The notes below the pieces were generated by a model. That model made no database searches and was not told the DNA's origin. It saw only the letters and a program-made list of their open reading frames with translations. This document shows, one piece after another, positions 1-64,000 of a stretch of 64,000 nucleotides of DNA. The stretch comes from Psychromonas sp. SP041 (GTDB taxonomy: Bacteria > Pseudomonadota > Gammaproteobacteria > Enterobacterales > Psychromonadaceae), in contig NZ_CBRF02000007.1 in the NCBI RefSeq assembly GCF_000470315.2, positions 62,001-126,000 of the forward strand, written 5' to 3'. Position 1 is the first letter of the stretch; every line of letters starts with the position of its first letter. Both the position numbers and the translations under genes were made by a program.

Positions 1-146
1 GGAGATATTTGCCCTGCATTGGCAAAACTTGTTTCATTAGCAACGCTTGATTGTCTGTCAACTACCGTGACATCATGTCCAGACTTAGCTAAATACCAAG
101 CACTCGTTACGCCTATTACACCAGAACCTAATATTAAAACTTTCAT
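1..146 (-). CDS. dadA: D-amino-acid dehydrogenase small subunit DadA, N-terminal part (cut by window edge)
   Basis: Reading leftwards from an ATG at 146, the 48 visible residues begin [19 protein letters not shown]. This is a GxGxxG FAD-binding Rossmann motif (residues 7-12), followed by the VVDR strand end and an [11 protein letters not shown] stretch that is characteristic of DadA. The enzyme oxidises D-amino acids, mainly D-alanine, to 2-oxo acids and passes electrons into the respiratory chain at the inner membrane. GGGA lies just upstream as a ribosome-binding site. The remaining roughly 370 residues are outside the window, so intactness cannot be judged. Another DAO-family oxidase is possible but the ANAGQIS signature makes that unlikely. 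Confidence 0.85.
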
Positions 147-795
147 TTTTATCCCAAAATAATCATCAATTCGAAGACACATCATAGATGATATTCACAA
201 TTATTAATGATTGTATTTACAGTTGTTTCAGCATAAAAAACTAAAATAAAACCAAAATTAGCATTTTAATCTGAAAAATGCAGTAGAACTAGGAGGTTAG
301 ACAATATTTAACCAATATGGAATCATCATTGAAACAGTAAAGTAACATTAAATAAACATAGGTAATAAGATTGTGTTATTTATGTTGATGATGACTTAAA
401 TAAAGCTTTAATTATAGGTGCATCGTTATAAAAATGAGGCTCTGTGGTAATGGTAATGGTTAGGGCTGAAGAACTAATGTCGATACATTCGCTTTATATA
501 TGAAGTATTGAATTACATGACGTAAGACGGTTATGTTTGATTTTACTTGGCCTTTAAAACCATCAAATAACTATTTAGCGCCATTTAACTCCACTGTCAC
601 TTTTAACTCGTTCAGATACCTGCTTTTAATAACAGCTTCTGATGTATAAGAGAGATGCAGATATTTAAGTCAATACCTGCATTTGACAGTTTCAAAGTTC
701 AAAGTTCAAAGTTCAAAGTTCAAAGTTCAATATTTAATAGAGTAATACCATCGTTAAAGTGATGTCGAAATTACAATAATCAAGGAGAACGTTGA
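147..795. other. Intergenic region between divergent dadA and the SDR gene
   Basis: This stretch of about 650 bases separates two divergent genes. I see no convincing reading frame, tRNA or hairpin terminator in it. Its one clear structure is the heptamer tandem repeat at 691-730. It presumably holds the promoters of both genes, but no strong sigma-70 match stands out. Confidence 0.5.
691..730. repeat. Heptanucleotide tandem repeat (TTCAAAG, 5.7 copies)
   Basis: Five perfect head-to-tail copies of TTCAAAG are followed by a partial sixth (TTCAA). The tract ends 65 bases before the start codon of the SDR gene at 796. A seven-base period does not preserve a reading frame and the tract is non-coding, so copy-number change would alter promoter spacing rather than a protein. 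Confidence 0.95.
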
Positions 796-1545
796 ATGGC
801 TTTTCAAGTGCTTAATCATTCGGTTGTGTTAGTCACCGGTGGCTCTCGAGGTATTGGAGCCGCGACTGCAAAACACCTTGCTAAGTTAGGTTATGCCGTT
901 TGTGTTAATTATAGTGCAAATGAAACGGCAGCACATCACGTTGTATCTGACATCGAAAAAGAAGGCGGTAAAGCCATTGCAGTGCAAGCTGATGTTTCGA
1001 ATGAAGATGACGTTATTCGCCTTTTTAATACACTTGATAATACTTTAGGCCCAGTGACACACTTAGTGAATAATGCTGGTATTTTATTACCGCAGATGCG
1101 TGTTGTTGATATGTCAGCTGAACGAATTAATAAAGTACTGATGATCAATGTAACCAGCTATTTTTTATGTTGTAGAGAAGCGATTAAACGAATGAAAAAT
1201 GGTGGGGCAATTGTTAATGTTTCTTCCGCTGCATCAAGGTTAGGGTCTCCTTTCGAATATGTGGACTATGCCGCATCAAAAGGGGCAATAGACACCTTAA
1301 CAACTGGGTTATCACTTGAAGTGGCGAAAGATAATATTCGCGTTAATTGTGTCCGTCCTGGGTTTATTGATACGACTATGCACGCTGATGGTGGAGAAGC
1401 AGATCGTATCGAACGTGTTAAACATTTAATCCCACTTCAACGAGGTGGTCGACCAGAAGAGGTTGCTGCATCAATTGCATTTCTGTTATCACATGACGCG
1501 TCTTATATTACTGGAACCTTTATTGATTTAGCAGGAGGTAAATAG
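796..1545 (+). CDS. SDR-family oxidoreductase (FabG-like)
   Basis: This is a 249-residue classical short-chain dehydrogenase/reductase. It has the cofactor motif TGGSRGIG (residues 14-21), the NNAG structural motif (92-95), the active-site serine in NVSS (141-144) and the Tyr158-x3-Lys162 catalytic pair. Length and motif spacing match NAD(P)-dependent ketoreductases of the FabG type. It is not the housekeeping fabG, which lies in the fatty-acid cluster at 35311. AAGGAG sits a good distance before the ATG. It stands alone, facing away from dadA and ending at a hairpin shared with the trp-yciB operon. The substrate cannot be deduced from sequence. Confidence 0.85.
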   Translation: MAFQVLNHSVVLVTGGSRGIGAATAKHLAKLGYAVCVNYSANETAAHHVVSDIEKEGGKAIAVQADVSNEDDVIRLFNTLDNTLGPVTHLVNNAGILLPQMRVVDMSAERINKVLMINVTSYFLCCREAIKRMKNGGAIVNVSSAASRLGSPFEYVDYAASKGAIDTLTTGLSLEVAKDNIRVNCVRPGFIDTTMHADGGEADRIERVKHLIPLQRGGRPEEVAASIAFLLSHDASYITGTFIDLAGGK

Positions 1546-1615
1546 GCGATTAATAGTTAATAGGGAAAGTAAGTAGGAAGAGGGAGTAGGGTTAATGTCG
1601 AGGCTTTTAAATAAA

Positions 1616-1644
1616 AAATCCGATGTATTAACGACATCGGATTT
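1616..1644. terminator. Bidirectional rho-independent terminator between the SDR gene and yciB
   Basis: An 11-bp perfect stem (AAATCCGATGT / ACATCGGATTT) with a 7-base loop lies between two convergent genes. On the minus strand it is followed by a run of T residues, so it is the probable end of the trp-yciB transcript. It can also stop the SDR transcript. Confidence 0.85.
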
Positions 1645-1679
1645 CTATTTACACAATAATTAAAGAGTTTCCAGAGGGA

Positions 1680-2249
1680 TTACTCAGACTCTTTGTTAGT
1701 CTCTACTTCTGTTTTTTCTTTGTCTTTTGGTAGGTACTTATAAATATAAACACCACTGAATAGGGTGAACACTAATGTCGCTCCCATTAATCCAAAGACT
1801 TTAAAGTTTACCCAGACTTCTTGAGGCAAACTAAATGCAACATAGATATTAAGTAAGCTAAGTGCAATAAAGAAAAGAGCCCAAGCAATATTTAAATTAT
1901 TCCAGACTTTATCAGGCAAGGTGATTTCTTTACCTAGCATCTGTTTAATGATTGGCTTTTTAAAGATGAATTGACTCGCTAACAGTGCAACTGCAAACAA
2001 TGCGTAGATGAAGGTGACTTTCCATTTGATAAACACATCATCGTGTAAAATCAACGTTAATGTGCCGAATACAAAGACCATTATAAAGGTAATCACTTGC
2101 ATTTTTTCAACTTTACCGTGCTTAAAGTAGTTATAAGCCAGCAATAAACCTGTGGTTACGATCAATGATCCCGTTGCCGCATAAATGTCGACCATTTTAT
2201 AAACGGCAAAAAAGATAATTAGCGGTATAAATTCAAGCAATTGTTTCAT
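1680..2249 (-). CDS. yciB: Inner-membrane septation protein YciB (IspZ family)
   Basis: This 189-residue protein has about five hydrophobic segments (near residues 8-25, 28-42, 52-68, 80-95, 120-140 and 150-172, some probably re-entrant) and a charged C-terminal tail rich in Lys and Glu. It matches the YciB/IspZ family, inner-membrane proteins linked to envelope integrity and division. The conserved [12 protein letters not shown] segment preceding the fourth hydrophobic region is a family hallmark. It begins about 27 bases after the trpA stop on the same strand, so it probably shares the trp transcript or uses a promoter inside trpA. yciB also lies near the trp operon in E. coli. Confidence 0.9.
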
Positions 2250-2276
2250 GAAACTCTCTTCTTTAAAGTGAATAGG

Positions 2277-3101
2277 TTATTTAATAGTGGCTGCTTTCAT
2301 TGCACTGATAAAGTCAGACATTTCTGTTTTCATTTTATCTGGGTTATCAAGATTACGTTCAATCACCTTAACCACTGCTGAGCCTGAAATAGCACCTGCT
2401 GCTCCAGATTTAATGGCATTAGCAACTTGCTCTGGTTGTGAAATACCAAACCCTAACAATGAAGGAGGAGCATTATACTCACCTAATGTTTCAAGCATAT
2501 GTTCAACCGGCATACCTGCTTTTGCATCTGCGCCAGTCACACCCGCTCGGCTTAGTAGATAAGTATAACCTTGACCATATTCTGCAACTTGCTGCAATGT
2601 TGCTTTATCACCGTTAGGTGGGGCAATAAATATTTGTTGTAAACCAAATTTTTCAGCTGCTGCACGATACGGAGCACTTTCGTGTAAAGGAACATCTGCG
2701 ATTAAAATAGAATCAACACCAGCTTCTTTACAACGTTGGTAAAAGTTCTCAATACCGTTACGGAACACCAAGTTTACATATAACAATAAACCAATTGGCA
2801 CTTCAGGGTATTCAGCACGAACTTCTTTAATGATTTCAAAACAAACCTGCGGTGTCGTACCTGCTTCTAATGCACGAATTGATGCGTCTTGAATTACAGT
2901 ACCGTCAGCCACTGGATCCGAAAATGGAATACCTAACTCTAAAGCATCAGCACCCGCTTCAACCAATGTTTTGATGATACTTAAAGATTGATCACGGTTT
3001 GGATCGCCAATAGTAACAAAAGGAACAAAAGCCCCTTCGTTTTTAGCGGCTAAACGTTCAAATAAGTCTGCATAACGTGTTGTTTGTAGATCATAAGTCA
3101 T
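2277..3101 (-). CDS. trpA: Tryptophan synthase alpha chain
   Basis: This 274-residue TIM-barrel subunit cleaves indole-3-glycerol phosphate to indole and glyceraldehyde 3-phosphate in the cytoplasm and channels indole to TrpB. The segment [14 protein letters not shown] (54-67) holds Glu55 and Asp66, equivalent to the catalytic Glu49 and Asp60 of the E. coli enzyme. The start codon overlaps the trpB stop by one base (TAATG), so translation is coupled. Length is normal for the family (E. coli 268). Confidence 0.97.
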
Positions 3102-4288
3102 TAGATCAGGCCTCTTTTTTCGAAAATATCAGCAACAGTGAAAATATCTTTATCACCACGTCCAGATAAGTTAACAATAATCACTTGCTCTTTGTCATCT
3201 TCTTCAATGATTTTTAGTGCGTGCGCTAATGCATGTGCAGACTCTAAAGCAGGGATGATACCTTCTTGCTCCGCGAGTGCTTTAAATGCCATTAATGCTT
3301 CATCATCAGTAGCGTTCACATACTGTGCTCGACCTGTTTTTGCTAGATGTGCGTGTTGCGGACCAACAGATGGAAAATCAAGACCCGCTGAAATTGAATA
3401 TGACTCTTGAATTTGACCTTGTTCATCTTGCATCATTAATGATTTCATACCGAAGAAAATGCCGTCAGTACCACACGCGATAGGGCAACCATGCTCACCT
3501 GTTTCAATACCGTGGCCACCAGGTTCAACGCCAATCAACTCAACCCCTTCGTCATCAATAAAGTCGCTGAAAATACCAATTGCATTTGAACCGCCACCAA
3601 CACAAGCAATGACTTTATCAGGCAAAATACCTTCTTTACGTAGACATTGAATTTTTGATTCTTCACCAATTACTTTTTGGTATTCACGCACAATCGTCGG
3701 GAATGGGTGTGGTCCAGCCGCAGTACCTAATAAATAATGTGAGGTATCGTAACTACCAGCCCAGTCACGCAATGCTTCATTACACGCGTCTTTTAAGGTT
3801 GCAGAACCCGATGTTACAGGAATAACTTCTGCGCCCATTAAGCGCATTCTAAACATGTTTGGCTTTTGGCGTTCGCAATCTACTGCGCCCATGTAAATAC
3901 GGCATTTTAGCCCTAATAGTGCGCAAGCTAACGCTGTTGCAACACCGTGTTGGCCTGCACCTGTTTCAGCAATAATTTCAGTTTTACCCATACGTTTTGC
4001 TAATAGCGCTTGTCCTAGTACTTGGTTAGTTTTATGTGCACCACCGTGTAATAAGTCCTCACGTTTAAGGTATAGTTTAGTCTTTTTACCTTTTGTTAAA
4101 TTACGACACAATGTTAACGGAGTAGGGCGTCCTGCATACTCTGTTAATAATTCTTGTAATTCAGCATTAAAAGCATCATCTGTTTGTGCTTTTAAAAATT
4201 CTGCTTCAAGTTGTTGTAATGCTGGGACCAAAATTTGTGGTACGTACATACCACCAAAGTCACCAAAATAAGCGTCTAACGTTTTCAT
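3101..4288 (-). CDS. trpB: Tryptophan synthase beta chain
   Basis: This 395-residue PLP enzyme condenses indole with serine to form tryptophan. HKTN (85-88) holds Lys86, the PLP Schiff-base lysine. The GAGQHG substrate loop follows near residue 110 and the phosphate-binding GGGSNA loop lies near residue 231. It works as an alpha2-beta2 complex with TrpA, encoded immediately downstream with a one-base overlap. About 80 bases separate it from trpCF, the largest gap inside the operon; I see no hairpin terminator there. Confidence 0.98.
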
Positions 4289-4371
4289 GTTTTTTTACCT
4301 TCTAATGCGTTTATTACTGCATGTTTCTTATCATGAGCCATGATTATGTCTTCATGACTATCGCTTCATGC

Positions 4372-5793
4372 CTATCGTTTCATGTAACGACGTATTGCTG
4401 AGAAACTACGATTTAATTTGTCTGCGTCTTTTTTACCTGGGGCAGATTCCACACCTGAATTAAAGTCTAATCCTGCACAGCCTATTAATGCTGCTTGTTG
4501 TGCATTTTCAGGTGTTAAACCACCGGCTAATATAATTTTACTTTTATCAATATCGAGTAATTTATCTTGTTGTGCAGTAAGCAGTGACCAATCAAATACT
4601 TTACCGGTACCGCCACTTTGCGTACCAACACGTGTATCTAATATATGTTTACTGACATTATATTTTTCAAATTCTGGCAAGCTATCGCTGATGCCATGGG
4701 CTTTCCAAATCTCACAGCTTTTAGGTAATACTGTTAATAGCTCTTTAATGTATTTTGGTGTTTCATCACCATGTAACTGCACTGCGCTTAACCCTAAGCT
4801 TTTAGCGGTGTAGGCGATTAACTCAATTTCTTCATTTTGGAATACACCGACGTACATTAATGGTGCGCCCAACATGACTAAACGAGCTTGTTCTAATGCA
4901 ACAAAACGAGGTGATTTTTCAACAAAAATTAAGCCACCATAAACTGCGCCCGCTTTATGGACATCTGCTGCATCACGTGCGTGAGTTAATCCACACACTT
5001 TATTTTCGCCTAAAATAAGTTGTCTACAAGCTCGGTCAATATTGGGTTGAGACATAATAGAGCTACCGACTAAAAATCCATTCGCAAATTGACTTAGTTC
5101 TTTCACTTGCTGGTGGTTGTAAATCCCCGATTCTGAGATGACGATACGGTCTGCAGGGATTTTTACTGCTAGCTCTTTAGTACGGTTTAAATCGATACTA
5201 AGATCACGTAAGTCTCTATTGTTAATACCAATTACTTTAGCATTGAGCGCTATTGCTCGAACTAGTTCATGTTCATTACTGACTTCGGTTAACACACCCA
5301 TATTTAAGCTATGTGCGGTATCACGATAAGCTTGGTAAGCATCATCATCTAACACAGAGAGCATTAATAAAATTGCATCTGCGTTGTAATGGCGCGCTAA
5401 GTAAATTTGGTATGGGTCAACAATGAAGTCTTTACAGATAACAGGTTGAGTGACTTGCTCACGTACTTTATTAATGTACTCAAAGTCACCTTGAAAGTAT
5501 TTTGTATCCGTTAGCACTGAAATAGCTGATGCGTAGTTTTTATAAACGCCTGCTATTAAGTCTAAATCGAAATCTTCACGTATTAGGCCTTTTGATGGAG
5601 AGGCTTTTTTACATTCAAGAATAAAAACACTTTTATCTTGGTCTAGTGCTTGGTAAAAGTGGCGATCGCTTTCTACTAGTTCGTCTTTAAATTTAATTAA
5701 AGGTTGCTGTTGTTTTTTTTCTTCAACCCATAGCAACTTGTCATCAACAATTTTGCCTAAAATAGTATCTTGTAAACTTTGATCGTTAAGCAT
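4372..5793 (-). CDS. trpCF: Bifunctional indole-3-glycerol-phosphate synthase / phosphoribosylanthranilate isomerase
   Basis: This is a two-domain fusion of 473 residues. The N-terminal IGPS half carries ILECKKASPSKG (58-69) with the catalytic Glu and Lys. The C-terminal PRAI half starts near residue 265 at KVCGLT, whose Cys is the general base. Together they convert phosphoribosylanthranilate to indole-3-glycerol phosphate. I choose the ATG at 5793 rather than an upstream in-frame TTG at 5808 because GGAG lies at ideal spacing before it. That leaves an 8-base overlap with trpD. The trpC-trpF fusion is typical of enteric and Vibrio-type gammaproteobacteria. Confidence 0.96.
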   Translation of the reverse strand: MLNDQSLQDTILGKIVDDKLLWVEEKKQQQPLIKFKDELVESDRHFYQALDQDKSVFILECKKASPSKGLIREDFDLDLIAGVYKNYASAISVLTDTKYFQGDFEYINKVREQVTQPVICKDFIVDPYQIYLARHYNADAILLMLSVLDDDAYQAYRDTAHSLNMGVLTEVSNEHELVRAIALNAKVIGINNRDLRDLSIDLNRTKELAVKIPADRIVISESGIYNHQQVKELSQFANGFLVGSSIMSQPNIDRACRQLILGENKVCGLTHARDAADVHKAGAVYGGLIFVEKSPRFVALEQARLVMLGAPLMYVGVFQNEEIELIAYTAKSLGLSAVQLHGDETPKYIKELLTVLPKSCEIWKAHGISDSLPEFEKYNVSKHILDTRVGTQSGGTGKVFDWSLLTAQQDKLLDIDKSKIILAGGLTPENAQQAALIGCAGLDFNSGVESAPGKKDADKLNRSFSAIRRYMKR

Positions 5794-6808
5794 TGCTTTG
5801 CTCCGCAAGTTGTTTTAATAGTGAGAGAGGTTGACCTGATTGCATGCTTGCTAATGCCATTTCTGTACCTTGTTTAAAGTTATCTGCTTTACCGTTTAAC
5901 ACGAGTAGCGCAGATACGTTAATTGCGACAGCAGCTTGTTGAGCCGCGGTGCCTTTACCTTGTAAAATTTGTTCTATGATGACTTTGTTTTCTTCTGGTG
6001 TGCCACCAAAGATGCTCTCAACAGGGTAGTAATCAACGCCGAAATCTTCCGGTGTTAATGTGTATTCTGTTATTTCACCGTTATGTAATTCAGCGACCTG
6101 AGTGCTGCCATGTAAAGCGACTTCATCTAAACCACTGCCATACACGACCATGACACGTTTCATGCCTAATTGTTGGTGTACTTTTGCAATCGGTAACAAT
6201 AACTCTGGTGCATAAACACCCATTAATTCAAAATCAGGACGTGCCGGATTCACTAATGGACCGAGCACATTGAATATTGAACGTGTTTTTAATGCTGCTC
6301 GAACGGGCGCTGCAAAACGCATTCCTGCGTGGTAACTTGGCGCAAAAATGAAACAAACGTTCAAATCATCTAAACATTGACGTGCTGTTTCTGGTGACAT
6401 TTCAAGATTAATACCAAAAGCCGCTAATAAGTCAGAAGAGCCTGACTTACTTGAAACACTACGACTACCATGTTTACAGACTTTAACACCACAGGCTGCT
6501 GCCACAAATGCGCTCGCTGTTGAAATGTTAATGGTGCCTAGACCATCTCCGCCTGTGCCAACGATATCTGTAAAAGGATAATCAGGACGCGGAAACTTTT
6601 TAGCTTGCGCTAAGAGAGCTTTGGCTGCCCCTGTTATTTCAGTCGGTGTTTCACCTTTTATTTTTAGTGCCGTTAAGACTGACCCTAATACGATGGGATC
6701 GATTTCGCCTGAAACAACTTGTTCAAAAAATGCCTGACTTTGTTGCTCGCTGAGCCCTTCACCTTGATAAAGCTTTTCTAAGGTCGGTTGTACATCATAT
6801 TGGCTCAT
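5786..6808 (-). CDS. trpD: Anthranilate phosphoribosyltransferase
   Basis: This 340-residue enzyme transfers phosphoribose from PRPP to anthranilate. It shows the PRPP-binding GTGGDG loop (84-89), followed by the STAS segment and the KHGSRSVSSKSGSSDLL signature (112-128). Unlike E. coli, where trpG and trpD are fused, it is a separate gene whose start overlaps the trpG stop by one base (TAATG). It overlaps trpCF by 8 bases at its 3' end. Confidence 0.97.
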   Translation of the reverse strand: MSQYDVQPTLEKLYQGEGLSEQQSQAFFEQVVSGEIDPIVLGSVLTALKIKGETPTEITGAAKALLAQAKKFPRPDYPFTDIVGTGGDGLGTINISTASAFVAAACGVKVCKHGSRSVSSKSGSSDLLAAFGINLEMSPETARQCLDDLNVCFIFAPSYHAGMRFAAPVRAALKTRSIFNVLGPLVNPARPDFELMGVYAPELLLPIAKVHQQLGMKRVMVVYGSGLDEVALHGSTQVAELHNGEITEYTLTPEDFGVDYYPVESIFGGTPEENKVIIEQILQGKGTAAQQAAVAINVSALLVLNGKADNFKQGTEMALASMQSGQPLSLLKQLAEQSNA

Positions 6809-7437
6809 TATTTGTTCTCCGTTGCAGTCAGTAAGTTGAGACTGTTTTCTAAAAGCTGTGCACCTTCACAAGTTAAAATGGATTCAGGGTGAAATTGAAA
6901 ACCGATCACCTTATCTTGTTGATGATAAATCGACATGCACATACCGTTATATTGTGCCACGATTTCAAGTGAAGCGGGAACTGATGTACCCACTAAAGAG
7001 TGATAACGTGCAACAGATAGCGGTTGTGATAGTCCTGCGAACATTTTGTCAGCACAATGTTCAATTAAAGAGGATTTACCATGTTGTATTTCGTCTGCTT
7101 GGCCAACGACACCACCGTATTGTTCTATTAATGCTTGGTGACCTAAACATATCCCTAAAATAGGCACTTGGCCTTTACATAAAGTGATTAAATCGATCAT
7201 ACAACCCGCAGCACTTGGTGTTCCTGGACCTGGTGATAACACTAAAACAACTTCACCTTCACAAGCATCAATGTGTGCTTTAATTTGTTCTGCGCTTTGG
7301 TTATTGCGATAAATCTTAACGGGATAACCTGCGGTTTTAAATTGATCCACTAAGTTGTAAGTAAATGAGTCAAAGTTATCAAGAAAAAATAAGGTCGCTT
7401 TAAGCGTTTGGTTGATTTTATTAGTTTGAGTTGTCAT
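6808..7437 (-). CDS. trpG: Anthranilate synthase component II (glutamine amidotransferase)
   Basis: This is a 209-residue class I glutamine amidotransferase. LGICLGHQ holds the nucleophile Cys97, and FQFHPES (181-187) holds His183 and Glu185 of the triad. It supplies ammonia to TrpE. The first 14 or so residues precede the usual FLDNFDSFTYN start of the domain, so a slightly later start is possible, but no better start codon with a ribosome-binding site is visible. Four bases separate it from trpE. pabA-type amidotransferases are similar; the operon context fixes it as trpG. Confidence 0.95.
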   Translation of the reverse strand: MTTQTNKINQTLKATLFFLDNFDSFTYNLVDQFKTAGYPVKIYRNNQSAEQIKAHIDACEGEVVLVLSPGPGTPSAAGCMIDLITLCKGQVPILGICLGHQALIEQYGGVVGQADEIQHGKSSLIEHCADKMFAGLSQPLSVARYHSLVGTSVPASLEIVAQYNGMCMSIYHQQDKVIGFQFHPESILTCEGAQLLENSLNLLTATENK

Positions 7438-7441
7438 GACC

Positions 7442-9076
7442 TTATTCCCCTTGCTTAGTGGCTGTGTCGTTAACTGCTGACGTTACTTTGGTTGACGTTA
7501 CGTTAGCTAATGTTGTTCCGTGAGCTAATGCGACTGCATTTAATACGGCAGCGGCTTTACTACGTGTTTCATCTGCTTCAAGCTGAGGGACTGAATCATA
7601 AACAACACCGGCACCTGCTTGTGCTTGTGCAATACCATCTTTTACAAAAGCAGAACGAATAACAATACAGCTATCCATATCACCATTACCGTTAATGTAA
7701 CCAACAGCGCCGCCATAACTACCACGACGTTTTTTCTCGACTTTTCGGACTAGATTAGACGCACTTATTTTCGGTGCACCGACTAAGGTGCCCATGTTCA
7801 TACAAGCTTGATAAGCGTGTAGTGCATCTAAATCACTGCGTAATTTACCCACAACACGTGACACCAAGTGCATAACATGACTGTAACGGTCAACTTGTAA
7901 TAGTTCAGCAACGTGGCGTGTTCCAGGTTCACTAATGCGTGCAACATCATTACGTGCTAAATCAACTAACATAAGGTGTTCAGAGGTTTCTTTTTTATCT
8001 AAACGTAACTCTAATTCTAAGCGGCCATCTAAATCTTTATTGATAGTGCCATCTTTATTAAAACCACGACGACGCGTGCCTGCAATAGGGTAAATTTCAA
8101 CATCTTGTGTTTCTTGTGTAAATTTAATTGCGCTCTCTGGTGAGGCTCCAAATAAGATGAAATCACTGTCCTTTAAATAAAACATGTAAGGACTTGGATT
8201 GGTTTCTTTTAGTTTTTGGTAAGCTGAAATTGGATCTGGACAAGGTAATGAGAAACTACGAGAAGGCACCACTTGAAAAATGTCACCTTTGACGATATTG
8301 GTTTTGAGTTGCTTTACGATGTCGCAATATTCTGCATCTGAGACATCAACTGAAACTTTCGCATCAATGGTTATTTGCTGGTTAATAGGAGCGATGAAGT
8401 TATCGCATAGGCCTTGTAATTCAGCAATGCGTTGGGTAATTCTAAGTTCGCTTTCATCTGAATATAAACCACCAAAAATACTGCCTAATATTTCACCCTG
8501 TTGAGTTTGATGATCGTGAATCATTAATGTTTCTGCTACATAAAAAACATAATCAGGCGTGGTGTTCTCACCATCAGGCACCTCTATTAATTGCTCAAAA
8601 GTAGCAATAAAGTCATAGGCAAATACGCCACCTAAAAATAACGCTTCTGAATGTGCAGAACGTTTTTTGATACGGTCAACTAAACAACGTATGGCATCCA
8701 TTGGAGAAGCTGATTTTAAACGTTGGTCTTCATCGCCACTAGTATCAGATTGTGGAAAAGTGAGTTGTAATTGGCTTGGTGTTTGACCAGTAATGAGCTG
8801 TGTTGAAAATTTTGGTGCAATGAAGGTGAGAAGATCTTTACCGTTATCGGTTAATGCTTCTAGTGTGACCACTAAACCTTGGCAAGTCAGTTTCAAACAG
8901 GCATCAACAAGTAGCAAACTTTTTAAATGTTCTTTACTTTCAATCTCTGCTGAGTCGAACAGTAAGTGATGGTCGCTATCTGCACTGATTTGTTGAAATA
9001 ATCCTAGTGAATCTTGGATGTAACTGCAGGGTGCTTCAATGGTTTTTAATACGCCAATTGGGTGTAGAGTATTCAT
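7442..9076 (-). CDS. trpE: Anthranilate synthase component I
   Basis: This 544-residue chorismate-using enzyme makes anthranilate with ammonia from TrpG. The N-terminal LLFDSAEIESK segment (about 38-48) matches the LLESAEIxSK tryptophan feedback site of TrpE. The C-terminal chorismate-binding domain includes PIAGTRRRG and DLARNDVAR. The last 25 or so residues form a Thr/Val/Ser-rich tail that is longer than usual. It is the first structural gene of the operon, preceded by the trpL leader and attenuator. Confidence 0.97.
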   Translation of the reverse strand: MNTLHPIGVLKTIEAPCSYIQDSLGLFQQISADSDHHLLFDSAEIESKEHLKSLLLVDACLKLTCQGLVVTLEALTDNGKDLLTFIAPKFSTQLITGQTPSQLQLTFPQSDTSGDEDQRLKSASPMDAIRCLVDRIKKRSAHSEALFLGGVFAYDFIATFEQLIEVPDGENTTPDYVFYVAETLMIHDHQTQQGEILGSIFGGLYSDESELRITQRIAELQGLCDNFIAPINQQITIDAKVSVDVSDAEYCDIVKQLKTNIVKGDIFQVVPSRSFSLPCPDPISAYQKLKETNPSPYMFYLKDSDFILFGASPESAIKFTQETQDVEIYPIAGTRRRGFNKDGTINKDLDGRLELELRLDKKETSEHLMLVDLARNDVARISEPGTRHVAELLQVDRYSHVMHLVSRVVGKLRSDLDALHAYQACMNMGTLVGAPKISASNLVRKVEKKRRGSYGGAVGYINGNGDMDSCIVIRSAFVKDGIAQAQAGAGVVYDSVPQLEADETRSKAAAVLNAVALAHGTTLANVTSTKVTSAVNDTATKQGE

Positions 9077-9210
9077 GTTTAAGTCCTTAATAATATAATG
9101 AGCAAATGGTTTTTTATTAGTGTTTTATTTGCCATCGCCAACTAAAGACTGTGTAAAAAATGGTCATTGTCGCCTACCTGTTTATTTTTTGTTTGTTCCA
9201 AATATGAAAA

Positions 9211-9231
9211 AAGCCCGCAAGATGCGAGCTT
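9211..9231 (-). terminator. trp attenuator (segments 3:4)
   Basis: On the minus strand AAGCTCGC pairs with GCGGGCTT (8 bp, one G-U pair) around an ATCTT loop, followed by a run of six T. The 5' arm contains GCTCGC, which can instead pair with GCGAGC at 9276-9281, the antiterminator. This is the classical 3:4 attenuator geometry, 51 bases downstream of the leader stop codon. Confidence 0.88.
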
Positions 9232-9269
9232 TAAAATTGGTTTTCTGGGGAAATTAAATATACAAAAAC

Positions 9270-9294
9270 CTCATTGCTCGCTTATGAGAATGAG
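9270..9294 (-). promoter_or_regulatory. trp leader RNA segments 1 and 2 (pause and antiterminator arms)
   Basis: CTCATT (9289-9294) and AATGAG (9270-9275) form the 1:2 pause hairpin overlapping the end of the leader peptide gene. The adjacent GCGAGC (9276-9281) is complementary to GCTCGC in segment 3. A ribosome stalled at the tandem Trp codons would cover segment 1 and free segment 2 to form the antiterminator. Confidence 0.8.
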
Positions 9295-9335
9295 TGCCAC
9301 CAAGAATCTTTAAGAGTAATTGTATTAAAAATCAT
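9282..9335 (-). CDS. trpL: trp operon leader peptide (17 residues)
   Basis: The minus strand encodes MIFNTITLKDSWWHSFS followed by TAA. Two consecutive TGG codons at positions 12-13 are the tryptophan sensor. The gene lies between the trp promoter and the attenuator, and its stop falls inside the segment 1:2 hairpin. It is too short for routine ORF calling. Its function is regulatory: translation speed over the Trp codons decides whether trpE is transcribed. Confidence 0.9.
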   Translation of the reverse strand: MIFNTITLKDSWWHSFS

Positions 9336-9344
9336 ATATTATGC

Positions 9345-9363
9345 GTCCCGTATTAATTAGGAC
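9345..9363 (-). promoter_or_regulatory. Possible TrpR operator
   Basis: The minus-strand sequence GTCCTAATTAATACGGGAC lies at the expected position, just after the -10 hexamer. Its left half resembles the E. coli trp operator (GTACTAGTTAA); the right half matches poorly and neither CTAG half-site is intact. Position supports it, sequence only partly. Confidence 0.35.
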
Positions 9364-9365
9364 TT

Positions 9366-9394
9366 ATTTTTTTGCATTCTGCTCCTAATGTCAA
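9366..9394 (-). promoter_or_regulatory. trp promoter
   Basis: A perfect -35 TTGACA (9389-9394) is followed at 17 bases by AAAAAT (9366-9371), four of six matches to TATAAT. Predicted initiation near 9358 gives a short leader before the trpL ATG at 9335. The promoter lies in the 79-base gap between trpL and the divergent rnm gene. Confidence 0.65.
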
Positions 9395-9413
9395 GGTTAT
9401 TTTTAGGATATTC

Positions 9414-10259
9414 ATGTTAATCGATCTTCATTCTCATACTAAAGCCTCAGATGGACAACTCACACCCAGCGAATTAGTACAACGTGCTGAAAATAGACAA
9501 GTTCATTTTTTAGCGATTACTGATCACGATACTGTCGATGGATTAGTTGAAGCGACGCAGTATATTCAAGATAATGATTTAAAACTGCAATTAATTAATG
9601 GTATCGAAGTGACCACTAATTGGTTGAATCACGAGATTCATGTGGTTGGATTAAATATCGATCCTACACATCCTGCATTAGTTGAGTTAATTGAAATTCA
9701 GAAAGATAAACGTGAACAGCGTGCTATTGAAATGGGCAGACGTTTAGCGAAAGCTAATATAGAGAATGTCTATGAAGGGGCAAAGGCCTTAGCTGGCGAT
9801 GGTGCTATCACACGCGCACATTTTGCTCGTTATCTCGTTGAAATTGGTGTTGCTCCTACTTTTCCTAAAGTATTCGATAAATACTTAAGCCGTGGTAATA
9901 CCGGTTATGTGCCACATGATTGGGTCGATTTAGCTGATGCTATCGCTGTCATTCATGCCGCTGGTGGTCAAGCAATACTCGCTCATCCAGATGCTTACAG
10001 CTTATCGAATAAATGGTTAAGAAAATTGTTAATCACCTTTAAAGCCGCCGATGGCGATGCAATGGAAGTGGCTATCGGACAGCAATCACCACAAATGCGC
10101 TTACAGCTAGGTATGTGGAGTAAAGAATATGGCTTAATGGCTTCACAGGGCAGTGACTTTCATTTTGTTGGGCGTTGGCGTGATTTAGGAAAAAGTTTAT
10201 TTTTACCTGATATTTGCCAGCCAATTTGGCATAATTGGCCTGCTTGCCAATCGGTTTGA
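9414..10259 (+). CDS. rnm: PHP-domain 5'-3' ribonuclease/phosphoesterase Rnm (RNase AM, YciV)
   Basis: This 281-residue PHP-superfamily metal-dependent phosphoesterase begins MLIDLHSHTKASDG, with His6 and His8 of the DLHSHT metal site, DHDT near residue 38 and AHPD near 194. E. coli Rnm (YciV) is a 5'-3' exonuclease that matures the 5' ends of rRNAs and acts on short RNA and nucleotide phosphates. I start at the ATG at 9414, preceded by TTAGGAT, rather than the in-frame TTG at 9372. The trpL-rnm-yciO-rluB neighbourhood is the same as in E. coli. Confidence 0.9.
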   Translation: MLIDLHSHTKASDGQLTPSELVQRAENRQVHFLAITDHDTVDGLVEATQYIQDNDLKLQLINGIEVTTNWLNHEIHVVGLNIDPTHPALVELIEIQKDKREQRAIEMGRRLAKANIENVYEGAKALAGDGAITRAHFARYLVEIGVAPTFPKVFDKYLSRGNTGYVPHDWVDLADAIAVIHAAGGQAILAHPDAYSLSNKWLRKLLITFKAADGDAMEVAIGQQSPQMRLQLGMWSKEYGLMASQGSDFHFVGRWRDLGKSLFLPDICQPIWHNWPACQSV

Positions 10260-10318
10260 TTAAGTAACCTATTTTTATAAAAGATAAGCACAGCCATCAT
10301 TAACAGTAGAAGAGAATT

Positions 10319-10939
10319 ATGAGTCAGTTTTTTTATGTTCACCCTGAAAACCCACAAAAGCGTTTGATGAAACAGGCTGCTGAAATAATCGAGAAAGGTG
10401 GAGTAATTATTTATCCTACCGATTCTGGTTATGCATTAGGTTGTGCAATCGATGATAAAAATGCGTTAGAACGTATTTGCCATATTAGAAAAATAGATAA
10501 GAAGCATAATTTCACGTTAGTGTGTAAAGATCTTGCTGAAATTGCAGTCTATGCACGCGTTGATAATAGCGCTTATCGTATGTTGAAAAGTAATACGCCT
10601 GGGCCGTATACATTTATTTTTAAATCGACTAAAGATTTACCTAAACGTTTAATGAACCCAAGCAAACGTACTATTGGTATTCGTATTCCAGATAATGCAA
10701 TTGCATTAGCGTTATTAGAAGAGTTAACAACGCCATTAATGACAACCAGCCTTATTTTACCTGGCAAAACCAGCACAGAATTTGACCCTGAAGAGATTAG
10801 AGACCTATTAGAGAATCAGGTTGATTTGATCCTTAATGGTGGATATCTCGGAGAATCACCAACGACGGTGATTGATTTATCTGATGACGAAGTTGTTATC
10901 GTCAGAGAAGGAGCGGGCGATTTAAGCCCATTCCAATAA
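10319..10939 (+). CDS. yciO: YciO/YrdC/Sua5-family protein YciO
   Basis: This 206-residue protein begins MSQFFYVHPENPQKRLMKQA and has the YPTDSGYALGC motif (33-43) of the YrdC fold, which binds ATP and threonine or RNA. It aligns end to end with E. coli YciO. True TsaC/Sua5 enzymes make threonylcarbamoyl-AMP for tRNA t6A; YciO paralogues are related but their cellular role is unsettled. It lies between rnm and rluB, downstream of an AGAAGAG ribosome-binding site, and ends at a terminator. Confidence 0.92.
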   Translation: MSQFFYVHPENPQKRLMKQAAEIIEKGGVIIYPTDSGYALGCAIDDKNALERICHIRKIDKKHNFTLVCKDLAEIAVYARVDNSAYRMLKSNTPGPYTFIFKSTKDLPKRLMNPSKRTIGIRIPDNAIALALLEELTTPLMTTSLILPGKTSTEFDPEEIRDLLENQVDLILNGGYLGESPTTVIDLSDDEVVIVREGAGDLSPFQ

Positions 10940-10948
10940 AATTGAAAA

Positions 10949-10977
10949 AAACTGTTTAGTTTAAATCTAAATAGTTT
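10949..10977 (+). terminator. Terminator after yciO
   Basis: A ten-bp stem, AAACTGTTTA with TAAATAGTTT (one G-U pair), around a 9-base loop and followed by TTT, starts 10 bases after the yciO stop. The AT-rich stem makes it moderate rather than strong. Confidence 0.65.
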
Positions 10978-10987
10978 TTTGCATAAA

Positions 10988-11022
10988 TAGTTATATAAGT
11001 AGTTATATAAGTAGTTACATAG
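10988..11022. repeat. Dodecamer tandem repeat before rluB
   Basis: Two perfect copies of TAGTTATATAAG are followed by a degenerate third (TAGTTACATAG). The tract lies in the 5' region of rluB, 130 bases before its start. Confidence 0.85.
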
Positions 11023-11151
11023 CGAACTACATGAAGTAGTTAGCAAATAATTCGTAAAGCAGTTAAAAATGAAATGTATGCACAGTCGCTTTTTGTTTAG
11101 CGTAGTAAAAAGTGCAGTTGGCATAATGTGAATTACCCAAAGGAAAAGAAA

Positions 11152-12024
11152 ATGAGTGAAAAATTACAAAAAGTATTAGCCCGTGCTGGATTAGGTTCTC
11201 GTCGTAAAATGGAAACAGTGATTGCTGAAGGGCGTGTTAGCCTTGATGGTAAAATTGTTGAATTAGGCGAACGAGTAACACAAGAGCAAGTGATTAGACT
11301 TGATGGTCATGTTGTTAAATACCAAGCTGCAGAGAGTGTTGTATGTCGTATTTTGGCTTACAACAAACCTGAAGGTGAAGTTTGTACCCGTAGTGACGAA
11401 GAAGGGCGTAAAACAGTATTTGATCGTTTACCTGCATTAAAAGGTTCGCGTTGGATTTCAATCGGTCGATTAGATATCAATACATCAGGTTTATTGTTGT
11501 TTACAACAGATGGCGAATTCGCTAATAAAATGATGCACCCAAGTCAACAAATTGAACGTGAATACGCTGTACGTGTTTTTGGTGACGTTACTGAAGCTAT
11601 TTTAAACCGTTTACGCATGGGGGTTCAGCTTGAAGATGGTGAAGCTAAATTCTTAGATATCAAAGAGCATGGCGGTGAAGGTATTAACCGTTGGTTCCAT
11701 GTAGTATTAACTGAAGGCCGTACTCGTGAAGTTCGTCGTTTATGGGAAAGCCAAGGTCTACAAGTTAGTCGTTTAATGCGTGTTCGTTACGGTAATATCA
11801 TTCTAAATAATCAATTACCGCAGGGCGGTTGGCAGGAACTAACACTAAAAGAAGTAAATTATTTACGTAAATTAGTGAACATGCCGCGTGAAACAGAGAC
11901 AAAAGTCCGTGTTGAAGTGAATAAAGTGACTAACCCTCAAGCGAGAATTCGTCGAGCGGTTAAAAAACATAATCAACATCGTAAAGCCGGCGAACGTCGT
12001 CGTGTTACCCGTACAAGAAGTTAG
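11152..12024 (+). CDS. rluB: 23S rRNA pseudouridine(2605) synthase RluB
   Basis: This 290-residue enzyme has an N-terminal S4 RNA-binding domain (about 1-60), the catalytic motif [12 protein letters not shown] (105-116) with the nucleophile Asp108, and a strongly basic C-terminal tail rich in Arg and Lys. E. coli RluB makes pseudouridine 2605 in 23S rRNA. I choose the ATG at 11152 ([13 protein letters not shown], as in E. coli), with AGGAAAAG upstream, over an in-frame GTG at 11128. RluE and RluF are paralogues, but the length, tail and trp-yciO context fit RluB. Confidence 0.93.
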
Positions 12025-12122
12025 ATTTTTAAATTATCACTCTATTATGTTAGGTGTTTTATGCATAAAAGAGTGATAAAGTAGATTTAAATCAAGTAAA
12101 TGTATTCATTAAGTGAGGGGTT

Positions 12123-12950
12123 ATGATTAAAAAATGTTTATTTCCAGCAGCAGGTTATGGGACACGTTTTCTACCTGCAACTAAGTCTATGCCAAAAGAA
12201 ATGATGCCACTTGTTAACAAACCTTTGATTGAATTTGGGGTTGATGAAGCAATTGAAGCAGGCATGACGGGTATGGGTATTGTGGTTGGACGAGGTAAGC
12301 ATTCTATCTCAGATCATTTTGACCATAATTATGAATTAGAAAAAGAAATTAGTGGCACACCAAAAGAAGAAAAATTAAAAGATATCCGTAAAATTATGGA
12401 CACGGCTACTTTTTCTTTCATTCGCCAACGTCAAATGAAAGGTCTTGGCCACGCTATATTGGTAGGACAAGAGTTGATCGGCGATCAACCTTTTGCTGTG
12501 GTCTTAGCTGATGACTTATGTATCAATCAAGAAGGTGATGGCGTATTAAAGCAGATGGTTGCTTTATACGAGCAGTTCCGTTGTTCAATTGTTGCAGTTG
12601 AAGAAGTACCTGAAGACGAAATTCATAAATATGGTGTCATTAAAGGGTCTGTCATCAGAGATGATATTTACCGCGTTGATGATATGGTTGAAAAACCAGC
12701 TCCTGGTACTGCGCCAAGTAACCTTGCAATTATCGGTCGTTATATTTTAACGCCTGATATTTTTGAAATCCTGAAGAACACTAAACCAGGTAAAGGAGGT
12801 GAAATTCAAATCACTGATGCACTATTAGCGCAAGCTAAATCAGGTTGTGTTTTAGCTTATAAATTCAAAGGTAAACGTTTTGATTGCGGTAGTGTACCCG
12901 GTTACATAGAAGCGACAAACTTTGTTTATGAAAATTTATATGAAGAATAA
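12123..12950 (+). CDS. galU: UTP-glucose-1-phosphate uridylyltransferase
   Basis: This 275-residue nucleotidyltransferase makes UDP-glucose for envelope polysaccharides. It has the N-terminal PAAGYGTRFLPATKSMPKEM signature and a VEKP motif near residue 190. It is shorter than E. coli GalU (302). A GAGGGG ribosome-binding site precedes the ATG. It forms its own unit behind rluB, ending at a strong terminator. GalF-type paralogues are regulatory; here the catalytic motifs look complete. Confidence 0.95.
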   Translation: MIKKCLFPAAGYGTRFLPATKSMPKEMMPLVNKPLIEFGVDEAIEAGMTGMGIVVGRGKHSISDHFDHNYELEKEISGTPKEEKLKDIRKIMDTATFSFIRQRQMKGLGHAILVGQELIGDQPFAVVLADDLCINQEGDGVLKQMVALYEQFRCSIVAVEEVPEDEIHKYGVIKGSVIRDDIYRVDDMVEKPAPGTAPSNLAIIGRYILTPDIFEILKNTKPGKGGEIQITDALLAQAKSGCVLAYKFKGKRFDCGSVPGYIEATNFVYENLYEE

Positions 12951-12977
12951 GCATTAATTTAAATCGCTTATTTATCT

Positions 12978-13005
12978 AAAACCGTTCACTAACCTGAACG
13001 GTTTT
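12978..13005 (+). terminator. Strong terminator after galU
   Basis: Perfect 11-bp stem AAAACCGTTCA / TGAACGGTTTT with a 6-base loop and a following T run, 27 bases after the galU stop. Confidence 0.95.
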
Positions 13006-13062
13006 TTTTTGCCTTTTTTATATTTTAAGGCGATGTAGTGATTGCTTGTTATTTTTGCTTAT

Positions 13063-13465
13063 CTTCCTTCGTGTGCTTCGTGCAGCGCAGCGACTTCGTG
13101 GTCGTTTGTTATTTTTAAAACCTTTTAAAATTCAAAACTAGATTAACCAGGAAGACTCGAAGGGAAAATAAGGTTAGAGAAAAGACGTTTATTGTTTAAT
13201 CGTCTTGTTATTTTCCTTGTCTTCCTTCGTGTTCTTCGTGCAGCGCAGCGACTTCGTGGTCGTTTTTTTTCTAAAACCTTTTCAAATAAAAAACGAATTA
13301 ACTACGAAGACAGGAAGGGCAAAGAAGGTTAGATAAAAAGGGTTATTTTTTAATAGCTTTATCATTTTTCTTGTTCTTCGTGCAACGAAGCGGCTTCGTG
13401 GTCGTTTTTATTTTTAAAACCTTTTAAAACCCAAAACAGAGTTAACCACGGAGACAGGAAGGGAG
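13063..13465. repeat. Cluster of three imperfect intergenic repeat units with internal inverted arms
   Basis: The 520-base gap between galU and murQ holds no gene. It is filled by three related units at about 13063-13165, 13221-13320 and 13371-13465. Each starts with a CTTCGTGCAGCGCAG-type segment, then CTTCGTGGTCGTTT, an ACCTTTT run, and an AACCACGAAGACAGGAAGG-type segment that is partly the reverse complement of the unit's beginning. Unit starts are about 158 and 142 bases apart. The arrangement suggests a dispersed palindromic element amplified in tandem. Confidence 0.85.
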
Positions 13466-13531
13466 GAGAAAATTAAGTAAAAGGATTTTATTACTAAATT
13501 GTACTGAATCGAGTGGTAAATAATATTGTGG

Positions 13532-14425
13532 TTAAATGCATTGTCTTATAAAGCCTTGATGTTGTTTTAAACTGTTTTTGGCTTGGTTAACATCTAAGCC
13601 CGTTAGCACCATTACGATTGCTGTTTTACAATGATTACCTGATTCGTTTAATGCAACGTCTGCAATTTCTCGAGAGCACTCTGTTGCTTCCATTATTATT
13701 TTCTTTTGTCGCTCTATTAACTTTTCATTGGTTGCTTGTACATCAACCATTAGGTTACCAAAAACTTTACCACTTTTTATCATAGAGCCTGTTGTAAGCA
13801 TGTTCAGTACCATTTTTTGTGCTGTGCCTGCTTTCATTCTTGAAGAGCCTGTGACGACTTCAGGGCCAACAATGATGTCTAATTTTATATCTGCAATATG
13901 AGACATTTCACTATTGTTGTTACAACAAAGGCTGATAACAGTACAACCTTGAACTTTTGCATATTGCATCGCACCAATAACATAGGGAGTTCGTCCGCTC
14001 GCTGCAATGCCGACAACAATATCTTTATTCGTTAATTGTATATTCTGTAAATCTTGTTGGCCTGCTTGAATATTATCTTCGGCATTCTCAACTGCTTTTA
14101 AAATAGCGGGTTTACCACCTGCAATTAATCCAATCACTTGTTCGGCTGGGCTGCCAAAAGTAGGAGGGCACTCACTTGCATCTAATATACCTAAACGGCC
14201 GGAAGTCCCTGCACCGCAATATAATAAACGTCCCCCTTTGCTAAAAGCTTGTTGAATAACATCAACGGCTTGAGCAATATGAGGAAGAATAGCTTCTACG
14301 GCAATGGCTACTTTTTTATCTTCGTTATTAATAATGGTCAGCATGTCTAATGTTGATACAGTATCAATATTCGCACTAGCTGGATTGCGGCTTTCGGTAA
14401 TAAATTGCTGTAAAGATAAACTCAT
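13532..14425 (-). CDS. murQ: N-acetylmuramic acid 6-phosphate etherase
   Basis: This SIS-domain lyase of 297 residues splits MurNAc-6-phosphate into GlcNAc-6-phosphate and lactate during cell-wall recycling. It shows [20 protein letters not shown] (71-90), where Glu85 corresponds to the catalytic Glu83 of E. coli MurQ. The ATG at 14425 fits the family start better than a GTG nine bases upstream; neither has a clear ribosome-binding site. It is divergent from the lrgAB-like pair, with no other recycling gene (anmK, murP) adjacent. Confidence 0.93.
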
Positions 14426-14511
14426 AATAGGCACTTAGTCATAATAGCTTTTAACACTGTGGATGTAAGTTGGTATAATAACAGCTCACTTAATCGAGTT
14501 GAATTGATATC

Positions 14512-15063
14512 ATGAAACAGCCTTCGAAAATACCTAAGAAACAAGATCAAAATATAGCTAATCATAAAAGCAATAACATAAAAAATGATGGGGATAAACT
14601 AGAAGTGAAAAATGAAGATAATGCGAACAACGCAGGTAATGGAAGTAATCTAGATAAGCCTGATAGCATCGTGTTTACAAAAAAACAGAAAGTAGCGACA
14701 TTAGTAAAAAATACGTTACAACTCGTATTGGGTTTACTCATTATCATGTTGTTCTTATCAATCGCTAAAATGATTGTTCGTTATTTTGAAATTACTTTTC
14801 CTGCTTCTATACTGGGTATGTTGATGCTATTTGTAGCACTTTCTCTTGGTATTATTAAATTAAGTTGGATTGAATTTACTGGTAACTTATTCTTAAAATA
14901 TTTAGCCCTATTATTTATACCTATTGGTGTTGGCTTAGTTAACTATTTTGAATTAATTGCTGAACATTGGTTAGTGATTATATTCTCTTTGTTTTTTACT
15001 ACATTATTTACGTTATTCATGGTCGGTCATTGTTATCAATGGTTAAGCAGAGAGGAAAGATAA
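14512..15063 (+). CDS. CidA/LrgA-family membrane protein
   Basis: This 183-residue protein has a hydrophilic, Asn/Lys/Asp-rich N-terminal extension of about 60 residues, then four hydrophobic segments with the LGMLMLFVAL-type motif of the CidA/LrgA (holin-like, YohJ) family. Such proteins pair with LrgB/YohK and are linked to murein hydrolase control or export of small metabolites such as pyruvate. The extension is unusual for the family (typical length 120-150). The stop overlaps the start of the next gene (TAATG). Confidence 0.85.
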   Translation: MKQPSKIPKKQDQNIANHKSNNIKNDGDKLEVKNEDNANNAGNGSNLDKPDSIVFTKKQKVATLVKNTLQLVLGLLIIMLFLSIAKMIVRYFEITFPASILGMLMLFVALSLGIIKLSWIEFTGNLFLKYLALLFIPIGVGLVNYFELIAEHWLVIIFSLFFTTLFTLFMVGHCYQWLSREER

Positions 15064-15743
15064 TGTTTGTTTATATTGCAGCGCCACTTACTTTATTGTT
15101 ATTTTATTTGGCAAAAAAGTTATATAGCTTAAAACCAAGTGGGTTATTAAATCCTGTCTTGTTAACCATCTTTGGCTTAATTTTAACGTTACTCATCTTT
15201 GATATTCCTTTTGTTGATTATCAGCAAGGGACTTCTGTCATAACTGCCTTTTTAGAGCCCGCTATTGTTGCGTTAGCGGTGCCACTTTATTTACAACTAA
15301 AAGTCATTAGATCACGTTTGAAATTCATTCTTATCAGTTGTTTATTAGCCGTTTTTGTTGCTTTCTTTTGTGCTTTTTACATTATGCCGTTGTTAGGTGC
15401 TGATTTAATTACAGCGGCTTCTTTTGCTGGGCAATCGGTTACTACACCTATTGCAATGGAAATTAGTTCGAAGTTAAATGGTATTGTGTCATTGACTGCC
15501 GCTATGGTTATTTTTGCAGGTATTATCGGTGCCAGTATTGGTTTACCTTTTTTAACATTATGTAGGGTAAAGGATCAGCAAGCGATTGGCGTTGCAATTG
15601 GTTGTGCGTCACATGCTTTAGGGACAGCTAAAATTTTAGAAGATAATGAAGAAGCTGGGGCTTTTTCTTCTATCGCTTTGATTGTATGTGCAATATTATC
15701 AGCGTTGATTATGCCTATTCTGTATCAGTGGCTCATTGTTTAA
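15063..15743 (+). CDS. LrgB/CidB/YohK-family membrane protein
   Basis: This polytopic protein of 226 residues is almost entirely hydrophobic and matches the LrgB family, including the ASFAGQSVTTPIAMEIS and ASHALGTAKILE segments that mark it. It is translationally coupled to the CidA/LrgA-like gene through TAATG with GAGAGGAAAG as ribosome-binding site, so the start is 15063 and not any upstream in-frame codon. The pair probably forms one membrane complex. Substrate is unknown. Confidence 0.88.
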   Translation: MFVYIAAPLTLLLFYLAKKLYSLKPSGLLNPVLLTIFGLILTLLIFDIPFVDYQQGTSVITAFLEPAIVALAVPLYLQLKVIRSRLKFILISCLLAVFVAFFCAFYIMPLLGADLITAASFAGQSVTTPIAMEISSKLNGIVSLTAAMVIFAGIIGASIGLPFLTLCRVKDQQAIGVAIGCASHALGTAKILEDNEEAGAFSSIALIVCAILSALIMPILYQWLIV

Positions 15744-15773
15744 TCTTATTTTAATCTTATTTTAATCTTATTT
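15741..15773. repeat. Three tandem copies of an 11-mer (TAATCTTATTT) starting at a stop codon
   Basis: The stop codon of the LrgB-like gene is the first three bases of the first copy. The last copy runs into TTAAGATT, giving an AATCTTA/TAAGATT hairpin of 7 bp that could act as a weak terminator. Confidence 0.85.
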
Positions 15774-15800
15774 TAAGATTACTTTAAACTAGCTTTATAG

Positions 15801-15952
15801 TTATGCCAATGGAATTAAATAAGTGATCAGAGATTGCGCAGGAAAAATTAACACTAATAAGGAGATAGTTGTTCTCACTTCAAAACTCACAACGCAGTTA
15901 GGGGTGAGTTTAACCAGCAAGAATGATCACCTTATTAATTCTTTTAGTATTA
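15801..15952. mobile_element. MITE-like repeat, copy 1
   Basis: A 152-base non-coding element has imperfect terminal inverted repeats of about 28 bases: left end TTATGCCAATGGAATTAA through AAGTGATCA, right end TGATCACC through TTTTAGTATTA. A close second copy lies at 29867-30031. Between the ends is a segment with CTCACTTCAAAACTCACAACG. The short open frame crossing it is not a gene. Confidence 0.8.
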
Positions 15953-16203
15953 TACCCATTACGTTAAGTATGAGATCTAAATTTGGCGCAGAAAAAACAA
16001 TTTAATTCGAGGTATAAATTGAAGTAAATTATTGTTTCCTTTTACAAAATTTACAACAAAGAAGTGAATTTTTTAGCAAGTAAAATAGATCAGCTATTTA
16101 TCAGAGTTAGTATTAACAATAGGCAATAAAAAACCGAAGCAAGCTTCGGTTTTTTTGATTTCACATTCATTACAGCTTAATAAATATAATGGGTAGTAGC
16201 CAA
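15953..16203. other. Intergenic remainder between the MITE-like copy and purN
   Basis: Apart from the terminator at 16128-16153 I see no gene or clear signal in this AT-rich stretch. Confidence 0.5.
16128..16153 (-). terminator. Terminator of the purMN operon
   Basis: AAAAAACCGAAG and CTTCGGTTTTTT flank a CAAG tetraloop, giving a G/C-rich core and T runs on both strands. It lies 51 bases beyond the purN stop. Confidence 0.9.
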
Positions 16204-16857
16204 TTAATCAGCCGCGTAACCAAATTCATTTAATTGCTTATCATCTAAATAGGCAAACTGACCTTGCATATTTAAACGACCACTAACAAACCAAGATGCG
16301 GCAAGAGCATATATTTGATGTTCTTGCGTTAATACTCGCTCAGTTAAGTCTTGTGCACTATCTTCAGAGAAAATAGGTACTTTAGCTTGTAATACTGTTG
16401 GACCACTATCAAGCTCTGGCGTAACAAAGTGTACTGTTGCACCATGCTCTTTATCGCCAGCATCAATCGCACGTTGGTGTGTATTAACACCTGGATACTT
16501 TGGTAATAAAGACGGGTGGATGTTAAGCATTTTACCTTGATATTGATTAACAAAATCAGAAGTTAAAATACGCATAAACCCTGCTAATAAAATAAGATCC
16601 GGTTGTAACTTATCTAACTCAACTGCTAATAAAGCATCGTATTGCTCACGCGATCCGACACCTTTACTTTCAACTAAGATAGCAGGAATATTTGCATCAC
16701 TAGCACGTTGTAATCCAAACGCATCTGCTTTATTGCTGATCACAGCAATAATTTCGACTTGTTGATCATTTATTTGCTGCTTATGTAACTTATCCATTAG
16801 TGCTTGCAGGTTACTGCCGCTTCCTGAAATAAGTACAACTATCTTTTTAGTCGCCAT
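16204..16857 (-). CDS. purN: Phosphoribosylglycinamide formyltransferase
   Basis: This 217-residue GAR transformylase carries out the third step of purine synthesis with 10-formyl-THF. It shows the SGSGSNLQAL loop (11-20), NIHPSLLP (112-119) with Asn112 and His114, and LDSGP with Asp150, the triad equivalent to Asn106/His108/Asp144 in E. coli. It follows purM by four bases on the same transcript, the usual purMN pair. Confidence 0.97.
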   Translation of the reverse strand: MATKKIVVLISGSGSNLQALMDKLHKQQINDQQVEIIAVISNKADAFGLQRASDANIPAILVESKGVGSREQYDALLAVELDKLQPDLILLAGFMRILTSDFVNQYQGKMLNIHPSLLPKYPGVNTHQRAIDAGDKEHGATVHFVTPELDSGPTVLQAKVPIFSEDSAQDLTERVLTQEHQIYALAASWFVSGRLNMQGQFAYLDDKQLNEFGYAAD

Positions 16858-16861
16858 TGTA

Positions 16862-17902
16862 TTATTTGATCTCTACTTGAGATTCACCTTCAGCAGCGTC
16901 TTCGATATGACCTAATACCCAAGCGTTTTCACCTTGTGCATTTAAGATCTCAACTGCTTTTTCTTTTTCAGCAGCAGGAACAACAATCATTAGGCCAACA
17001 CCACAGTTAAATGTGCGATACATTTCTTCTGTTTCTACGTTACCATTTTCTTGTAACCAGTTGAAAATAGCAGGCCATTCCCAGCTCTTACCATCAACAA
17101 CTGCTTTGCTGCCAGCGGGTAATACACGAGGAATATTTTCCCAGAAACCGCCACCAGTAATATGTGAAATAGCATGTACAGGACAGTTTTTGATTAATTC
17201 TAATGTAGATTTAACGTAGATTTTAGTTGGCGTTAATAAAGTATCGCCTAGTGTTGAATCACCAAAGGGTGCACTTGTATCTGCTTTTGATACTTCTAAA
17301 ATTTTACGAACAAGTGAGTAACCGTTTGAGTGAGGACCACTTGAAGCAACAGCAATTAATGCATCGCCAGCAGCGACTTTAGTACCGTCGATCACTTCTG
17401 ACTTTTCAACAACACCAACACAGAAACCAGCGATATCGTAATCATCACCTTCATACATGCCTGGCATTTCAGCAGTTTCGCCACCGATTAATGAACAGTT
17501 TGATAATAAACAACCTTCACCAATACCCGTTACAACATCTGCAGCTACATCAACATCTAATTTACCTGTTGCGTAGTAGTCTAGGAAAAATAGTGGCTCT
17601 GCACCTTGAACGATTAAGTCGTTCACACACATAGCAACAAGATCAATACCAACCGTATCATGCTTTTTAAGGTCAATTGCTAAACGCAATTTTGTGCCTA
17701 CACCATCAGTACCGGCAACTAATAATGGCTCTTTATAACCTGTTGGTAGTTGACATAAAGCGCCAAAACCACCAAGTCCGCCCATTACTTCAGGACGTTT
17801 AGTGCGTTTTGCTACACCTTTAATACGTTCAACTAATGCTGTACCTGCGTCAATATCAACACCAGCGTCTTTATAGCTTAAAGAGGTTTTTTGGTTGCTC
17901 AC
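16862..17902 (-). CDS. purM: Phosphoribosylformylglycinamidine cyclo-ligase (AIR synthetase)
   Basis: This ATP-dependent enzyme of the purine pathway forms aminoimidazole ribonucleotide. The N-terminus [16 protein letters not shown], the [10 protein letters not shown] loop and [11 protein letters not shown] are diagnostic. I place the start at the GTG at 17902, because GGGGA lies six bases before it and the resulting [14 protein letters not shown] aligns with the E. coli start. An in-frame ATG two codons upstream at 17908 has GGGGA directly abutting it, which is too close. The predicted length is 346 residues, like E. coli (345). Confidence 0.95.
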
Positions 17903-17927
17903 TTGCATTCCCCACAAATAGAAGTTA

Positions 17928-17944
17928 AAAGCGAATATCGCTTT
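17928..17944. promoter_or_regulatory. Inverted repeat in the purM 5' region
   Basis: AAAGCGA and TCGCTTT form a perfect 7-bp inverted repeat around a 3-base centre, ending 26 bases before the proposed purM start. It does not match the E. coli PurR operator (ACGCAAACGTTTGCGT) well, so it is reported only as a possible operator or leader hairpin. Confidence 0.4.
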
Positions 17945-18178
17945 AAAAAGTTTAGAAGATTAAAATTGCCCGCATTTTAGCATTTATAAGACTAGGGTCG
18001 AATTATTTCTGAAAAGAATTGTCTATTTTGCTGAATATTTTCGTAATACTCGTGCTAAGTGATTAAAATACATATAATAGTCAGGCCTTTTAAGATATTT
18101 ATTACCTGAAACTTGCATTAGTATAGGATCTGCTTATGATCTCCCTCATATTGATTAATTTAATGGTTGTGTAAATAA

Positions 18179-19228
18179 ATGAAAAGTAATCGTTTAGTTC
18201 GTTTTTTTGCTGTAATAAGTTTGTTTTTCTCGGTACATAGCGTTGCTTTACCTCAGATCAGCCCTTATCAAGGGTTAGTACCTGCAGAAGACAGCAATGA
18301 AGATAAATTAAGAGAAGAAGCGCTCGAACAAGTTTTAATTAAAGTATCAGGCAATGTCGATATTGTTAAGTTAGATGGCAGTAAAACGCTCGCTAAAAGC
18401 ATACCTGATATGCTGGCTCAATTTGGTTATCAAGATATTAATGATAAACGTTTCTATTTTGCTCTTTTTGAAAAACAAGCCATTAATAGTGCGCTTATCG
18501 CGATGCAACAACCTATTTGGGGCGAAACACGACCTAGTCCATTAATTTGGTTAGTGAATGAAGATAGACAATTAACATCTGAAAACATGGTGGATAGTAG
18601 CCAAGATGGCGCAATATCATGGGGATTAAATAAGTCGCAAATAGAACGTGGGATCACGGGTAAATTTCCACTTGTTGATCTTGATGATCTCTTAACGGTT
18701 TCAGTGTCTGATGTAAGTGGACGTTTTTACCAAACCGTTGCGGATGCTTCTAAACGTTATGATGCAGAATATTTTGTGTTAGCTAATTTAACCAGTATCA
18801 ACGCGCAGCAATGGCAGTTAAAATGGGAGCTAGTGCAGTACAATGCGCAGAGTAAAAAAAATCAGGTGTTGATTAAACAAACAAGTAATGGCGATAAAGC
18901 AGGTGTGATGTCTACAATGCTAGGTGAGATAGCTGATTACTACGCTAAGCAATTTGCCATTTTAGAAAATAATGGTGCAAGATCTGCTCAGCTATTAAAT
19001 ATTAATAATATTAACTCTCTCGAAAAGTTAATGAGTATTAACGATATTCTTAATAACTTAAATTCAGTAGAGAGTTTTGAAGTTGTTAGTTTAAATGATA
19101 AAAAATTAGAAGTATTAGTAACATTAAAAGGTAGCTTAGCAAGTTTGGAAAATGCATTGAATGCACAACCAAAATTGCAAAAAGATTTAATATCAACTGC
19201 TCCTTTTTACTATAATTGGCAACCATAG
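18179..19228 (+). CDS. DUF2066-family exported protein
   Basis: This 349-residue protein has an N-terminal signal peptide (basic MKSNR, hydrophobic core, likely cleavage after VALPQ or nearby) followed by a DUF2066-like domain with LREEALEQVLIKVSGN near residues 44-59. Function is unknown. Members commonly sit upstream of hda in Vibrio and relatives, as here, with eight bases to the hda start, so the two are probably co-transcribed. No ribosome-binding site is obvious before its ATG. Confidence 0.8.
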   Translation: MKSNRLVRFFAVISLFFSVHSVALPQISPYQGLVPAEDSNEDKLREEALEQVLIKVSGNVDIVKLDGSKTLAKSIPDMLAQFGYQDINDKRFYFALFEKQAINSALIAMQQPIWGETRPSPLIWLVNEDRQLTSENMVDSSQDGAISWGLNKSQIERGITGKFPLVDLDDLLTVSVSDVSGRFYQTVADASKRYDAEYFVLANLTSINAQQWQLKWELVQYNAQSKKNQVLIKQTSNGDKAGVMSTMLGEIADYYAKQFAILENNGARSAQLLNINNINSLEKLMSINDILNNLNSVESFEVVSLNDKKLEVLVTLKGSLASLENALNAQPKLQKDLISTAPFYYNWQP

Positions 19229-19236
19229 AGTATTTA

Positions 19237-19965
19237 ATGCCTCAAGATGAATTAAGATTTCAATACCCTTTACTTGCTTTAAAGTTTCCAGACGATGAAA
19301 CGTTTGCCAGCTTTTATCCAGGTCAAAATGCAGAACTGTTAACGTTACTTAAAAATAACGTGGTAGGTATCGGCGAACCAATATTATATATGTGGGGAGA
19401 ATCCGGCAGTGGTCGTTCTCATTTACTACATGCATTATGTTCCGAAGTAGATGAAATAGGCGAAACCGTTGCTTATATTCCTTTGCACCATTATCGCAGT
19501 ATGACCTTAGATATTTTCGAAAACATGGAAAATATTACGCTTGTTTGTATTGATAATGTCGATGCAATTGCGGGTGATAAAAAATGGGAAAAAGCTCTTT
19601 TTGATTTTTATAATCGTTGGTTAGATAATAAAGATAACCGAGTCCCTGGTGCTAATTTAGTGATTTCTGCTAGTGACTTACCTAAACAAATAGGGGTTGA
19701 GTTAGTTGATTTAGTCTCGCGTTTAGAGTGGGGCGCTTGCCATCATTTACAACCGCTTAATGATGAAGAAAAACTAGGTGCTTTACAATTACGAGCTCAA
19801 TTAAAGGGCATGCGTTTACCGATTGATGTAGGACGTTTTTTATTAAATCGTCTGTCTCGTGAAATGTGTATGTTGCTGAATACATTAGACCAATTAGACA
19901 ATGCCTCATTAGAAGCGAAACGAAAATTAACCATTCCTTTCGTTAAAGAAGTGTTACGTTTATAA
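19237..19965 (+). CDS. hda: DnaA regulatory inactivator Hda
   Basis: This 242-residue AAA+ protein stimulates hydrolysis of DnaA-ATP in complex with the DNA-loaded beta clamp, preventing re-initiation. It has PDDETFASF near the N-terminus, the Hda-type P-loop GESGSGRS (54-61) with Arg in place of Lys, and a C-terminal LSREMCMLLNTLDQLD sensor segment. The start is the ATG at 19237 (MPQDELRF) rather than the in-frame TTG at 19216, which would lie inside the preceding gene. The N-terminal clamp-binding motif is atypical: FQYPLLAL instead of the QLSLPL of E. coli. Confidence 0.92.
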   Translation: MPQDELRFQYPLLALKFPDDETFASFYPGQNAELLTLLKNNVVGIGEPILYMWGESGSGRSHLLHALCSEVDEIGETVAYIPLHHYRSMTLDIFENMENITLVCIDNVDAIAGDKKWEKALFDFYNRWLDNKDNRVPGANLVISASDLPKQIGVELVDLVSRLEWGACHHLQPLNDEEKLGALQLRAQLKGMRLPIDVGRFLLNRLSREMCMLLNTLDQLDNASLEAKRKLTIPFVKEVLRL

Positions 19966-20020
19966 CTGGTTTATAAGTGAAAATGGATAGTTGACAACGT
20001 AAAATAAAAAACCAATTAAG

Positions 20021-20045
20021 AAGCCACTTACTGAAGTGGCTTTTT
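20021..20045. terminator. Terminator between hda and the DUF2069 gene
   Basis: AAGCCACTT and AAGTGGCTT form a 9-bp stem with an ACTG loop, followed by TTT. It lies between convergent genes and can serve both. Confidence 0.88.
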
Positions 20046-20081
20046 AATTTTAGAGAGCGCCTTAAAGGCAGTTTTAATGGG

Positions 20082-20459
20082 TCATTTCTTTTTTTTACGA
20101 ATGCTTAACCCAAGCTCTATCCCACGGTATTTAGCAAAGTAGATATTACCCGCTAAAAATAAACTCGCGAATATAAATTCAATAATAGCTAACCAAAGTT
20201 CCTGATCGTTACCCATGATAATGACACTGCCATGCATGATGTAGATAAGTGATATAAAACCACTCCATGCATAGGTATAAGGATTGCCCTGAACAATGCC
20301 TTTTAAAGGACATAACAATGGAATTAACCAAATAAGTGTTATTAAAACTGGGCTAATACCTAATGGAGGTGGTGATAAATAAAGGTGCCAAAGGGGAACC
20401 AATATTAATAAACCAAAATATCCACATTGTGCAATACGTTGAAAATGTAAGGTGTTCAT
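20082..20459 (-). CDS. DUF2069-family inner-membrane protein
   Basis: This 125-residue protein has four hydrophobic stretches and a Lys-rich C-terminus (RKKKK). It resembles the DUF2069 family of small membrane proteins, which in Vibrio-like genomes lies beside yfgD and hda as here. No function is known. It follows the arsC-like gene by 47 bases on the same strand. Confidence 0.8.
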   Translation of the reverse strand: MNTLHFQRIAQCGYFGLLILVPLWHLYLSPPPLGISPVLITLIWLIPLLCPLKGIVQGNPYTYAWSGFISLIYIMHGSVIIMGNDQELWLAIIEFIFASLFLAGNIYFAKYRGIELGLSIRKKKK

Positions 20460-20506
20460 TTAATCCCTTTATCGTTAATGCTATTAATAAAAAGCAAAGT
20501 TTACAA

Positions 20507-20857
20507 CTAAAGTATCGCGAGTACTGATTCAGGTGGACGGCCAATCGCAGCTTTTCCATTTGCCACTACAATCGGACGCTCAATTAGTTTCGGGTTCGCT
20601 TGTAAAGCGATTACTAAAGTCGACTCATCATGCTCTGAAGCAAGGTTTAGTTCTTTATATAGCGTTTCTTTCGTGCGCATTAGTTGTCGTGCAGAGTCAA
20701 AACCTAATTGTGAAATAAGTGTTTTAATCGTCTCTACTGACGGTGGATTCTCTAAGTACTTTATTATATCAACCGTATTTTTTTCATTATCGACTAACGC
20801 TAATGTTTCACGGCTTTTAGAGCAACGTGGATTGTGGTAAAAAGTAATATCTGTCAT
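20507..20857 (-). CDS. yfgD: ArsC/Spx-type reductase YfgD
   Basis: This 116-residue thioredoxin-fold protein of the ArsC family contains YHNPRCSKSRETL (7-19) with the redox Cys12, and LIERPIVVANGKAAIGRPPE near the C-terminus with the conserved Arg and cis-Pro. It aligns with E. coli YfgD, which also neighbours hda. Family members reduce arsenate with glutathione/glutaredoxin, but YfgD itself is not tied to an arsenic operon here. GAGG precedes the ATG. Confidence 0.85.
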   Translation of the reverse strand: MTDITFYHNPRCSKSRETLALVDNEKNTVDIIKYLENPPSVETIKTLISQLGFDSARQLMRTKETLYKELNLASEHDESTLVIALQANPKLIERPIVVANGKAAIGRPPESVLAIL

Positions 20858-20882
20858 AACAACCTCGTATTATATTAAGTCT

Positions 20883-21323
20883 TTATTCGGCAGGCCAAAT
20901 AGCAATGTAGTCTTCTAAATTATCTGGGTCAACTTGCGTTTCTGATACAATTTTACCTCGAATTGAATGACCCCCTTTATGCATAGCTGACTGGCTTCCT
21001 GTTATTAAAGGATGCCATTCAGGTAATGGTTTCTCTTCAATTAATCGTTTATAAGCACAACTCGCTGGCAACCAATGAAATTGTTCAATATCATCCAATG
21101 ATATTTTTACGCAGTCAGGCACTATTTTTAATCGATTTTCATACTTTTTACATCGACAGGTTTTTGTATGTAAAAGATGACAAGCCACATTGGTAAAATG
21201 TAACGCTTCTGTTTCATCATCAATTATTTTATTAAGACAGCATTTACCACAACCATCACAAAGTGATTCCCATTCATTTTGAGACATTTGTGACAGTGTT
21301 TTAGTTTCCCAGAAATTATTCAT
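20883..21323 (-). CDS. ycgN: YcgN-family (UPF0260) cysteine-rich protein
   Basis: This 146-residue protein begins with LCDGCGKCCLNK (21-32) and contains further cysteines in ACHLLHTKTCRCKKY and PDCVKI. That pattern is typical of the UPF0260/YkgJ CxxCxxCC proteins thought to bind a metal or Fe-S cluster. It aligns with E. coli YcgN. It sits between mltB and yfgD in a minus-strand run near min, as the E. coli ycgN-ycgL-minC neighbourhood does. Confidence 0.9.
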   Translation of the reverse strand: MNNFWETKTLSQMSQNEWESLCDGCGKCCLNKIIDDETEALHFTNVACHLLHTKTCRCKKYENRLKIVPDCVKISLDDIEQFHWLPASCAYKRLIEEKPLPEWHPLITGSQSAMHKGGHSIRGKIVSETQVDPDNLEDYIAIWPAE

Positions 21324-21339
21324 TTATTACTCTTTTCTC

Positions 21340-22365
21340 TTACTTAACTACGATCGGTGGTGACATAATACGTTCAGATAAGTAAGTTACTGCGGTAGCA
21401 AAATAATAAGAACGATTCCAATGCATTAATACTTTATAATTATTGTACGCGAGATAAACTCGGCCATTTTTATCATCAGGAATAACGATAGAAGCTTGTA
21501 ATTCTACGTTAGGTAAGTCTTGTCCTTCATATCGACGAACGCCTAAAGCTTGCCATTCTGCTAATGATTTTTGTTGTTTAATACCCGCTAGCTCAACATC
21601 GAAGCCTTCAGGTAACCTAACTTGACGTCCCCATATATGAGTATCATCCCAACCTTCAGTTTTAAGGTAGTTAGCGGCTGAAGCAAAAACATCGCCCGGT
21701 GTATTCCAGATATCTTTTTTACCATCACCGTCGTAATCAACGGCATAATTCAAGTATGACGTTGGCATAAATTGTACTTGACCCATCGCACCTGCCCATG
21801 AACCAATGAATTTATCTTGGGTAATGTGACCTTGCTCTAGGATGGTCAGTGCTGCAAATAATTGTTTTTTGAATAACGTTTCACGACGACCTTCATAAGC
21901 CATCGTTGTTAAAGATGAAATAACATAATGACGTCCAGTTAAACGACCAAAGTTAGTTTCGATACCCCATAAAGCAACAATAAAACGCGGTTGTACTCCG
22001 TATTCTTTACCGATTTTTTGTAGCAGGTGATAATGCTTTTTGTAAGCCGCTCTTGCTTGTTTAATTTTCCAATCAGGTACTGCTCTTGGAATATACGTAT
22101 CTAATGTCATTTTAAATTCAGGTTGTTGCTTATCTGAAGACACACTGCGTTGTAAAAACTTAACGTCTTTAAAGGCATTATTGACTGTCTTTTCATCAAT
22201 ACCTGACTCGATGGCTTCTTTTTTAAGATCGTCTACATATTTAGTAAATGAAATGTCACGCTCAGTGTTTGCAAAACTACTTGTAGAAAAGCTACATAAA
22301 GTGATAATAGATAAACTTTTTAGAAAATAGTTGATGTTTTTTGAAAATAAATTAATTGTTTTCAT
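21340..22365 (-). CDS. mltB: Lytic murein transglycosylase B
   Basis: This 341-residue SLT-like MltB-family enzyme has an N-terminal signal peptide (hydrophobic 15-30, likely cleavage after SSFA). The catalytic Glu lies in ALWGIETNFG (about 151-160), and GAMGQVQFMPTSYL near 201 is the substrate-cleft signature. It cleaves peptidoglycan glycan strands to 1,6-anhydro products in the periplasm. I see no clear lipobox, unlike the E. coli lipoprotein, so it may be soluble. Its start overlaps the ycgL stop by four bases. Confidence 0.93.
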   Translation of the reverse strand: MKTINLFSKNINYFLKSLSIITLCSFSTSSFANTERDISFTKYVDDLKKEAIESGIDEKTVNNAFKDVKFLQRSVSSDKQQPEFKMTLDTYIPRAVPDWKIKQARAAYKKHYHLLQKIGKEYGVQPRFIVALWGIETNFGRLTGRHYVISSLTTMAYEGRRETLFKKQLFAALTILEQGHITQDKFIGSWAGAMGQVQFMPTSYLNYAVDYDGDGKKDIWNTPGDVFASAANYLKTEGWDDTHIWGRQVRLPEGFDVELAGIKQQKSLAEWQALGVRRYEGQDLPNVELQASIVIPDDKNGRVYLAYNNYKVLMHWNRSYYFATAVTYLSERIMSPPIVVK

Positions 22366-22652
22366 GACTCTGATTCCAATTGCTGTAGTTTACGATTTTT
22401 ATGGTCTTTTAAATAATCGATAGGTGGTGGTGGTAACTGTAAGTAAAAACCTGAATCAGTTACTGCTTTGATCACTCTAGAGGCCTCTGCCATCGCCATT
22501 TTTGTGGTTTCTTTGATATTTAATATAGAAACTAATTGTGGTGGCCCAAATTGTTCTAGCAAAGGAGTAGGGACTTGAGAGAAGTCATCTCGTTTTGCAA
22601 CAAAAATATAGGTTTGTGGTTTACGGATACTTTTATATACAGCACATAACAT
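22362..22652 (-). CDS. ycgL: YcgL-domain protein
   Basis: This 96-residue protein has KPQTYIFVAKRDDFSQVP near its start and GFYLQLPPPP near its end, both diagnostic of the YcgL family. Function is unknown. It is divergent from minC with a 126-base gap, the same arrangement as in E. coli, and overlaps mltB by four bases. Confidence 0.93.
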   Translation of the reverse strand: MLCAVYKSIRKPQTYIFVAKRDDFSQVPTPLLEQFGPPQLVSILNIKETTKMAMAEASRVIKAVTDSGFYLQLPPPPIDYLKDHKNRKLQQLESES

Positions 22653-22778
22653 AATACTTATCTAGCCCTTTGCTTGCCTAATGTTGATGCAAACTATAAC
22701 ATGCATAAGCATTTATTTTTTATAGAAATTGACTGAATTTTATGTCAAATAATAAAGATTTAATTAGAAAGGACAATT

Positions 22779-23522
22779 ATGACGTTAAAATCGTTAAATT
22801 TTACCTTGTTAGTAGTAAACCTAGACAGTGAAAACCTTTCAGAGCTAGCCGAAGAATTAAATAAAAGGCGTTTAATGGCTCCAGAATTTTTCGCTAAGAC
22901 GCCAATGGTAGTGAATATTGTAGAAACATCGTTAAATATCGATTTTTTACAATTGCAAAAAACCGTTGAAGAGCATGGTTTTATTTTGACAGGTATTACA
23001 GGCAAAGTGTCAGAACAGCAAAAACAACAAGCAAGTCAATATTCGATTGCTGTATTGCACGGTTCGAAAAGACAAATCGTTAAAACTGCCCCTACTGAGC
23101 AAAAATCAGAACAGGACGCGGATTCAACAAAAGACATTAAAGAAAGCACTGAAGCATCGCCGGAAGAATCATTTGTTCCTGGCGAAGTGAAAACGAAAGT
23201 GCATAGTGGCCGAGTTCGCTCAGGCCAACAGATTTATGCTAAAGAGTGTGATTTGGTGATTAGTGGTGATGTAGGCGCAGGTGCCGAAGTTATTGCTGAT
23301 GGCAATATTCACATTTACGGAACGCTAAGAGGTAAAGCATTAGCGGGTGCCATGGGTAATACTGGCGCGGCTATTTTTTGTACTGTATTAGAGCCTGAAT
23401 TAGTATCAATCGCAGGTGTTTATAAATTAAGTGAAACATTACCAGAGGATATGTGGTCAACCTCTTGCTCTGTTTCTTTAGAAGATCAGAATATGGTCTT
23501 TTCAAGTTTAAATAAAATTTAA
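22779..23522 (+). CDS. minC: Septum site-determining protein MinC
   Basis: This 247-residue inhibitor of FtsZ polymerisation has an N-terminal FtsZ-binding domain (about 1-105), an acidic linker (about 108-135, rich in Glu, Ser and Asp) and a C-terminal beta-helix domain with HSGRVRSGQQIYAK and VGAGAEVIADGNIHIYGTLR. The C-terminal half binds MinD and the CTP of FtsZ. AAGGA precedes the ATG. It is the first gene of minCDE. Confidence 0.95.
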   Translation: MTLKSLNFTLLVVNLDSENLSELAEELNKRRLMAPEFFAKTPMVVNIVETSLNIDFLQLQKTVEEHGFILTGITGKVSEQQKQQASQYSIAVLHGSKRQIVKTAPTEQKSEQDADSTKDIKESTEASPEESFVPGEVKTKVHSGRVRSGQQIYAKECDLVISGDVGAGAEVIADGNIHIYGTLRGKALAGAMGNTGAAIFCTVLEPELVSIAGVYKLSETLPEDMWSTSCSVSLEDQNMVFSSLNKI

Positions 23523-23540
23523 AATACAAAGGAAAGTTAT

Positions 23541-24353
23541 ATGGCAAAGGTAATTGTTGTCACGTCTGGTAAAGGTGGTGTTGGTAAAACAACAAGCAGT
23601 GCAGCTATTGGCACTGGTTTAGCTAAAACAGGTGCTAAAACTGTCATCATTGATTTTGATATCGGTTTAAGAAATTTAGATTTGATCATGGGTTGTGAAC
23701 GCCGTGTGGTTTACGATCTTATCAATGTTATTAACGGCGAAGCAAATTTGCAACAAGCATTAGTAAAAGATAAACGTGTAGAAACACTTTATATTTTACC
23801 TGCATCTCAAACGCGTAATAAAGATGCTTTATCACAAGAAGGTGTTGCAGAAGTTATCGAAGCGTTAAAAGCGGATGGCTTTGAATACATTATTTGTGAT
23901 TCACCAGCAGGTATTGAGCAAGGTGCAATGATGGCATTGTATTTTGCTGATGAAGCGATTGTAACGACAAACCCCGAAGTATCGTCGGTGCGAGATTCAG
24001 ACCGTATTACAGGTATGTTATCAAGCAAATCATATCGTTCAGAAAAACAAATGGAACCGGTTAAGGTTCATTTGTTGATCACACGTTATAGCCCTGAGCG
24101 TGTTGAGCGTGAAGAAATGCTTAGCATTGAAGATATTGATGACTTATTAGGCATTGATTTATTAGGTGTGATCCCTGAATCTAAGGATGTATTAAGCGCA
24201 TCTAACTTAGGTGAACCAGTGATACTGAACCAAGAAAGTGATGCAGGTAAAGCTTATCAAGATGCAGTAGACAGACTATTAGGTCACCAACGTGATTTAC
24301 GTTTTGTTACTGTTGAAAAGAAAGGCTTTTTAAGCCGCATATTTGGAGGGTAA
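23541..24353 (+). CDS. minD: Septum site-determining ATPase MinD
   Basis: This 270-residue ParA/MinD-family ATPase has the deviant Walker A KGGVGKTT (11-18) with the signature Lys11, and ends in the amphipathic membrane-targeting helix KKGFLSRIFGG. It recruits MinC to the membrane and oscillates with MinE. It lies 18 bases after minC, with AAAGGAAAG as ribosome-binding site. Confidence 0.98.
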   Translation: MAKVIVVTSGKGGVGKTTSSAAIGTGLAKTGAKTVIIDFDIGLRNLDLIMGCERRVVYDLINVINGEANLQQALVKDKRVETLYILPASQTRNKDALSQEGVAEVIEALKADGFEYIICDSPAGIEQGAMMALYFADEAIVTTNPEVSSVRDSDRITGMLSSKSYRSEKQMEPVKVHLLITRYSPERVEREEMLSIEDIDDLLGIDLLGVIPESKDVLSASNLGEPVILNQESDAGKAYQDAVDRLLGHQRDLRFVTVEKKGFLSRIFGG

Positions 24354-24354
24354 G

Positions 24355-24621
24355 ATGGGATTATTACAATACTTTAGAAAGGATAAACCTAAAAAAGGTA
24401 CTGCAAAATTAGCAAAGGATCGCTTACAAATTATTGTTGCTCATGAGCACTCTAGTTTTGATGTCCCTTCATATATGCCTGAGTTACAAAAAGAGTTAGT
24501 CGCAGTTATCCGTAAATATATGGATATATCATCTGATGATGTTAAATGTGAATTTAATGATAGAGCAGATGATGACATGTCTGTCTTAGAAGTTAATGTA
24601 ACGTTACCTAAACTAAAGTAA
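24355..24621 (+). CDS. minE: Cell division topological specificity factor MinE
   Basis: This 88-residue protein starts MGLLQYFRKDKP, with the N-terminal membrane-binding segment and the MinD-contact helix followed by the dimerisation domain. The ATG at 24355 lies one base after the minD stop and has GGAGGG at proper spacing. The in-frame codon at 24343 would lie inside minD and is rejected. MinE stimulates MinD ATPase activity and drives pole-to-pole oscillation. Confidence 0.97.
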   Translation: MGLLQYFRKDKPKKGTAKLAKDRLQIIVAHEHSSFDVPSYMPELQKELVAVIRKYMDISSDDVKCEFNDRADDDMSVLEVNVTLPKLK

Positions 24622-24695
24622 GTTTTCGATGATTTATTCACTTTGCTCATCGCTAAGTGAATAGATATAAGGATATTGCTGCTTCTTCTTACTAT

Positions 24696-24725
24696 AAAAA
24701 ATGCGACTACTAAGTCGCATTTTTT
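24696..24725. terminator. Bidirectional terminator between minE and the cyclophilin gene
   Basis: A 13-bp stem of AAAAAATGCGACT and AGTCGCATTTTTT with an ACTA loop lies between convergent genes and has T runs on both strands. Confidence 0.95.
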
Positions 24726-24753
24726 GTGGTCATAACATTATTTTATTAACGTA

Positions 24754-25302
24754 TTATTCAGCGCTATCTTTTACTAATGTAATTTTATTAATAATAACAG
24801 GCTCTACAGGTTTATCTTGTGATGCTGTTTTAACGTTAGCTATTTTATCAACTACCTCTAAACCTACTGTCACTTTACCAAATACTGCATAACCCCATTT
24901 ATTAGTGCTTGCATCCAAAAATGAATTATCTTTTTGATTAATAAAGAACTGACGAGAAGCTGAATGAGGATTGCCAGTACGTGCCATTGAAATAGTACCT
25001 CGTTCATTACTCAATCCATTTTTAGACTCGTTCTGAATCGATGCGAGCGTCTCTAAACGTTGACCTGATGCTAAGAAACCACCACCTTGGATCATAAAGC
25101 CTTCAATAACTCGGTGAAAAGTTGTTTCTTTGAATTCATCTCTTTTAATGTAAGCTAAAAAGTTAGCCACAGTTTTAGGCGCCTTTTCAGGATATAACTC
25201 GACAGTTATTTGTCCTTGGTTAGTATCAATCACCACACTTGGGTTGGCTGCTAGTGCTATATGGCTTGTTAATAATAAAATGAATGCCGTAATGTATTTC
25301 AT
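24754..25302 (-). CDS. Periplasmic cyclophilin-type peptidyl-prolyl isomerase
   Basis: This 182-residue protein has a signal peptide (MKYITAFILLLTSHIALA, cleavage after ALA) and a cyclophilin domain with FHRVIEGFMIQGGGF (about 57-71) and SASRQFFIN. It resembles PpiA-type enzymes that isomerise prolyl bonds in the periplasm. It stands alone, convergent with minE. Confidence 0.92.
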   Translation of the reverse strand: MKYITAFILLLTSHIALAANPSVVIDTNQGQITVELYPEKAPKTVANFLAYIKRDEFKETTFHRVIEGFMIQGGGFLASGQRLETLASIQNESKNGLSNERGTISMARTGNPHSASRQFFINQKDNSFLDASTNKWGYAVFGKVTVGLEVVDKIANVKTASQDKPVEPVIINKITLVKDSAE

Positions 25303-25412
25303 GGTGATTCCTTGTGTTTGTTTTTTGTATTTAAATACTAATTTAAATTAGTATTTAAAAGTTGTAGTGAATACTAATTTGTTGTTAGGAAAAGTTCTAA
25401 CATAATCGCTAA

Positions 25413-25997
25413 TTAAAACACTTGCATCTGTTCGTTTAGTTCTTGGTCTTCAACTATTTGAGCCAATAAAAGTGATAATTGTTTATTCATGCGTTTAGTA
25501 ATATTGGCTATATTAGCTGAGAAAGCAGCATCCCATTGTTTGTTTGAACGAAATAACTTGATGAAGGAGTTACCTTGGTGTGTTAATGCCACTTTAACCA
25601 TCATTTGTGATGAGACATCGTAGCTAGCTGTATTTTCTGTCACTGTAGCAAGTGCTTTAACTAATTTAATATCGACCTTGTAATCGCTTGTATGAGCGAT
25701 CTTTAATTGATTATCTGTCCAAGCTTTAGTTAAACTTTTTTCAATTAATAAACGTAAAGATTGTTGTTCATTAATGAGTTGTGCAACATTATCGCCATCA
25801 ACTATTTCAATCAAATGACGAGCTACTCTTTCATCTTGGCTATTAATTACCCAGGGTTGTGGGTTTGTAAAAGTATAAGCTCCTTTTTCAATATTAAGCT
25901 CGGGCATTATATTGGTATAAGAAGGGGTCGAAGTACAACTGATTAATGTTAATAAACTGGTGATGATTAATAATGATTTGAAAAAAGCATTAAACAT
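25413..25997 (-). CDS. YajG-like lipoprotein
   Basis: This 194-residue protein has a type II signal peptide whose lipobox LISC ends at Cys21, followed by a Ser/Thr linker and a mixed alpha/beta domain. Overall pattern and length fit the YajG family of envelope lipoproteins of unknown function. AGGA precedes the ATG. Residues after the lipobox cysteine are Thr-Ser, compatible with outer-membrane sorting. The family assignment is from overall resemblance rather than a catalytic motif. Confidence 0.7.
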   Translation of the reverse strand: MFNAFFKSLLIITSLLTLISCTSTPSYTNIMPELNIEKGAYTFTNPQPWVINSQDERVARHLIEIVDGDNVAQLINEQQSLRLLIEKSLTKAWTDNQLKIAHTSDYKVDIKLVKALATVTENTASYDVSSQMMVKVALTHQGNSFIKLFRSNKQWDAAFSANIANITKRMNKQLSLLLAQIVEDQELNEQMQVF

Positions 25998-26882
25998 TTT
26001 AAGATCCTAATAAGAGAATTAAAAACACATCATAACAAACCTATTATTGAAGCGAATTAATAAATCTATCTGTTGGGATTAATTGTTTTAATTTTCACCC
26101 CAAATAATTTTAAAAATGACATTTAGCATAAAACAAGCTGTTTTTTATCATTAATACCTATTATTTTCCACTTTCAATAAATAAATGTGTCTATGAGTTT
26201 ATAAAAACATTTTATGTAAAATATGATCAATATTACTGGTTTTTTATAAGATGAGATCTCCGTCATATTAACTTAATCTTTCTGTAACACTGATGAAGTC
26301 TAGGCTAGCGATGGTTATCCACTTTTTCTGTGGATAACTCTGTGGGAAGTTAATGAAGATCGTTCTGAAACCCTTGATATGACTTGGCTCTGGTTAAATA
26401 GAGTTATTTTTAACCGTAAAAAATAACCTTTGTTTTTCAACTGGTTATAATCGTCAAGTGGTTTTTTTTAGGTTTCCAAGGTTACCTTCAATATCCCTTT
26501 TGTTTTTTAGTCTGTCAATAGATTTCTGTGAATATATAGGGAATAAATATATTTATTTATATTGACAAAGTTTTCCTTTAAGGAATCTTAACCGCTCGTT
26601 TAATGAGCGGCATATTTGGTGGATATACTCAATTGATACACTATGCCTGTTATGCCACTTAATATTTTTTATTAATAGTTAAGGTATTTTATGACTGTTT
26701 TGTAGCATTTTTGTTAATAGAAAGATTAAGTTCGACATTAGATATCTCTATAAGCTCTATTTCCCTTAGTTTTCTAAACTCGCTTAATTTTTTATCAATA
26801 TATTATTTTAAAAAATCATCCTACCGTTGCTCATTAGTAATGGTAAGATTAACGACTACACCAAGAGATATAATGAGGATCT
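25998..26882. other. Long intergenic region upstream of uvrB
   Basis: About 885 bases contain no gene I can support. Visible structures are the DnaA-box pair at 26314-26338 and a 6-bp-arm hairpin CCGCTC/GAGCGG at 26592-26610. A TTCCTT/AAGGAA dyad lies just before the hairpin. I looked for a LexA box (CTG-N10-CAG) near the uvrB start and did not find a good one. Confidence 0.6.
26314..26338. promoter_or_regulatory. Inverted pair of DnaA boxes upstream of uvrB
   Basis: GTTATCCAC and GTGGATAAC form a perfect 9-bp inverted repeat around a 7-base spacer. The right arm on the minus strand reads TTATCCACA, a perfect DnaA box; the left arm reads TTATCCACT, eight of nine. The pair lies about 545 bases before uvrB and 315 bases upstream of the lipoprotein gene. 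Confidence 0.65.
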
Positions 26883-28907
26883 ATGAGTAAACCGTTTGAG
26901 TTAGTTTGTCCTTTCTCTCCCGCTGGAGATCAACCACAAGCGATTACTAAATTAGTTGAAGGCATAGAGTCCGGTCTTGCGTTTCAAACATTGTTGGGTG
27001 TAACAGGGTCAGGAAAAACATTCACCTTAGCCAATACCATCGCTCAATTAAATAAACCGACTTTAATTTTGGCACCCAATAAAACACTGGCTGCACAATT
27101 ATACGGTGAGATGAAAGCTTTTTTCCCCAATAATGCGGTTGAGTATTTTGTTTCTTATTATGACTATTACCAACCTGAAGCCTATGTTCCTAGCTCAGAT
27201 TCCTTTATAGAAAAAGATGCAGCAGTTAATGCCCATATTGAACAGATGCGTTTATCTGCAACAAAAGCGTTATTAGAGCGTGATGATGTGGTGTTAGTGG
27301 CATCCGTTTCTGCTATTTATGGCTTAGGTGATCCACAGTCTTATTTAAAGATGATGTTGCATATTAGTGTGGGTGAAATCATTTCTAGTAGAGAAATTTT
27401 ACAACGTCTAGTGGATATTCAATACACACGTAATGAAACAGAGTTAAGCCGAGGTACTTTCCGTGTGCGTGGGGAAGTGGTTGATATCTTTCCTGCTGAT
27501 TCAGAAAAACAAGCTATTCGAATTGAGCTCTTTGATGATGAAGTAGAAAATATTAGTGTGTTTGACCCATTAACAGGTCAACAAATTGAGCAATTGTCAC
27601 GTACTACTATTTTTCCTAAAACTCACTATGTAACCCCTAAAGAGCAAATTTTTAAAGCGATAGAAGGTATTAAAGAAGAGTTACAAGATCGTAAGAAAAC
27701 CTTCTTAGCTGAAAATAAATTGATAGAAGAACAGCGTATTTCACAACGTACTTTGTATGATTTAGAGATGATGAATGAATTAGGTTACTGTTCTGGTATT
27801 GAAAATTACTCTCGCTACTTATCTAGTCGTGGAATAGGGGAAGCACCGCCGACCTTATTTGATTACTTACCTAGCAACGGATTATTAGTCATTGATGAAA
27901 GCCATGTTACCGTGCCACAAATTGGTGCTATGTATAAAGGTGACCGATCTCGTAAAGAAAACTTAGTTAATTATGGTTTCCGTTTACCGTCTGCATTGGA
28001 TAATCGTCCATTAAAATTTGAAGAGTTTGAAAAACTCGCACCCCAAACTATTTATGTGTCGGCTACTCCGAGTGATTATGAAATAAATAAATCACAAGGA
28101 GATATTATTAGACAGGTGATTCGTCCAACGGGTTTGTTAGATCCCATTATCGAAGTACGTCCAGTGGCTACACAGGTTGATGACTTATTATCTGAAATTA
28201 ATATTCGTGTTCCAAAAAATGAACGTGTGTTAGTGACCACGCTAACTAAGCGTATGGCAGAAGATTTAACGGAATACTTAAGTGAACATGGTATTAAAGT
28301 GCGTTATTTACATTCAGATGTTGATACGGTTGAGCGAGTTGAGATTATTCGAGACTTACGCTTAGGTGTATTTGATGTATTGATCGGTATTAACTTATTA
28401 CGTGAAGGGTTAGATATTCCTGAAGTTTCTTTAGTGACGATTCTAGATGCAGATAAAGAAGGCTTCTTACGTTCAGAGCGTTCTCTCATTCAAACCATGG
28501 GGAGAGCGGCGCGTAATTTAGAAGGTAAAGCGATTCTTTATGCCGATAGAATTACTGAATCAATGCGTAAAGCCATTAAAGTCACGGAAGATAGACGAAT
28601 ACTGCAAGATGATTTTAATAAAGCTAATGGCATTGAACCTAAAGGTTTATCTAAAGAAGTCACTGATGTGATGCAGTTAGGGCAAAAACCTCAACCGAAA
28701 AGCAATATCACACCTATTAATGTGGCAGAAAACGGTGGTTCATATAATGCCAAGAAACCATTACGTACAGAGAAAGATATCTTAAAAGAGATCGCAAAAA
28801 TTGAAAAACAGATGTTTGCTTTTGCTAAAGATTTGGAATTTGAAAAAGCGGCACAATTACGTGACCAAGTGACAAAATTACACGAGCGACTGTTGTCTGT
28901 AGGGTAA
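26883..28907 (+). CDS. uvrB: Excinuclease ABC subunit B
   Basis: This 674-residue DNA-repair helicase-like protein has Walker A GVTGSGKT (39-46), the damage-probing beta-hairpin region [12 protein letters not shown] (92-103), DESH and the other superfamily 2 motifs, and the C-terminal UVR motif ([10 protein letters not shown]) that contacts UvrC. It verifies lesions handed over by UvrA and loads UvrC. Length equals the E. coli protein (673). GAGGATCT precedes the ATG. No SOS box is evident, which is unusual for enteric-type uvrB. Confidence 0.98.
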
Positions 28908-29240
28908 TGCGCGACAACATTGTTATAGAAATTTTGTTATAGAAGACACTGTTATGAGAACATTATTATAGAAGACACGGTTATAGAAAACATTATTTAC
29001 TATAGAGCGATTCACTAGAGCTAGTTACAGTAGGGTTCTAAACCGTGTCATTATTGTAACGATTTGTTAGTGGCGCTTTGTGAATAGCATTGCGGAAGCT
29101 TTTACTAGATAGTGTCATTTAAATCTTATGTTTGTTTTGATGAGCAAAATAAACATAAGATTAATTCTTATCAAATTATATTTTTAATCTTGCAGCGTTA
29201 ACTCGTTAATTAAAGATGTAAGCTGAAATCTTAATAATAT
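28908..29240. other. Intergenic region between uvrB and the glutaredoxin gene
   Basis: No gene is seen. The first 80 bases contain a loose repeat of GTTATAGAA-type units (TTATAGAAGACAC occurs twice). A long hairpin follows at 29122-29162. Confidence 0.6.
29122..29162. terminator. Long AT-rich hairpin between convergent uvrB and glutaredoxin genes
   Basis: An 18-bp stem (AATCTTATGTTTGTTTTG with its complement, one G-U pair) surrounds a 5-base ATGAG loop. It lies between convergent genes and may be a bidirectional terminator, but there is no clean T run directly after either arm. Confidence 0.55.
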
Positions 29241-29504
29241 TTATTGCGATATAAAGTTAACAATATCACTTGATTCATATAACCATTGTGTTTCACCATT
29301 GCTATGCTCGATACGTAAACAAGGTACTTGCTTTTTACCGCCACCTTGAATCAAATCACTTCGGTGTTGGTTATGCTGCTGAATATTTCTTGGTTCAATA
29401 TTCACACCTAGTTTTTGTATCGCTTTACGTGTCATTACACAATAAGGACAGCCGTCATAATAATAAAGAGACATAGATTTAGGTTGTGTTTGTGATAACG
29501 TCAT
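29241..29504 (-). CDS. Glutaredoxin
   Basis: This 87-residue thioredoxin-fold protein has the dithiol active site CPYC (19-22), a cis-Pro in KKQVPCLRI and the SSDIVNFI C-terminal helix. It reduces disulfides or mixed glutathione disulfides in the cytoplasm. It is a single gene facing uvrB. The GGGKKQVPCL segment resembles glutaredoxins fused to or replacing GrxB-like proteins, but length fits the classical class I type. Confidence 0.9.
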   Translation of the reverse strand: MTLSQTQPKSMSLYYYDGCPYCVMTRKAIQKLGVNIEPRNIQQHNQHRSDLIQGGGKKQVPCLRIEHSNGETQWLYESSDIVNFISQ

Positions 29505-30207
29505 GTGCTTTTTCCTTAATGTGTATTAGTTTATTGTTTTCTATTTTCTATTTTAAATTCAAAGTAAATGCTAAGTAAATTATAGATGTGAATGAAATGT
29601 CTCGTTCAGATTTAATTAATTTAAACTAACTAAACTTAACTCTTCATCGCCAAATTAATGACTATAATCAATCGATAACGACAAAGCTGTATTTATTAAA
29701 TACTCTATTTATGGCATTAATATAAGGTGTTGTGCAGTAATAAAGGCAACCAAATGTCTAAAGTTTGCCCCCATTTGTCCAAATGATTGTTTTAACCAAT
29801 AAACTCTAGCGGTTATTTATTATGAGATATACCCGTTAGATATTCTTCTTTCTGCCTAGCACCTGCTTATACCAATGGAATTAAATAAGTGATCAGAGAT
29901 TGCGCAGGAAAAATTAACACTAATAAGGCGTGAGTTGTAGGAGGTAGTTGTTCTCACTTCAAAACTCACAACGCAGTTAGGGGGAATTTTAACCAGCAAG
30001 AATGATCTCCTTATTAATTCTTTTGGTATTACTGCACTGCTTGCTGAATTTTGTTCCTTGAATGCTGACGGGTATACATCTACTTTGAAAATATAATTGG
30101 TGATCGAGCAAATGTTTTTAAGATAAGTGAGAAAGAGGGAGCTTGAAGTTAGTCTGCTTACTTTAGTTATTATTCGGGACTTACCAGTTATCAAATAAAA
30201 TAAGAGG
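29505..30207. other. Intergenic region containing the second MITE-like copy
   Basis: Between the glutaredoxin and the unknown gene at 30208 I see only the MITE-like element (29867-30031). A minus-strand open frame across it is explained by the element and is not called. Confidence 0.6.
29867..30031. mobile_element. MITE-like repeat, copy 2
   Basis: A 165-base relative of the element at 15801, with the same inverted termini (TTATACCAATGGAATTAA at the left, its imperfect complement ending TTTTGGTATTA at the right). It differs mainly by an extra 13 or so bases (around GCGTGAGTTGTAGGA) in its interior. No coding capacity; mobilisation would need a transposase in trans. Confidence 0.8.
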
Positions 30208-30618
30208 CTAACCTAATGGCGTTAAAGCGTGCTTTTTTGCAATGGCATTAGTGACTTGAATTAAACGCTTTTTAATTTCATATTCGATATTGATTTTTGT
30301 TTTGATTAAATCAGTAACAGCAATATATGCACTGGTGGTTAAGTTATTTTGTTGATAACAATAGGCTACATGGTTATCGATAATCCAATCCTCTTTATTT
30401 ATTTCTGCGTTTTTTTCATTACTTATAAATGATAAGTCGTCTGCTAATGCTCTCACTAATGTAAAATGAAAAGATAACATACACGCGTCATCGCCATACC
30501 AATTTGCTTTTAATGCTTGAAAATTGATCCACATTTCTAGTTTATTTAATAAAGGGTTAAGTGCACTAGAAAATGTTTGATCTGCAATGATTTGAATAGG
30601 GAGTGTTTCTTGTGTCAT
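30208..30618 (-). CDS. Unrecognised protein, 136 residues
   Basis: I do not recognise this protein. It is soluble-looking, without signal peptide or membrane segment, and mostly alpha-helical in composition, with a Trp-containing NWYGDDACM segment and a C-terminal YEIKKRLIQVTNAIAKKH helix. The ATG at 30618 (MTQETLPIQII) has TAGG upstream and is preferred over a start 22 codons earlier, which lacks one. It lies between a MITE-like copy and the maf/yceF gene on the same strand, 206 bases downstream of the latter. Confidence 0.6.
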   Translation of the reverse strand: MTQETLPIQIIADQTFSSALNPLLNKLEMWINFQALKANWYGDDACMLSFHFTLVRALADDLSFISNEKNAEINKEDWIIDNHVAYCYQQNNLTTSAYIAVTDLIKTKINIEYEIKKRLIQVTNAIAKKHALTPLG

Positions 30619-30824
30619 ATTGCCTACTATGCTGTTTTTATTGGATAGGTAGAAAATGACAAGAGTGTTACTTTGATAACTCATGTCAAATCCTACGTTC
30701 AGCTTATTACTTACTATGCCATTTATCTCGCGGTATTACTTACCTTACTGATTGTTTGCTTTCTACTATTTATTTAATAGGTATAAGCACAGTAATCAGT
30801 AGTCAGTAAATAGAATAATAAACA

Positions 30825-31406
30825 TTAAAGTACAGCTAACCCTTCTTTTTCTAACAACTCAATCAAAGAGATAAGCGGTAAGCCAATTAAACTATTTGGA
30901 TCTTTACCGTCAAAGCGACTGAATAAACTAATACCAAAACCTTCACTTTTAAAACTACCGGCGCAATTATAAGGTTGTTCTTTATTCAGATAGTTAGTAA
31001 TCATCTGATCTGATAACGCTCGGAAATATACTTCAAAGGGTTCAACTAAAGAATGAACTTGGCCTGTTTTGCTATTAACGACAGCGAGTCCTGTGTAAAA
31101 AGTGACATGTTGACCGCTCGCCGCTTTTAATTGCTTAAAGGCATTTTCAAAGTTACCAGGCTTGCCTAATATTTTACCGTTGTTTAAACAAACTTGGTCA
31201 GACCCTATGATTAAGGCATCCGGAAAGTCACTAACCACTGCTTGTGCTTTTGCAATTGCTAGCCTCTCTACTAATTGAACTGCTGTTTCCCCTAGCAGTT
31301 CGTCTTCGTTAACCTGTGGGTTAGCTGTGGAAAAGTCTAGATGCAGTTTTTCTAACAACTGTTTTCTAAACGGTGAAGTCGATGCTAACACTAGCTTTTG
31401 TGGCAT
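30825..31406 (-). CDS. yceF: Maf-family nucleotide pyrophosphatase (YceF type)
   Basis: This 193-residue Maf-like protein has the N-terminal LASTSPFRKQLLEKL motif, the IIGSDQVC segment around 67-74 and a C-terminal IGLPL loop. YceF hydrolyses 7-methyl-GTP and is a house-cleaning enzyme. The neighbourhood (yceF divergent from yceD-rpmF-plsX) is the same as in E. coli, supporting YceF rather than the septum-linked Maf/YhdE paralogue. Confidence 0.92.
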   Translation of the reverse strand: MPQKLVLASTSPFRKQLLEKLHLDFSTANPQVNEDELLGETAVQLVERLAIAKAQAVVSDFPDALIIGSDQVCLNNGKILGKPGNFENAFKQLKAASGQHVTFYTGLAVVNSKTGQVHSLVEPFEVYFRALSDQMITNYLNKEQPYNCAGSFKSEGFGISLFSRFDGKDPNSLIGLPLISLIELLEKEGLAVL

Positions 31407-31505
31407 AATAGACCTTACTTAAGTATAAAAATAAGTTTATTTTAAGGACTACGAAAGAATAAAGCGATAGCTGAATAAAAACTTAAGAAAAATAGCGCTT
31501 TTTCT

Positions 31506-31534
31506 TTGACTATATTGAACTCTATCTATATTAT
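31506..31534 (+). promoter_or_regulatory. Strong promoter of the yceD-rpmF-plsX-fab cluster
   Basis: TTGACT (31506-31511) and TATTAT (31529-31534) are separated by exactly 17 bases, five of six matches each. The -10 ends only eight bases before the yceD ATG at 31543, so initiation at the normal distance would give an essentially leaderless mRNA. Confidence 0.75.
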
Positions 31535-31542
31535 TCGCCACC

Positions 31543-32064
31543 ATGCAAAAGGTTAAACTACCGATTAGCGTTGATTCTGTTCGCGCTGCTAATAACAGAT
31601 TAGAGATACTAGCTAGCCTAGACAAATCTTTATTAAGCAGATTAATAGAGTCAACAATCAGTATTCAATCTGATATCGATACTTATTTTGCCTTTGATGT
31701 TGATCAGCAAAAACTGAAAATATTCAATGGTAAAGCAAGCGTCGCAGTAGAACTCACTTGTCAACGGTGCAATGAGCCTATGATTTATCAGTGCGAAGCT
31801 GAATTTACGTATTGTCCCGTTCTTAATAAAGAACAGGAAAATAATTTACCAGACGTTTATGAACCCATTTATTACGATGAAAATGGGGAGGTAAATCTTC
31901 ATCAAATAGTTGAAGACGAGCTATTATTAACACTTCCTCAAATTGCGAAGCATGCAATTGAAGATTGTAAATATGGTGAGTACGAAAGTACCTTCGGCGA
32001 AATTGAAGAAGAACAAGAACGTCCTAACCCATTTGATGCATTGGCTCAGCTAAAGCTCAAGTAA
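31543..32064 (+). CDS. yceD: YceD (DUF177) 23S rRNA accumulation protein
   Basis: This 173-residue protein begins MQKVKLPISVDSVRAANNRL, like E. coli YceD, and has the ELTCQRCNEPM cysteine pair (about 66-76). YceD-family proteins are linked to 23S rRNA accumulation and precede rpmF in nearly all bacteria. No ribosome-binding site is visible before its ATG, which lies almost at the predicted transcription start. It ends 18 bases before rpmF. Confidence 0.93.
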   Translation: MQKVKLPISVDSVRAANNRLEILASLDKSLLSRLIESTISIQSDIDTYFAFDVDQQKLKIFNGKASVAVELTCQRCNEPMIYQCEAEFTYCPVLNKEQENNLPDVYEPIYYDENGEVNLHQIVEDELLLTLPQIAKHAIEDCKYGEYESTFGEIEEEQERPNPFDALAQLKLK

Positions 32065-32082
32065 CAAGCAGGAATTTTTAAA

Positions 32083-32253
32083 ATGGCAGTACAAAAAAGT
32101 CGTAAGACTCCTTCAAAACGCGGTATGCGTCGTTCACATGATGCACTAAGTGCACCAACTTTAACTGTTGATAGTACTTCTGGTGAAACTCACCGTCGTC
32201 ATCACGTTACTGCTGACGGCTTCTACAAAGGCAAAAAAGTCATCGAAAAGTAA
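32083..32253 (+). CDS. rpmF: 50S ribosomal protein L32
   Basis: A 56-residue reading frame starts [20 protein letters not shown] and continues with the LSAPTL and [18 protein letters not shown] segments of L32. It is short enough to be missed by ORF calling. The weak AGGAATTTTTAAA ribosome-binding site lies in the 18-base gap after yceD. The four-cysteine zinc motif of some L32 proteins is absent, as in E. coli. plsX follows by nine bases. Confidence 0.97.
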
Positions 32254-32262
32254 GTTATTACT

Positions 32263-33303
32263 TTGCGTAACTTTACCATTGCGCTTGATGCCATGGGGGG
32301 AGATTTTGGCCCCCATATTTCTTTACCTGCCAGTTCGAAATCCTTACAATTACACCCCAATTTATACATCACTATCGTCGGTGATAACCAAATAATATCC
32401 CCTTTATTAAAACAATATCAGCTACTTGAACACCCTCGAGTTAAATTTGTGCACGCGCCAGAAACCATATCAATGGAAGATAATCCTGTTTCTGTGTTAC
32501 GTCATCGCATTCAGTCTTCAATGCTCGTTGCGTTACAATTAGTGGCTAATAGTGAGGCCGATGCTTGTGTTAGTGCCGGTAATACAGGGGCGCTTATGCT
32601 ATTAGCTAAGCACACTTTAAAAACACTAGATGGTATTTCACGTCCTGCATTAGTTTCTGCTCTTCCGAATAATAAAGGAGGACACAGTTATTTAATGGAT
32701 TTGGGGGCTAACCTCCAATGTGGCTGTGATACATTGTTTAATTTTGCATTAATGGGTAGTGTATTGTGTGAAAAAGTTGAGCAATTAAGTGCGCCAAGCG
32801 TGTCATTGCTAAATGTTGGTCGTGAGATTAATAAAGGCAATGAGACGATAAAACATTGCGCAAATTTGTTGTCTAATACCGAATATATAAACTATATCGG
32901 TTATATAGAAGCGAACGAGCTGTTCGATGGTCGTGCGGATGTCGTCGTCACCGATGGCTTTAGTGGAAATATCGCACTGAAAAGTTATGAAGGAATGGGG
33001 CGGGTATTTTTTGACCAATTACAAAAAGCGATGAATGCAACTTGGTATAGTCGTTTTATTGGTAAGTTTTTGAATCCGTTGATAAAAAACCAATTAAAAC
33101 ATTTGCATCCAGATCTGTATAATGGTGCCAGTTTGATTGGGTTGCGTGGCATTGTTGTAAAAAGTCATGGTAGTGCAAATGTAGAAGCATTTACTTATGC
33201 AATAGAACAAGCGATTAAAGAAATTCAATGGCAGATACCTGCTTGCATCAGTGCAAGGTTGGAATCTGTCTTAGCAGAGCGAGATTGTTTATCACATGAA
33301 TAG
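32263..33303 (+). CDS. plsX: Phosphate acyltransferase PlsX
   Basis: This 346-residue enzyme makes acyl-phosphate from acyl-ACP for phospholipid synthesis. [11 protein letters not shown] (8-18) and the SAGNTGALM segment near 106 mark the family. The start is a TTG at 32263, placing [11 protein letters not shown] at the same position as in E. coli. No upstream ATG exists between it and the rpmF stop. It overlaps fabH by eight bases. Confidence 0.95.
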
Positions 33304-34255
33304 CAAAATTATAGGTACGGGTAGTTATTTACCAACAGCAGTACGCACCAACCAAGACTTGGAAAAGATGGTTGATACAAGTGACGAATGGATCACTGTA
33401 CGTACTGGCATAAAAGAACGTCGCATTGCTAATGAACAAGAAACGATCGCGTTCATGGGCAAACAAGCTGGAGAGCAAGCTTTACAAGCTGCGAACTTGG
33501 AAGCAAGTGACTTAGATTTAATTATTGTGGCAACAACAAGTAACCACAATGCTTTTCCTTCTGCTGCTTGTGAAGTGCAAAACTTGTTAGGCATATACGA
33601 TATTCCTGCATTTGATGTAGCTGCTGCTTGTGCTGGTTTTACCTATGCACTAAGTGTTGCTGATAACTTCATTAAAGCGGGCGGAGCAAAAAACATATTA
33701 GTGATTGGTGCTGATGCATTAGCTAACACTTGTGATCCAACAGATAGAAGTACAATTATCCTATTTGGTGATGGTGCTGGCGCAGTTGTCTTAACAGCCT
33801 CTGAAGAGCCTGGTATTTTATCTACTCATATCAATGCAGATGGTCGATTTGGAGACTTACTCAAATTACCTAATGTAGAAAGAGGTAAAGAAGATACATT
33901 GATTAATTCATATTTAACCATGGCGGGTAATGAAGTATTTAAAGTCGCGGTTAAAAAATTAAGCCAAGTTGTCGTTGATACATTAGCAGCAAATAATATT
34001 GAAAAAGATCAATTGGATTGGCTAGTTCCTCACCAAGCTAATCAACGTATTATTGCCGCTACGGCTAAAAAGTTAGGTATGTCTATGGATCAAGTTATCT
34101 TAACACTTGATAAACATGGCAATACTTCAGCTGCTTCTGTGCCGCTTGCCTTAAATGAAGGCGTAAGAAGTGGTAAAATTAAACCTGGTCAACTTGTTTT
34201 ATTAGAAGCATTTGGCGGTGGTTTTACTTGGGGTAGTGCGCTTGTCGTTATGTAG
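33296..34255 (+). CDS. fabH: 3-oxoacyl-ACP synthase III (KAS III)
   Basis: This 319-residue condensing enzyme starts fatty-acid chains from acetyl-CoA and malonyl-ACP. The nucleophile is Cys112 in VAAACAGF (108-115). His and Asn of the triad lie in VPHQANQR (near 243-250) and KHGNTSAAS (near 272-280). It matches the length of E. coli FabH (317). Its stop codon is the first base triplet of an octamer repeat. Confidence 0.97.
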
Positions 34256-34276
34256 TTATGTAGTTATATAGTTATA
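34253..34276. repeat. Octamer tandem repeat beginning at the fabH stop codon
   Basis: Three copies of TAGTTAT(G/A) run head to tail, the first TAG being the fabH stop. No terminator is seen in the 111 bases to fabD. Confidence 0.85.
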
Positions 34277-34366
34277 CAACTAAGTAATTAAGTAGCTATA
34301 CAAGAATAAGACGAGTTTATTTTAAAAACATTACAAAAGTAATAATAGAAAATTTAGGAATTAAAG

Positions 34367-35308
34367 ATGACAAACTTTACATTTGCCTTTCCTGGCCAAG
34401 GTTCACAAAGCTTAGGTATGTTAGCTGATTTAGCGGCTACACATCCTGTTGTAATTGATACATTTAAAGAAGCAAGTGACGCTTTAGGTTATGACCTTTG
34501 GACATTATGTCAAGAAGGGCCTGTAGAAGCTTTAAACCAAACAGATAAAACTCAACCCGCATTATTAGCTGCATCAGTTGCTGTTTGGCGTGTTTGGGCT
34601 GAAATGGGTGGTGAGCAACCAACGACGATTGCAGGGCATAGCCTAGGTGAATATTCTGCATTGGTTTGTGCTGGTGTTATCGATTTTAAAGATGCATTAA
34701 AATTAGTAGAGCTTCGTGGTCAACTAATGCAACAAGCTGTTCCTGCCGGTGTTGGCGCAATGTATGCGATCATTGGGTTAGGTGATGCAGAAATTAAAGC
34801 CGCATGTGAGCAAGCTGCGCAAGGCGAAGTCGTTTCTCCTGTTAACTTTAACTCGCCTGGCCAAGTGGTTATTGCAGGTAATAAAGATGCAGTTGAACGT
34901 GCAGGTGTTTTATGTAAAGAAGCGGGTGCAAAACGTGCTTTGCCTTTACCTGTTTCAGTGCCTTCTCATTGTGCATTAATGAAGCCTGCAGCAGATGAAT
35001 TAGCAATTGCATTGCAAACAGTAGAATTCAACACACCAACGATATCTGTTATTAACAATGTTGATGTCGCGATTGAAACAGATGCAGACAAAATTAAAGA
35101 TGCATTAGTGCGTCAATTATATTGTCCAGTTCGTTGGACAGATATTATCGTTAAAATGGCAGAGCAAGGTATTAACTTACAAGTTGAAGCCGGCCCTGGG
35201 AAAGTATTAAGTGGTTTAGTTCGTCGTATCGATAAAAGTTTTACGGCACAAGCAATTAATGACACAGCAAGTTTAGCGGCTGCATTCGCTGCTGTTAAAG
35301 GAGAATAA
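34367..35308 (+). CDS. fabD: Malonyl-CoA:ACP transacylase
   Basis: This 313-residue transacylase loads malonate onto ACP. FAFPGQGSQ (6-14) forms the oxyanion loop, the nucleophile is Ser92 in GHSLGEYSAL (90-99), and the catalytic His lies in VPSHCALM near residue 200. It is followed by fabG after two bases. Confidence 0.97.
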   Translation: MTNFTFAFPGQGSQSLGMLADLAATHPVVIDTFKEASDALGYDLWTLCQEGPVEALNQTDKTQPALLAASVAVWRVWAEMGGEQPTTIAGHSLGEYSALVCAGVIDFKDALKLVELRGQLMQQAVPAGVGAMYAIIGLGDAEIKAACEQAAQGEVVSPVNFNSPGQVVIAGNKDAVERAGVLCKEAGAKRALPLPVSVPSHCALMKPAADELAIALQTVEFNTPTISVINNVDVAIETDADKIKDALVRQLYCPVRWTDIIVKMAEQGINLQVEAGPGKVLSGLVRRIDKSFTAQAINDTASLAAAFAAVKGE

Positions 35309-35310
35309 TA

Positions 35311-36045
35311 ATGAGTATGCAAGATCAAGTAGTATTAATAACAGGTGCAAGTCGTGGTATTGGGCGTGCAATTGCAGAAAATTTTGTTGCATTAGGTGCA
35401 ACGGTACTCGGTACAGCAACTAGCGAAAGTGGCGCTGCTGCTATTAGTGAATATTTAGGTGATGCAGGTAAAGGTTTTGTATTAAACGTAACTGAAACTG
35501 AATCAATAGATGGACTATTTGCTGAGATTAAGAAAGAATTCGGTAGTGTTGACGTATTAGTTAACAATGCTGGTATCACGCGTGACAACCTATTAATGCG
35601 CATGAAAGATGCAGAATGGGATGACATTATCGGTACTAACTTAACACCTATTTTTAAATTGAGTAAAGCGGCACTTCGTCCTATGATGAAGAAGCGTGCT
35701 GGTCGAATTATTAATATTGGTTCAGTAGTGGGTACAATGGGTAATGCTGGTCAAGCTAACTATGCTGCTGCAAAAGCAGGTGTAATTGGTTTCACTAAAT
35801 CATTAGCACGTGAAGTTGCAAGTCGTGGTATTACTGTTAATACAGTGGCACCAGGTTTCATTGAAACTGATATGACAAAAGCATTGAATGACGAACAACG
35901 TGCTGCAACATTAACAAATGTACCTGCAGGTCGTTTAGGCGACCCGAAAGAAATCGCTGCTACAGTTGTGTTTTTAGCTTCTGAAGGTGCTGCTTATATC
36001 ACCGGTGAAACGATTCACGTTAACGGTGGTATGTACATGGTCTAG
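35311..36045 (+). CDS. fabG: 3-oxoacyl-ACP reductase FabG
   Basis: This 244-residue SDR enzyme has the same length as E. coli FabG. It shows TGASRGIG (11-18), NNAG near 86-89, and the NYAAAKAG segment with Tyr151 and Lys155. It reduces 3-oxoacyl-ACP with NADPH in each elongation round. The first of two nearby ATGs (35311) has AAGGAG at proper spacing. It is the housekeeping copy; the SDR at 796 is separate. Confidence 0.97.
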   Translation: MSMQDQVVLITGASRGIGRAIAENFVALGATVLGTATSESGAAAISEYLGDAGKGFVLNVTETESIDGLFAEIKKEFGSVDVLVNNAGITRDNLLMRMKDAEWDDIIGTNLTPIFKLSKAALRPMMKKRAGRIINIGSVVGTMGNAGQANYAAAKAGVIGFTKSLAREVASRGITVNTVAPGFIETDMTKALNDEQRAATLTNVPAGRLGDPKEIAATVVFLASEGAAYITGETIHVNGGMYMV

Positions 36046-36123
36046 TTGTTGACAAACTCTGTTAAGCAATTAAGCTAAAAAAAGATAGATATTCTACTAA
36101 TTTATTGATTAAAATCTTAAAAT

Positions 36124-36138
36124 ACTGGTCTAACCAGT
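36124..36138. promoter_or_regulatory. FadR-like palindrome upstream of acpP
   Basis: ACTGGTCTAACCAGT is a perfect 6-bp inverted repeat around CTA. It matches the core of the E. coli FadR operator (CTGGTC followed by a central base and GACC/AACC). It lies 83 bases before the acpP start. FadR activates several fab genes in enteric bacteria, which fits the location. Whether it activates or represses here cannot be read from sequence. Confidence 0.55.
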
Positions 36139-36220
36139 GATAGAATACTTGAATATTAAACGCGATAGAATAAACTACCGCAACTTAACGCAAAAGCGTA
36201 ATTACAAAGGAAGATAAAAA

Positions 36221-36454
36221 ATGAGCAATATCGAAGAACGCGTAAAAAACATCATCGTTGAACAGTTAGGTGTTCAACTTGACGAAGTTAAAAACGAAGC
36301 TTCTTTCGTTGACGATCTTGGTGCTGATTCACTAGACACAGTTGAGCTTGTAATGGCTCTTGAAGAAGAATTCGATACAGAGATCCCAGATGACGAAGCA
36401 GAGAAAATCACTACTGTTCAATCTGCTATTGATTACGTTGTTAACAACGGTTAA
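36221..36454 (+). CDS. acpP: Acyl carrier protein
   Basis: This 77-residue acidic carrier has Ser37 in GADSLD (34-39), the phosphopantetheine attachment site. It shuttles acyl chains between Fab enzymes. AAGGAAG precedes the ATG. The 175 bases upstream contain the FadR-like palindrome, so acpP probably has its own promoter besides read-through from fabG, and it is followed by a strong terminator. Confidence 0.99.
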
Positions 36455-36483
36455 TTCTTCACTTTAATGTGTAGAAAATTTCT

Positions 36484-36509
36484 AAAAGGCGGTCTTCTGA
36501 CCGCCTTTT
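36484..36509 (+). terminator. Terminator after acpP
   Basis: AAAAGGCGGTC and GACCGCCTTTT form an 11-bp stem with a TTCT loop, 30 bases after the acpP stop. Confidence 0.95.
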
Positions 36510-36510
36510 G

Positions 36511-36579
36511 TTTTCTAAAGATAAAGTTTTCTAAAGATAAATTTTTCTAACAATAAAAAGTGTTCTAAAGATAAATATT
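36511..36579. repeat. Tandem repeat of a ~17-base unit between acpP and fabF
   Basis: Four consecutive units of the type TTTTCTAAAGATAAA, with periods of 16 to 19 bases, directly follow the acpP terminator. The third unit is degenerate. Confidence 0.85.
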
Positions 36580-36673
36580 TTTCCAACCAACAATAATTAA
36601 TTTGAAATAATATCTAAGTATTTTATAGAAAGTGTTTAGTTATTATTTTTAAAGCTTCATTTAGGAGAGTCTA

Positions 36674-37915
36674 GTGTCAAAGCGTCGAGTTGTAGTAACC
36701 GGTTTAGGTATGATATCGCCAGTTGGCAATACGGTAGAGCAATCATGGCAGGCAGTACAAGCAGGCAAAAGTGGGATTTCAAATATCGAACATTTTGATA
36801 CTGAAAAATTCTCTACTAAGTTTGCTGGCCTAATCAAAGACTTTAATGTCGAAGAATACATGCCAAAGAAAGAAGCCCGTAAAATGGATTTATTTATCCA
36901 ATACGGCGTTGCAGCAGCTGAACAAGCATTCCAAGATTCAGGTTTAGAAGTGACTGATGAAAATGCAGAGCGTATCGGTGTTGCTATTGGTTCTGGTATT
37001 GGTGGTTTAGGCATTATCGAAGCGAACAAAGATAACTTTGCAAAAAGTGGTCCTCGCAAAATCAGTCCATTCTTTGTACCTGCAACGATTATTAATATGA
37101 TCTCTGGTCATGTTTCTATCAATAAAGGCCTAAAAGGCCCTAATATTGCAGTAACAACAGCCTGTACTACAGGTACACATAGTATCGGTTTAGGCGCTCG
37201 TATGATCCAACACGGTGATGCTGATGTGATGTTTGTTGGTGGTGCTGAAAAAGCATCAACAGAAATGGGCATGGGTGGTTTTGGTGCAGCACGTGCTCTA
37301 TCTACACGTAATGATTCTCCAGAAACAGCGAGTCGTCCATGGGACGAGTCACGTGATGGTTTTGTGTTAGGTGATGGCGCAGGCGTATTAGTGATTGAAG
37401 AATACGAACATGCAAAAGCACGTGGCGCAAAAATTTATGCTGAATTTGTTGGTTTTGGTATGAGCGGCGACGCTTACCACATGACGTCACCACCAGAAAG
37501 TGGTGCTGGTGCAGCATTATCAATGAAAAATGCGATTAGAGATGCAGGTATCGAAGCAACTGATATTCAATATATTAATGCGCACGGTACTTCTACTCCT
37601 GCGGGTGATATTGCTGAAACTCAAGCCGTTAAAGGTATTTGGGGTGATGCGGCACAGTCAGTGATGATGAGTTCAACTAAATCAATGACAGGTCACTTAT
37701 TGGGTGCTGCTGGTGCAATTGAAGCAATCTTCAGTGTATTAGCGATTAAAGATCAAGTGGCTCCGCCAACGATTAACCTTAAAAATCCAAGTGAAGGTTG
37801 TGATTTAGATTATGTTACCGATGGTAAGGCACGTCCTTCACACATTGAATATGCATTATCAAACTCATTTGGTTTTGGTGGAACAAACGGTACGTTAATC
37901 TTTAAACGTATCTAG
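36674..37915 (+). CDS. fabF: 3-oxoacyl-ACP synthase II (KAS II)
   Basis: This 413-residue elongating condensing enzyme has the nucleophile Cys164 in TTACTTG (161-167) and histidines in [12 protein letters not shown] and [12 protein letters not shown]. It contributes to temperature control of unsaturated fatty acids in enteric bacteria, relevant for a cold-adapted host. The start is a GTG at 36674 with TTAGGAGAG upstream. The gene ends at a terminator. Confidence 0.97.
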
Positions 37916-37939
37916 TTTTTCTAATACTGTAGAAAATTA

Positions 37940-37969
37940 AAAACCTGATTTAATCCATCAGGTTTTTTT
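37940..37969 (+). terminator. Terminator after fabF
   Basis: AAAACCTGAT and ATCAGGTTTT form a 10-bp stem with a 7-base loop and a following T run. Confidence 0.93.
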
Positions 37970-38065
37970 ATATCTAAATTTTATAAACGTTAGCCATGTT
38001 ATAAATAAAATAGGATCGGTATACTCAACTTCATCAATGAAATTATAAAAGTTAGTGATAAGTCG

Positions 38066-38887
38066 ATGTTAATTAACGGACTAGAAAATAATAAAATTAA
38101 TGCAGCCGATCGAGGGCTTGCTTATGGTGATGGTTTATTCTCCACCATCAAAATTGAGTGTGGTGATGTCATTGATTGGCCACTTCATCTTGAGCGTCTA
38201 CAACAGGGAGCTGTTCGTCTATTTTTTCCTGATATTGATTGGCAGCAACTTCAACAGGAAGTGTTTACAGCGGCTAGTTCTGTACTAGGACAACCTCATT
38301 ATGTATTAAAATTAATGCTAACCAGGGGAAGTGGTGGGCGAGGTTACAGTGCAGAAGGCTGTAATGATGTTCAGCGTATTATCAGCCTGTCTGCTTTTCC
38401 TGATGTCTATTTACAATGGCAACAGCAAGGAATCAATATTGTACAATGCGCCAGTCAACTCGCGCGTAATAAACAGCTTGCGGGTTTAAAATCATTAGCA
38501 AGATTAGAACAAGTATTCATTAAGCAAGAATTAGCAACCTTAAATGCGGTTGAAGGATTAGTGTGTGATGAGTTTGGAAATGTTATTGAAGCCTGTAGTG
38601 CTAATGTGTTTATTTACCTTCATGATCAATGGATAACACCTAAATTAGACTTTTGTGGTGTGGCGGGTGTGATGCGAGCACGTATCATGAAACATAGTGC
38701 CATTAACGTTGTCGAAAAAGAAATATCCTTAGAAGATGTAAACCAAGCTTCTTGTCTTTTTCTATCTAATGCTTTGATGGGCATTGTGCCTGTGAAACAA
38801 TACCAACAAAAAAAATATAGCCAGCAACAGTTACAACGAATAACTGAATTACAAATAATACTTAAGCAAGGAAGTTTGCAACAATGA
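38066..38887 (+). CDS. pabC: Aminodeoxychorismate lyase
   Basis: This 273-residue fold-IV PLP enzyme makes 4-aminobenzoate for folate. It begins MLINGLENNKINAADRGLAY, and the predicted PLP lysine is Lys142 in GLKSLARLEQV (140-150). It sits between fabF and mltG as in E. coli. The stop overlaps the mltG start by four bases (ATGA). Confidence 0.94.
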   Translation: MLINGLENNKINAADRGLAYGDGLFSTIKIECGDVIDWPLHLERLQQGAVRLFFPDIDWQQLQQEVFTAASSVLGQPHYVLKLMLTRGSGGRGYSAEGCNDVQRIISLSAFPDVYLQWQQQGINIVQCASQLARNKQLAGLKSLARLEQVFIKQELATLNAVEGLVCDEFGNVIEACSANVFIYLHDQWITPKLDFCGVAGVMRARIMKHSAINVVEKEISLEDVNQASCLFLSNALMGIVPVKQYQQKKYSQQQLQRITELQIILKQGSLQQ

Positions 38888-39879
38888 TGAAGAAAATAGG
38901 GTTCGTTTTATTATTTCTCTGTTTAGTAATAGCCGCAGCATTACTGTGGTCTAAACAACAAATAGACGCTTACTTAGGTTCCCCGAGAGTACAAGAAACA
39001 CAATTATTTACCTTAGCTGACGGTAGTTATTTCTCCCATTTAGCACCACAGTTAATTGATCAAGGCTTATTAGATAGTCAACGTTGGTGGAAGGTCGTCT
39101 CAAAATTAAGATCTGAATTAACAAAAATAAAGTCAGGCACTTATGAATTACCAAAAGGGGCTTCTTTAGAACAAATTTTGGTCATCTTAACGAGTGGACA
39201 TGAGTATCAGTTTAAACTGACCTTTGTTGAAGGCAGTACTTATAAAAACTGGCAGGCTATTTTTACCAATGCCGAGCACATTCAACCGCTACAAAAAACA
39301 GAACAAGAATTATTAACTGCCCTAGAGAGCTCTTCTACTAAATTAGAAGGGTTATTGTTCCCTGAAACTTATCATTACACTGCTGATATGAGCGCGTTTA
39401 GTATTGTTAAAAAAGCCTATCTTCATCAACAACGTGTATTAGAAAAATTATGGGCGGAAAGAGACAATAACTTACCTTATAAAACCCCTTATGAAGCGTT
39501 GATCATGGCGTCAATTATTGAAAAAGAAAGTGGCTTAGCCAATGACCGCGATAAGATTTCATCGGTATTTGTCAATCGTTTAAAAATAGGGATGCGTTTA
39601 CAAACTGATCCAACAGTTATTTATGGTATGGGTGATCGTTATAATGGACGTATTCGTAAAAAAGATTTACAAGAAAAAACCGCTTATAACACTTATACCA
39701 TTAATGGTTTACCGCCAACGCCGATTGCAATGCCAAGCGAAGAAGCGCTTTATGCCGCATTACATCCAGCAACAACTAAGTATTTGTATTTTGTGAGTAA
39801 AGGAGATGGCACTTCTTATTTCTCAAAAAATTTAAGAGAGCACAATCGTGCTGTTAATAAATATATTCGAGGAATGTAA
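38884..39879 (+). CDS. mltG: Endolytic murein transglycosylase MltG
   Basis: This 331-residue YceG-family enzyme has one N-terminal membrane helix (about 5-23) and a periplasmic domain. The EKES motif (213-216) in ASIIEKESG contains the expected catalytic glutamate, followed by SVFVNRLKIGMRLQTDPTVIYG. It cleaves nascent glycan strands. A second ATG three bases in is an equally good start. It belongs to the pabC-mltG-tmk-holB-tatD operon. Confidence 0.95.
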   Translation: MMKKIGFVLLFLCLVIAAALLWSKQQIDAYLGSPRVQETQLFTLADGSYFSHLAPQLIDQGLLDSQRWWKVVSKLRSELTKIKSGTYELPKGASLEQILVILTSGHEYQFKLTFVEGSTYKNWQAIFTNAEHIQPLQKTEQELLTALESSSTKLEGLLFPETYHYTADMSAFSIVKKAYLHQQRVLEKLWAERDNNLPYKTPYEALIMASIIEKESGLANDRDKISSVFVNRLKIGMRLQTDPTVIYGMGDRYNGRIRKKDLQEKTAYNTYTINGLPPTPIAMPSEEALYAALHPATTKYLYFVSKGDGTSYFSKNLREHNRAVNKYIRGM

Positions 39880-39880
39880 T

Positions 39881-40534
39881 ATGTCAGCACAACAAAAATT
39901 AGCCGGTAAATTTATCGTTATTGAAGGATTAGAAGGCGCGGGTAAAAGTACTGCGATTCAATATATTCAAGACTGGTTGATCAGCAAAGGTATTTCTGAA
40001 CAAAAAATTGCATTGACCCGTGAACCCGGTGGCACTGTATTAGCTGAAAAAATGCGTGATATCGTTAAAATGGATGTTGATGATGAGCAGCTAGATGATA
40101 AAGCTGAGCTATTAATTATGTATGCTGCACGAGTTCAACTAGTAGAGCATAAAATTAAACCTGCTTTGGCAGACAATAAAGTGGTTATTGGTGATCGCCA
40201 TAACTGGTCTTCTTTAGCTTATCAAGGTGGTGGTCGCGGGATTGATTTAAATCTTATTCGCGATATTAAACAAGTAGCATTAGGTGATTTCAAAGCTGAC
40301 TTTACGTTGTTTTTAGATATTGAACCTGAGCTAGGGTTAAGCAGAGCACGTGGTCGCGGAGAGTTAGATCGCATTGAACGTTTAGCCATTGATTTTTTTA
40401 ATCGCTCTCGTGCCGTATTTCAGCAATTAGTTGCAGATGAACCGAGCGCGGTTTGTATTGATGCAAGCCAATCATTTACTGACGTTGAAACCGCCATTAA
40501 GCAACAACTTGATACTTGGTTAGCGAGTTTATAA
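39881..40534 (+). CDS. tmk: Thymidylate kinase
   Basis: This 217-residue dTMP kinase has the P-loop GLEGAGKST (16-24) and the DRHNWSS motif (about 103-109) in place of the usual DRY/H. I start at the ATG at 39881, one base after the mltG stop, with GAGGA upstream; the in-frame codon at 39848 lies inside mltG. It is followed directly by holB with no intervening base. Confidence 0.96.
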   Translation: MSAQQKLAGKFIVIEGLEGAGKSTAIQYIQDWLISKGISEQKIALTREPGGTVLAEKMRDIVKMDVDDEQLDDKAELLIMYAARVQLVEHKIKPALADNKVVIGDRHNWSSLAYQGGGRGIDLNLIRDIKQVALGDFKADFTLFLDIEPELGLSRARGRGELDRIERLAIDFFNRSRAVFQQLVADEPSAVCIDASQSFTDVETAIKQQLDTWLASL

Positions 40535-41593
40535 ATGCCTACAAACAATGAAATGCCAGATACAGATAATGCTGAGGTGATTTTTGATAATGTTACCACA
40601 CCTTGGTTAACGCCTTTTTATGAGAAGTTACAAAACACTTATCATGAAGGACGTTTTGCCCATGGTTTATTGTTCACTGGTAGTGCGGGTATTGGCAAAT
40701 ATAAGTTAGCAAAACAATTAGCTCAATTTTTATTATGTACCGATAAAAGAGACAATGATGCTTGTTTTGAGTGTCATTCTTGTCGTTTAATCAGTGCGAA
40801 TAATCATCTTGATTTTCACTTGTTAGAAGCTGAAAAGAATAAATCAATTGGTATTGACCAAGTACGATTACTAACCGAGAAGCTGAATGAACGTCCGCAG
40901 TTAGGTAACAATAAAGTCGTTTTGATTAAAGGGGTTGATCAGTTAACAGAAGCGGCGGCTAATGCGCTGTTAAAAACACTTGAAGAACCGCAAGGAGACA
41001 GTTATCTTATTTTATTGGCGCGTACTCATCACCAATTAATGCCAACCTTGTTAAGTCGTTTACAGCAAACACATATTCATAGCCCAGACGATCAAACATT
41101 AATTGATTGGTTATATGCATTAGGGTACCAAGTGAGTGATTATGGCGTATTACGCTGGTTTCAAAATAGCCCATTAGCATTACTTAATCACTTAAAAGCA
41201 CTTGAACAAGATGCGTCTCTGGATACACGTCGTCAGTGTGTTGAAGGTTTATTTAATTTATTATATCAACCTATTCATCTATTCTCGTTTTCGCAATTAC
41301 TGATTAAAGATGTAGAACAAAATTTATTACTGGTATTTCATCTATTACACGATATTCATAAATTAAAATTAAATAATAATCAGCTTAATGAAGATGCTAT
41401 TTATTATTTTGCATTGCCACAACTACAACTTTGGCAAGCGCAGCTCTCTTGCAAAAGTTTACGCGTATTAAGTACTGAAATATTAAAGACCCGTAGTTTA
41501 TTAACCAGTCATTCATCGCTAAAAAAAGAACTGTTGATTAACGCATTATTGATAAAAATTAAAAACGAATTTAAGGAAAATAAAGCATGTTAG
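40535..41593 (+). CDS. holB: DNA polymerase III subunit delta prime
   Basis: This 352-residue clamp-loader subunit has a P-loop-like GSAGIGK (49-55) and four zinc-ligand cysteines (68, 77, 80, 83). Delta prime acts as the stator of the loader and normally does not bind ATP, although the intact-looking P-loop here is not decisive. An in-frame ATG six codons later is an alternative start. It abuts tmk and overlaps tatD by seven bases. Confidence 0.93.
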   Translation: MPTNNEMPDTDNAEVIFDNVTTPWLTPFYEKLQNTYHEGRFAHGLLFTGSAGIGKYKLAKQLAQFLLCTDKRDNDACFECHSCRLISANNHLDFHLLEAEKNKSIGIDQVRLLTEKLNERPQLGNNKVVLIKGVDQLTEAAANALLKTLEEPQGDSYLILLARTHHQLMPTLLSRLQQTHIHSPDDQTLIDWLYALGYQVSDYGVLRWFQNSPLALLNHLKALEQDASLDTRRQCVEGLFNLLYQPIHLFSFSQLLIKDVEQNLLLVFHLLHDIHKLKLNNNQLNEDAIYYFALPQLQLWQAQLSCKSLRVLSTEILKTRSLLTSHSSLKKELLINALLIKIKNEFKENKAC

Positions 41594-42369
41594 TAGATTC
41601 TCATTGTCACCTTGACCGCTTAGACTATAAAGAAAAACATAAGAATATCGCAGACGTTATCGACAAAGCCCAAGTACAAGGTATTACGCATTTATTAAGT
41701 GTTTGCGTAACCTTAGATGACTATCCAGCAATGGCTGAAATGATTGCACCTTATAAGCAAGTGTCTAGTACTTGTGGCATCCACCCATTGTACAAAGAGG
41801 CAGTGATGGATGAAGCTTTATTACTTGAATATGCAAGTTCAGATAAAGTGGTTGCGATAGGTGAAACGGGGTTAGATTTCTTTTATTCACCTGAAACAAA
41901 AGAATGGCAAATGGATGCGTTTCGTAGACAAATTAGAGTGGCTAAACAGCTTAATAAACCGCTTATTATCCATACGCGTGGTGCGCGTCAAGATACCTTA
42001 GATATTCTTCGTGAAGAAGGCGCAGAACAAGTGGGCGGTGTATTACATTGCTTTACTGAGTCGATTGAAATGGCCGAAGAAGCAATGAAAATGGGCTTCT
42101 ATATCTCAGTGTCAGGTATCGTAACCTTTAAAAATGCTAAAGAACTGCAAGAAGTGATCAAAGCCGTACCGTTGGATCGTTTATTAGTTGAAACCGATTC
42201 ACCTTACCTCGCTCCTATACCACATCGTGGCAAAGAAAATGAGCCTGCTTATACGCATGACGTTGCTAAATTTGTAGCAGATTTAAAAGGCGTTTCCTTT
42301 GAAGAATTAGCTGAAGTGACGACTAATAACTATTTCACGCTGTTCAAAGGGGCGATTACCGTTAGCTAA
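41587..42369 (+). CDS. ycfH: TatD-family metal-dependent hydrolase (YcfH)
   Basis: This 260-residue TIM-barrel metal hydrolase starts MLVDSHCHLD with metal-binding His6 and His8. GETGLDFF (near 94), HTRGA, LHCFT and ETDSPYLAP supply further ligands. TatD-family proteins are DNases or D-aminoacyl hydrolases; YcfH follows holB in E. coli as here. It is the last gene of the operon. Confidence 0.94.
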   Translation: MLVDSHCHLDRLDYKEKHKNIADVIDKAQVQGITHLLSVCVTLDDYPAMAEMIAPYKQVSSTCGIHPLYKEAVMDEALLLEYASSDKVVAIGETGLDFFYSPETKEWQMDAFRRQIRVAKQLNKPLIIHTRGARQDTLDILREEGAEQVGGVLHCFTESIEMAEEAMKMGFYISVSGIVTFKNAKELQEVIKAVPLDRLLVETDSPYLAPIPHRGKENEPAYTHDVAKFVADLKGVSFEELAEVTTNNYFTLFKGAITVS

Positions 42370-42500
42370 TATTATCGTAATGGTCATTTATGCCTTGAAT
42401 TGAACTGTTTTTCCAGCGCAAAATTTAGATAACATAGTTAATGTAATCGGTATAAACCTATAAAAAGGTCTGATATAAAATATGAGAAAAGGAAACTAAT

Positions 42501-43112
42501 ATGCAAACCGTATTATTAAATGGACAACAAATTACACCTTCAAAAGTGGTGTGCATTGGTCGTAACTATGTTGAACATATTGCTGAATTGAATAACGAAG
42601 TCCCGACTGAACCTGTTATTTTTGTAAAACCAAACTCAGCTATTTCAACAGAGATCAAAACACATGCCGTTGATGCCATTCATTATGAAGCTGAGCTGTC
42701 TTTTATCATAGAAAATAATCAATTTATTGGCGCAGGAATTGGTTTAGACCTAACCAAACGAGAAGTACAAAGTGTATTAAAAAGCAAAAGCTTACCTTGG
42801 GAAAGGGCGAAGGCTTTTGACGCTTCAGCGGTATTCTCTGAGTTTGTCGCGATTGACAATAAAGTGGAATCATTAAGTTTAGTCTTATTAATTAATGATG
42901 ATATTATTCAACAAGCGAATTATGAATTAATGATTTATAAACCAGCACAAATAGTCGCTGCGGTTAATGAGTTTATGTCTTTTGAAACACACGATATATT
43001 AATGACGGGCACTCCAAAAGGCGTTGGTAAAGTGAATAAAGGCGATCGATTTACAGGTCAACTTTATGATCAAGACACGCTATTAGTGACTCAAACGTGG
43101 ACCGTATTATAA
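42501..43112 (+). CDS. Fumarylacetoacetate hydrolase-family protein (YcgM-like)
   Basis: This 203-residue FAH-fold protein contains CIGRNYVEHIAELNN (14-28), FVKPNSAIS and HYEAELSF (near 61-68), whose Glu residues form the metal site. Close to YcgM/FAHD1-type acylpyruvate hydrolases and oxaloacetate decarboxylases. AAAGGAAA precedes the ATG. It is a single-gene unit with a terminator behind it. The substrate is not fixed by sequence. Confidence 0.88.
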   Translation: MQTVLLNGQQITPSKVVCIGRNYVEHIAELNNEVPTEPVIFVKPNSAISTEIKTHAVDAIHYEAELSFIIENNQFIGAGIGLDLTKREVQSVLKSKSLPWERAKAFDASAVFSEFVAIDNKVESLSLVLLINDDIIQQANYELMIYKPAQIVAAVNEFMSFETHDILMTGTPKGVGKVNKGDRFTGQLYDQDTLLVTQTWTVL

Positions 43113-43139
43113 CGCTATATTTCACCTGTCTTTAGTAAG

Positions 43140-43180
43140 CGCTGGCTTGAACATGAAATAATTGTTCAATTCCAGCGTTT
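43140..43180 (+). terminator. Terminator after the FAH-family gene
   Basis: CGCTGG plus TTGAACA pair with TGTTCAA plus CCAGCG around a 9-base loop, with a one/two-base internal bulge, then TTT. It isolates the FAH-family gene from pheS. Confidence 0.8.
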
Positions 43181-43269
43181 TATCGCCTGCAAACCGTCCT
43201 CAGCACTAGCCATATCACTTTGAACTGCGTAAAATTACACCCATATTTTTTATCACTTGTCTAAAGTAG

Positions 43270-44259
<990 letters not shown>

Positions 44260-44271
44260 GGGTTATTAATA

Positions 44272-46659
44272 ATGAAATTCAGTGAAGCTTGGTTACGCGA
44301 ATGGGTTAACCCAGAAATTAGTTCTGAAGCACTACAGCACCAAATTACAATGGCCGGTCTTGAAGTTGATGACGTAGAGCCTGTTGCTGGCGAGTTCAGT
44401 AAAGTACTTGTTGGTGAAGTAGTCGAATGTGGTCCGCATCCTGATGCAGATAAATTACAAGTCACTAAAATCAATATCGGTGAAGATGAATTAATCGACA
44501 TCGTTTGTGGCGCTAAAAATTGTCGTTTAGGGTTAAAAGTGGCTGTTGCCGTTGTTGGTGCAGTCTTACCGGGCGATTTTAAAATTAAAAAAGCAAAACT
44601 ACGCGGTCAACCATCATTTGGTATGTTGTGTAGTGAGTCAGAGTTAGGCATGGCTGACAGTGCAGAAGGGATTATCGAATTACCTTTAGATGCGCCAATC
44701 GGTCAATGTGTTCGTGAATACCTACAACTTAATGACGTGATTATTGATGTTGATTTAACAGCAAACCGTGCTGATTGTTTAGGTATTGCAGGTCTTGCTC
44801 GTGAAGTCGCCGTATTAAATGGCATTGAAGCAACACAAGTAACTTGGAACAATGTTGATGTAACGATTGATGACCAAGTCGCTATTAATTTACAAGCGCC
44901 TGAAGCATGTCCACGTTATCTTGGTCGTGTTATTAAAGGCATTAATCAAAATGCAACAACACCGCTTTGGATGGTTGAAAAACTACGTCGTTGTGGTGTG
45001 CGCAGTGTTGATGCTGTTGTCGATATTACACAATACGTATTACTTGAGTTTGGTCATCCAATGCATGCATTTGATTTAACTAAACTAGAGGGTGGCATTG
45101 AAGTTCGCCTTGCAGAGCAAGATGAAAAATTAACGCTATTAGACGGTAAAGAAGTTAAATTAAATGCTGATACATTAGTGATTGCAGACCAATCTAAAGC
45201 ACTTGCAATGGCAGGTATCTTTGGTGGTCAAGATTCTGGTGTACAAGAAGGTTCAACAGATATCTTCTTAGAGAGTGCTTTCTTTGCACCTCTTGCTATT
45301 GCTGGTCGTGCACGTAGTTACGGTTTACATACTGACGCTTCACATCGTTATGAACGTGGTGTAGATCCAGTATTACAAGCAACGGCAATGGAACGTGCTA
45401 CGCAGCTGTTAGTTGAAATCTGTGGTGGTCAAGTTGGTCCAATTACAGAAGCTGTCAATGAAGCGACTCTACCAAAACAAGCGACTATCGAGTTACGCCG
45501 TAGCAAGTTAGATCGTTTAATCGGTATTTCAATTGATTCTGATCGTGTTCAGAAAATATTAACGCAACTAGGTTGTGTTGTTTCTGAAACAGCAGAAGGG
45601 TGGTCAGCAGTTGCGCCTACTTACCGTTTTGACATGGAAATTGAAGAAGACTTAGTTGAAGAAGTAGCACGTGTATTTGGTTATAACAATATTCCAAATA
45701 TTGCTCCTCAAGCAGCATTAACAATGCCTGCTCATAACGAGTCTCGTTTAAAATTATCTAAAATTCGCGATGTATTAGTCAATCGTGAATATCAAGAAGC
45801 AATCACCTATAGCTTCGTTGACCCAGATAAACAACTTAAGTTACACCCTGAAGCAGATGCACTTATTTTGCCGCACCCGATTTCGAAAGACATGTCAGCA
45901 ATGCGTGTTAGTTTGTGGTCTGGTTTATTGGAAAGTGTGTCTAAAAACCAAAAGCGTCAGCAAAATCGTGTTCGTTTATTTGAAACAGGTTTACGTTTCA
46001 TTAAAGATGAGCAAGCTGAAAATGGTATTCGTCAACAAGCAATGTTATCAGGTGTTATTATTGGTAACGTGAATGACGAGCATTGGTCTATTGAAACAGG
46101 CGCTGCTGACTTCTTTGACTTAAAAGCAGATCTAGAAGCGGTGTTAGATTTAACCGTTGATGATGCAAGTTTTGAGTTCAAAGCTGAAAAGCACAGTGCT
46201 TTACACCCTGGTCAATCTGCAGGTATTTACCGTAACGGCGTTAATGTGGGTTATATCGGTAGTTTACATCCAAGTTTGAAAAAACCATTTGCACTAAATG
46301 GCCAAGCTATTGTATTTGAAATAGAAATTGATGCAGTATTAACACGTCAATTACCGCAAGCTGGTGACATCTCTAAGTTCCCTGCGAACAGCCGAGATCT
46401 TGCATTTGTGGTCGATGATCAAGTAAATGCAGGTAAGGTCTTAAAATTTATAGAAAAAATTGGCGGTTCTCAGTTAGTTAGCATAAACTTGTTTGACGTA
46501 TACAAAGGACAAGGTGTTGAAGAAGGTAAGAAAAGTTTAGCAATAGGCTTGATCTTACAAGATGCAACACGTACTTTGGAAGAACAGGAGATTGCTGATA
46601 GCGTTAATTTAATAGTTGAAGCGGTTTCTACGGAATTTCATGCATCGTTGAGAGATTAA
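44272..46659 (+). CDS. pheT: Phenylalanine-tRNA ligase beta subunit
   Basis: This 795-residue subunit has an N-terminal tRNA-binding (EMAP-like) domain (about 40-150), B3/B4 editing domain, B5 domain, a catalytic-like core and the C-terminal FDX-ACB anticodon-binding domain. Length equals E. coli PheT (795). It is followed by ihfA after three bases. Confidence 0.98.
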
Positions 46660-46662
46660 TTT

Positions 46663-46968
46663 ATGGCACTGACAAAAGCTGAGATAGCAGCACATTTATC
46701 GGAAGAAATCGGATTAAGCAAACGAGAAGCAAAAGAGTTTGTAGAATCTTTCTTTGAAGAAATTAAATCTACACTTGAAGCTGGTTCACCAGTTAAAATT
46801 TCAGGTTTTGGTGGATTTGAACTTAAAGATAAAGGAGAACGACCTGGTCGTAATCCGAAAACTGGCGAAGATATTCCTATTGAAGCCCGACGAGTTGTTA
46901 CTTTTAAAGCTGGTCAGAAACTGAAAGAGTTAGTGGAAACTAGCCTATCAGATAAGCCTAATAAATAA
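46663..46968 (+). CDS. ihfA: Integration host factor alpha subunit
   Basis: This 101-residue DNA-bending HU-family protein has the [10 protein letters not shown] beta-arm (62-71) with Pro65, the residue that intercalates between base pairs. The conserved pheST-ihfA linkage identifies it as alpha rather than HU or IHF beta. It acts as a heterodimer with IhfB in replication, recombination and transcription. Confidence 0.97.
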
Positions 46969-47022
46969 TTAATACTAAGTTCTATAATTAGGTCATTATT
47001 CAATTTGGCATTATATCTCCTG

Positions 47023-47049
47023 AAAAAGTCGCTCTGCGGCTTTTTTTTT
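47023..47049 (+). terminator. Terminator after ihfA
   Basis: AAAAAGTCGC and GCGGCTTTTT form a 10-bp stem (one G-U pair) with a 3-base TCT loop and a T run, 55 bases after the stop. Confidence 0.92.
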
Positions 47050-47407
47050 ACCTAAAATTTACTGAACATATTTATTGAAATTCAGAGCAGTGATTAAATA
47101 CCTAAGTAGTTGAATCAATATATTATGAACTTAGACACAAACTTTTTTTAATATAACACTACAATTAATAATGCTATTTTTTGATTGCCAAATAGATAGT
47201 CAAAAAAATAGCGTGTTAAGGTCAATTTTCAGGATAAGTTACTGATTCAGGGTATTGAGCTTAATTATTTAATTCGCTTAGAAAATTATATATTGGAAGC
47301 AGAGTGTTGAAATGAATATCTGAAATAAAGTGCTGAGCTAAACTATTAGCTGCTTTTTACTGTGAGTTATTAGCGTATATTTTAAAAAGTCGATGAGGTC
47401 TATTGTT
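47050..47407. other. Intergenic region before the sirtuin gene
   Basis: No gene seen. It contains an AT-rich inverted repeat at 47173-47212 (GCTATTTTTTGA and TCAAAAAAATAGC, one extra A on the right) with a 15-base loop that itself includes AAATAGATAG. Confidence 0.5.
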
Positions 47408-48115
47408 GTGAGTGAGTATAAGAAAATTGTGATCTTAACAGGCGCGGGCATTTCAGCTGAGTCAGGCATTAGTACTTTTCGTGCAAAAGATGGTTTGTGG
47501 GAAAAATATAAACTCGAAGACGTCGCTACCTTAGATGGCTATAAACGCGACCCAGAATTAGTGTTAGACTTTTATAACAAGCGACGTCAAAGTTTTTGTT
47601 TAGGGACCAGTAAACCCAATGCGGCACATTATGCTTTAGCGGAACTTGAAGAAAATTTTGATGGTGAATTTTTACTCGTGACACAAAACATAGATAACTT
47701 GCATGAACAGGCGGGGTCTAAAAACGTCATTCACATGCACGGTGAATTATTAAAAGTACGTTGCGCCAAAACTAATCAAGTTATTCCATGGACAACAGAC
47801 CTTACCAGCGATGATTTTTGTACCTGTTGCCAATATCCTTTAGCATTACGTCCGCATATTGTTTGGTTTGGAGAAATGCCGTTAGGCCTAGATATTATTT
47901 ATCACCATCTCGCACAAGCTGATTTATTTATTGCTATTGGTACTTCAGGAACGGTTTATCCAGCTGCTGGTTTTGTTGAAGAAGCAAAAAGTGTCGGTGC
48001 AGAGTCAATTGAAGTTAATCTTGAACCGAGTGAAATAAATAGTCATTTCGATATTCTACTACATGGTAAAGCCTCAAAATTGGTACCTGAGTTAGTTAAA
48101 ACACTCTTAGGTTAA
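47408..48115 (+). CDS. cobB: NAD-dependent protein deacylase (CobB-type sirtuin)
   Basis: This 235-residue sirtuin has [10 protein letters not shown] (12-21), the catalytic His111 in HMHGE, QNIDNLH, and the cysteine cluster in DFCTCCQYP. Tyr56 and Arg59 in FYNKRR match the Tyr-x-x-Arg pair that lets CobB/SIRT5 remove succinyl groups as well as acetyl groups. I choose the GTG at 47408 because AGGT lies eight bases before it and [14 protein letters not shown] aligns with short E. coli CobB; the ATG at 47393 has no ribosome-binding site. Confidence 0.93.
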
Positions 48116-48288
48116 GCAAGGTCAAAAATAACTTAGAGTATGCTATGCAGTTGATTTTTAAATAATACGCATAAGCGTTTAATCTACTTGAAAAGCTAAC
48201 AGAACCCCCTACAATGATTTGCTGCTGAACAGCTGTTATTTAGCTGTTATTTAGCTTTTATTTATTCTAGTAGGGAAGTTAGCTTGTT

Positions 48289-49125
48289 ATGAACTCAAAA
48301 TATTTTGTATTAGGTGGTGATATTAAGAAATCACTGGCCGAAGGGTACCGATTCGATTTAAAAAAATTGTTATTAGATGCGCTTAAAGTAACCCGTAAAC
48401 ATTTTTTACCACTCCTTACCGCTTGTATTTTCATCATGCTCGTTTCCTTTGCTTTATTAAGTATCTTTATTGATGGCAGCACTTCTTTAAGTGACCCAAC
48501 AGTGATTGGTGCTTTCTTTATTTTTGCATTACTAATTGCACCACCACTAATGACAGGTTTAATCATGATGGGGGTTCATCACTCTGTTGGTTTAAAAACT
48601 AATTCATTCCACTTATTTAACTATTTCAAAATGTTGTTGAAATTATCGTTAGCCGCAATGATGGTTAACTTGATGACGAATGCTGCAAGTATGGCACTTG
48701 GGCAAGTCTTTGGCAGTGCAGGAGTTGTGTTGTCTATTATTGTTTTACTGTATTTGAAAATGTCTTTTTGTTTGGTTTACCCTTTAATTGCTGAAAAGAA
48801 AGTGTCTCCTGTTGTTGCCTTAAAACTGTCCTTTAAATTAGTACATAAAAATATCGGGCAATTTACACAATTACTTATTATTTTCTGCGTGTTATTCCTT
48901 GTTGGGATTTTAACCTCTGGTATTGGCTTATTATTTGTTATTCCATTTTGCATTAATGTCATCGGATTGGTTTACCGTGATATTTGTGGTGTTAGCGTTG
49001 CCGTTACTGAAGCCTCTGACTCAAACGATCATGACCAAGATAAAAACAATGACCATAAAAATGATACTAATAACTCAGATGATGATCATCATTCAGGTCC
49101 TAAAAGCGGTGGTTTTGAAGCCTAG
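48289..49125 (+). CDS. Polytopic membrane protein with acidic C-terminal tail
   Basis: This 278-residue protein has an N-terminal amphipathic segment (GYRFDLKKLLLDALKVTRKHF) and about six membrane helices between residues 40 and 235, then a hydrophilic tail of about 40 residues rich in Asp, Asn and His. The plan resembles YciC/BPSS1780-type uncharacterised inner-membrane proteins. No catalytic motif is visible. The His/Asp-rich tail could bind metal; that is inference. It precedes the DUF2987 gene by 58 bases. Confidence 0.65.
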   Translation: MNSKYFVLGGDIKKSLAEGYRFDLKKLLLDALKVTRKHFLPLLTACIFIMLVSFALLSIFIDGSTSLSDPTVIGAFFIFALLIAPPLMTGLIMMGVHHSVGLKTNSFHLFNYFKMLLKLSLAAMMVNLMTNAASMALGQVFGSAGVVLSIIVLLYLKMSFCLVYPLIAEKKVSPVVALKLSFKLVHKNIGQFTQLLIIFCVLFLVGILTSGIGLLFVIPFCINVIGLVYRDICGVSVAVTEASDSNDHDQDKNNDHKNDTNNSDDDHHSGPKSGGFEA

Positions 49126-49183
49126 TTTCAGTCATTTAGTCTTTTATTCATTAATAGTAAGTAAAAAAGTAAGGAATTAAGGC

Positions 49184-49849
49184 ATGCGCTTATTACTTGT
49201 CGTTTCGCTAATGTTGTTTTCTTCATTTAGCCAAGCATCGACTATCAAGCTAAATTATTCGGTTTTCTTTAGTTACATGAAAACCATGTATAAATTAGAT
49301 TACCCTTATGTGACGACGGCTTTTTACTTAATAGACAAGGGTGATCAAAGCTTATGTCATATTAATAACGCAGAGATCGTCGTTGAAAATGTTAATGAAC
49401 CCATTCTTTTCCAACCAGAAGGGCGCTTATTACCCTTTTATTCTGATCAACATCGTCAAGATGGCGCCGTTTTGGTGGTCGATCTCGATGATGGCAAAAC
49501 ACTTTCTAGCTGTAACTTACAAATAACAGTGATGGCAAAAGAACGTGAGCTTGCTAATTTAAATGAACAAAAGTTAGTCGCTATTGCTGAACAACTCGAA
49601 GGTGTATTAAAGAAAAATGCAGGCATGATTGGTAAATACTTTTTACCTGAGTTTGCAGGCGTTCGATTAACACCCACTTCGCCATTAACAGAATCACAGT
49701 TAAAGGCGCTAGGTAATCAAGTTAGTATGGCAAGTAACGGCGACCTTTTACTGAAAAAAAATGCTTTCATCATAATAAATAAAATAAATGAACTTAACCT
49801 TTTACTTAAACGTATAACCCCATGGATGGTAAATAATAACCCTAGTTAA
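49184..49849 (+). CDS. DUF2987-family exported protein
   Basis: This 221-residue protein has a signal peptide (MRLLLVVSLMLFSSFSQA, cleavage after QAS or QA). The mature part has two cysteines (near 58 and 107) that could form a disulfide, and an LKYSVF-like start (LNYSVFFSYMK) typical of DUF2987. Function unknown. It may be co-transcribed with the preceding membrane protein. Confidence 0.75.
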   Translation: MRLLLVVSLMLFSSFSQASTIKLNYSVFFSYMKTMYKLDYPYVTTAFYLIDKGDQSLCHINNAEIVVENVNEPILFQPEGRLLPFYSDQHRQDGAVLVVDLDDGKTLSSCNLQITVMAKERELANLNEQKLVAIAEQLEGVLKKNAGMIGKYFLPEFAGVRLTPTSPLTESQLKALGNQVSMASNGDLLLKKNAFIIINKINELNLLLKRITPWMVNNNPS

Positions 49850-49969
49850 ATTAAAGGTTTAATAGAGGTTATTAACGTCATACATTTTGATAGTATGACT
49901 ATATTGAAAGTAAAAAGTTATAGATAAAAGTTATTATAAGTTAAAAGCACAAGCACTTAGGAGTTACTC

Positions 49970-50674
49970 TTGAAATTTACAGGCAAAAAAGCGGTTTTAT
50001 TTGATTTAGACGGCACTTTAATTGATAGCGCACCAGACCTAGCATTAGCTATTAACCACATGTTAACGAGTATTGGTCGTGAAGAAATTTCACCGACTAT
50101 TATCCGTTCTTGGGTAGGAAATGGCGCGAGTATTTTAGTGCAAAGAGGCTTGTCTGGTCAGACTGAAATTGATAAAAATTTAGACCCTGAATTACTAGAA
50201 AAATCACTGGCTATTTTCCTTGATTTTTATGCTAAAAACTTATGTGTTGATACGGTTACTTATCCTCACGTTCGTGCATCACTTAAGATATTAAAAGCGA
50301 AAGGTTACCAATTAGCAATTGTGACCAATAAGCCGTACGACTTTATCCAGCCTATTCTTGATGGGTTAGATTTAAATGGATTGTTTGAGCTGTTAGTTGG
50401 TGGCGATACGTTAGAAAAACGCAAACCAGATCCACTACCATTGCATTATGCTTGTGAAAAGTTAGGTGTCACGGTTGCACAATGTGTCATGGTCGGTGAT
50501 TCTAAAAATGATGTACTTGCTGCGAATGCTGCGAATATGCAGAGTATCGGGTTAAGTTATGGCTATAACTACGGTGAAGATATCAACGAACATAATCCAG
50601 ATGTTAGTTTTGATGATTTTGCTGACATTATTGCGACGCTTTCTGATATCAATGAGTATGAACTAAGCGAGTAA
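49970..50674 (+). CDS. gph: Phosphoglycolate phosphatase
   Basis: This 234-residue HAD hydrolase has FDLDGTLIDSAPDL (11-24) with nucleophile Asp12 and acid/base Asp14, motif II TNK (near 119) and GDSKND (near 176). It dephosphorylates 2-phosphoglycolate formed in DNA repair. The start is a TTG at 49970 with TTAGGAG upstream; no ATG lies at the right distance. Confidence 0.92.
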   Translation: MKFTGKKAVLFDLDGTLIDSAPDLALAINHMLTSIGREEISPTIIRSWVGNGASILVQRGLSGQTEIDKNLDPELLEKSLAIFLDFYAKNLCVDTVTYPHVRASLKILKAKGYQLAIVTNKPYDFIQPILDGLDLNGLFELLVGGDTLEKRKPDPLPLHYACEKLGVTVAQCVMVGDSKNDVLAANAANMQSIGLSYGYNYGEDINEHNPDVSFDDFADIIATLSDINEYELSE

Positions 50675-50710
50675 TTACAGTCTTTTAACATAGATATAAA
50701 TGGTTTTATA

Positions 50711-52156
50711 ATGACTACGAATGAAATGTCAGATAAAAAAATTGCGATTATCGGTGGTGGTATAGCAGGTGCTTCCATTGCATTGTGTTTAAGTGAAATA
50801 GGCTTACAAGTCGACTTGTTTGAAAAGGGGACGAGTTTAGTTAACGGTCCACCTATTTGTCATCTACATGCTGGTGGGAATTTGTATCGTGAGATTCCTG
50901 ATAAGCAATGTATTACGTTATTAAAAGAGTCTATTGAAGCATTACGTCTCTATCCAGATTCAGTGGATTATCGACCAACAGTGGTTGCTATTCCTCAACA
51001 GGATGCCGGGCAACCATTAGATTTATTACCGCGTTTAACGTTATTGCAAAATGAATATCAAAAACTCATTGAACATGACATAAATAATCAAGTGTTAGGT
51101 GATCCAACTGACTATTATCGTTTATTTGAGCTAGAAGAGTTACAAGCGCTGGCTTTATTAGATGAGAAAAAAGTGCCTGAAACGGCTGAACAATGGATGA
51201 TTCCATTTGCCAAACATGTTGATTTATCACTGCTTAAATTTCCTGTGGTATTAGTCCAAGAATTTGGTTGGAATGTATTTCGCTTAGGAGCGACTGCAGC
51301 ACTTTCGTTAGAAAAAAATGAATTATGCCAAATACATTTAAATAATAAAGTGACTAAAATAGACCAAGATAAACAACAAAAATGGTCTGTCACCAGTGAA
51401 GAAAATGGCGTAATGAGTACACATGAGTTTGATTATTTGATCAATGCTGCTGGTTTTAAAACCGGTGAAATTGATGACTTAGCAGGTTTTTACCGCCAAC
51501 GATTAGTTGAGTTTAAAGCCGCTTATGTGACGCAATGGCAAGGTACAGAAGGATTGTGGCCTGAAGTTATCTTTCATGGCGTTCGTGGTACACCAGAAGG
51601 CATGGCGCAGTTTACGCCTTATGCAGATAACCTAGTGCAATTGCATGGCATGACAGATGAAATAACTTTGTTTGAAAATGGCTTAGTCGCCAATGCTGAA
51701 AATAGCTCACAACCGAAGTTAGCACCTGAATTGTTACGTAAAATTGATGTTGGTTGGTTGAATCAAGAAATAACCACGCGAGGTCAACGTGCCATTGCAC
51801 ATTTGTCTCGTTATATTCCGGCCTTTAAAGAAGCGACGGTGACGGGTAAACCATTATTTGGTGCTCAGCAGATCCCCGGTGAAGATGCTAATTTACGTGC
51901 AGCGGGTGTTTCTTTTGAAAACAATAACTACGCGCGTTGTGAAATAGTAAAAGCCTCTTCAGTATTAACCTGTGCTGATGCCTTGATGGAGAAGCTATTT
52001 GAAATTGGTTTTGTTGATAAGAGTGCCATTGGTGCTCGTTTATTTCCAATTACACACTCTATCAGCGACCAAGCAATTACTGAACGCTCTGAGCTTTACA
52101 CACAACAACGTGGCTACCCGATAGCATTAGCTTATCGTAATATTAAGCAGTCATAA
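50711..52156 (+). CDS. FAD-dependent oxidoreductase (DAO family)
   Basis: This 481-residue protein has the FAD-binding GGGIAGAS motif (15-22), followed by the acidic end of the second strand in VDLFEKG, and YLINAAGFKTGEIDD near 250. The substrate-binding half does not match an enzyme I can name. It lies 36 bases after gph on the same strand, and probably forms a two-gene operon with it. An in-frame ATG at codon 6 is an alternative start. Confidence 0.75.
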   Translation: MTTNEMSDKKIAIIGGGIAGASIALCLSEIGLQVDLFEKGTSLVNGPPICHLHAGGNLYREIPDKQCITLLKESIEALRLYPDSVDYRPTVVAIPQQDAGQPLDLLPRLTLLQNEYQKLIEHDINNQVLGDPTDYYRLFELEELQALALLDEKKVPETAEQWMIPFAKHVDLSLLKFPVVLVQEFGWNVFRLGATAALSLEKNELCQIHLNNKVTKIDQDKQQKWSVTSEENGVMSTHEFDYLINAAGFKTGEIDDLAGFYRQRLVEFKAAYVTQWQGTEGLWPEVIFHGVRGTPEGMAQFTPYADNLVQLHGMTDEITLFENGLVANAENSSQPKLAPELLRKIDVGWLNQEITTRGQRAIAHLSRYIPAFKEATVTGKPLFGAQQIPGEDANLRAAGVSFENNNYARCEIVKASSVLTCADALMEKLFEIGFVDKSAIGARLFPITHSISDQAITERSELYTQQRGYPIALAYRNIKQS

Positions 52157-52188
52157 AAAATTAAACCTTAAATGATGTAATCAAAAGC

Positions 52189-52222
52189 AAATCCTATGAC
52201 TCACAGGTCATAGGATTTTTTG
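52189..52222 (+). terminator. Terminator after the FAD oxidoreductase
   Basis: AAATCCTATGAC and GTCATAGGATTT form a perfect 12-bp stem with a 6-base loop and T run. Confidence 0.95.
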
Positions 52223-52330
52223 TTTCTCCATTCCTATCCTTGAATTATCCCTCTCTCGGCACCATTATTAACGCTCAACGCCTAATTTTTAGTTAATGAT
52301 ACGATCACCTCCTAACATATTGAGTATATT

Positions 52331-54145
52331 GTGAATAATACTTCTGCTGATGACGCCTATCTAGAAAACAAATCTAATCCAAAAGACAAGCTTAAAGCCT
52401 TCAATAGTTTATTACCTATATTCTCCTTTATAAAACCTTATAAATTAATGCTTTCTTTGGCTCTGCTTGCTTTATTAGTGACGGCCGCTATTAACTTGTC
52501 TTTGGGGCAAGCAGTTAAATCGGTTATCGACAATGGGTTTATTGCAGGCTCAGCGCAACAGTTACAAGCGACTATTTTAGGCTTGGTTTTTCTCGTCGGT
52601 TTATTAGCGGTGGGGACGTTTAGTCGCTTTTATTTAATGTCGTGGTTAGGTGAACGAGTGAGCGCTGATATTAGAAAGGCAGTATTTAATCGCATTGTCA
52701 CTTTGCATCCAAGTTATTTTGAAGAAAACAGAAGTGGCGAACTCATGTCACGCTTAACCACTGACACTGCGTTATTACAGTCTATTATCGGCTCTTCATT
52801 TTCAATGTCGTTACGCAGTTTTTTTCTGTTGATTGGTGGGTTGGTCATGTTATTTGTCACCAACTTAAAGCTGTCTTTAGTGGTGATCGTCGCCGTGCCT
52901 TTTATATTAATACCGATGCTCATTTACGGCCGAAAAGTCAGGGCGTTAGCTGAAACGTCACAGGGTGCCATTGCCGATATTGGCACCTATGCTGGCGAGA
53001 TCATTCAAAACATTAAAGTCGTGCAAAGTTATACGCATGAAGTCAGAGAGCAAATCGCTTTTGGTGAAGAAGTTGAGAAAGCTTTTGTAGTGGCAAAGCG
53101 CAGAGTAAAGCAACGTTCATTTTTGATTGCTATTGTCATTTTCCTCACTTTCGCGGCCATTAGCAGCATGTTGTGGATTGGTGGAATGGATGTGCTTTCA
53201 GGTAAAATGACCGGTGGTGAATTAGGCGCCTTTGTTTTTTACGCCATTATAGTGGCAACGTCGGTGGCCACCATCGCAGAGGTTTATGGAGAGCTTCAAC
53301 GAGCAGCTGGTTCAGCAACCCGTTTACTCGACTTATTAAAAGTAGAAAGTGATATAAAACAACCTAACCAACCGAGTGTGATGAAAGCACAATCCACATC
53401 GGCGATTACTTTTGAACAGGTCAATTTCTCCTACCCGTCACGACCAGATATTCCTGCGCTACAGGATATTAATTTAATGATCCCAGCGGGAAAAACCGTC
53501 GCGTTAGTGGGGCCTTCCGGTGCAGGGAAAACAACACTCTTTGAATTGTTACAACGGTTTTATGACCCGCAGCAAGGCCACATAAAGTTTAATGACACGG
53601 ATATTACCCAACTGGCATTAACTGATTTACGTGAAGCCATGGGTATGGTGCCACAACAACCGATTTTATTTAGCTCAGACGTTTGGCACAACATACGTTA
53701 CGGCAACCCACAGGCGACCGATGCGCAAGTCATCGACGTTGCAAAACGCGCGCATGCCGATCAGTTTATTCATCAATTACCGCAAGGTTACGCGAGTTTC
53801 TTAGGCGAGCAGGGCGTACGATTATCGGGAGGGCAAAAACAACGCATTGCCATTGCAAGAGCGATTTTAAAAGATCCAAATGTTTTATTATTAGATGAAG
53901 CAACCAGCGCGTTAGATGCTCAAAGTGAACACCATGTGCAATCTGCATTGAATGAGTTAATGCAAGATAGAACCACCTTGATTATTGCACATCGCTTATC
54001 CACCGTGATCGATGCAGACTTAATTGTGGTCATGGATAAAGGTAGAATCGTTGACACGGGTGATCATCATTCGTTATTAACCAGTTCACCATTATATAAA
54101 AAATTATGTGACTTACAGTTTGATAAAAACAATACGAGTCAATAA
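52331..54145 (+). CDS. ABC-type exporter, fused permease and ATPase (MsbA/multidrug type)
   Basis: This 604-residue half-transporter has six predicted membrane helices (about 40-330) and an ATPase domain with Walker A GPSGAGKT (394-401), signature LSGGQ (498-502) and Walker B LLLDEAT (519-525). It works as a homodimer in the inner membrane. It is not in an lpxK context, so it is probably an MsbA-like lipid or drug exporter rather than MsbA itself. The start is a GTG at 52331 without a strong ribosome-binding site. It converges on the small DUF5363 gene. Confidence 0.88.
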   Translation: MNNTSADDAYLENKSNPKDKLKAFNSLLPIFSFIKPYKLMLSLALLALLVTAAINLSLGQAVKSVIDNGFIAGSAQQLQATILGLVFLVGLLAVGTFSRFYLMSWLGERVSADIRKAVFNRIVTLHPSYFEENRSGELMSRLTTDTALLQSIIGSSFSMSLRSFFLLIGGLVMLFVTNLKLSLVVIVAVPFILIPMLIYGRKVRALAETSQGAIADIGTYAGEIIQNIKVVQSYTHEVREQIAFGEEVEKAFVVAKRRVKQRSFLIAIVIFLTFAAISSMLWIGGMDVLSGKMTGGELGAFVFYAIIVATSVATIAEVYGELQRAAGSATRLLDLLKVESDIKQPNQPSVMKAQSTSAITFEQVNFSYPSRPDIPALQDINLMIPAGKTVALVGPSGAGKTTLFELLQRFYDPQQGHIKFNDTDITQLALTDLREAMGMVPQQPILFSSDVWHNIRYGNPQATDAQVIDVAKRAHADQFIHQLPQGYASFLGEQGVRLSGGQKQRIAIARAILKDPNVLLLDEATSALDAQSEHHVQSALNELMQDRTTLIIAHRLSTVIDADLIVVMDKGRIVDTGDHHSLLTSSPLYKKLCDLQFDKNNTSQ

Positions 54146-54264
54146 TGGGGGTGATTGAAAGCTTTAACGAAAGCTTTAAATGAGAAAGTAAGACAGCATT
54201 ATTTATAAGGACTATTTGCAGAGGCTGCTCGCAATAATCACTAAGGTTATCTGCCTTTTACTCT

Positions 54265-54426
54265 CTATTTTTTATTATCGGTTGAGGTGTCTGATGCTTG
54301 TTCACCACGAAGTGCTTTTTGTGCTCGTTCATCAAGTGGGACACAGCAACGTTTATTTTCAGGCGTTAACCCCATTTCATCTAACCAATCGCAGTAGGTT
54401 TTCCATGCTTTTTTTATTATGTTCAT
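54265..54426 (-). CDS. DUF5363-family small protein
   Basis: A 53-residue minus-strand frame begins MNIIKKAWKTYCDWLDEMGL and continues TPENKRCCVP. This pattern (Trp/Tyr-rich start, EMGLTPExKRCCVP core) matches the DUF5363 family of small proteins in Vibrio-like bacteria, function unknown. ATCGAGG precedes the ATG. The C-terminal part is hydrophilic. It overlaps a longer plus-strand open frame that has no homology pattern; the minus-strand reading is preferred. Confidence 0.75.
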   Translation of the reverse strand: MNIIKKAWKTYCDWLDEMGLTPENKRCCVPLDERAQKALRGEQASDTSTDNKK

Positions 54427-54880
54427 AAAACCTCGATTTCTATTAATAATCTATCTACTCGCTGTGCATATAATACAGCGTTATTGCATTCGAAAAACCA
54501 ATAAATAGTGATTATATGCTGTGGAACATATTAGGTTAGTTTGTTGTGGCAGAATTATGTTGGTCGCTAGTTTGAGGTTTTTCTCCAGTAATTTGTTGCT
54601 ACGACTGTATTTCAACTTAATAAAAGCAAAAGATAAGATGTGGCCCCATTGGTATTTCTTAATGTAAGGGCTAAACCCTTAATCCAATAAATTCAGCATG
54701 TTTAACCTTTTAATACCATTTATGACTCAATTTAATCAATTAGTTAATAAAAACAAAATAATCTATTTAATCTCAATAAAATGTAGGCTACTGTCGTTTT
54801 TATTTAAATAAACAGACTGGAAATGAGAAATTCTGCAGCCTCGTTAGGCATTTTAGCATTCAATAATAGGAATTTTACGA
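54427..54880. other. Intergenic region before the HEPN gene
   Basis: About 230 bases of unassigned AT-rich sequence precede direct-repeat copy A (54659-54849). I see no gene in it. Confidence 0.5.
54659..54849. repeat. ~190-bp direct repeat, copy A (upstream of the HEPN gene)
   Basis: This 191-base segment is repeated at 55571-55760 in the same orientation, with an identical run of 38 bases in the middle (from CCATTTATGACTC). Both copies start with a small palindrome (AAGGGCTAAACCCTT here) and end with CAGCCTCGTTAGGC. A TTTATTTAAATAAA palindrome lies near the right end. Copy A ends 31 bases before the HEPN start codon. Confidence 0.9.
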
Positions 54881-55531
54881 ATGATAGACTTCTTCTCCAA
54901 TGGACTTGTTACTTACTGCCATTCTGTGAATCGAGAGTTGTCGAGGATTGAAAAATACAATAGCTTAATTGAAGACCTTTGGGTTAACAGCACGGTGGAT
55001 ATTGATGACAAGTATGCAAATGATTTAGCTTACTTAGAAGGTGATGAGAAAAATGATCTTGGCCAAACATATTACTCAGAATTAATTGAAGAAACTATCA
55101 TTCCATCGATAATACATAATCAGTCGATAGTTGTAACATTGTCTTCATTCGTCGAATACTCTTTATATGAATTGTGCATAAAATTGGATCCAGTATCAAA
55201 AACTGATTTTAAATTAGCTAGGAACAAATCCAAGGTTCAGCAGTGCATGGAATATCTGGATAAAGTATTAGGTGTTAGCGATTGTTCTAAATTAGTCGAT
55301 TGTTATCGAGTTCGTAACGAAATAGTCCATAATTCAGGTGTTTGTTCGGAAAAATACCATGTGAAACTTACAAAGTTTCCTAGAGAGCAAATAAAAGCAC
55401 TTGAAGGTGACCGAATAGACATTAAATCACTTTTCATTACGTGCTACTTAAAGGTAATTAAGGAATATTTTGAGAGCTTAGATTTAGGTATTAAGAGCTT
55501 TATTCGAGCATATAACCAAACAAATGCTTAA
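54881..55531 (+). CDS. HEPN-domain protein (putative RNase, RiboL-PSP/MAE_28990 type)
   Basis: This 216-residue, mostly alpha-helical protein carries Arg145-Asn146-x3-His150 in YRVRNEIVHNSG (142-153), the Rx4-6H signature of HEPN nucleases. Upstream segments (TLSSFVEYSLYELC, 86-99) resemble the dimer helix of HEPN proteins of the MAE_28990/RiboL-PSP group, found in toxin, defence and RNA-processing loci. Those are established family properties; RNA cleavage here is inference. AGGA precedes the ATG. The gene is bracketed by two direct repeats and has no recognisable partner antitoxin. Confidence 0.7.
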   Translation: MIDFFSNGLVTYCHSVNRELSRIEKYNSLIEDLWVNSTVDIDDKYANDLAYLEGDEKNDLGQTYYSELIEETIIPSIIHNQSIVVTLSSFVEYSLYELCIKLDPVSKTDFKLARNKSKVQQCMEYLDKVLGVSDCSKLVDCYRVRNEIVHNSGVCSEKYHVKLTKFPREQIKALEGDRIDIKSLFITCYLKVIKEYFESLDLGIKSFIRAYNQTNA

Positions 55532-55570
55532 TCGGGTAGCCAGAACAAAGTAGGAGAAACCCAAACATTA

Positions 55571-55760
55571 TTAACGCAAGGGCTAAGCCCTTAACTCAAT
55601 AAATCCCTCATATTTATTCCTCTAATCCCATTTATGACTCAATTTAATCAATTAGTTAATAAAAAAAATAATCTGTTTAATCTCAAGTAAATATAAACTA
55701 CTGTCATTTTTATTTAAAATAAACAGGCTGAAAATGAGAAATTCTACAGCCTCGTTAAGC
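55571..55760. repeat. ~190-bp direct repeat, copy B (downstream of the HEPN gene)
   Basis: Same-orientation partner of copy A. It starts with the palindrome AAGGGCTAAGCCCTT and ends CAGCCTCGTTAAGC. The middle of the copies is identical over 38 bases; the first 45 bases beyond the palindrome have diverged most. Confidence 0.9.
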
Positions 55761-55900
55761 CTTTGTGAAAGCTTTCTAATATTTCCACCAAATCATCAAA
55801 GAAACACTAAACAAAGACATTGATAATCTAAAATATATCAACTAAAGTGTCTGAATTTGTAATTGCTTGATTAAATAATGATGGTTGTTCGATTGAAGTT

Positions 55901-55925
55901 AAGTACTAAGTACTAAGTACTAAGT
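55901..55925. repeat. Heptanucleotide tandem repeat (AAGTACT, 3.6 copies)
   Basis: Three perfect copies plus AAGT lie 33 bases before the toxin-like gene's ATG at 55958, in the likely promoter or leader. Same unit length as the TTCAAAG tract at 691-730. Confidence 0.9.
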
Positions 55926-55957
55926 TATTGTTATATTTATCTTTAAAGGGATTGAAA

Positions 55958-56920
55958 ATGAGCGAAATAATTTTATGTAATCGCACCTTTAGTGCAAGTA
56001 CATTTAGAAATGAGTGTGGTATTGGGATTGAGCTAGCTTCATCTATTACGTGCCCTAATCCTGATATGATTATCGCTAATAAACCTTATTTATTAAAAAG
56101 TGGTAATTCATCTATTAGTACTACAACACTAGCAAAACTATCTAAGCCTGCAATTACAAAAAATCTTACGAGTTTATCCTTATCTTTTGGCGGGGATAAC
56201 CTTGTTGCACTTTCTGCTATTTCTTCTCAATTACAAGAATACAATGTCGGATTAATGGGGGCATCAACCAGTGTATACGCTAATAGGATGGGTGGTTTTG
56301 TTGGTTCAGTAAAAAATTATCAATCGGCTTTAATGGAATACCGCCAAGCAGCAACAGCAAAATTGCCATCTAAAATGGCTGCCAAACAAAAAGCAAAAAT
56401 GGCTTTTGATAAAATGCAGAGTAGCTTTAAACAAGAAGTTAAAGTGGTAACATCCCAAGTTAAGTCTAGTCGCGGTACTCCAATGACCAGCTTTAAGAGA
56501 GGTACTGATATTGCGAGAAGCAGTAGAAGTATTGCTAAATTAGACTTAGTTAACCCTGTTCAAGCCGACAATGTTGTTAAATTTGCTAAACACGCAAAAT
56601 TCTTAGGCAACGGTCTTGCTGTTATTGATTTTGGTAGCCGTGTAGGAAATATTAACAATAGCTATAAAGCAGGTGGAAATTGGGAACGAGAAATGTTCAT
56701 TGAATCGAGTAGTTTTGCTGCTAGTGCTGTAGCAGGATCTTTGGTGGTAGATGCAGGGTTAGCAATTTTGATTTTTGCAACACCAGTTGGTTGGATGGGA
56801 CTTGTTGTTGGTGGCTTAGCTGTTGCAGGTGCCGCTGCTATAACTTCTATTGCAGTTAACAGTGAGTTTAAAAGTAATAGTGGTGAGTGGTATGACTCTT
56901 TAATGACATTAGTGAATTAG
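55958..56920 (+). CDS. Putative membrane-active (pore-forming) secreted toxin
   Basis: I do not recognise this 320-residue protein by name. It has no signal peptide. Residues 1-140 are mixed; 125-200 are Lys/Ala-rich and helical. Near the C-terminus a pair of hydrophobic helices (about 255-300, FAASAVAGSLVVDAGLAIL and WMGLVVGGLAVAGAAAI) is rich in Gly and Ala with GxxxG spacing, like pore-forming bacteriocin and type VI effector domains. It is directly followed by a small membrane protein, the classic effector/immunity layout. I start at 55958, with AAAGGG upstream, rather than ten codons earlier. Confidence 0.6.
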   Translation: MSEIILCNRTFSASTFRNECGIGIELASSITCPNPDMIIANKPYLLKSGNSSISTTTLAKLSKPAITKNLTSLSLSFGGDNLVALSAISSQLQEYNVGLMGASTSVYANRMGGFVGSVKNYQSALMEYRQAATAKLPSKMAAKQKAKMAFDKMQSSFKQEVKVVTSQVKSSRGTPMTSFKRGTDIARSSRSIAKLDLVNPVQADNVVKFAKHAKFLGNGLAVIDFGSRVGNINNSYKAGGNWEREMFIESSSFAASAVAGSLVVDAGLAILIFATPVGWMGLVVGGLAVAGAAAITSIAVNSEFKSNSGEWYDSLMTLVN

Positions 56921-56922
56921 AT

Positions 56923-57297
56923 ATGAGTTTATTTTCACAATTATTAGCTGTTTCTGCGGTTGTTGGTTTTTTTGCGTTAATTTTTTATGTTATTTTTGGT
57001 CAAATCACAGTGCGAAAACTTAGAAAAAATGCAAAAACCAAAGACGCACTTGGAAGTGAGTTGGCAAGTGGGTGGGATATTTTAAATGTGGCTAAAGCAT
57101 TGGCTCTTCCGATCTCATGGAGTAAAAAATTTGAGAATAGCCCTTTATCTTTTATGTATGCTAATTCAAGTGTAGTACTTGAATACACCAATAAGCTGGA
57201 TCGCTTTTTAGGAATAGTATTTTTTTGGTTATGGCTAGTATCGGGTAGCATGATGATATTTCTGATACTTTTAAAGTACATAGGCGTTTTTTCATAA
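56923..57297 (+). CDS. Small two-helix membrane protein, candidate immunity protein
   Basis: This 124-residue protein has two hydrophobic segments (about 5-27 and 97-120) separated by a polar region. It starts two bases after the toxin-like gene and lacks its own ribosome-binding site, so its translation is coupled to that of the toxin. Immunity proteins against pore-forming colicins and type VI effectors are typically small inner-membrane proteins. The assignment rests on context and topology only. Confidence 0.55.
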   Translation: MSLFSQLLAVSAVVGFFALIFYVIFGQITVRKLRKNAKTKDALGSELASGWDILNVAKALALPISWSKKFENSPLSFMYANSSVVLEYTNKLDRFLGIVFFWLWLVSGSMMIFLILLKYIGVFS

Positions 57298-57371
57298 TAA
57301 GGCGTAAAAGTAGGGTCAAGTCTTGTTTTTTTACCTTTTAACAACAAAGATCTGGACATATATGGACGCTC

Positions 57372-57771
57372 TCTCGTAGTCAAGACGAGTTAATACAGAA
57401 CACGAAAATAGTTTCATGTTCGTCATGCTTTATAATCTTAAATACCTTCTCATTAACTCGCTTGTGATGACTGACTCAATGGGTTTATTGAATAAACCGT
57501 TCTGACATATATTCGAGCTATGGATAAATACCATGCTCCTGATGAATTGCGAACCAGAATACCAATGATAAAAAATCAACCAAGCGAACTATAAGTTCGT
57601 GTCCTTTGCTGGTTTCGTTCTGGTTGGCGTGAGCCTTTTCTTTTCATCTTAAAGCGACGGTTAGAGAGAAGTTAATACTTTTTAATTAAGCACTCTCTAG
57701 CGACCTAAACACCCATTCAGGCTCATGGCCTTTGTCCACAACAAGTTTCGCTAGAGAGTAAAACGGGTTAA
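57372..57771 (-). ncRNA. Conserved non-coding segment of the IS110 element, candidate bridge/seekRNA
   Basis: This 400-base stretch between transposase stop and element end is nearly identical to 63215-63612 in the second copy. It has no reading frame but contains ordered hairpins: ACTCTCTAGCG (57692-57702) pairs with CGCTAGAGAGT (57749-57759), with a smaller AGGC/GCCT stem inside. IS110-family elements are known to encode a bridge RNA (seekRNA) that guides target choice, and in the IS1111 group it lies downstream of the transposase. The exact RNA ends and guide loops cannot be fixed by eye. Confidence 0.5.
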
Positions 57772-58800
57772 TCATTGTGTTATTTCTTTTGCTATTTGTG
57801 GCGTGTAATAACTGTTTTTTTGAAGCAACGTCCACATAATGCGTGCTAGCTTATGTGCCGTGGCAACCGCGGTGCAATTGAAGCTTTTTCGTTCTCTTAA
57901 TTGGCAAACCCATTGGTTTAATGCATCTTGCTTTTTACCTGCATGGTTAATCATCGCACGCGCACCATGAATTAATAATGTTCGTAAATACTGGTCACCT
58001 CGTTTACTGATGCCAGTCATGATGCTTTTATTACCAGAGGCAAATTGTTTCGGTGCAAGACCTAACCACACTGCAAAATCTTTCGCACTAGCAAAGGCTT
58101 GCCCGTTACCGATTGAGGCAATAAAAGCAGAGGCATTGAGATAACCGATACCAGGTATGCTTAGTACAACCTTACCTAAAGGATGTCGCTCTATTTCTGA
58201 CTTTAATTTCTTTTCAATTTCTTTAATTCGATTATTTAACAGTGCGTATTCACTATAAACATCGTTAACTAACCATCTCAATGTCTCTGATAATGATTCA
58301 TCTGAGCATAAATCAATGAGTTTTTCATTAAATCCCTTATGGCCTACTGGGAAGATAATACCAAAATCAGTGAGTACGCCGCGTAACTGATTACTTGTTG
58401 CTATTCGAGTGCCCAATAATCTTTCACGTAAACGATGCAGTATTAATGCTTCTTGTTGTGCCATGGTTTTAATAGGAACAAAACGAATAAATGGACGGCA
58501 AGAGGCTTCAAAAATAGCGAGTGTATCGTTACTGTCATTCTTATTACCACGTACAAAAGGAGTGACATGTTGAGCCGGTATTAAACCAACATTATGCCCC
58601 ATAGACTCAAAGGTACGACCCCAATAATGAGATGAATAACAAGCCTCCATCACCACACGACATTTAATTTGCATCTGCATAAATTCAATCAATTGTTGTC
58701 TGTTTAGACGCTTATTGAATAACGTTTTACCTGTGTTAGTAAATCCCATTACTTGAAAAACATGCTTTGCTAGGTCAATTGATATTGTGCTAAGTTTCAT
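57772..58800 (-). CDS. IS110-family DEDD transposase
   Basis: This 342-residue transposase has an N-terminal RuvC-like DEDD domain with Asp9 (SIDLAKHVFQV), Glu52 (VMEACYSSHYWG), Asp89 and Asp92 (KNDSND), and a C-terminal Tnp_20 domain containing SIPGIGYLNA, ASIGNGQAF and SGNKSIMTGISKRG, where the conserved catalytic Ser lies. Both halves look intact. The C-terminal part is repeated, slightly diverged, in the copy at the window end. Confidence 0.95.
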   Translation of the reverse strand: MKLSTISIDLAKHVFQVMGFTNTGKTLFNKRLNRQQLIEFMQMQIKCRVVMEACYSSHYWGRTFESMGHNVGLIPAQHVTPFVRGNKNDSNDTLAIFEASCRPFIRFVPIKTMAQQEALILHRLRERLLGTRIATSNQLRGVLTDFGIIFPVGHKGFNEKLIDLCSDESLSETLRWLVNDVYSEYALLNNRIKEIEKKLKSEIERHPLGKVVLSIPGIGYLNASAFIASIGNGQAFASAKDFAVWLGLAPKQFASGNKSIMTGISKRGDQYLRTLLIHGARAMINHAGKKQDALNQWVCQLRERKSFNCTAVATAHKLARIMWTLLQKNSYYTPQIAKEITQ

Positions 58801-58958
58801 GATGGACGCTCCTTAAGTTAACTATTGATATTACATTAGTTTGGCGCATTGACGCCGTATTGGGGAGCGTCCATCTCATCACCCATCTATTTGAATAATT
58901 GCCATCGTTAAACTATCTTTTATAAATGCGTGTTTTTGCATTTAGGAGGTAGTTTATT

Positions 58959-59952
58959 ATGACTCAATCTCGCCAATCACAAGTATCATTATCTGATACA
59001 CCTTATTACCACTGTATTTCACGTTGTGTTCGTAGAGCTTACTTATGTGGTGAAGATAAATACACCGAAAAATCCTTTGAACATCGCCGCCAGTGGGTTG
59101 TTGAGCGAATGCATTACCTTTAATATTGATATCTGCGCTTACGCTATCATGTCCAACCATTATCATCTCGTATTGCACATAGATGAGCAACATAATGAAA
59201 GCCTAACGCATGAAGAAGTTTGTGAGCGTTGGTGTCAGCTCTATTCGACACCTGTATTAGTTGAGCGTTGGCAAAACGAACAAACCACCTCAGAAGCCGA
59301 AAATAAAGCCGCATTAACCATTATTAATGGATGGAGAGGGCGATTAGCTGATATTTCATGGTTTATGCGCTGTTTAAATGAATTCATTGCGCGAAAAGCG
59401 AATAAAGAAGATGAATGTTCAGGGCGTTTCTGGGAAGGACGTTTTAAGTCTCAAGCTTTATTGGATGAAGATGCACTATTAACCTGCATGGCTTATGTCG
59501 ACCTAAATCCAATTCGCGCCAAAATGGCAGCTAGCGTTGAAACATCAGAATATACCTCCGCTTATGAGCGCCTATTACCTTGCAAAAAAGCTGGTGTTGC
59601 TCAACCACAAGAAAAACCGTCAGATTTATATGATAAGAAACCACTGTTTGGCTTTATTGGTGATGAAATTCAAAATGATACGCAGGGTATTCCATTTTCA
59701 CTATTAGATTACATCGAGCTTGTCGATTGGAGTGGCCGTATTATTCGAGAAGATAAACGGGGGGCTATTTCAAGCCAACGTCCAAGAATACTCTCCACTC
59801 TTGGTTTAGATAATGATACTTGGTTATCACTAGCTAGTAGTTTTGGAAAAGATTATCACGGAGCGGTGGGCTCTTTAGAAGCATTAGCTGCTTATGCAGG
59901 TAACACAGGCAAACGTTGGATAGCCAGTAAAAATCAATTACGACTGCATTAA
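58959..59952 (+). pseudogene. REP-associated tyrosine (Y1) transposase, frameshifted
   Basis: A start at 58959 with GGAGGT upstream opens MTQSRQSQVSLSDTPYYHC and reads 49 codons through RRAYLCGED to ERMHYL before a TAA at 59121. The rest of the protein continues in the next frame as FNIDICAYAIMSNHYHLVLH with the HUH motif (HYH), then AYVDLNPIRA with the catalytic Tyr. The join needs a single frame change near 59115-59125, and about three residues usual at that point are missing, so a small deletion is likely. Y1/RAYT enzymes mobilise REP-type palindromes. Confidence 0.85.
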
Positions 59953-60211
59953 GTCGCGTATTTTTATTTAAAACAAAATAAACACATTATTAGCAGCGGC
60001 TAACATCAGTCATACCTGAAAAAGTCATTATTTGCGTAAAACTTCTCTTAATTTATGATTTTCTACTATCAAAAGTTTTTAGATTACCGTTTTAATAATG
60101 GAAATAGGATTATGTTTGATGGTTTAAGTCGATGGATGTCCGCATTTTCCCTCACTTTATAGTGAAATACCAGGCAAGTCTGCTTCTAGTCGCTTACTAA
60201 TTAGTAGTGCT
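59953..60211. other. Spacer with remnant reading frames before the effector-like gene
   Basis: A 16-codon frame opens at an ATG at 60112 (GGAAATAGGATT upstream, MFDGLSRWMSAF) and stops at 60162. The frame of the following effector gene is open back to 60128 (DGCPHFPSLYSEIPG). The pattern suggests a decayed 5' end rather than an intact start. Confidence 0.5.
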
Positions 60212-61762
60212 TTGATTAACTCATTTGTTGATCCGCTTCATTCTACAGGATTAAAAACGAATCCAAATTACTTAAATGATTATAAGCAATGGATAGAAGA
60301 CTACGAAAAAGCATTACATTACAGCAAAGTTAAAAATCCTGCCGCAGCAAAGAAGGCAAATGCAGAATTATTAAAGTTAAAAGCGAATAAACCTTGGGTT
60401 ATTTTGTTAAATAGTGATGATATAATGTCAACGCATCGCGTTAAACAAGTTGAGCAAATAAATCATTTGTTAAATAAAACCGGAGAGGTAGTGAAAACCG
60501 GTATTGTGTGGGGCGGAGTTGTTTTAAACCTTTGGAATGTTGCAGAAACTGAAATTCCAAATGAATTGAGTTTTGATTTTAAAAAAAATCCTGATTCAGC
60601 CAAAAAAACCTACGCTTATGTATCAAATATGGCTTATTTAGCTCAATCTATTACAGGGCTTTTTTCTAGCGCTGAAGACAACCTTATTAAGATGGTTACT
60701 GAAAATGAAAGTATCAATAAAGGGAGAGGATTCTATAAAGTAACTGCTGAACTGCGTGAGGGAGATAAAATATTATTAAGACTTTCACTAGCTGAAGCTA
60801 AAGTAGCTTATGGAAAAACAACGGGTGCAGCGCTTTATAAATTGATAAAGAGTTTTCGATTATTTATTGGAGTACTAGGTGTATTTACTGTAATTGCAAC
60901 TGCGCTTGAAGTTGTTCCTTTATATCATAAATTGACTGGCTCAAATAAACAACGTTTAAATAACATTGAATATGGTTTAACCACTATTAAAGCAGCCTCT
61001 GTTGGAGTTATGCTGCTAGGTGGCGTGTATCAGGGATTATTGTATTTTAGAGTTTTTGCTGGTTTCGCTTGGGCAGGTCCTGTTTTAGCGATTGCCGGGA
61101 TTGTTTATTTGGCGGTTACTCTCGCTTTACTTTATTATTCTCGTACGGATATAGACTTATGGCTGAATAACTGTCGGTTTGGTAAAAAACCTAATAGTAA
61201 CTGGGTAAACGCTCCTTTATTAGAGTTACAAAAATTACAAGATGTTTTATTAGTGCCAAGTGTTTACGCAAAATCCCTCATCGTATTAAGTGCACCTGAT
61301 ACAATAGACAAGAATACACAACCTGAAGATTTTAAGATGGATACAACGGGAACTTGGTTAATCTTATATCTTCCTGGTGATGATTGGTTAATTGATATAG
61401 CAGAATTTAATAATGAAAAATTTGTCCTTAATAGAAAAATTATTAATAGTTTTCCTCGTTATTTAACCAAATCACAATATGAGTCAATTCAAGAAAATGG
61501 TTTTCCTCAATCTTTCTCTGAACCCATTCCTGGTGGAAGTAGTTCAGAGAATTCTGGCTTGTATTTATTTGGCTTACCTTTTGAGAAAAATAACAGTAAA
61601 CTTTTAATTAAATTACAACAATTGAGTAGTCATAAATCTCGAGTATATGAAGTTAAGATGAATTTAACTGGGAAAGTATTGACTGAAACAAAGGTACCCT
61701 TTCCAGAAGGGCCGGGACCTATTAGTATGAATCTGATCCCAATCTCCAACAATCATAGTTAA
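60212..61762 (+). CDS. VasX/BTH_I2691-like type VI effector, C-terminal portion (5' end probably lost)
   Basis: At 516 residues this is about half the length of VasX-type effectors. A central block of hydrophobic helices (about 210-235, 255-275, 283-312) is followed by DIDLWLNNCRFGKKPNSNWV, a segment I associate with the C-terminal region of BTH_I2691/VasX-family membrane-disrupting effectors, and then a soluble beta-rich domain. The N-terminal MIX/PH-like part is missing. The only start is a TTG at 60212 with no ribosome-binding site, and the frame is open upstream to 60128. A TsiV2-like immunity gene and a PAAR gene follow. Assignment is by resemblance. Confidence 0.6.
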   Translation: MINSFVDPLHSTGLKTNPNYLNDYKQWIEDYEKALHYSKVKNPAAAKKANAELLKLKANKPWVILLNSDDIMSTHRVKQVEQINHLLNKTGEVVKTGIVWGGVVLNLWNVAETEIPNELSFDFKKNPDSAKKTYAYVSNMAYLAQSITGLFSSAEDNLIKMVTENESINKGRGFYKVTAELREGDKILLRLSLAEAKVAYGKTTGAALYKLIKSFRLFIGVLGVFTVIATALEVVPLYHKLTGSNKQRLNNIEYGLTTIKAASVGVMLLGGVYQGLLYFRVFAGFAWAGPVLAIAGIVYLAVTLALLYYSRTDIDLWLNNCRFGKKPNSNWVNAPLLELQKLQDVLLVPSVYAKSLIVLSAPDTIDKNTQPEDFKMDTTGTWLILYLPGDDWLIDIAEFNNEKFVLNRKIINSFPRYLTKSQYESIQENGFPQSFSEPIPGGSSSENSGLYLFGLPFEKNNSKLLIKLQQLSSHKSRVYEVKMNLTGKVLTETKVPFPEGPGPISMNLIPISNNHS

Positions 61763-61802
61763 TCAATAATTAGATAAAAGAATTAATATAGGTAAATATA
61801 TA

Positions 61803-62600
61803 ATGTCCCATTTAATACAACGACCAGATTACATTCAATATAGCCAAGTAGGTTTAGAAAAGGGAAGGTACACCGTTGAAGACAGAGAAAAGCTAGAAGA
61901 TGAACCTGCAATATTTCAATGGGAGGTTCCTTATGCTTTTATGTTCGAAGAAGGGCCTATTAAATTACATTTAAAAGCTTTAAGTATTATGTGTGTGCCT
62001 TATTTACTTTGTTTTCTATATTCCATCTATAATTCTATTAATCATAATAGAAGCCCCTGGGAAGATAACGGTATATTTGTTTTTTTTGGTGTTTTTATTG
62101 TTTTTGCTTACAGCCTCTTTTGGTATATTTCACGCACTCAATATTACCATGTTGTATATAAAATAACGGAGTCAGGTATTTTAAGGGATGTGTTAAAACG
62201 CTACCCTAAGTTTCGTTACCGTAAACAAGACCCAGCTAAATTAATGTACTTTCTTCGCTTTGTGTCCATTCCCTTAATAATAATGGCACTTGTCATTGAC
62301 CCGCTATTATTAGCAGGGGCTGCAGGTGCTGTTTTTTTATCTTTTGTGCGTTTTCCTGCTGATGAAGGCGAACGCGCCGATTATATTCCATCATTTTGGA
62401 ATAAGCCCAATTTACCTGAAGAAAAAAAATTATCTTATATTAATATTAGCAACAAACGAAAAATAATTGATGTTTTAAGTAAAGATGGCTCTAAAGGTGT
62501 AATTATACAGTGTACTTCTAATAATTTTGAAGAAGTTAAAACCTTTATCATAAACAAGCTTCCAAATGCTGAACTTGATGATGTACCTGCATATACCTAA
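61803..62600 (+). CDS. Membrane immunity protein candidate (TsiV2-like)
   Basis: This 265-residue protein has a polar N-terminus with QWEVPYAFMFEEGPIKLH, two helices at about 62-80 and 93-110, another hydrophobic region at about 150-178, and a soluble C-terminal domain. Size, topology and position 40 bases after the effector-like gene resemble the TsiV2 immunity partner of VasX. AGGT precedes the ATG. It would sit in the inner membrane and block self-intoxication. Assignment is by context. Confidence 0.6.
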   Translation: MSHLIQRPDYIQYSQVGLEKGRYTVEDREKLEDEPAIFQWEVPYAFMFEEGPIKLHLKALSIMCVPYLLCFLYSIYNSINHNRSPWEDNGIFVFFGVFIVFAYSLFWYISRTQYYHVVYKITESGILRDVLKRYPKFRYRKQDPAKLMYFLRFVSIPLIIMALVIDPLLLAGAAGAVFLSFVRFPADEGERADYIPSFWNKPNLPEEKKLSYINISNKRKIIDVLSKDGSKGVIIQCTSNNFEEVKTFIINKLPNAELDDVPAYT

Positions 62601-62660
62601 AATATCTAAGTTTAAATTTATTTATAATGTACTCTTTATGTAGTACTTACAGGAAGAATA

Positions 62661-62948
62661 ATGGGTAAACCAGCAGCAACTATTTCAAGTTATCACATGT
62701 GCCCCAACAAAACGGCTAAAAAACCACACGTGGGTGGGCCTATTGTTGCAGGTGCGGCTAATGTATTCATTGGCGGTTTACCAGTGGCATTAATTGGTGA
62801 TAAATGTGTGTGTGAAGGACCCCCTGATGCAATTGCTGCAGGCTCAGCCACTGTCACTGTTAATGGTAAAGGCATCGCGCGTTTAGGTGATGCTACCGTT
62901 CATGGTGGTAAAATCATGGAAGGTAATCCAACTGTCTTGGTGGGTTAA
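62661..62948 (+). CDS. PAAR-domain spike-tip protein
   Basis: This 95-residue protein is a stand-alone PAAR domain: it begins MGKPAATISSYHMCPNK and has the repeated glycine-rich beta turns FIGGLPVALIGDKC, AGSATVTVNGKGIARLGD and EGNPTVLVG. PAAR proteins sharpen the VgrG spike of type VI secretion systems and carry effectors. Cys and His residues are in the expected zinc-binding places. AGGAAGA gives a strong ribosome-binding site. No VgrG, Hcp or sheath gene is present in the window. Confidence 0.92.
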   Translation: MGKPAATISSYHMCPNKTAKKPHVGGPIVAGAANVFIGGLPVALIGDKCVCEGPPDAIAAGSATVTVNGKGIARLGDATVHGGKIMEGNPTVLVG

Positions 62949-63027
62949 ACTAAATAATGATTATTCTTACTGACACTTGTCAAGGTAACTTTGTCTGTTG
63001 TACGCCTGTTGTTTGGACGTGCTTTCA

Positions 63028-63190
63028 ATGAGCTTATTAACTGAATTGCTTGCGCAGCGCGAGCAATTTATTAACGCCGATTATGCATACAAAAGTAACG
63101 TTGATAAAAACCGATTACAGTTATTAGCTTGTGCGCGTTTACTTGCTAAGAAAAATCACCCTTTCTTTGCTGAGACTCAACCAAGAAAAA
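63028..63190 (+). pseudogene. 5' fragment of a gene cut by the second IS110 copy
   Basis: An ATG at 63028 opens MSLLTELLAQREQFINADYA and reads about 55 residues of native sequence, up to ETQPRKK, before it enters the IS110 end (AGATCTGGACATAT from 63190) and stops at 63222 inside the element. A short frame of 24 codons from 62957 (MIILTDTCQGNFVCC) ends overlapping this ATG (ATGA), and might be a coupled leader or the remains of the true start. The product is not recognised. Its position behind PAAR suggests a type VI accessory or effector gene. Confidence 0.65.
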
Positions 63191-63214
63191 AGATCTGGAC
63201 ATATATGGACGCTC

Positions 63215-63612
63215 TCTCGTAGTCAAGACGAGTTGATAGAGAACACGAAAATAGTTCCATGTTCGTCATGCTTTATAATCTTAAATACCTTCTCATTAAC
63301 TCGCTTGTGATGACTGACTCAATGGGTTTATTGAATAAACCGTTCTGACATATATTCGAGCTATGGATAAATACCATGCTCCTGATGAGTTGCGAACCAG
63401 AATACCAATGATAAAAAATCAACCAAGCGAACTATAAGTTCGTGTCCTTTGCTGGTTTCGTTCTGGTTGGCGTGAGCCTTTTCTTTTCATCTTAAAGCGA
63501 CGGTTAGAGAAGTTAATACTTTTTAATTAAGCACTCTCTAGCGACCTAAACAGCCATTCAGGCTCATGGCCTTTGTCCAGAGCAGGTTTCGCTAGATAGT
63601 AAAACGGGTGAA
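63215..63612 (-). ncRNA. Candidate bridge/seekRNA segment of the second IS110 copy
   Basis: Counterpart of 57372-57771. The 11-bp stem arms are kept except for one mismatch in the right arm (CGCTAGATAGT). Conservation of a non-coding segment between copies supports a functional RNA. Confidence 0.45.
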
Positions 63613-64000
63613 TCATTGTGTTATTTCTTTTGCTATTTGTGGCGTGTAATAACTGTGTTTTTGAAGCAATGTCCACATAATGCGAGCCAATTTATGTGCA
63701 GTAGCAACGGCTGTACAATTGAAGCTTTTTCGCTCTCTTAATTGGCAAACCCATTGGTTTAACGCATCTTGCTTTTTACCGGCAGTATTAACGACGGCAC
63801 GCGCACCATGAATAAGCATTTTTCGTAAATATCCATCACCACGCTTACTGATGCCTGTCATGATACTCTTATTACCAGAGGCAAATTGTTTCGGTGTAAG
63901 ACCTAACCACACTGCAAAATCTTTCGCACTAGCAAAGGCTTGCCCGTTACCGATTGAGGCAATAAAAGCAGAGGCATTGAGATAACCGATACCAGGTATG
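63613..64000 (-). CDS. IS110-family transposase, C-terminal part (cut by window edge)
   Basis: The visible 129 codons match the C-terminal third of the transposase at 57772, from IPGIGYLNASAF to the same EITQ end, with substitutions such as WLGLTPKQF for WLGLAPKQF and GDGYLRKML for GDQYLRTLL. The N-terminal DEDD half is outside the window. Confidence 0.92.
   Translation of the reverse strand, partial: IPGIGYLNASAFIASIGNGQAFASAKDFAVWLGLTPKQFASGNKSIMTGISKRGDGYLRKMLIHGARAVVNTAGKKQDALNQWVCQLRERKSFNCTAVATAHKLARIMWTLLQKHSYYTPQIAKEITQ

What the first reader, a model, noticed from the sequence alone, without database searches (positions are those of the whole stretch)
57348..57771. Candidate bridge/seekRNA gene in an IS110 element, present in two variants
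The 400-base non-coding part of the two IS110 copies is nearly identical, including an 11-bp hairpin, while the transposase C-termini show clear substitutions. IS110 elements use a structured RNA from their non-coding end to choose donor and target DNA. Both copies share the flank AAAGATCTGGACATAT at the left end, which could be the recognised target core. Two copies with small differences give a natural test of guide-loop changes.
Basis: partly seen in the sequence, partly recalled or inferred. Interest (0 to 1): 0.58.

Follow-up and report, generated by a model that had tools for sequence, protein, structure and literature searches.

The report
Mobile element with two target guides
The stretch is the guide-RNA region of a bacterial jumping gene of the IS1111 kind; in this branch of the family the region carries two target-seeking RNA loops instead of one, which may let one element aim at two sets of sites.

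Summary
The finding is real. Window 57359-58881 is a complete 1,523-bp IS1111-group element in a genome of the genus that holds Psychromonas hadalis. The marked region is its non-coding part (NCR), downstream of the transposase gene. It has the expected guide anatomy: target loops fitting both strands of the target around a TG core, and a donor loop fitting the element's right end. The exact empty target exists elsewhere in the same genome, at the 5' tip of a RAYT-like (Y1) element. Over 48 insertions and 20 guide sets, loops fit their own flanks better than swapped guides do (409 of 588 positions against 335 +/- 16; 0 of 20,000 shuffles as good). New here: this element and its relatives (21 of 39 transposases compared) carry two target loops. 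Two single-loop elements look like A/B fusions. I found no description of this in the papers searched. Use of both loops by one element is suggested, not shown (p 0.02-0.34 by definition). Copy 2 is a truncated fossil with changed loop-A guides.

The parts
57359..58881 (-). complete IS1111-group element, copy 1, 1,523 bp
   Evidence: subterminal repeats with 7-bp (TGATGAG) and 3-bp (ATA) extensions; joined flanks equal the empty site in L150
57772..58800 (-). transposase gene, 342 aa, DEDD + Transposase_20
   Evidence: PF02371 82.2 bits (cut-off 21.3), PF01548 45.6 (29); NF033542 306.2 bits (cut-off 140)
57692..57759 (-). target loop A: 11-bp stem, guides GTTGTGGACA (57733-57742) and ATGGGTG (57710-57716)
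   Evidence: coordinates; z -3.6; stem kept with 13 different 5' arms in 17 sequences; guide co-variation
57552..57625 (-). target loop B: guides AGCAAAGGACA (57600-57610) and CTTGGTTG (57577-57584)
   Evidence: coordinates; position beside the donor loop as in single-loop relatives; fits this insertion worse than loop A, 6 against 10 of 13; its segment does not fold unusually well (z -1.1, 29 of 200 shuffles as good)
57506..57546 (-). donor loop: GAATATATG (57506-57514) for the right end, TTCATCA (57540-57546) for the left end
   Evidence: coordinates; right-end match 7 nt in 27 of 39 elements, above all 500 shuffles on average; left-end match not above shuffles
57362..57371 (-). right subterminal repeat, followed outwards by ATA (57359-57361)
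58864..58881 (-). left end: repeat (58864-58874) and extension TGATGAG (58875-58881)
58801..58812 (-). third copy of the repeat directly before the ATG; pairs with the left-end repeat over the ribosome site
   Evidence: fold
57346..57358 (.). right flank of the target with the TG/CA core (57357-57358)
   Evidence: same sequence in empty RAYT-like elements
58882..58893 (.). left flank of the target (5' part of the RAYT-like element)
58959..59952 (+). RAYT-like gene downstream of the target, stop after 54 codons in its first frame
   Evidence: intact relative L150: NF047646 44.7 bits (cut-off 80), PF01797 21.4 bits (cut-off 23)
63202..64000 (-). copy 2, 5'-truncated, runs past the window; loop A at 63533-63600 with changed guides (GCTCTGGACA, ATGGCTG)

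Best explanation
An IS1111-group insertion sequence whose NCR encodes the RNA that tells the transposase where to insert. The transcript (inferred to start at the promoter formed when the ends join in the circle) runs through the gene into the NCR. There the target loops pair with the right flank on one strand and the left flank on the other around a TG core, and a donor loop pairs with the joined element ends; the transposase exchanges strands and inserts the element in one orientation, here into the 5' tip of RAYT-like Y1 elements. In this clade the target loop exists twice: loop A as a self-contained hairpin just after the gene, loop B in the usual place beside the donor loop. Shown: element ends, empty site, loop anatomy, guide-flank and donor-loop-to-right-end co-variation, duplication across the clade. 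Inferred: expression, processing, pairing in the cell, and that both loops work.
For: Family models; ends and empty site; own guides beat swapped guides, 409 of 588 against 335 +/- 16, loop A alone 363 against 295, loop B alone 365 against 309; own guides rank first for 12 of 20 sets; donor loop follows the right end, 5.95 against 5.31 +/- 0.15 nt, with all of CTATG, AGATG and GTATG ends matched (L056, L057, L074, L066); loop A stems kept through change; two-loop state in one branch with 99% SH-aLRT; order of the two guides as described for IS1111 seekRNAs in PMC11187229.
Against: Own guides do not rank first for 8 of 20 sets (ranks 2 to 5, L096 rank 8), and the NC201 set added last ranks 4th. 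The donor loop's left guide is not above shuffles, 4.38 against 4.73, and 12 of 39 elements match their right end by 5 nt or less. Loop B's segment folds no better than chance (z -1.1). Guide sets are related, so permutation p values are too kind. Loops were assigned by eye. No RNA data.
Confidence: 0.85

Rival explanations
1. Only one of the two target loops works in each element; the other is a relic of a duplication and its fit to the flanks is inherited.
For: The test that the second loop adds to the fit is weak: p 0.16 and 0.023, 0.06, 0.018, 0.25 and 0.34 with the NC201 set. In copy 1 loop A fits 10 of 13, loop B 6. Six of 11 G311 sites tie between the loops at the first right-flank positions.
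Against: Both loops, each alone, fit own flanks better than swapped ones. Where they differ, the flank has one of the two guide bases in 67 of 76 cases, A 42 and B 25, more than with swapped guides (p 0.0001). In G311, 13 copies with one identical NCR split into two target classes.
Confidence: 0.5
2. The shared flank and the many partial copies come from the RAYT-like element carrying an old insertion along, not from repeated guided insertion.
For: In this genus partial copies keep the right end and lose the left, several beside further RAYT 5' ends; both window copies share the same right flank; arrays of truncated RAYT copies exist.
Against: Does not explain the exact ends and empty site, the different flanks of G311 and NC201 copies, or guide co-variation. 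It may explain the fossils, copy 2 included.
Confidence: 0.1
3. The hairpins are chance or regulatory folds without guide function.
For: No Rfam match; no RNA data.
Against: Guide-flank fit beyond 20,000 shuffles and stems kept through sequence change.
Confidence: 0.03

Closest known systems
IS1111-group elements with seekRNA (ISEc11, ISKpn4, ISPa11; Siddiquee et al. 2024, PMC11187229; parts 1-5 of 9 of the text read)
   Same: subterminal repeats, 7/3-bp extensions, downstream NCR, top-strand guide before bottom-strand guide, natural re-direction of guides
   Different: one target-matching pair per element described in the parts read; here two target loops in one NCR
IS621 / IS110 bridge RNA (Durrant et al. 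2024, PMC11208160; passages read)
   Same: target loop plus donor loop, core dinucleotide inside all four guides
   Different: bridge RNA upstream of the gene, one target loop, short end repeats
ISPpu9 (Gomez-Garcia et al. 2021, PMC8450116; abstract and two passages read)
   Same: DEDD element in REP-type repeats; folded leader that likely covers the ribosome site
   Different: placed in the IS110/IS492 family without clear terminal repeats; antisense RNA Asr9, not looked for here

Membership tests
IS1111 group | DEDD / Transposase_20 transposase of about 330-350 aa | tested here: met
   342 aa
IS1111 group | subterminal inverted repeats with 7-bp left and 3-bp right extensions | tested here: met
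   rule from PMC11187229
IS1111 group | long NCR downstream of the gene | tested here: met
   413 bp at 57359-57771; left part before the gene 81 bp
IS1111 group | target guides for both strands, top-strand guide first | tested here: met
IS1111 group | circular intermediate with junction promoter | not testable with these tools
   joined ends would read TTGACT-17-TATGAT; circle not observed
IS1111 group | RNA bound by the transposase | not testable with these tools
   needs RNA sequencing
bridge RNA with donor loop | donor loop guides fit both element ends | tested here: inconclusive
   right end above shuffles, left end not
IS110 group (narrow sense) | NCR upstream, no long subterminal repeats | tested here: not met
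REP-associated tyrosine transposase (the target element) | match to curated RAYT / Y1 models | tested here: inconclusive
   NF047646 44.7 bits against 80; PF01797 21.4 against 23

The most novel reading that the evidence does not exclude
A natural dual-guide insertion sequence: loop A becomes a stand-alone target RNA that works with the donor loop of the other RNA (a natural split bridge RNA), so one element inserts at two classes of target, and recombination between the loops makes new guides.
Probability: 0.35. Interest if true: 0.78.

Novelty: new variant of a known kind. Interest (0 to 1): 0.55.

Why it matters
How RNA-guided insertion sequences change target without first losing the old one is open. 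A duplicated target loop offers a route: one copy keeps the target while the other drifts, and fusion of the two, as L019 and L098 suggest, gives a new single loop. If both loops work, these elements are ready-made two-target systems, and loop A is a minimal target RNA apart from the donor loop. The 13 copies with one identical NCR in G311 and the 6 copies in Pseudoalteromonas sp. NC201 make this directly testable.

Tried and rejected
Rfam at gathering score on the window and at E up to 5 on the element gave nothing usable. RNAalifold on the MAFFT alignment of 15 loop-A sequences found only the inner 4-bp hairpin; the outer stems were then picked by eye from single folds and compared, where L053 pairs only 8 of 12. 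The exact-match test for the donor loop's left guide failed. The test that both loops are used within one element is weak: p 0.16 and 0.023, then 0.06, 0.018, 0.25 and 0.34. IMG/VR gave no relative. A class-wide draw of 369 genomes found only the window's own genome at E 1e-95. The idea that loop B is the donor loop was dropped: in Rheinheimera loop B has the same left-flank guide as loop A, and the conserved ATATATG segment fits the element end. A promoter and terminator scan of the linear element found 4 promoter-like sites against 5.5 expected and no terminator.

Rows left out of the guide test (41 insertions, 48 with the NC201 and L155 rows): L086 and L087 (tandem neighbours of L085), L078 and L081 (same sites as L016 and L017), L037, L040, window copy 2 and the smaller fragments of G000, G016, G004 and G015 (left side lost), L094, L097, L098, L107 (right end or left end not found, fused or truncated), the single-loop relatives L019, L020, L021, L080, and relatives under about 49% identity. 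L051 was kept although its right-end core reads TA. Loops were assigned by eye. The labels of the tree (21 two-loop and 18 one-loop rows) were also given by eye, and the 18 are a selection of the single-loop rows fetched; the tree is the quick method with SH-aLRT only.

Full report
The element. The transposase at 57772-58800 (-) is an IS110-superfamily protein. In its direction the left end is TGATGAG + ATGGACGCTCC and the right end GAGCGTCCAT + ATA, so the element is 57359-58881. The 7-bp and 3-bp extensions and the downstream NCR are the IS1111 rule (PMC11187229, parts 1-5 of 9 read). The empty site is in the same genome: L150 reads AAGATCTGGACACCCATCTATTTG, the two flanks of copy 1 joined without loss or gain; more empty sites are in L046 and L151 of G016.

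The target. The left flank is the 5' part of a repeated element (10 matches in G000, 12 in G016, none in G004, partial ones counted) whose intact gene gives a 335-aa Y1/RAYT-like protein, scoring below both curated cut-offs. Beside copy 1 the gene is frame-disrupted.

The RNA. On the transposase strand the NCR holds loop A (57692-57759), loop B (57552-57625) and the donor loop (57506-57546). In each target loop the first guide is the complement of core + right flank and the second equals left flank + core. In copy 1 loop A fits 10 of 13 non-core positions, loop B 6 of 13. The donor loop has the same design for the element ends: GAATATATG for the right end, TTCATCA for the left, one base off.

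Tests. Relatives came from order, class and family searches (59 of 394 genomes at E 1e-60, 1 of 369, 4 of 246 and 10 of 152 at 1e-95), named genomes, repeated copies and plasmid records. With 48 insertions and 20 guide sets, own guides fit 409 of 588 positions, swapped sets 335 +/- 16 (0 of 20,000 shuffles as good). First four right-flank positions: 159 of 192 against 116 +/- 8. Left flank: 198 of 252 against 179 +/- 8, p 0.008. Own guides rank first for 12 of 20 sets, 2nd to 5th for seven, 8th for L096. The six NC201 insertions, added last, rank 4th of 20, with the guides of G874 first. The donor loop follows the right end: 7 nt in 27 of 39 elements, mean 5.95 against 5.31 +/- 0.15 for swapped NCRs (highest of 500 shuffles 5.74); the left end does not, 4.38 against 4.73.

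Two loops. In single-loop relatives (for example L020, L021, L080) the loop lies next to the donor loop, the loop-B position; loop A is extra and comes directly after the gene. Its outer stem is kept with 13 different 5' arms in 17 sequences, and mean fold z is -3.5 over 18 sequences. Loop B's segment in the window folds no better than chance. On the transposase tree 21 two-loop and 18 one-loop rows need two changes; one gain and one loss (L019) inside a branch with 99% SH-aLRT is the simplest account. L098's 5' half fits loop A of its kin 30/32 against 23/36 for B, its 3' half fits B 50/64 against 30/63; for L019 the figures are 21/30 against 12/28 and 40/58 against 28/59. Both look like fusions of the two loops.

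Are both loops used? Where A and B differ, the flank has one of the two bases in 67 of 76 cases (A 42, B 25, neither 9), more than with swapped guides (41 insertions). In G311, 13 copies with one identical 409-bp NCR give 11 separate sites: all five TCT sites have ATGG on the left, five of six TCC sites GTGG (Fisher p 0.015). Left and right preferences agree in 4 of the 5 insertions that can be scored on both sides. Against: the gain test is weak, six of the 11 G311 sites (L085, L089, L113, L116, L121, L122) tie between A and B over the first five right-flank positions, and empty sites were not checked for the same linkage. I rate dual use as open.

The window pair. Copies 1 and 2 share the right flank TCCAGATC. 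Copy 2's loop-A guide fits it from the core for 6 bases, copy 1's for 4. Copy 2's left guide reads GGCTG against GGGTG, and a GGCTG target exists in this genome at L039. Copy 2 and fragments L037-L039 and L041-L045 have lost the left part.

Print status. No held paper combines 'bridge RNA' with 'two target-binding loops'. The listings show no title or abstract start on duplicated target loops, and 'second seekRNA', 'two seekRNA' and 'tandem' do not occur in PMC11187229. Subscription papers and preprints are not held, so novelty is not proven.

Noticed in passing
L151 1200-1760 (G016) and L046 1-920: Tandem arrays of 3'-truncated RAYT-like element copies, each starting with about AGATCTGGACACCC (one reads GGGCACCC), ending in a full-length copy in L151. 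How they form is unexplained.
   Followed up: partly
window 58801-58875: A third copy of the end repeat sits right before the transposase ATG and pairs with the left-end repeat, covering the AAGGAG ribosome site; similar in kind to the ISPpu9 leader (PMC8450116, abstract).
   Followed up: partly
window 57378-57383 with 58875-58881: Joining the element ends would create TTGACT-17-TATGAT, a near-consensus promoter across the circle junction.
   Followed up: partly
L017 flanks; L045 2129-2172; L084; L089: Target sites are often short direct repeats around the insertion, e.g. TAGTGGATGTCCTTTTTTCTC several times around L017. Unexplained.
   Followed up: no
window 60212-61762 and 62662-62949: Weak match to a T6SS effector family (NF041559, 37 bits against cut-off 150) and a small PAAR-like ORF (by eye, recalled motif) between the two IS copies.
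   Followed up: no
window 13106-13502; 15801-15952 and 29867-30031: Three 98-base direct repeats spaced 144-155 apart, and a 94% identical repeat pair 14 kb apart.
   Followed up: no
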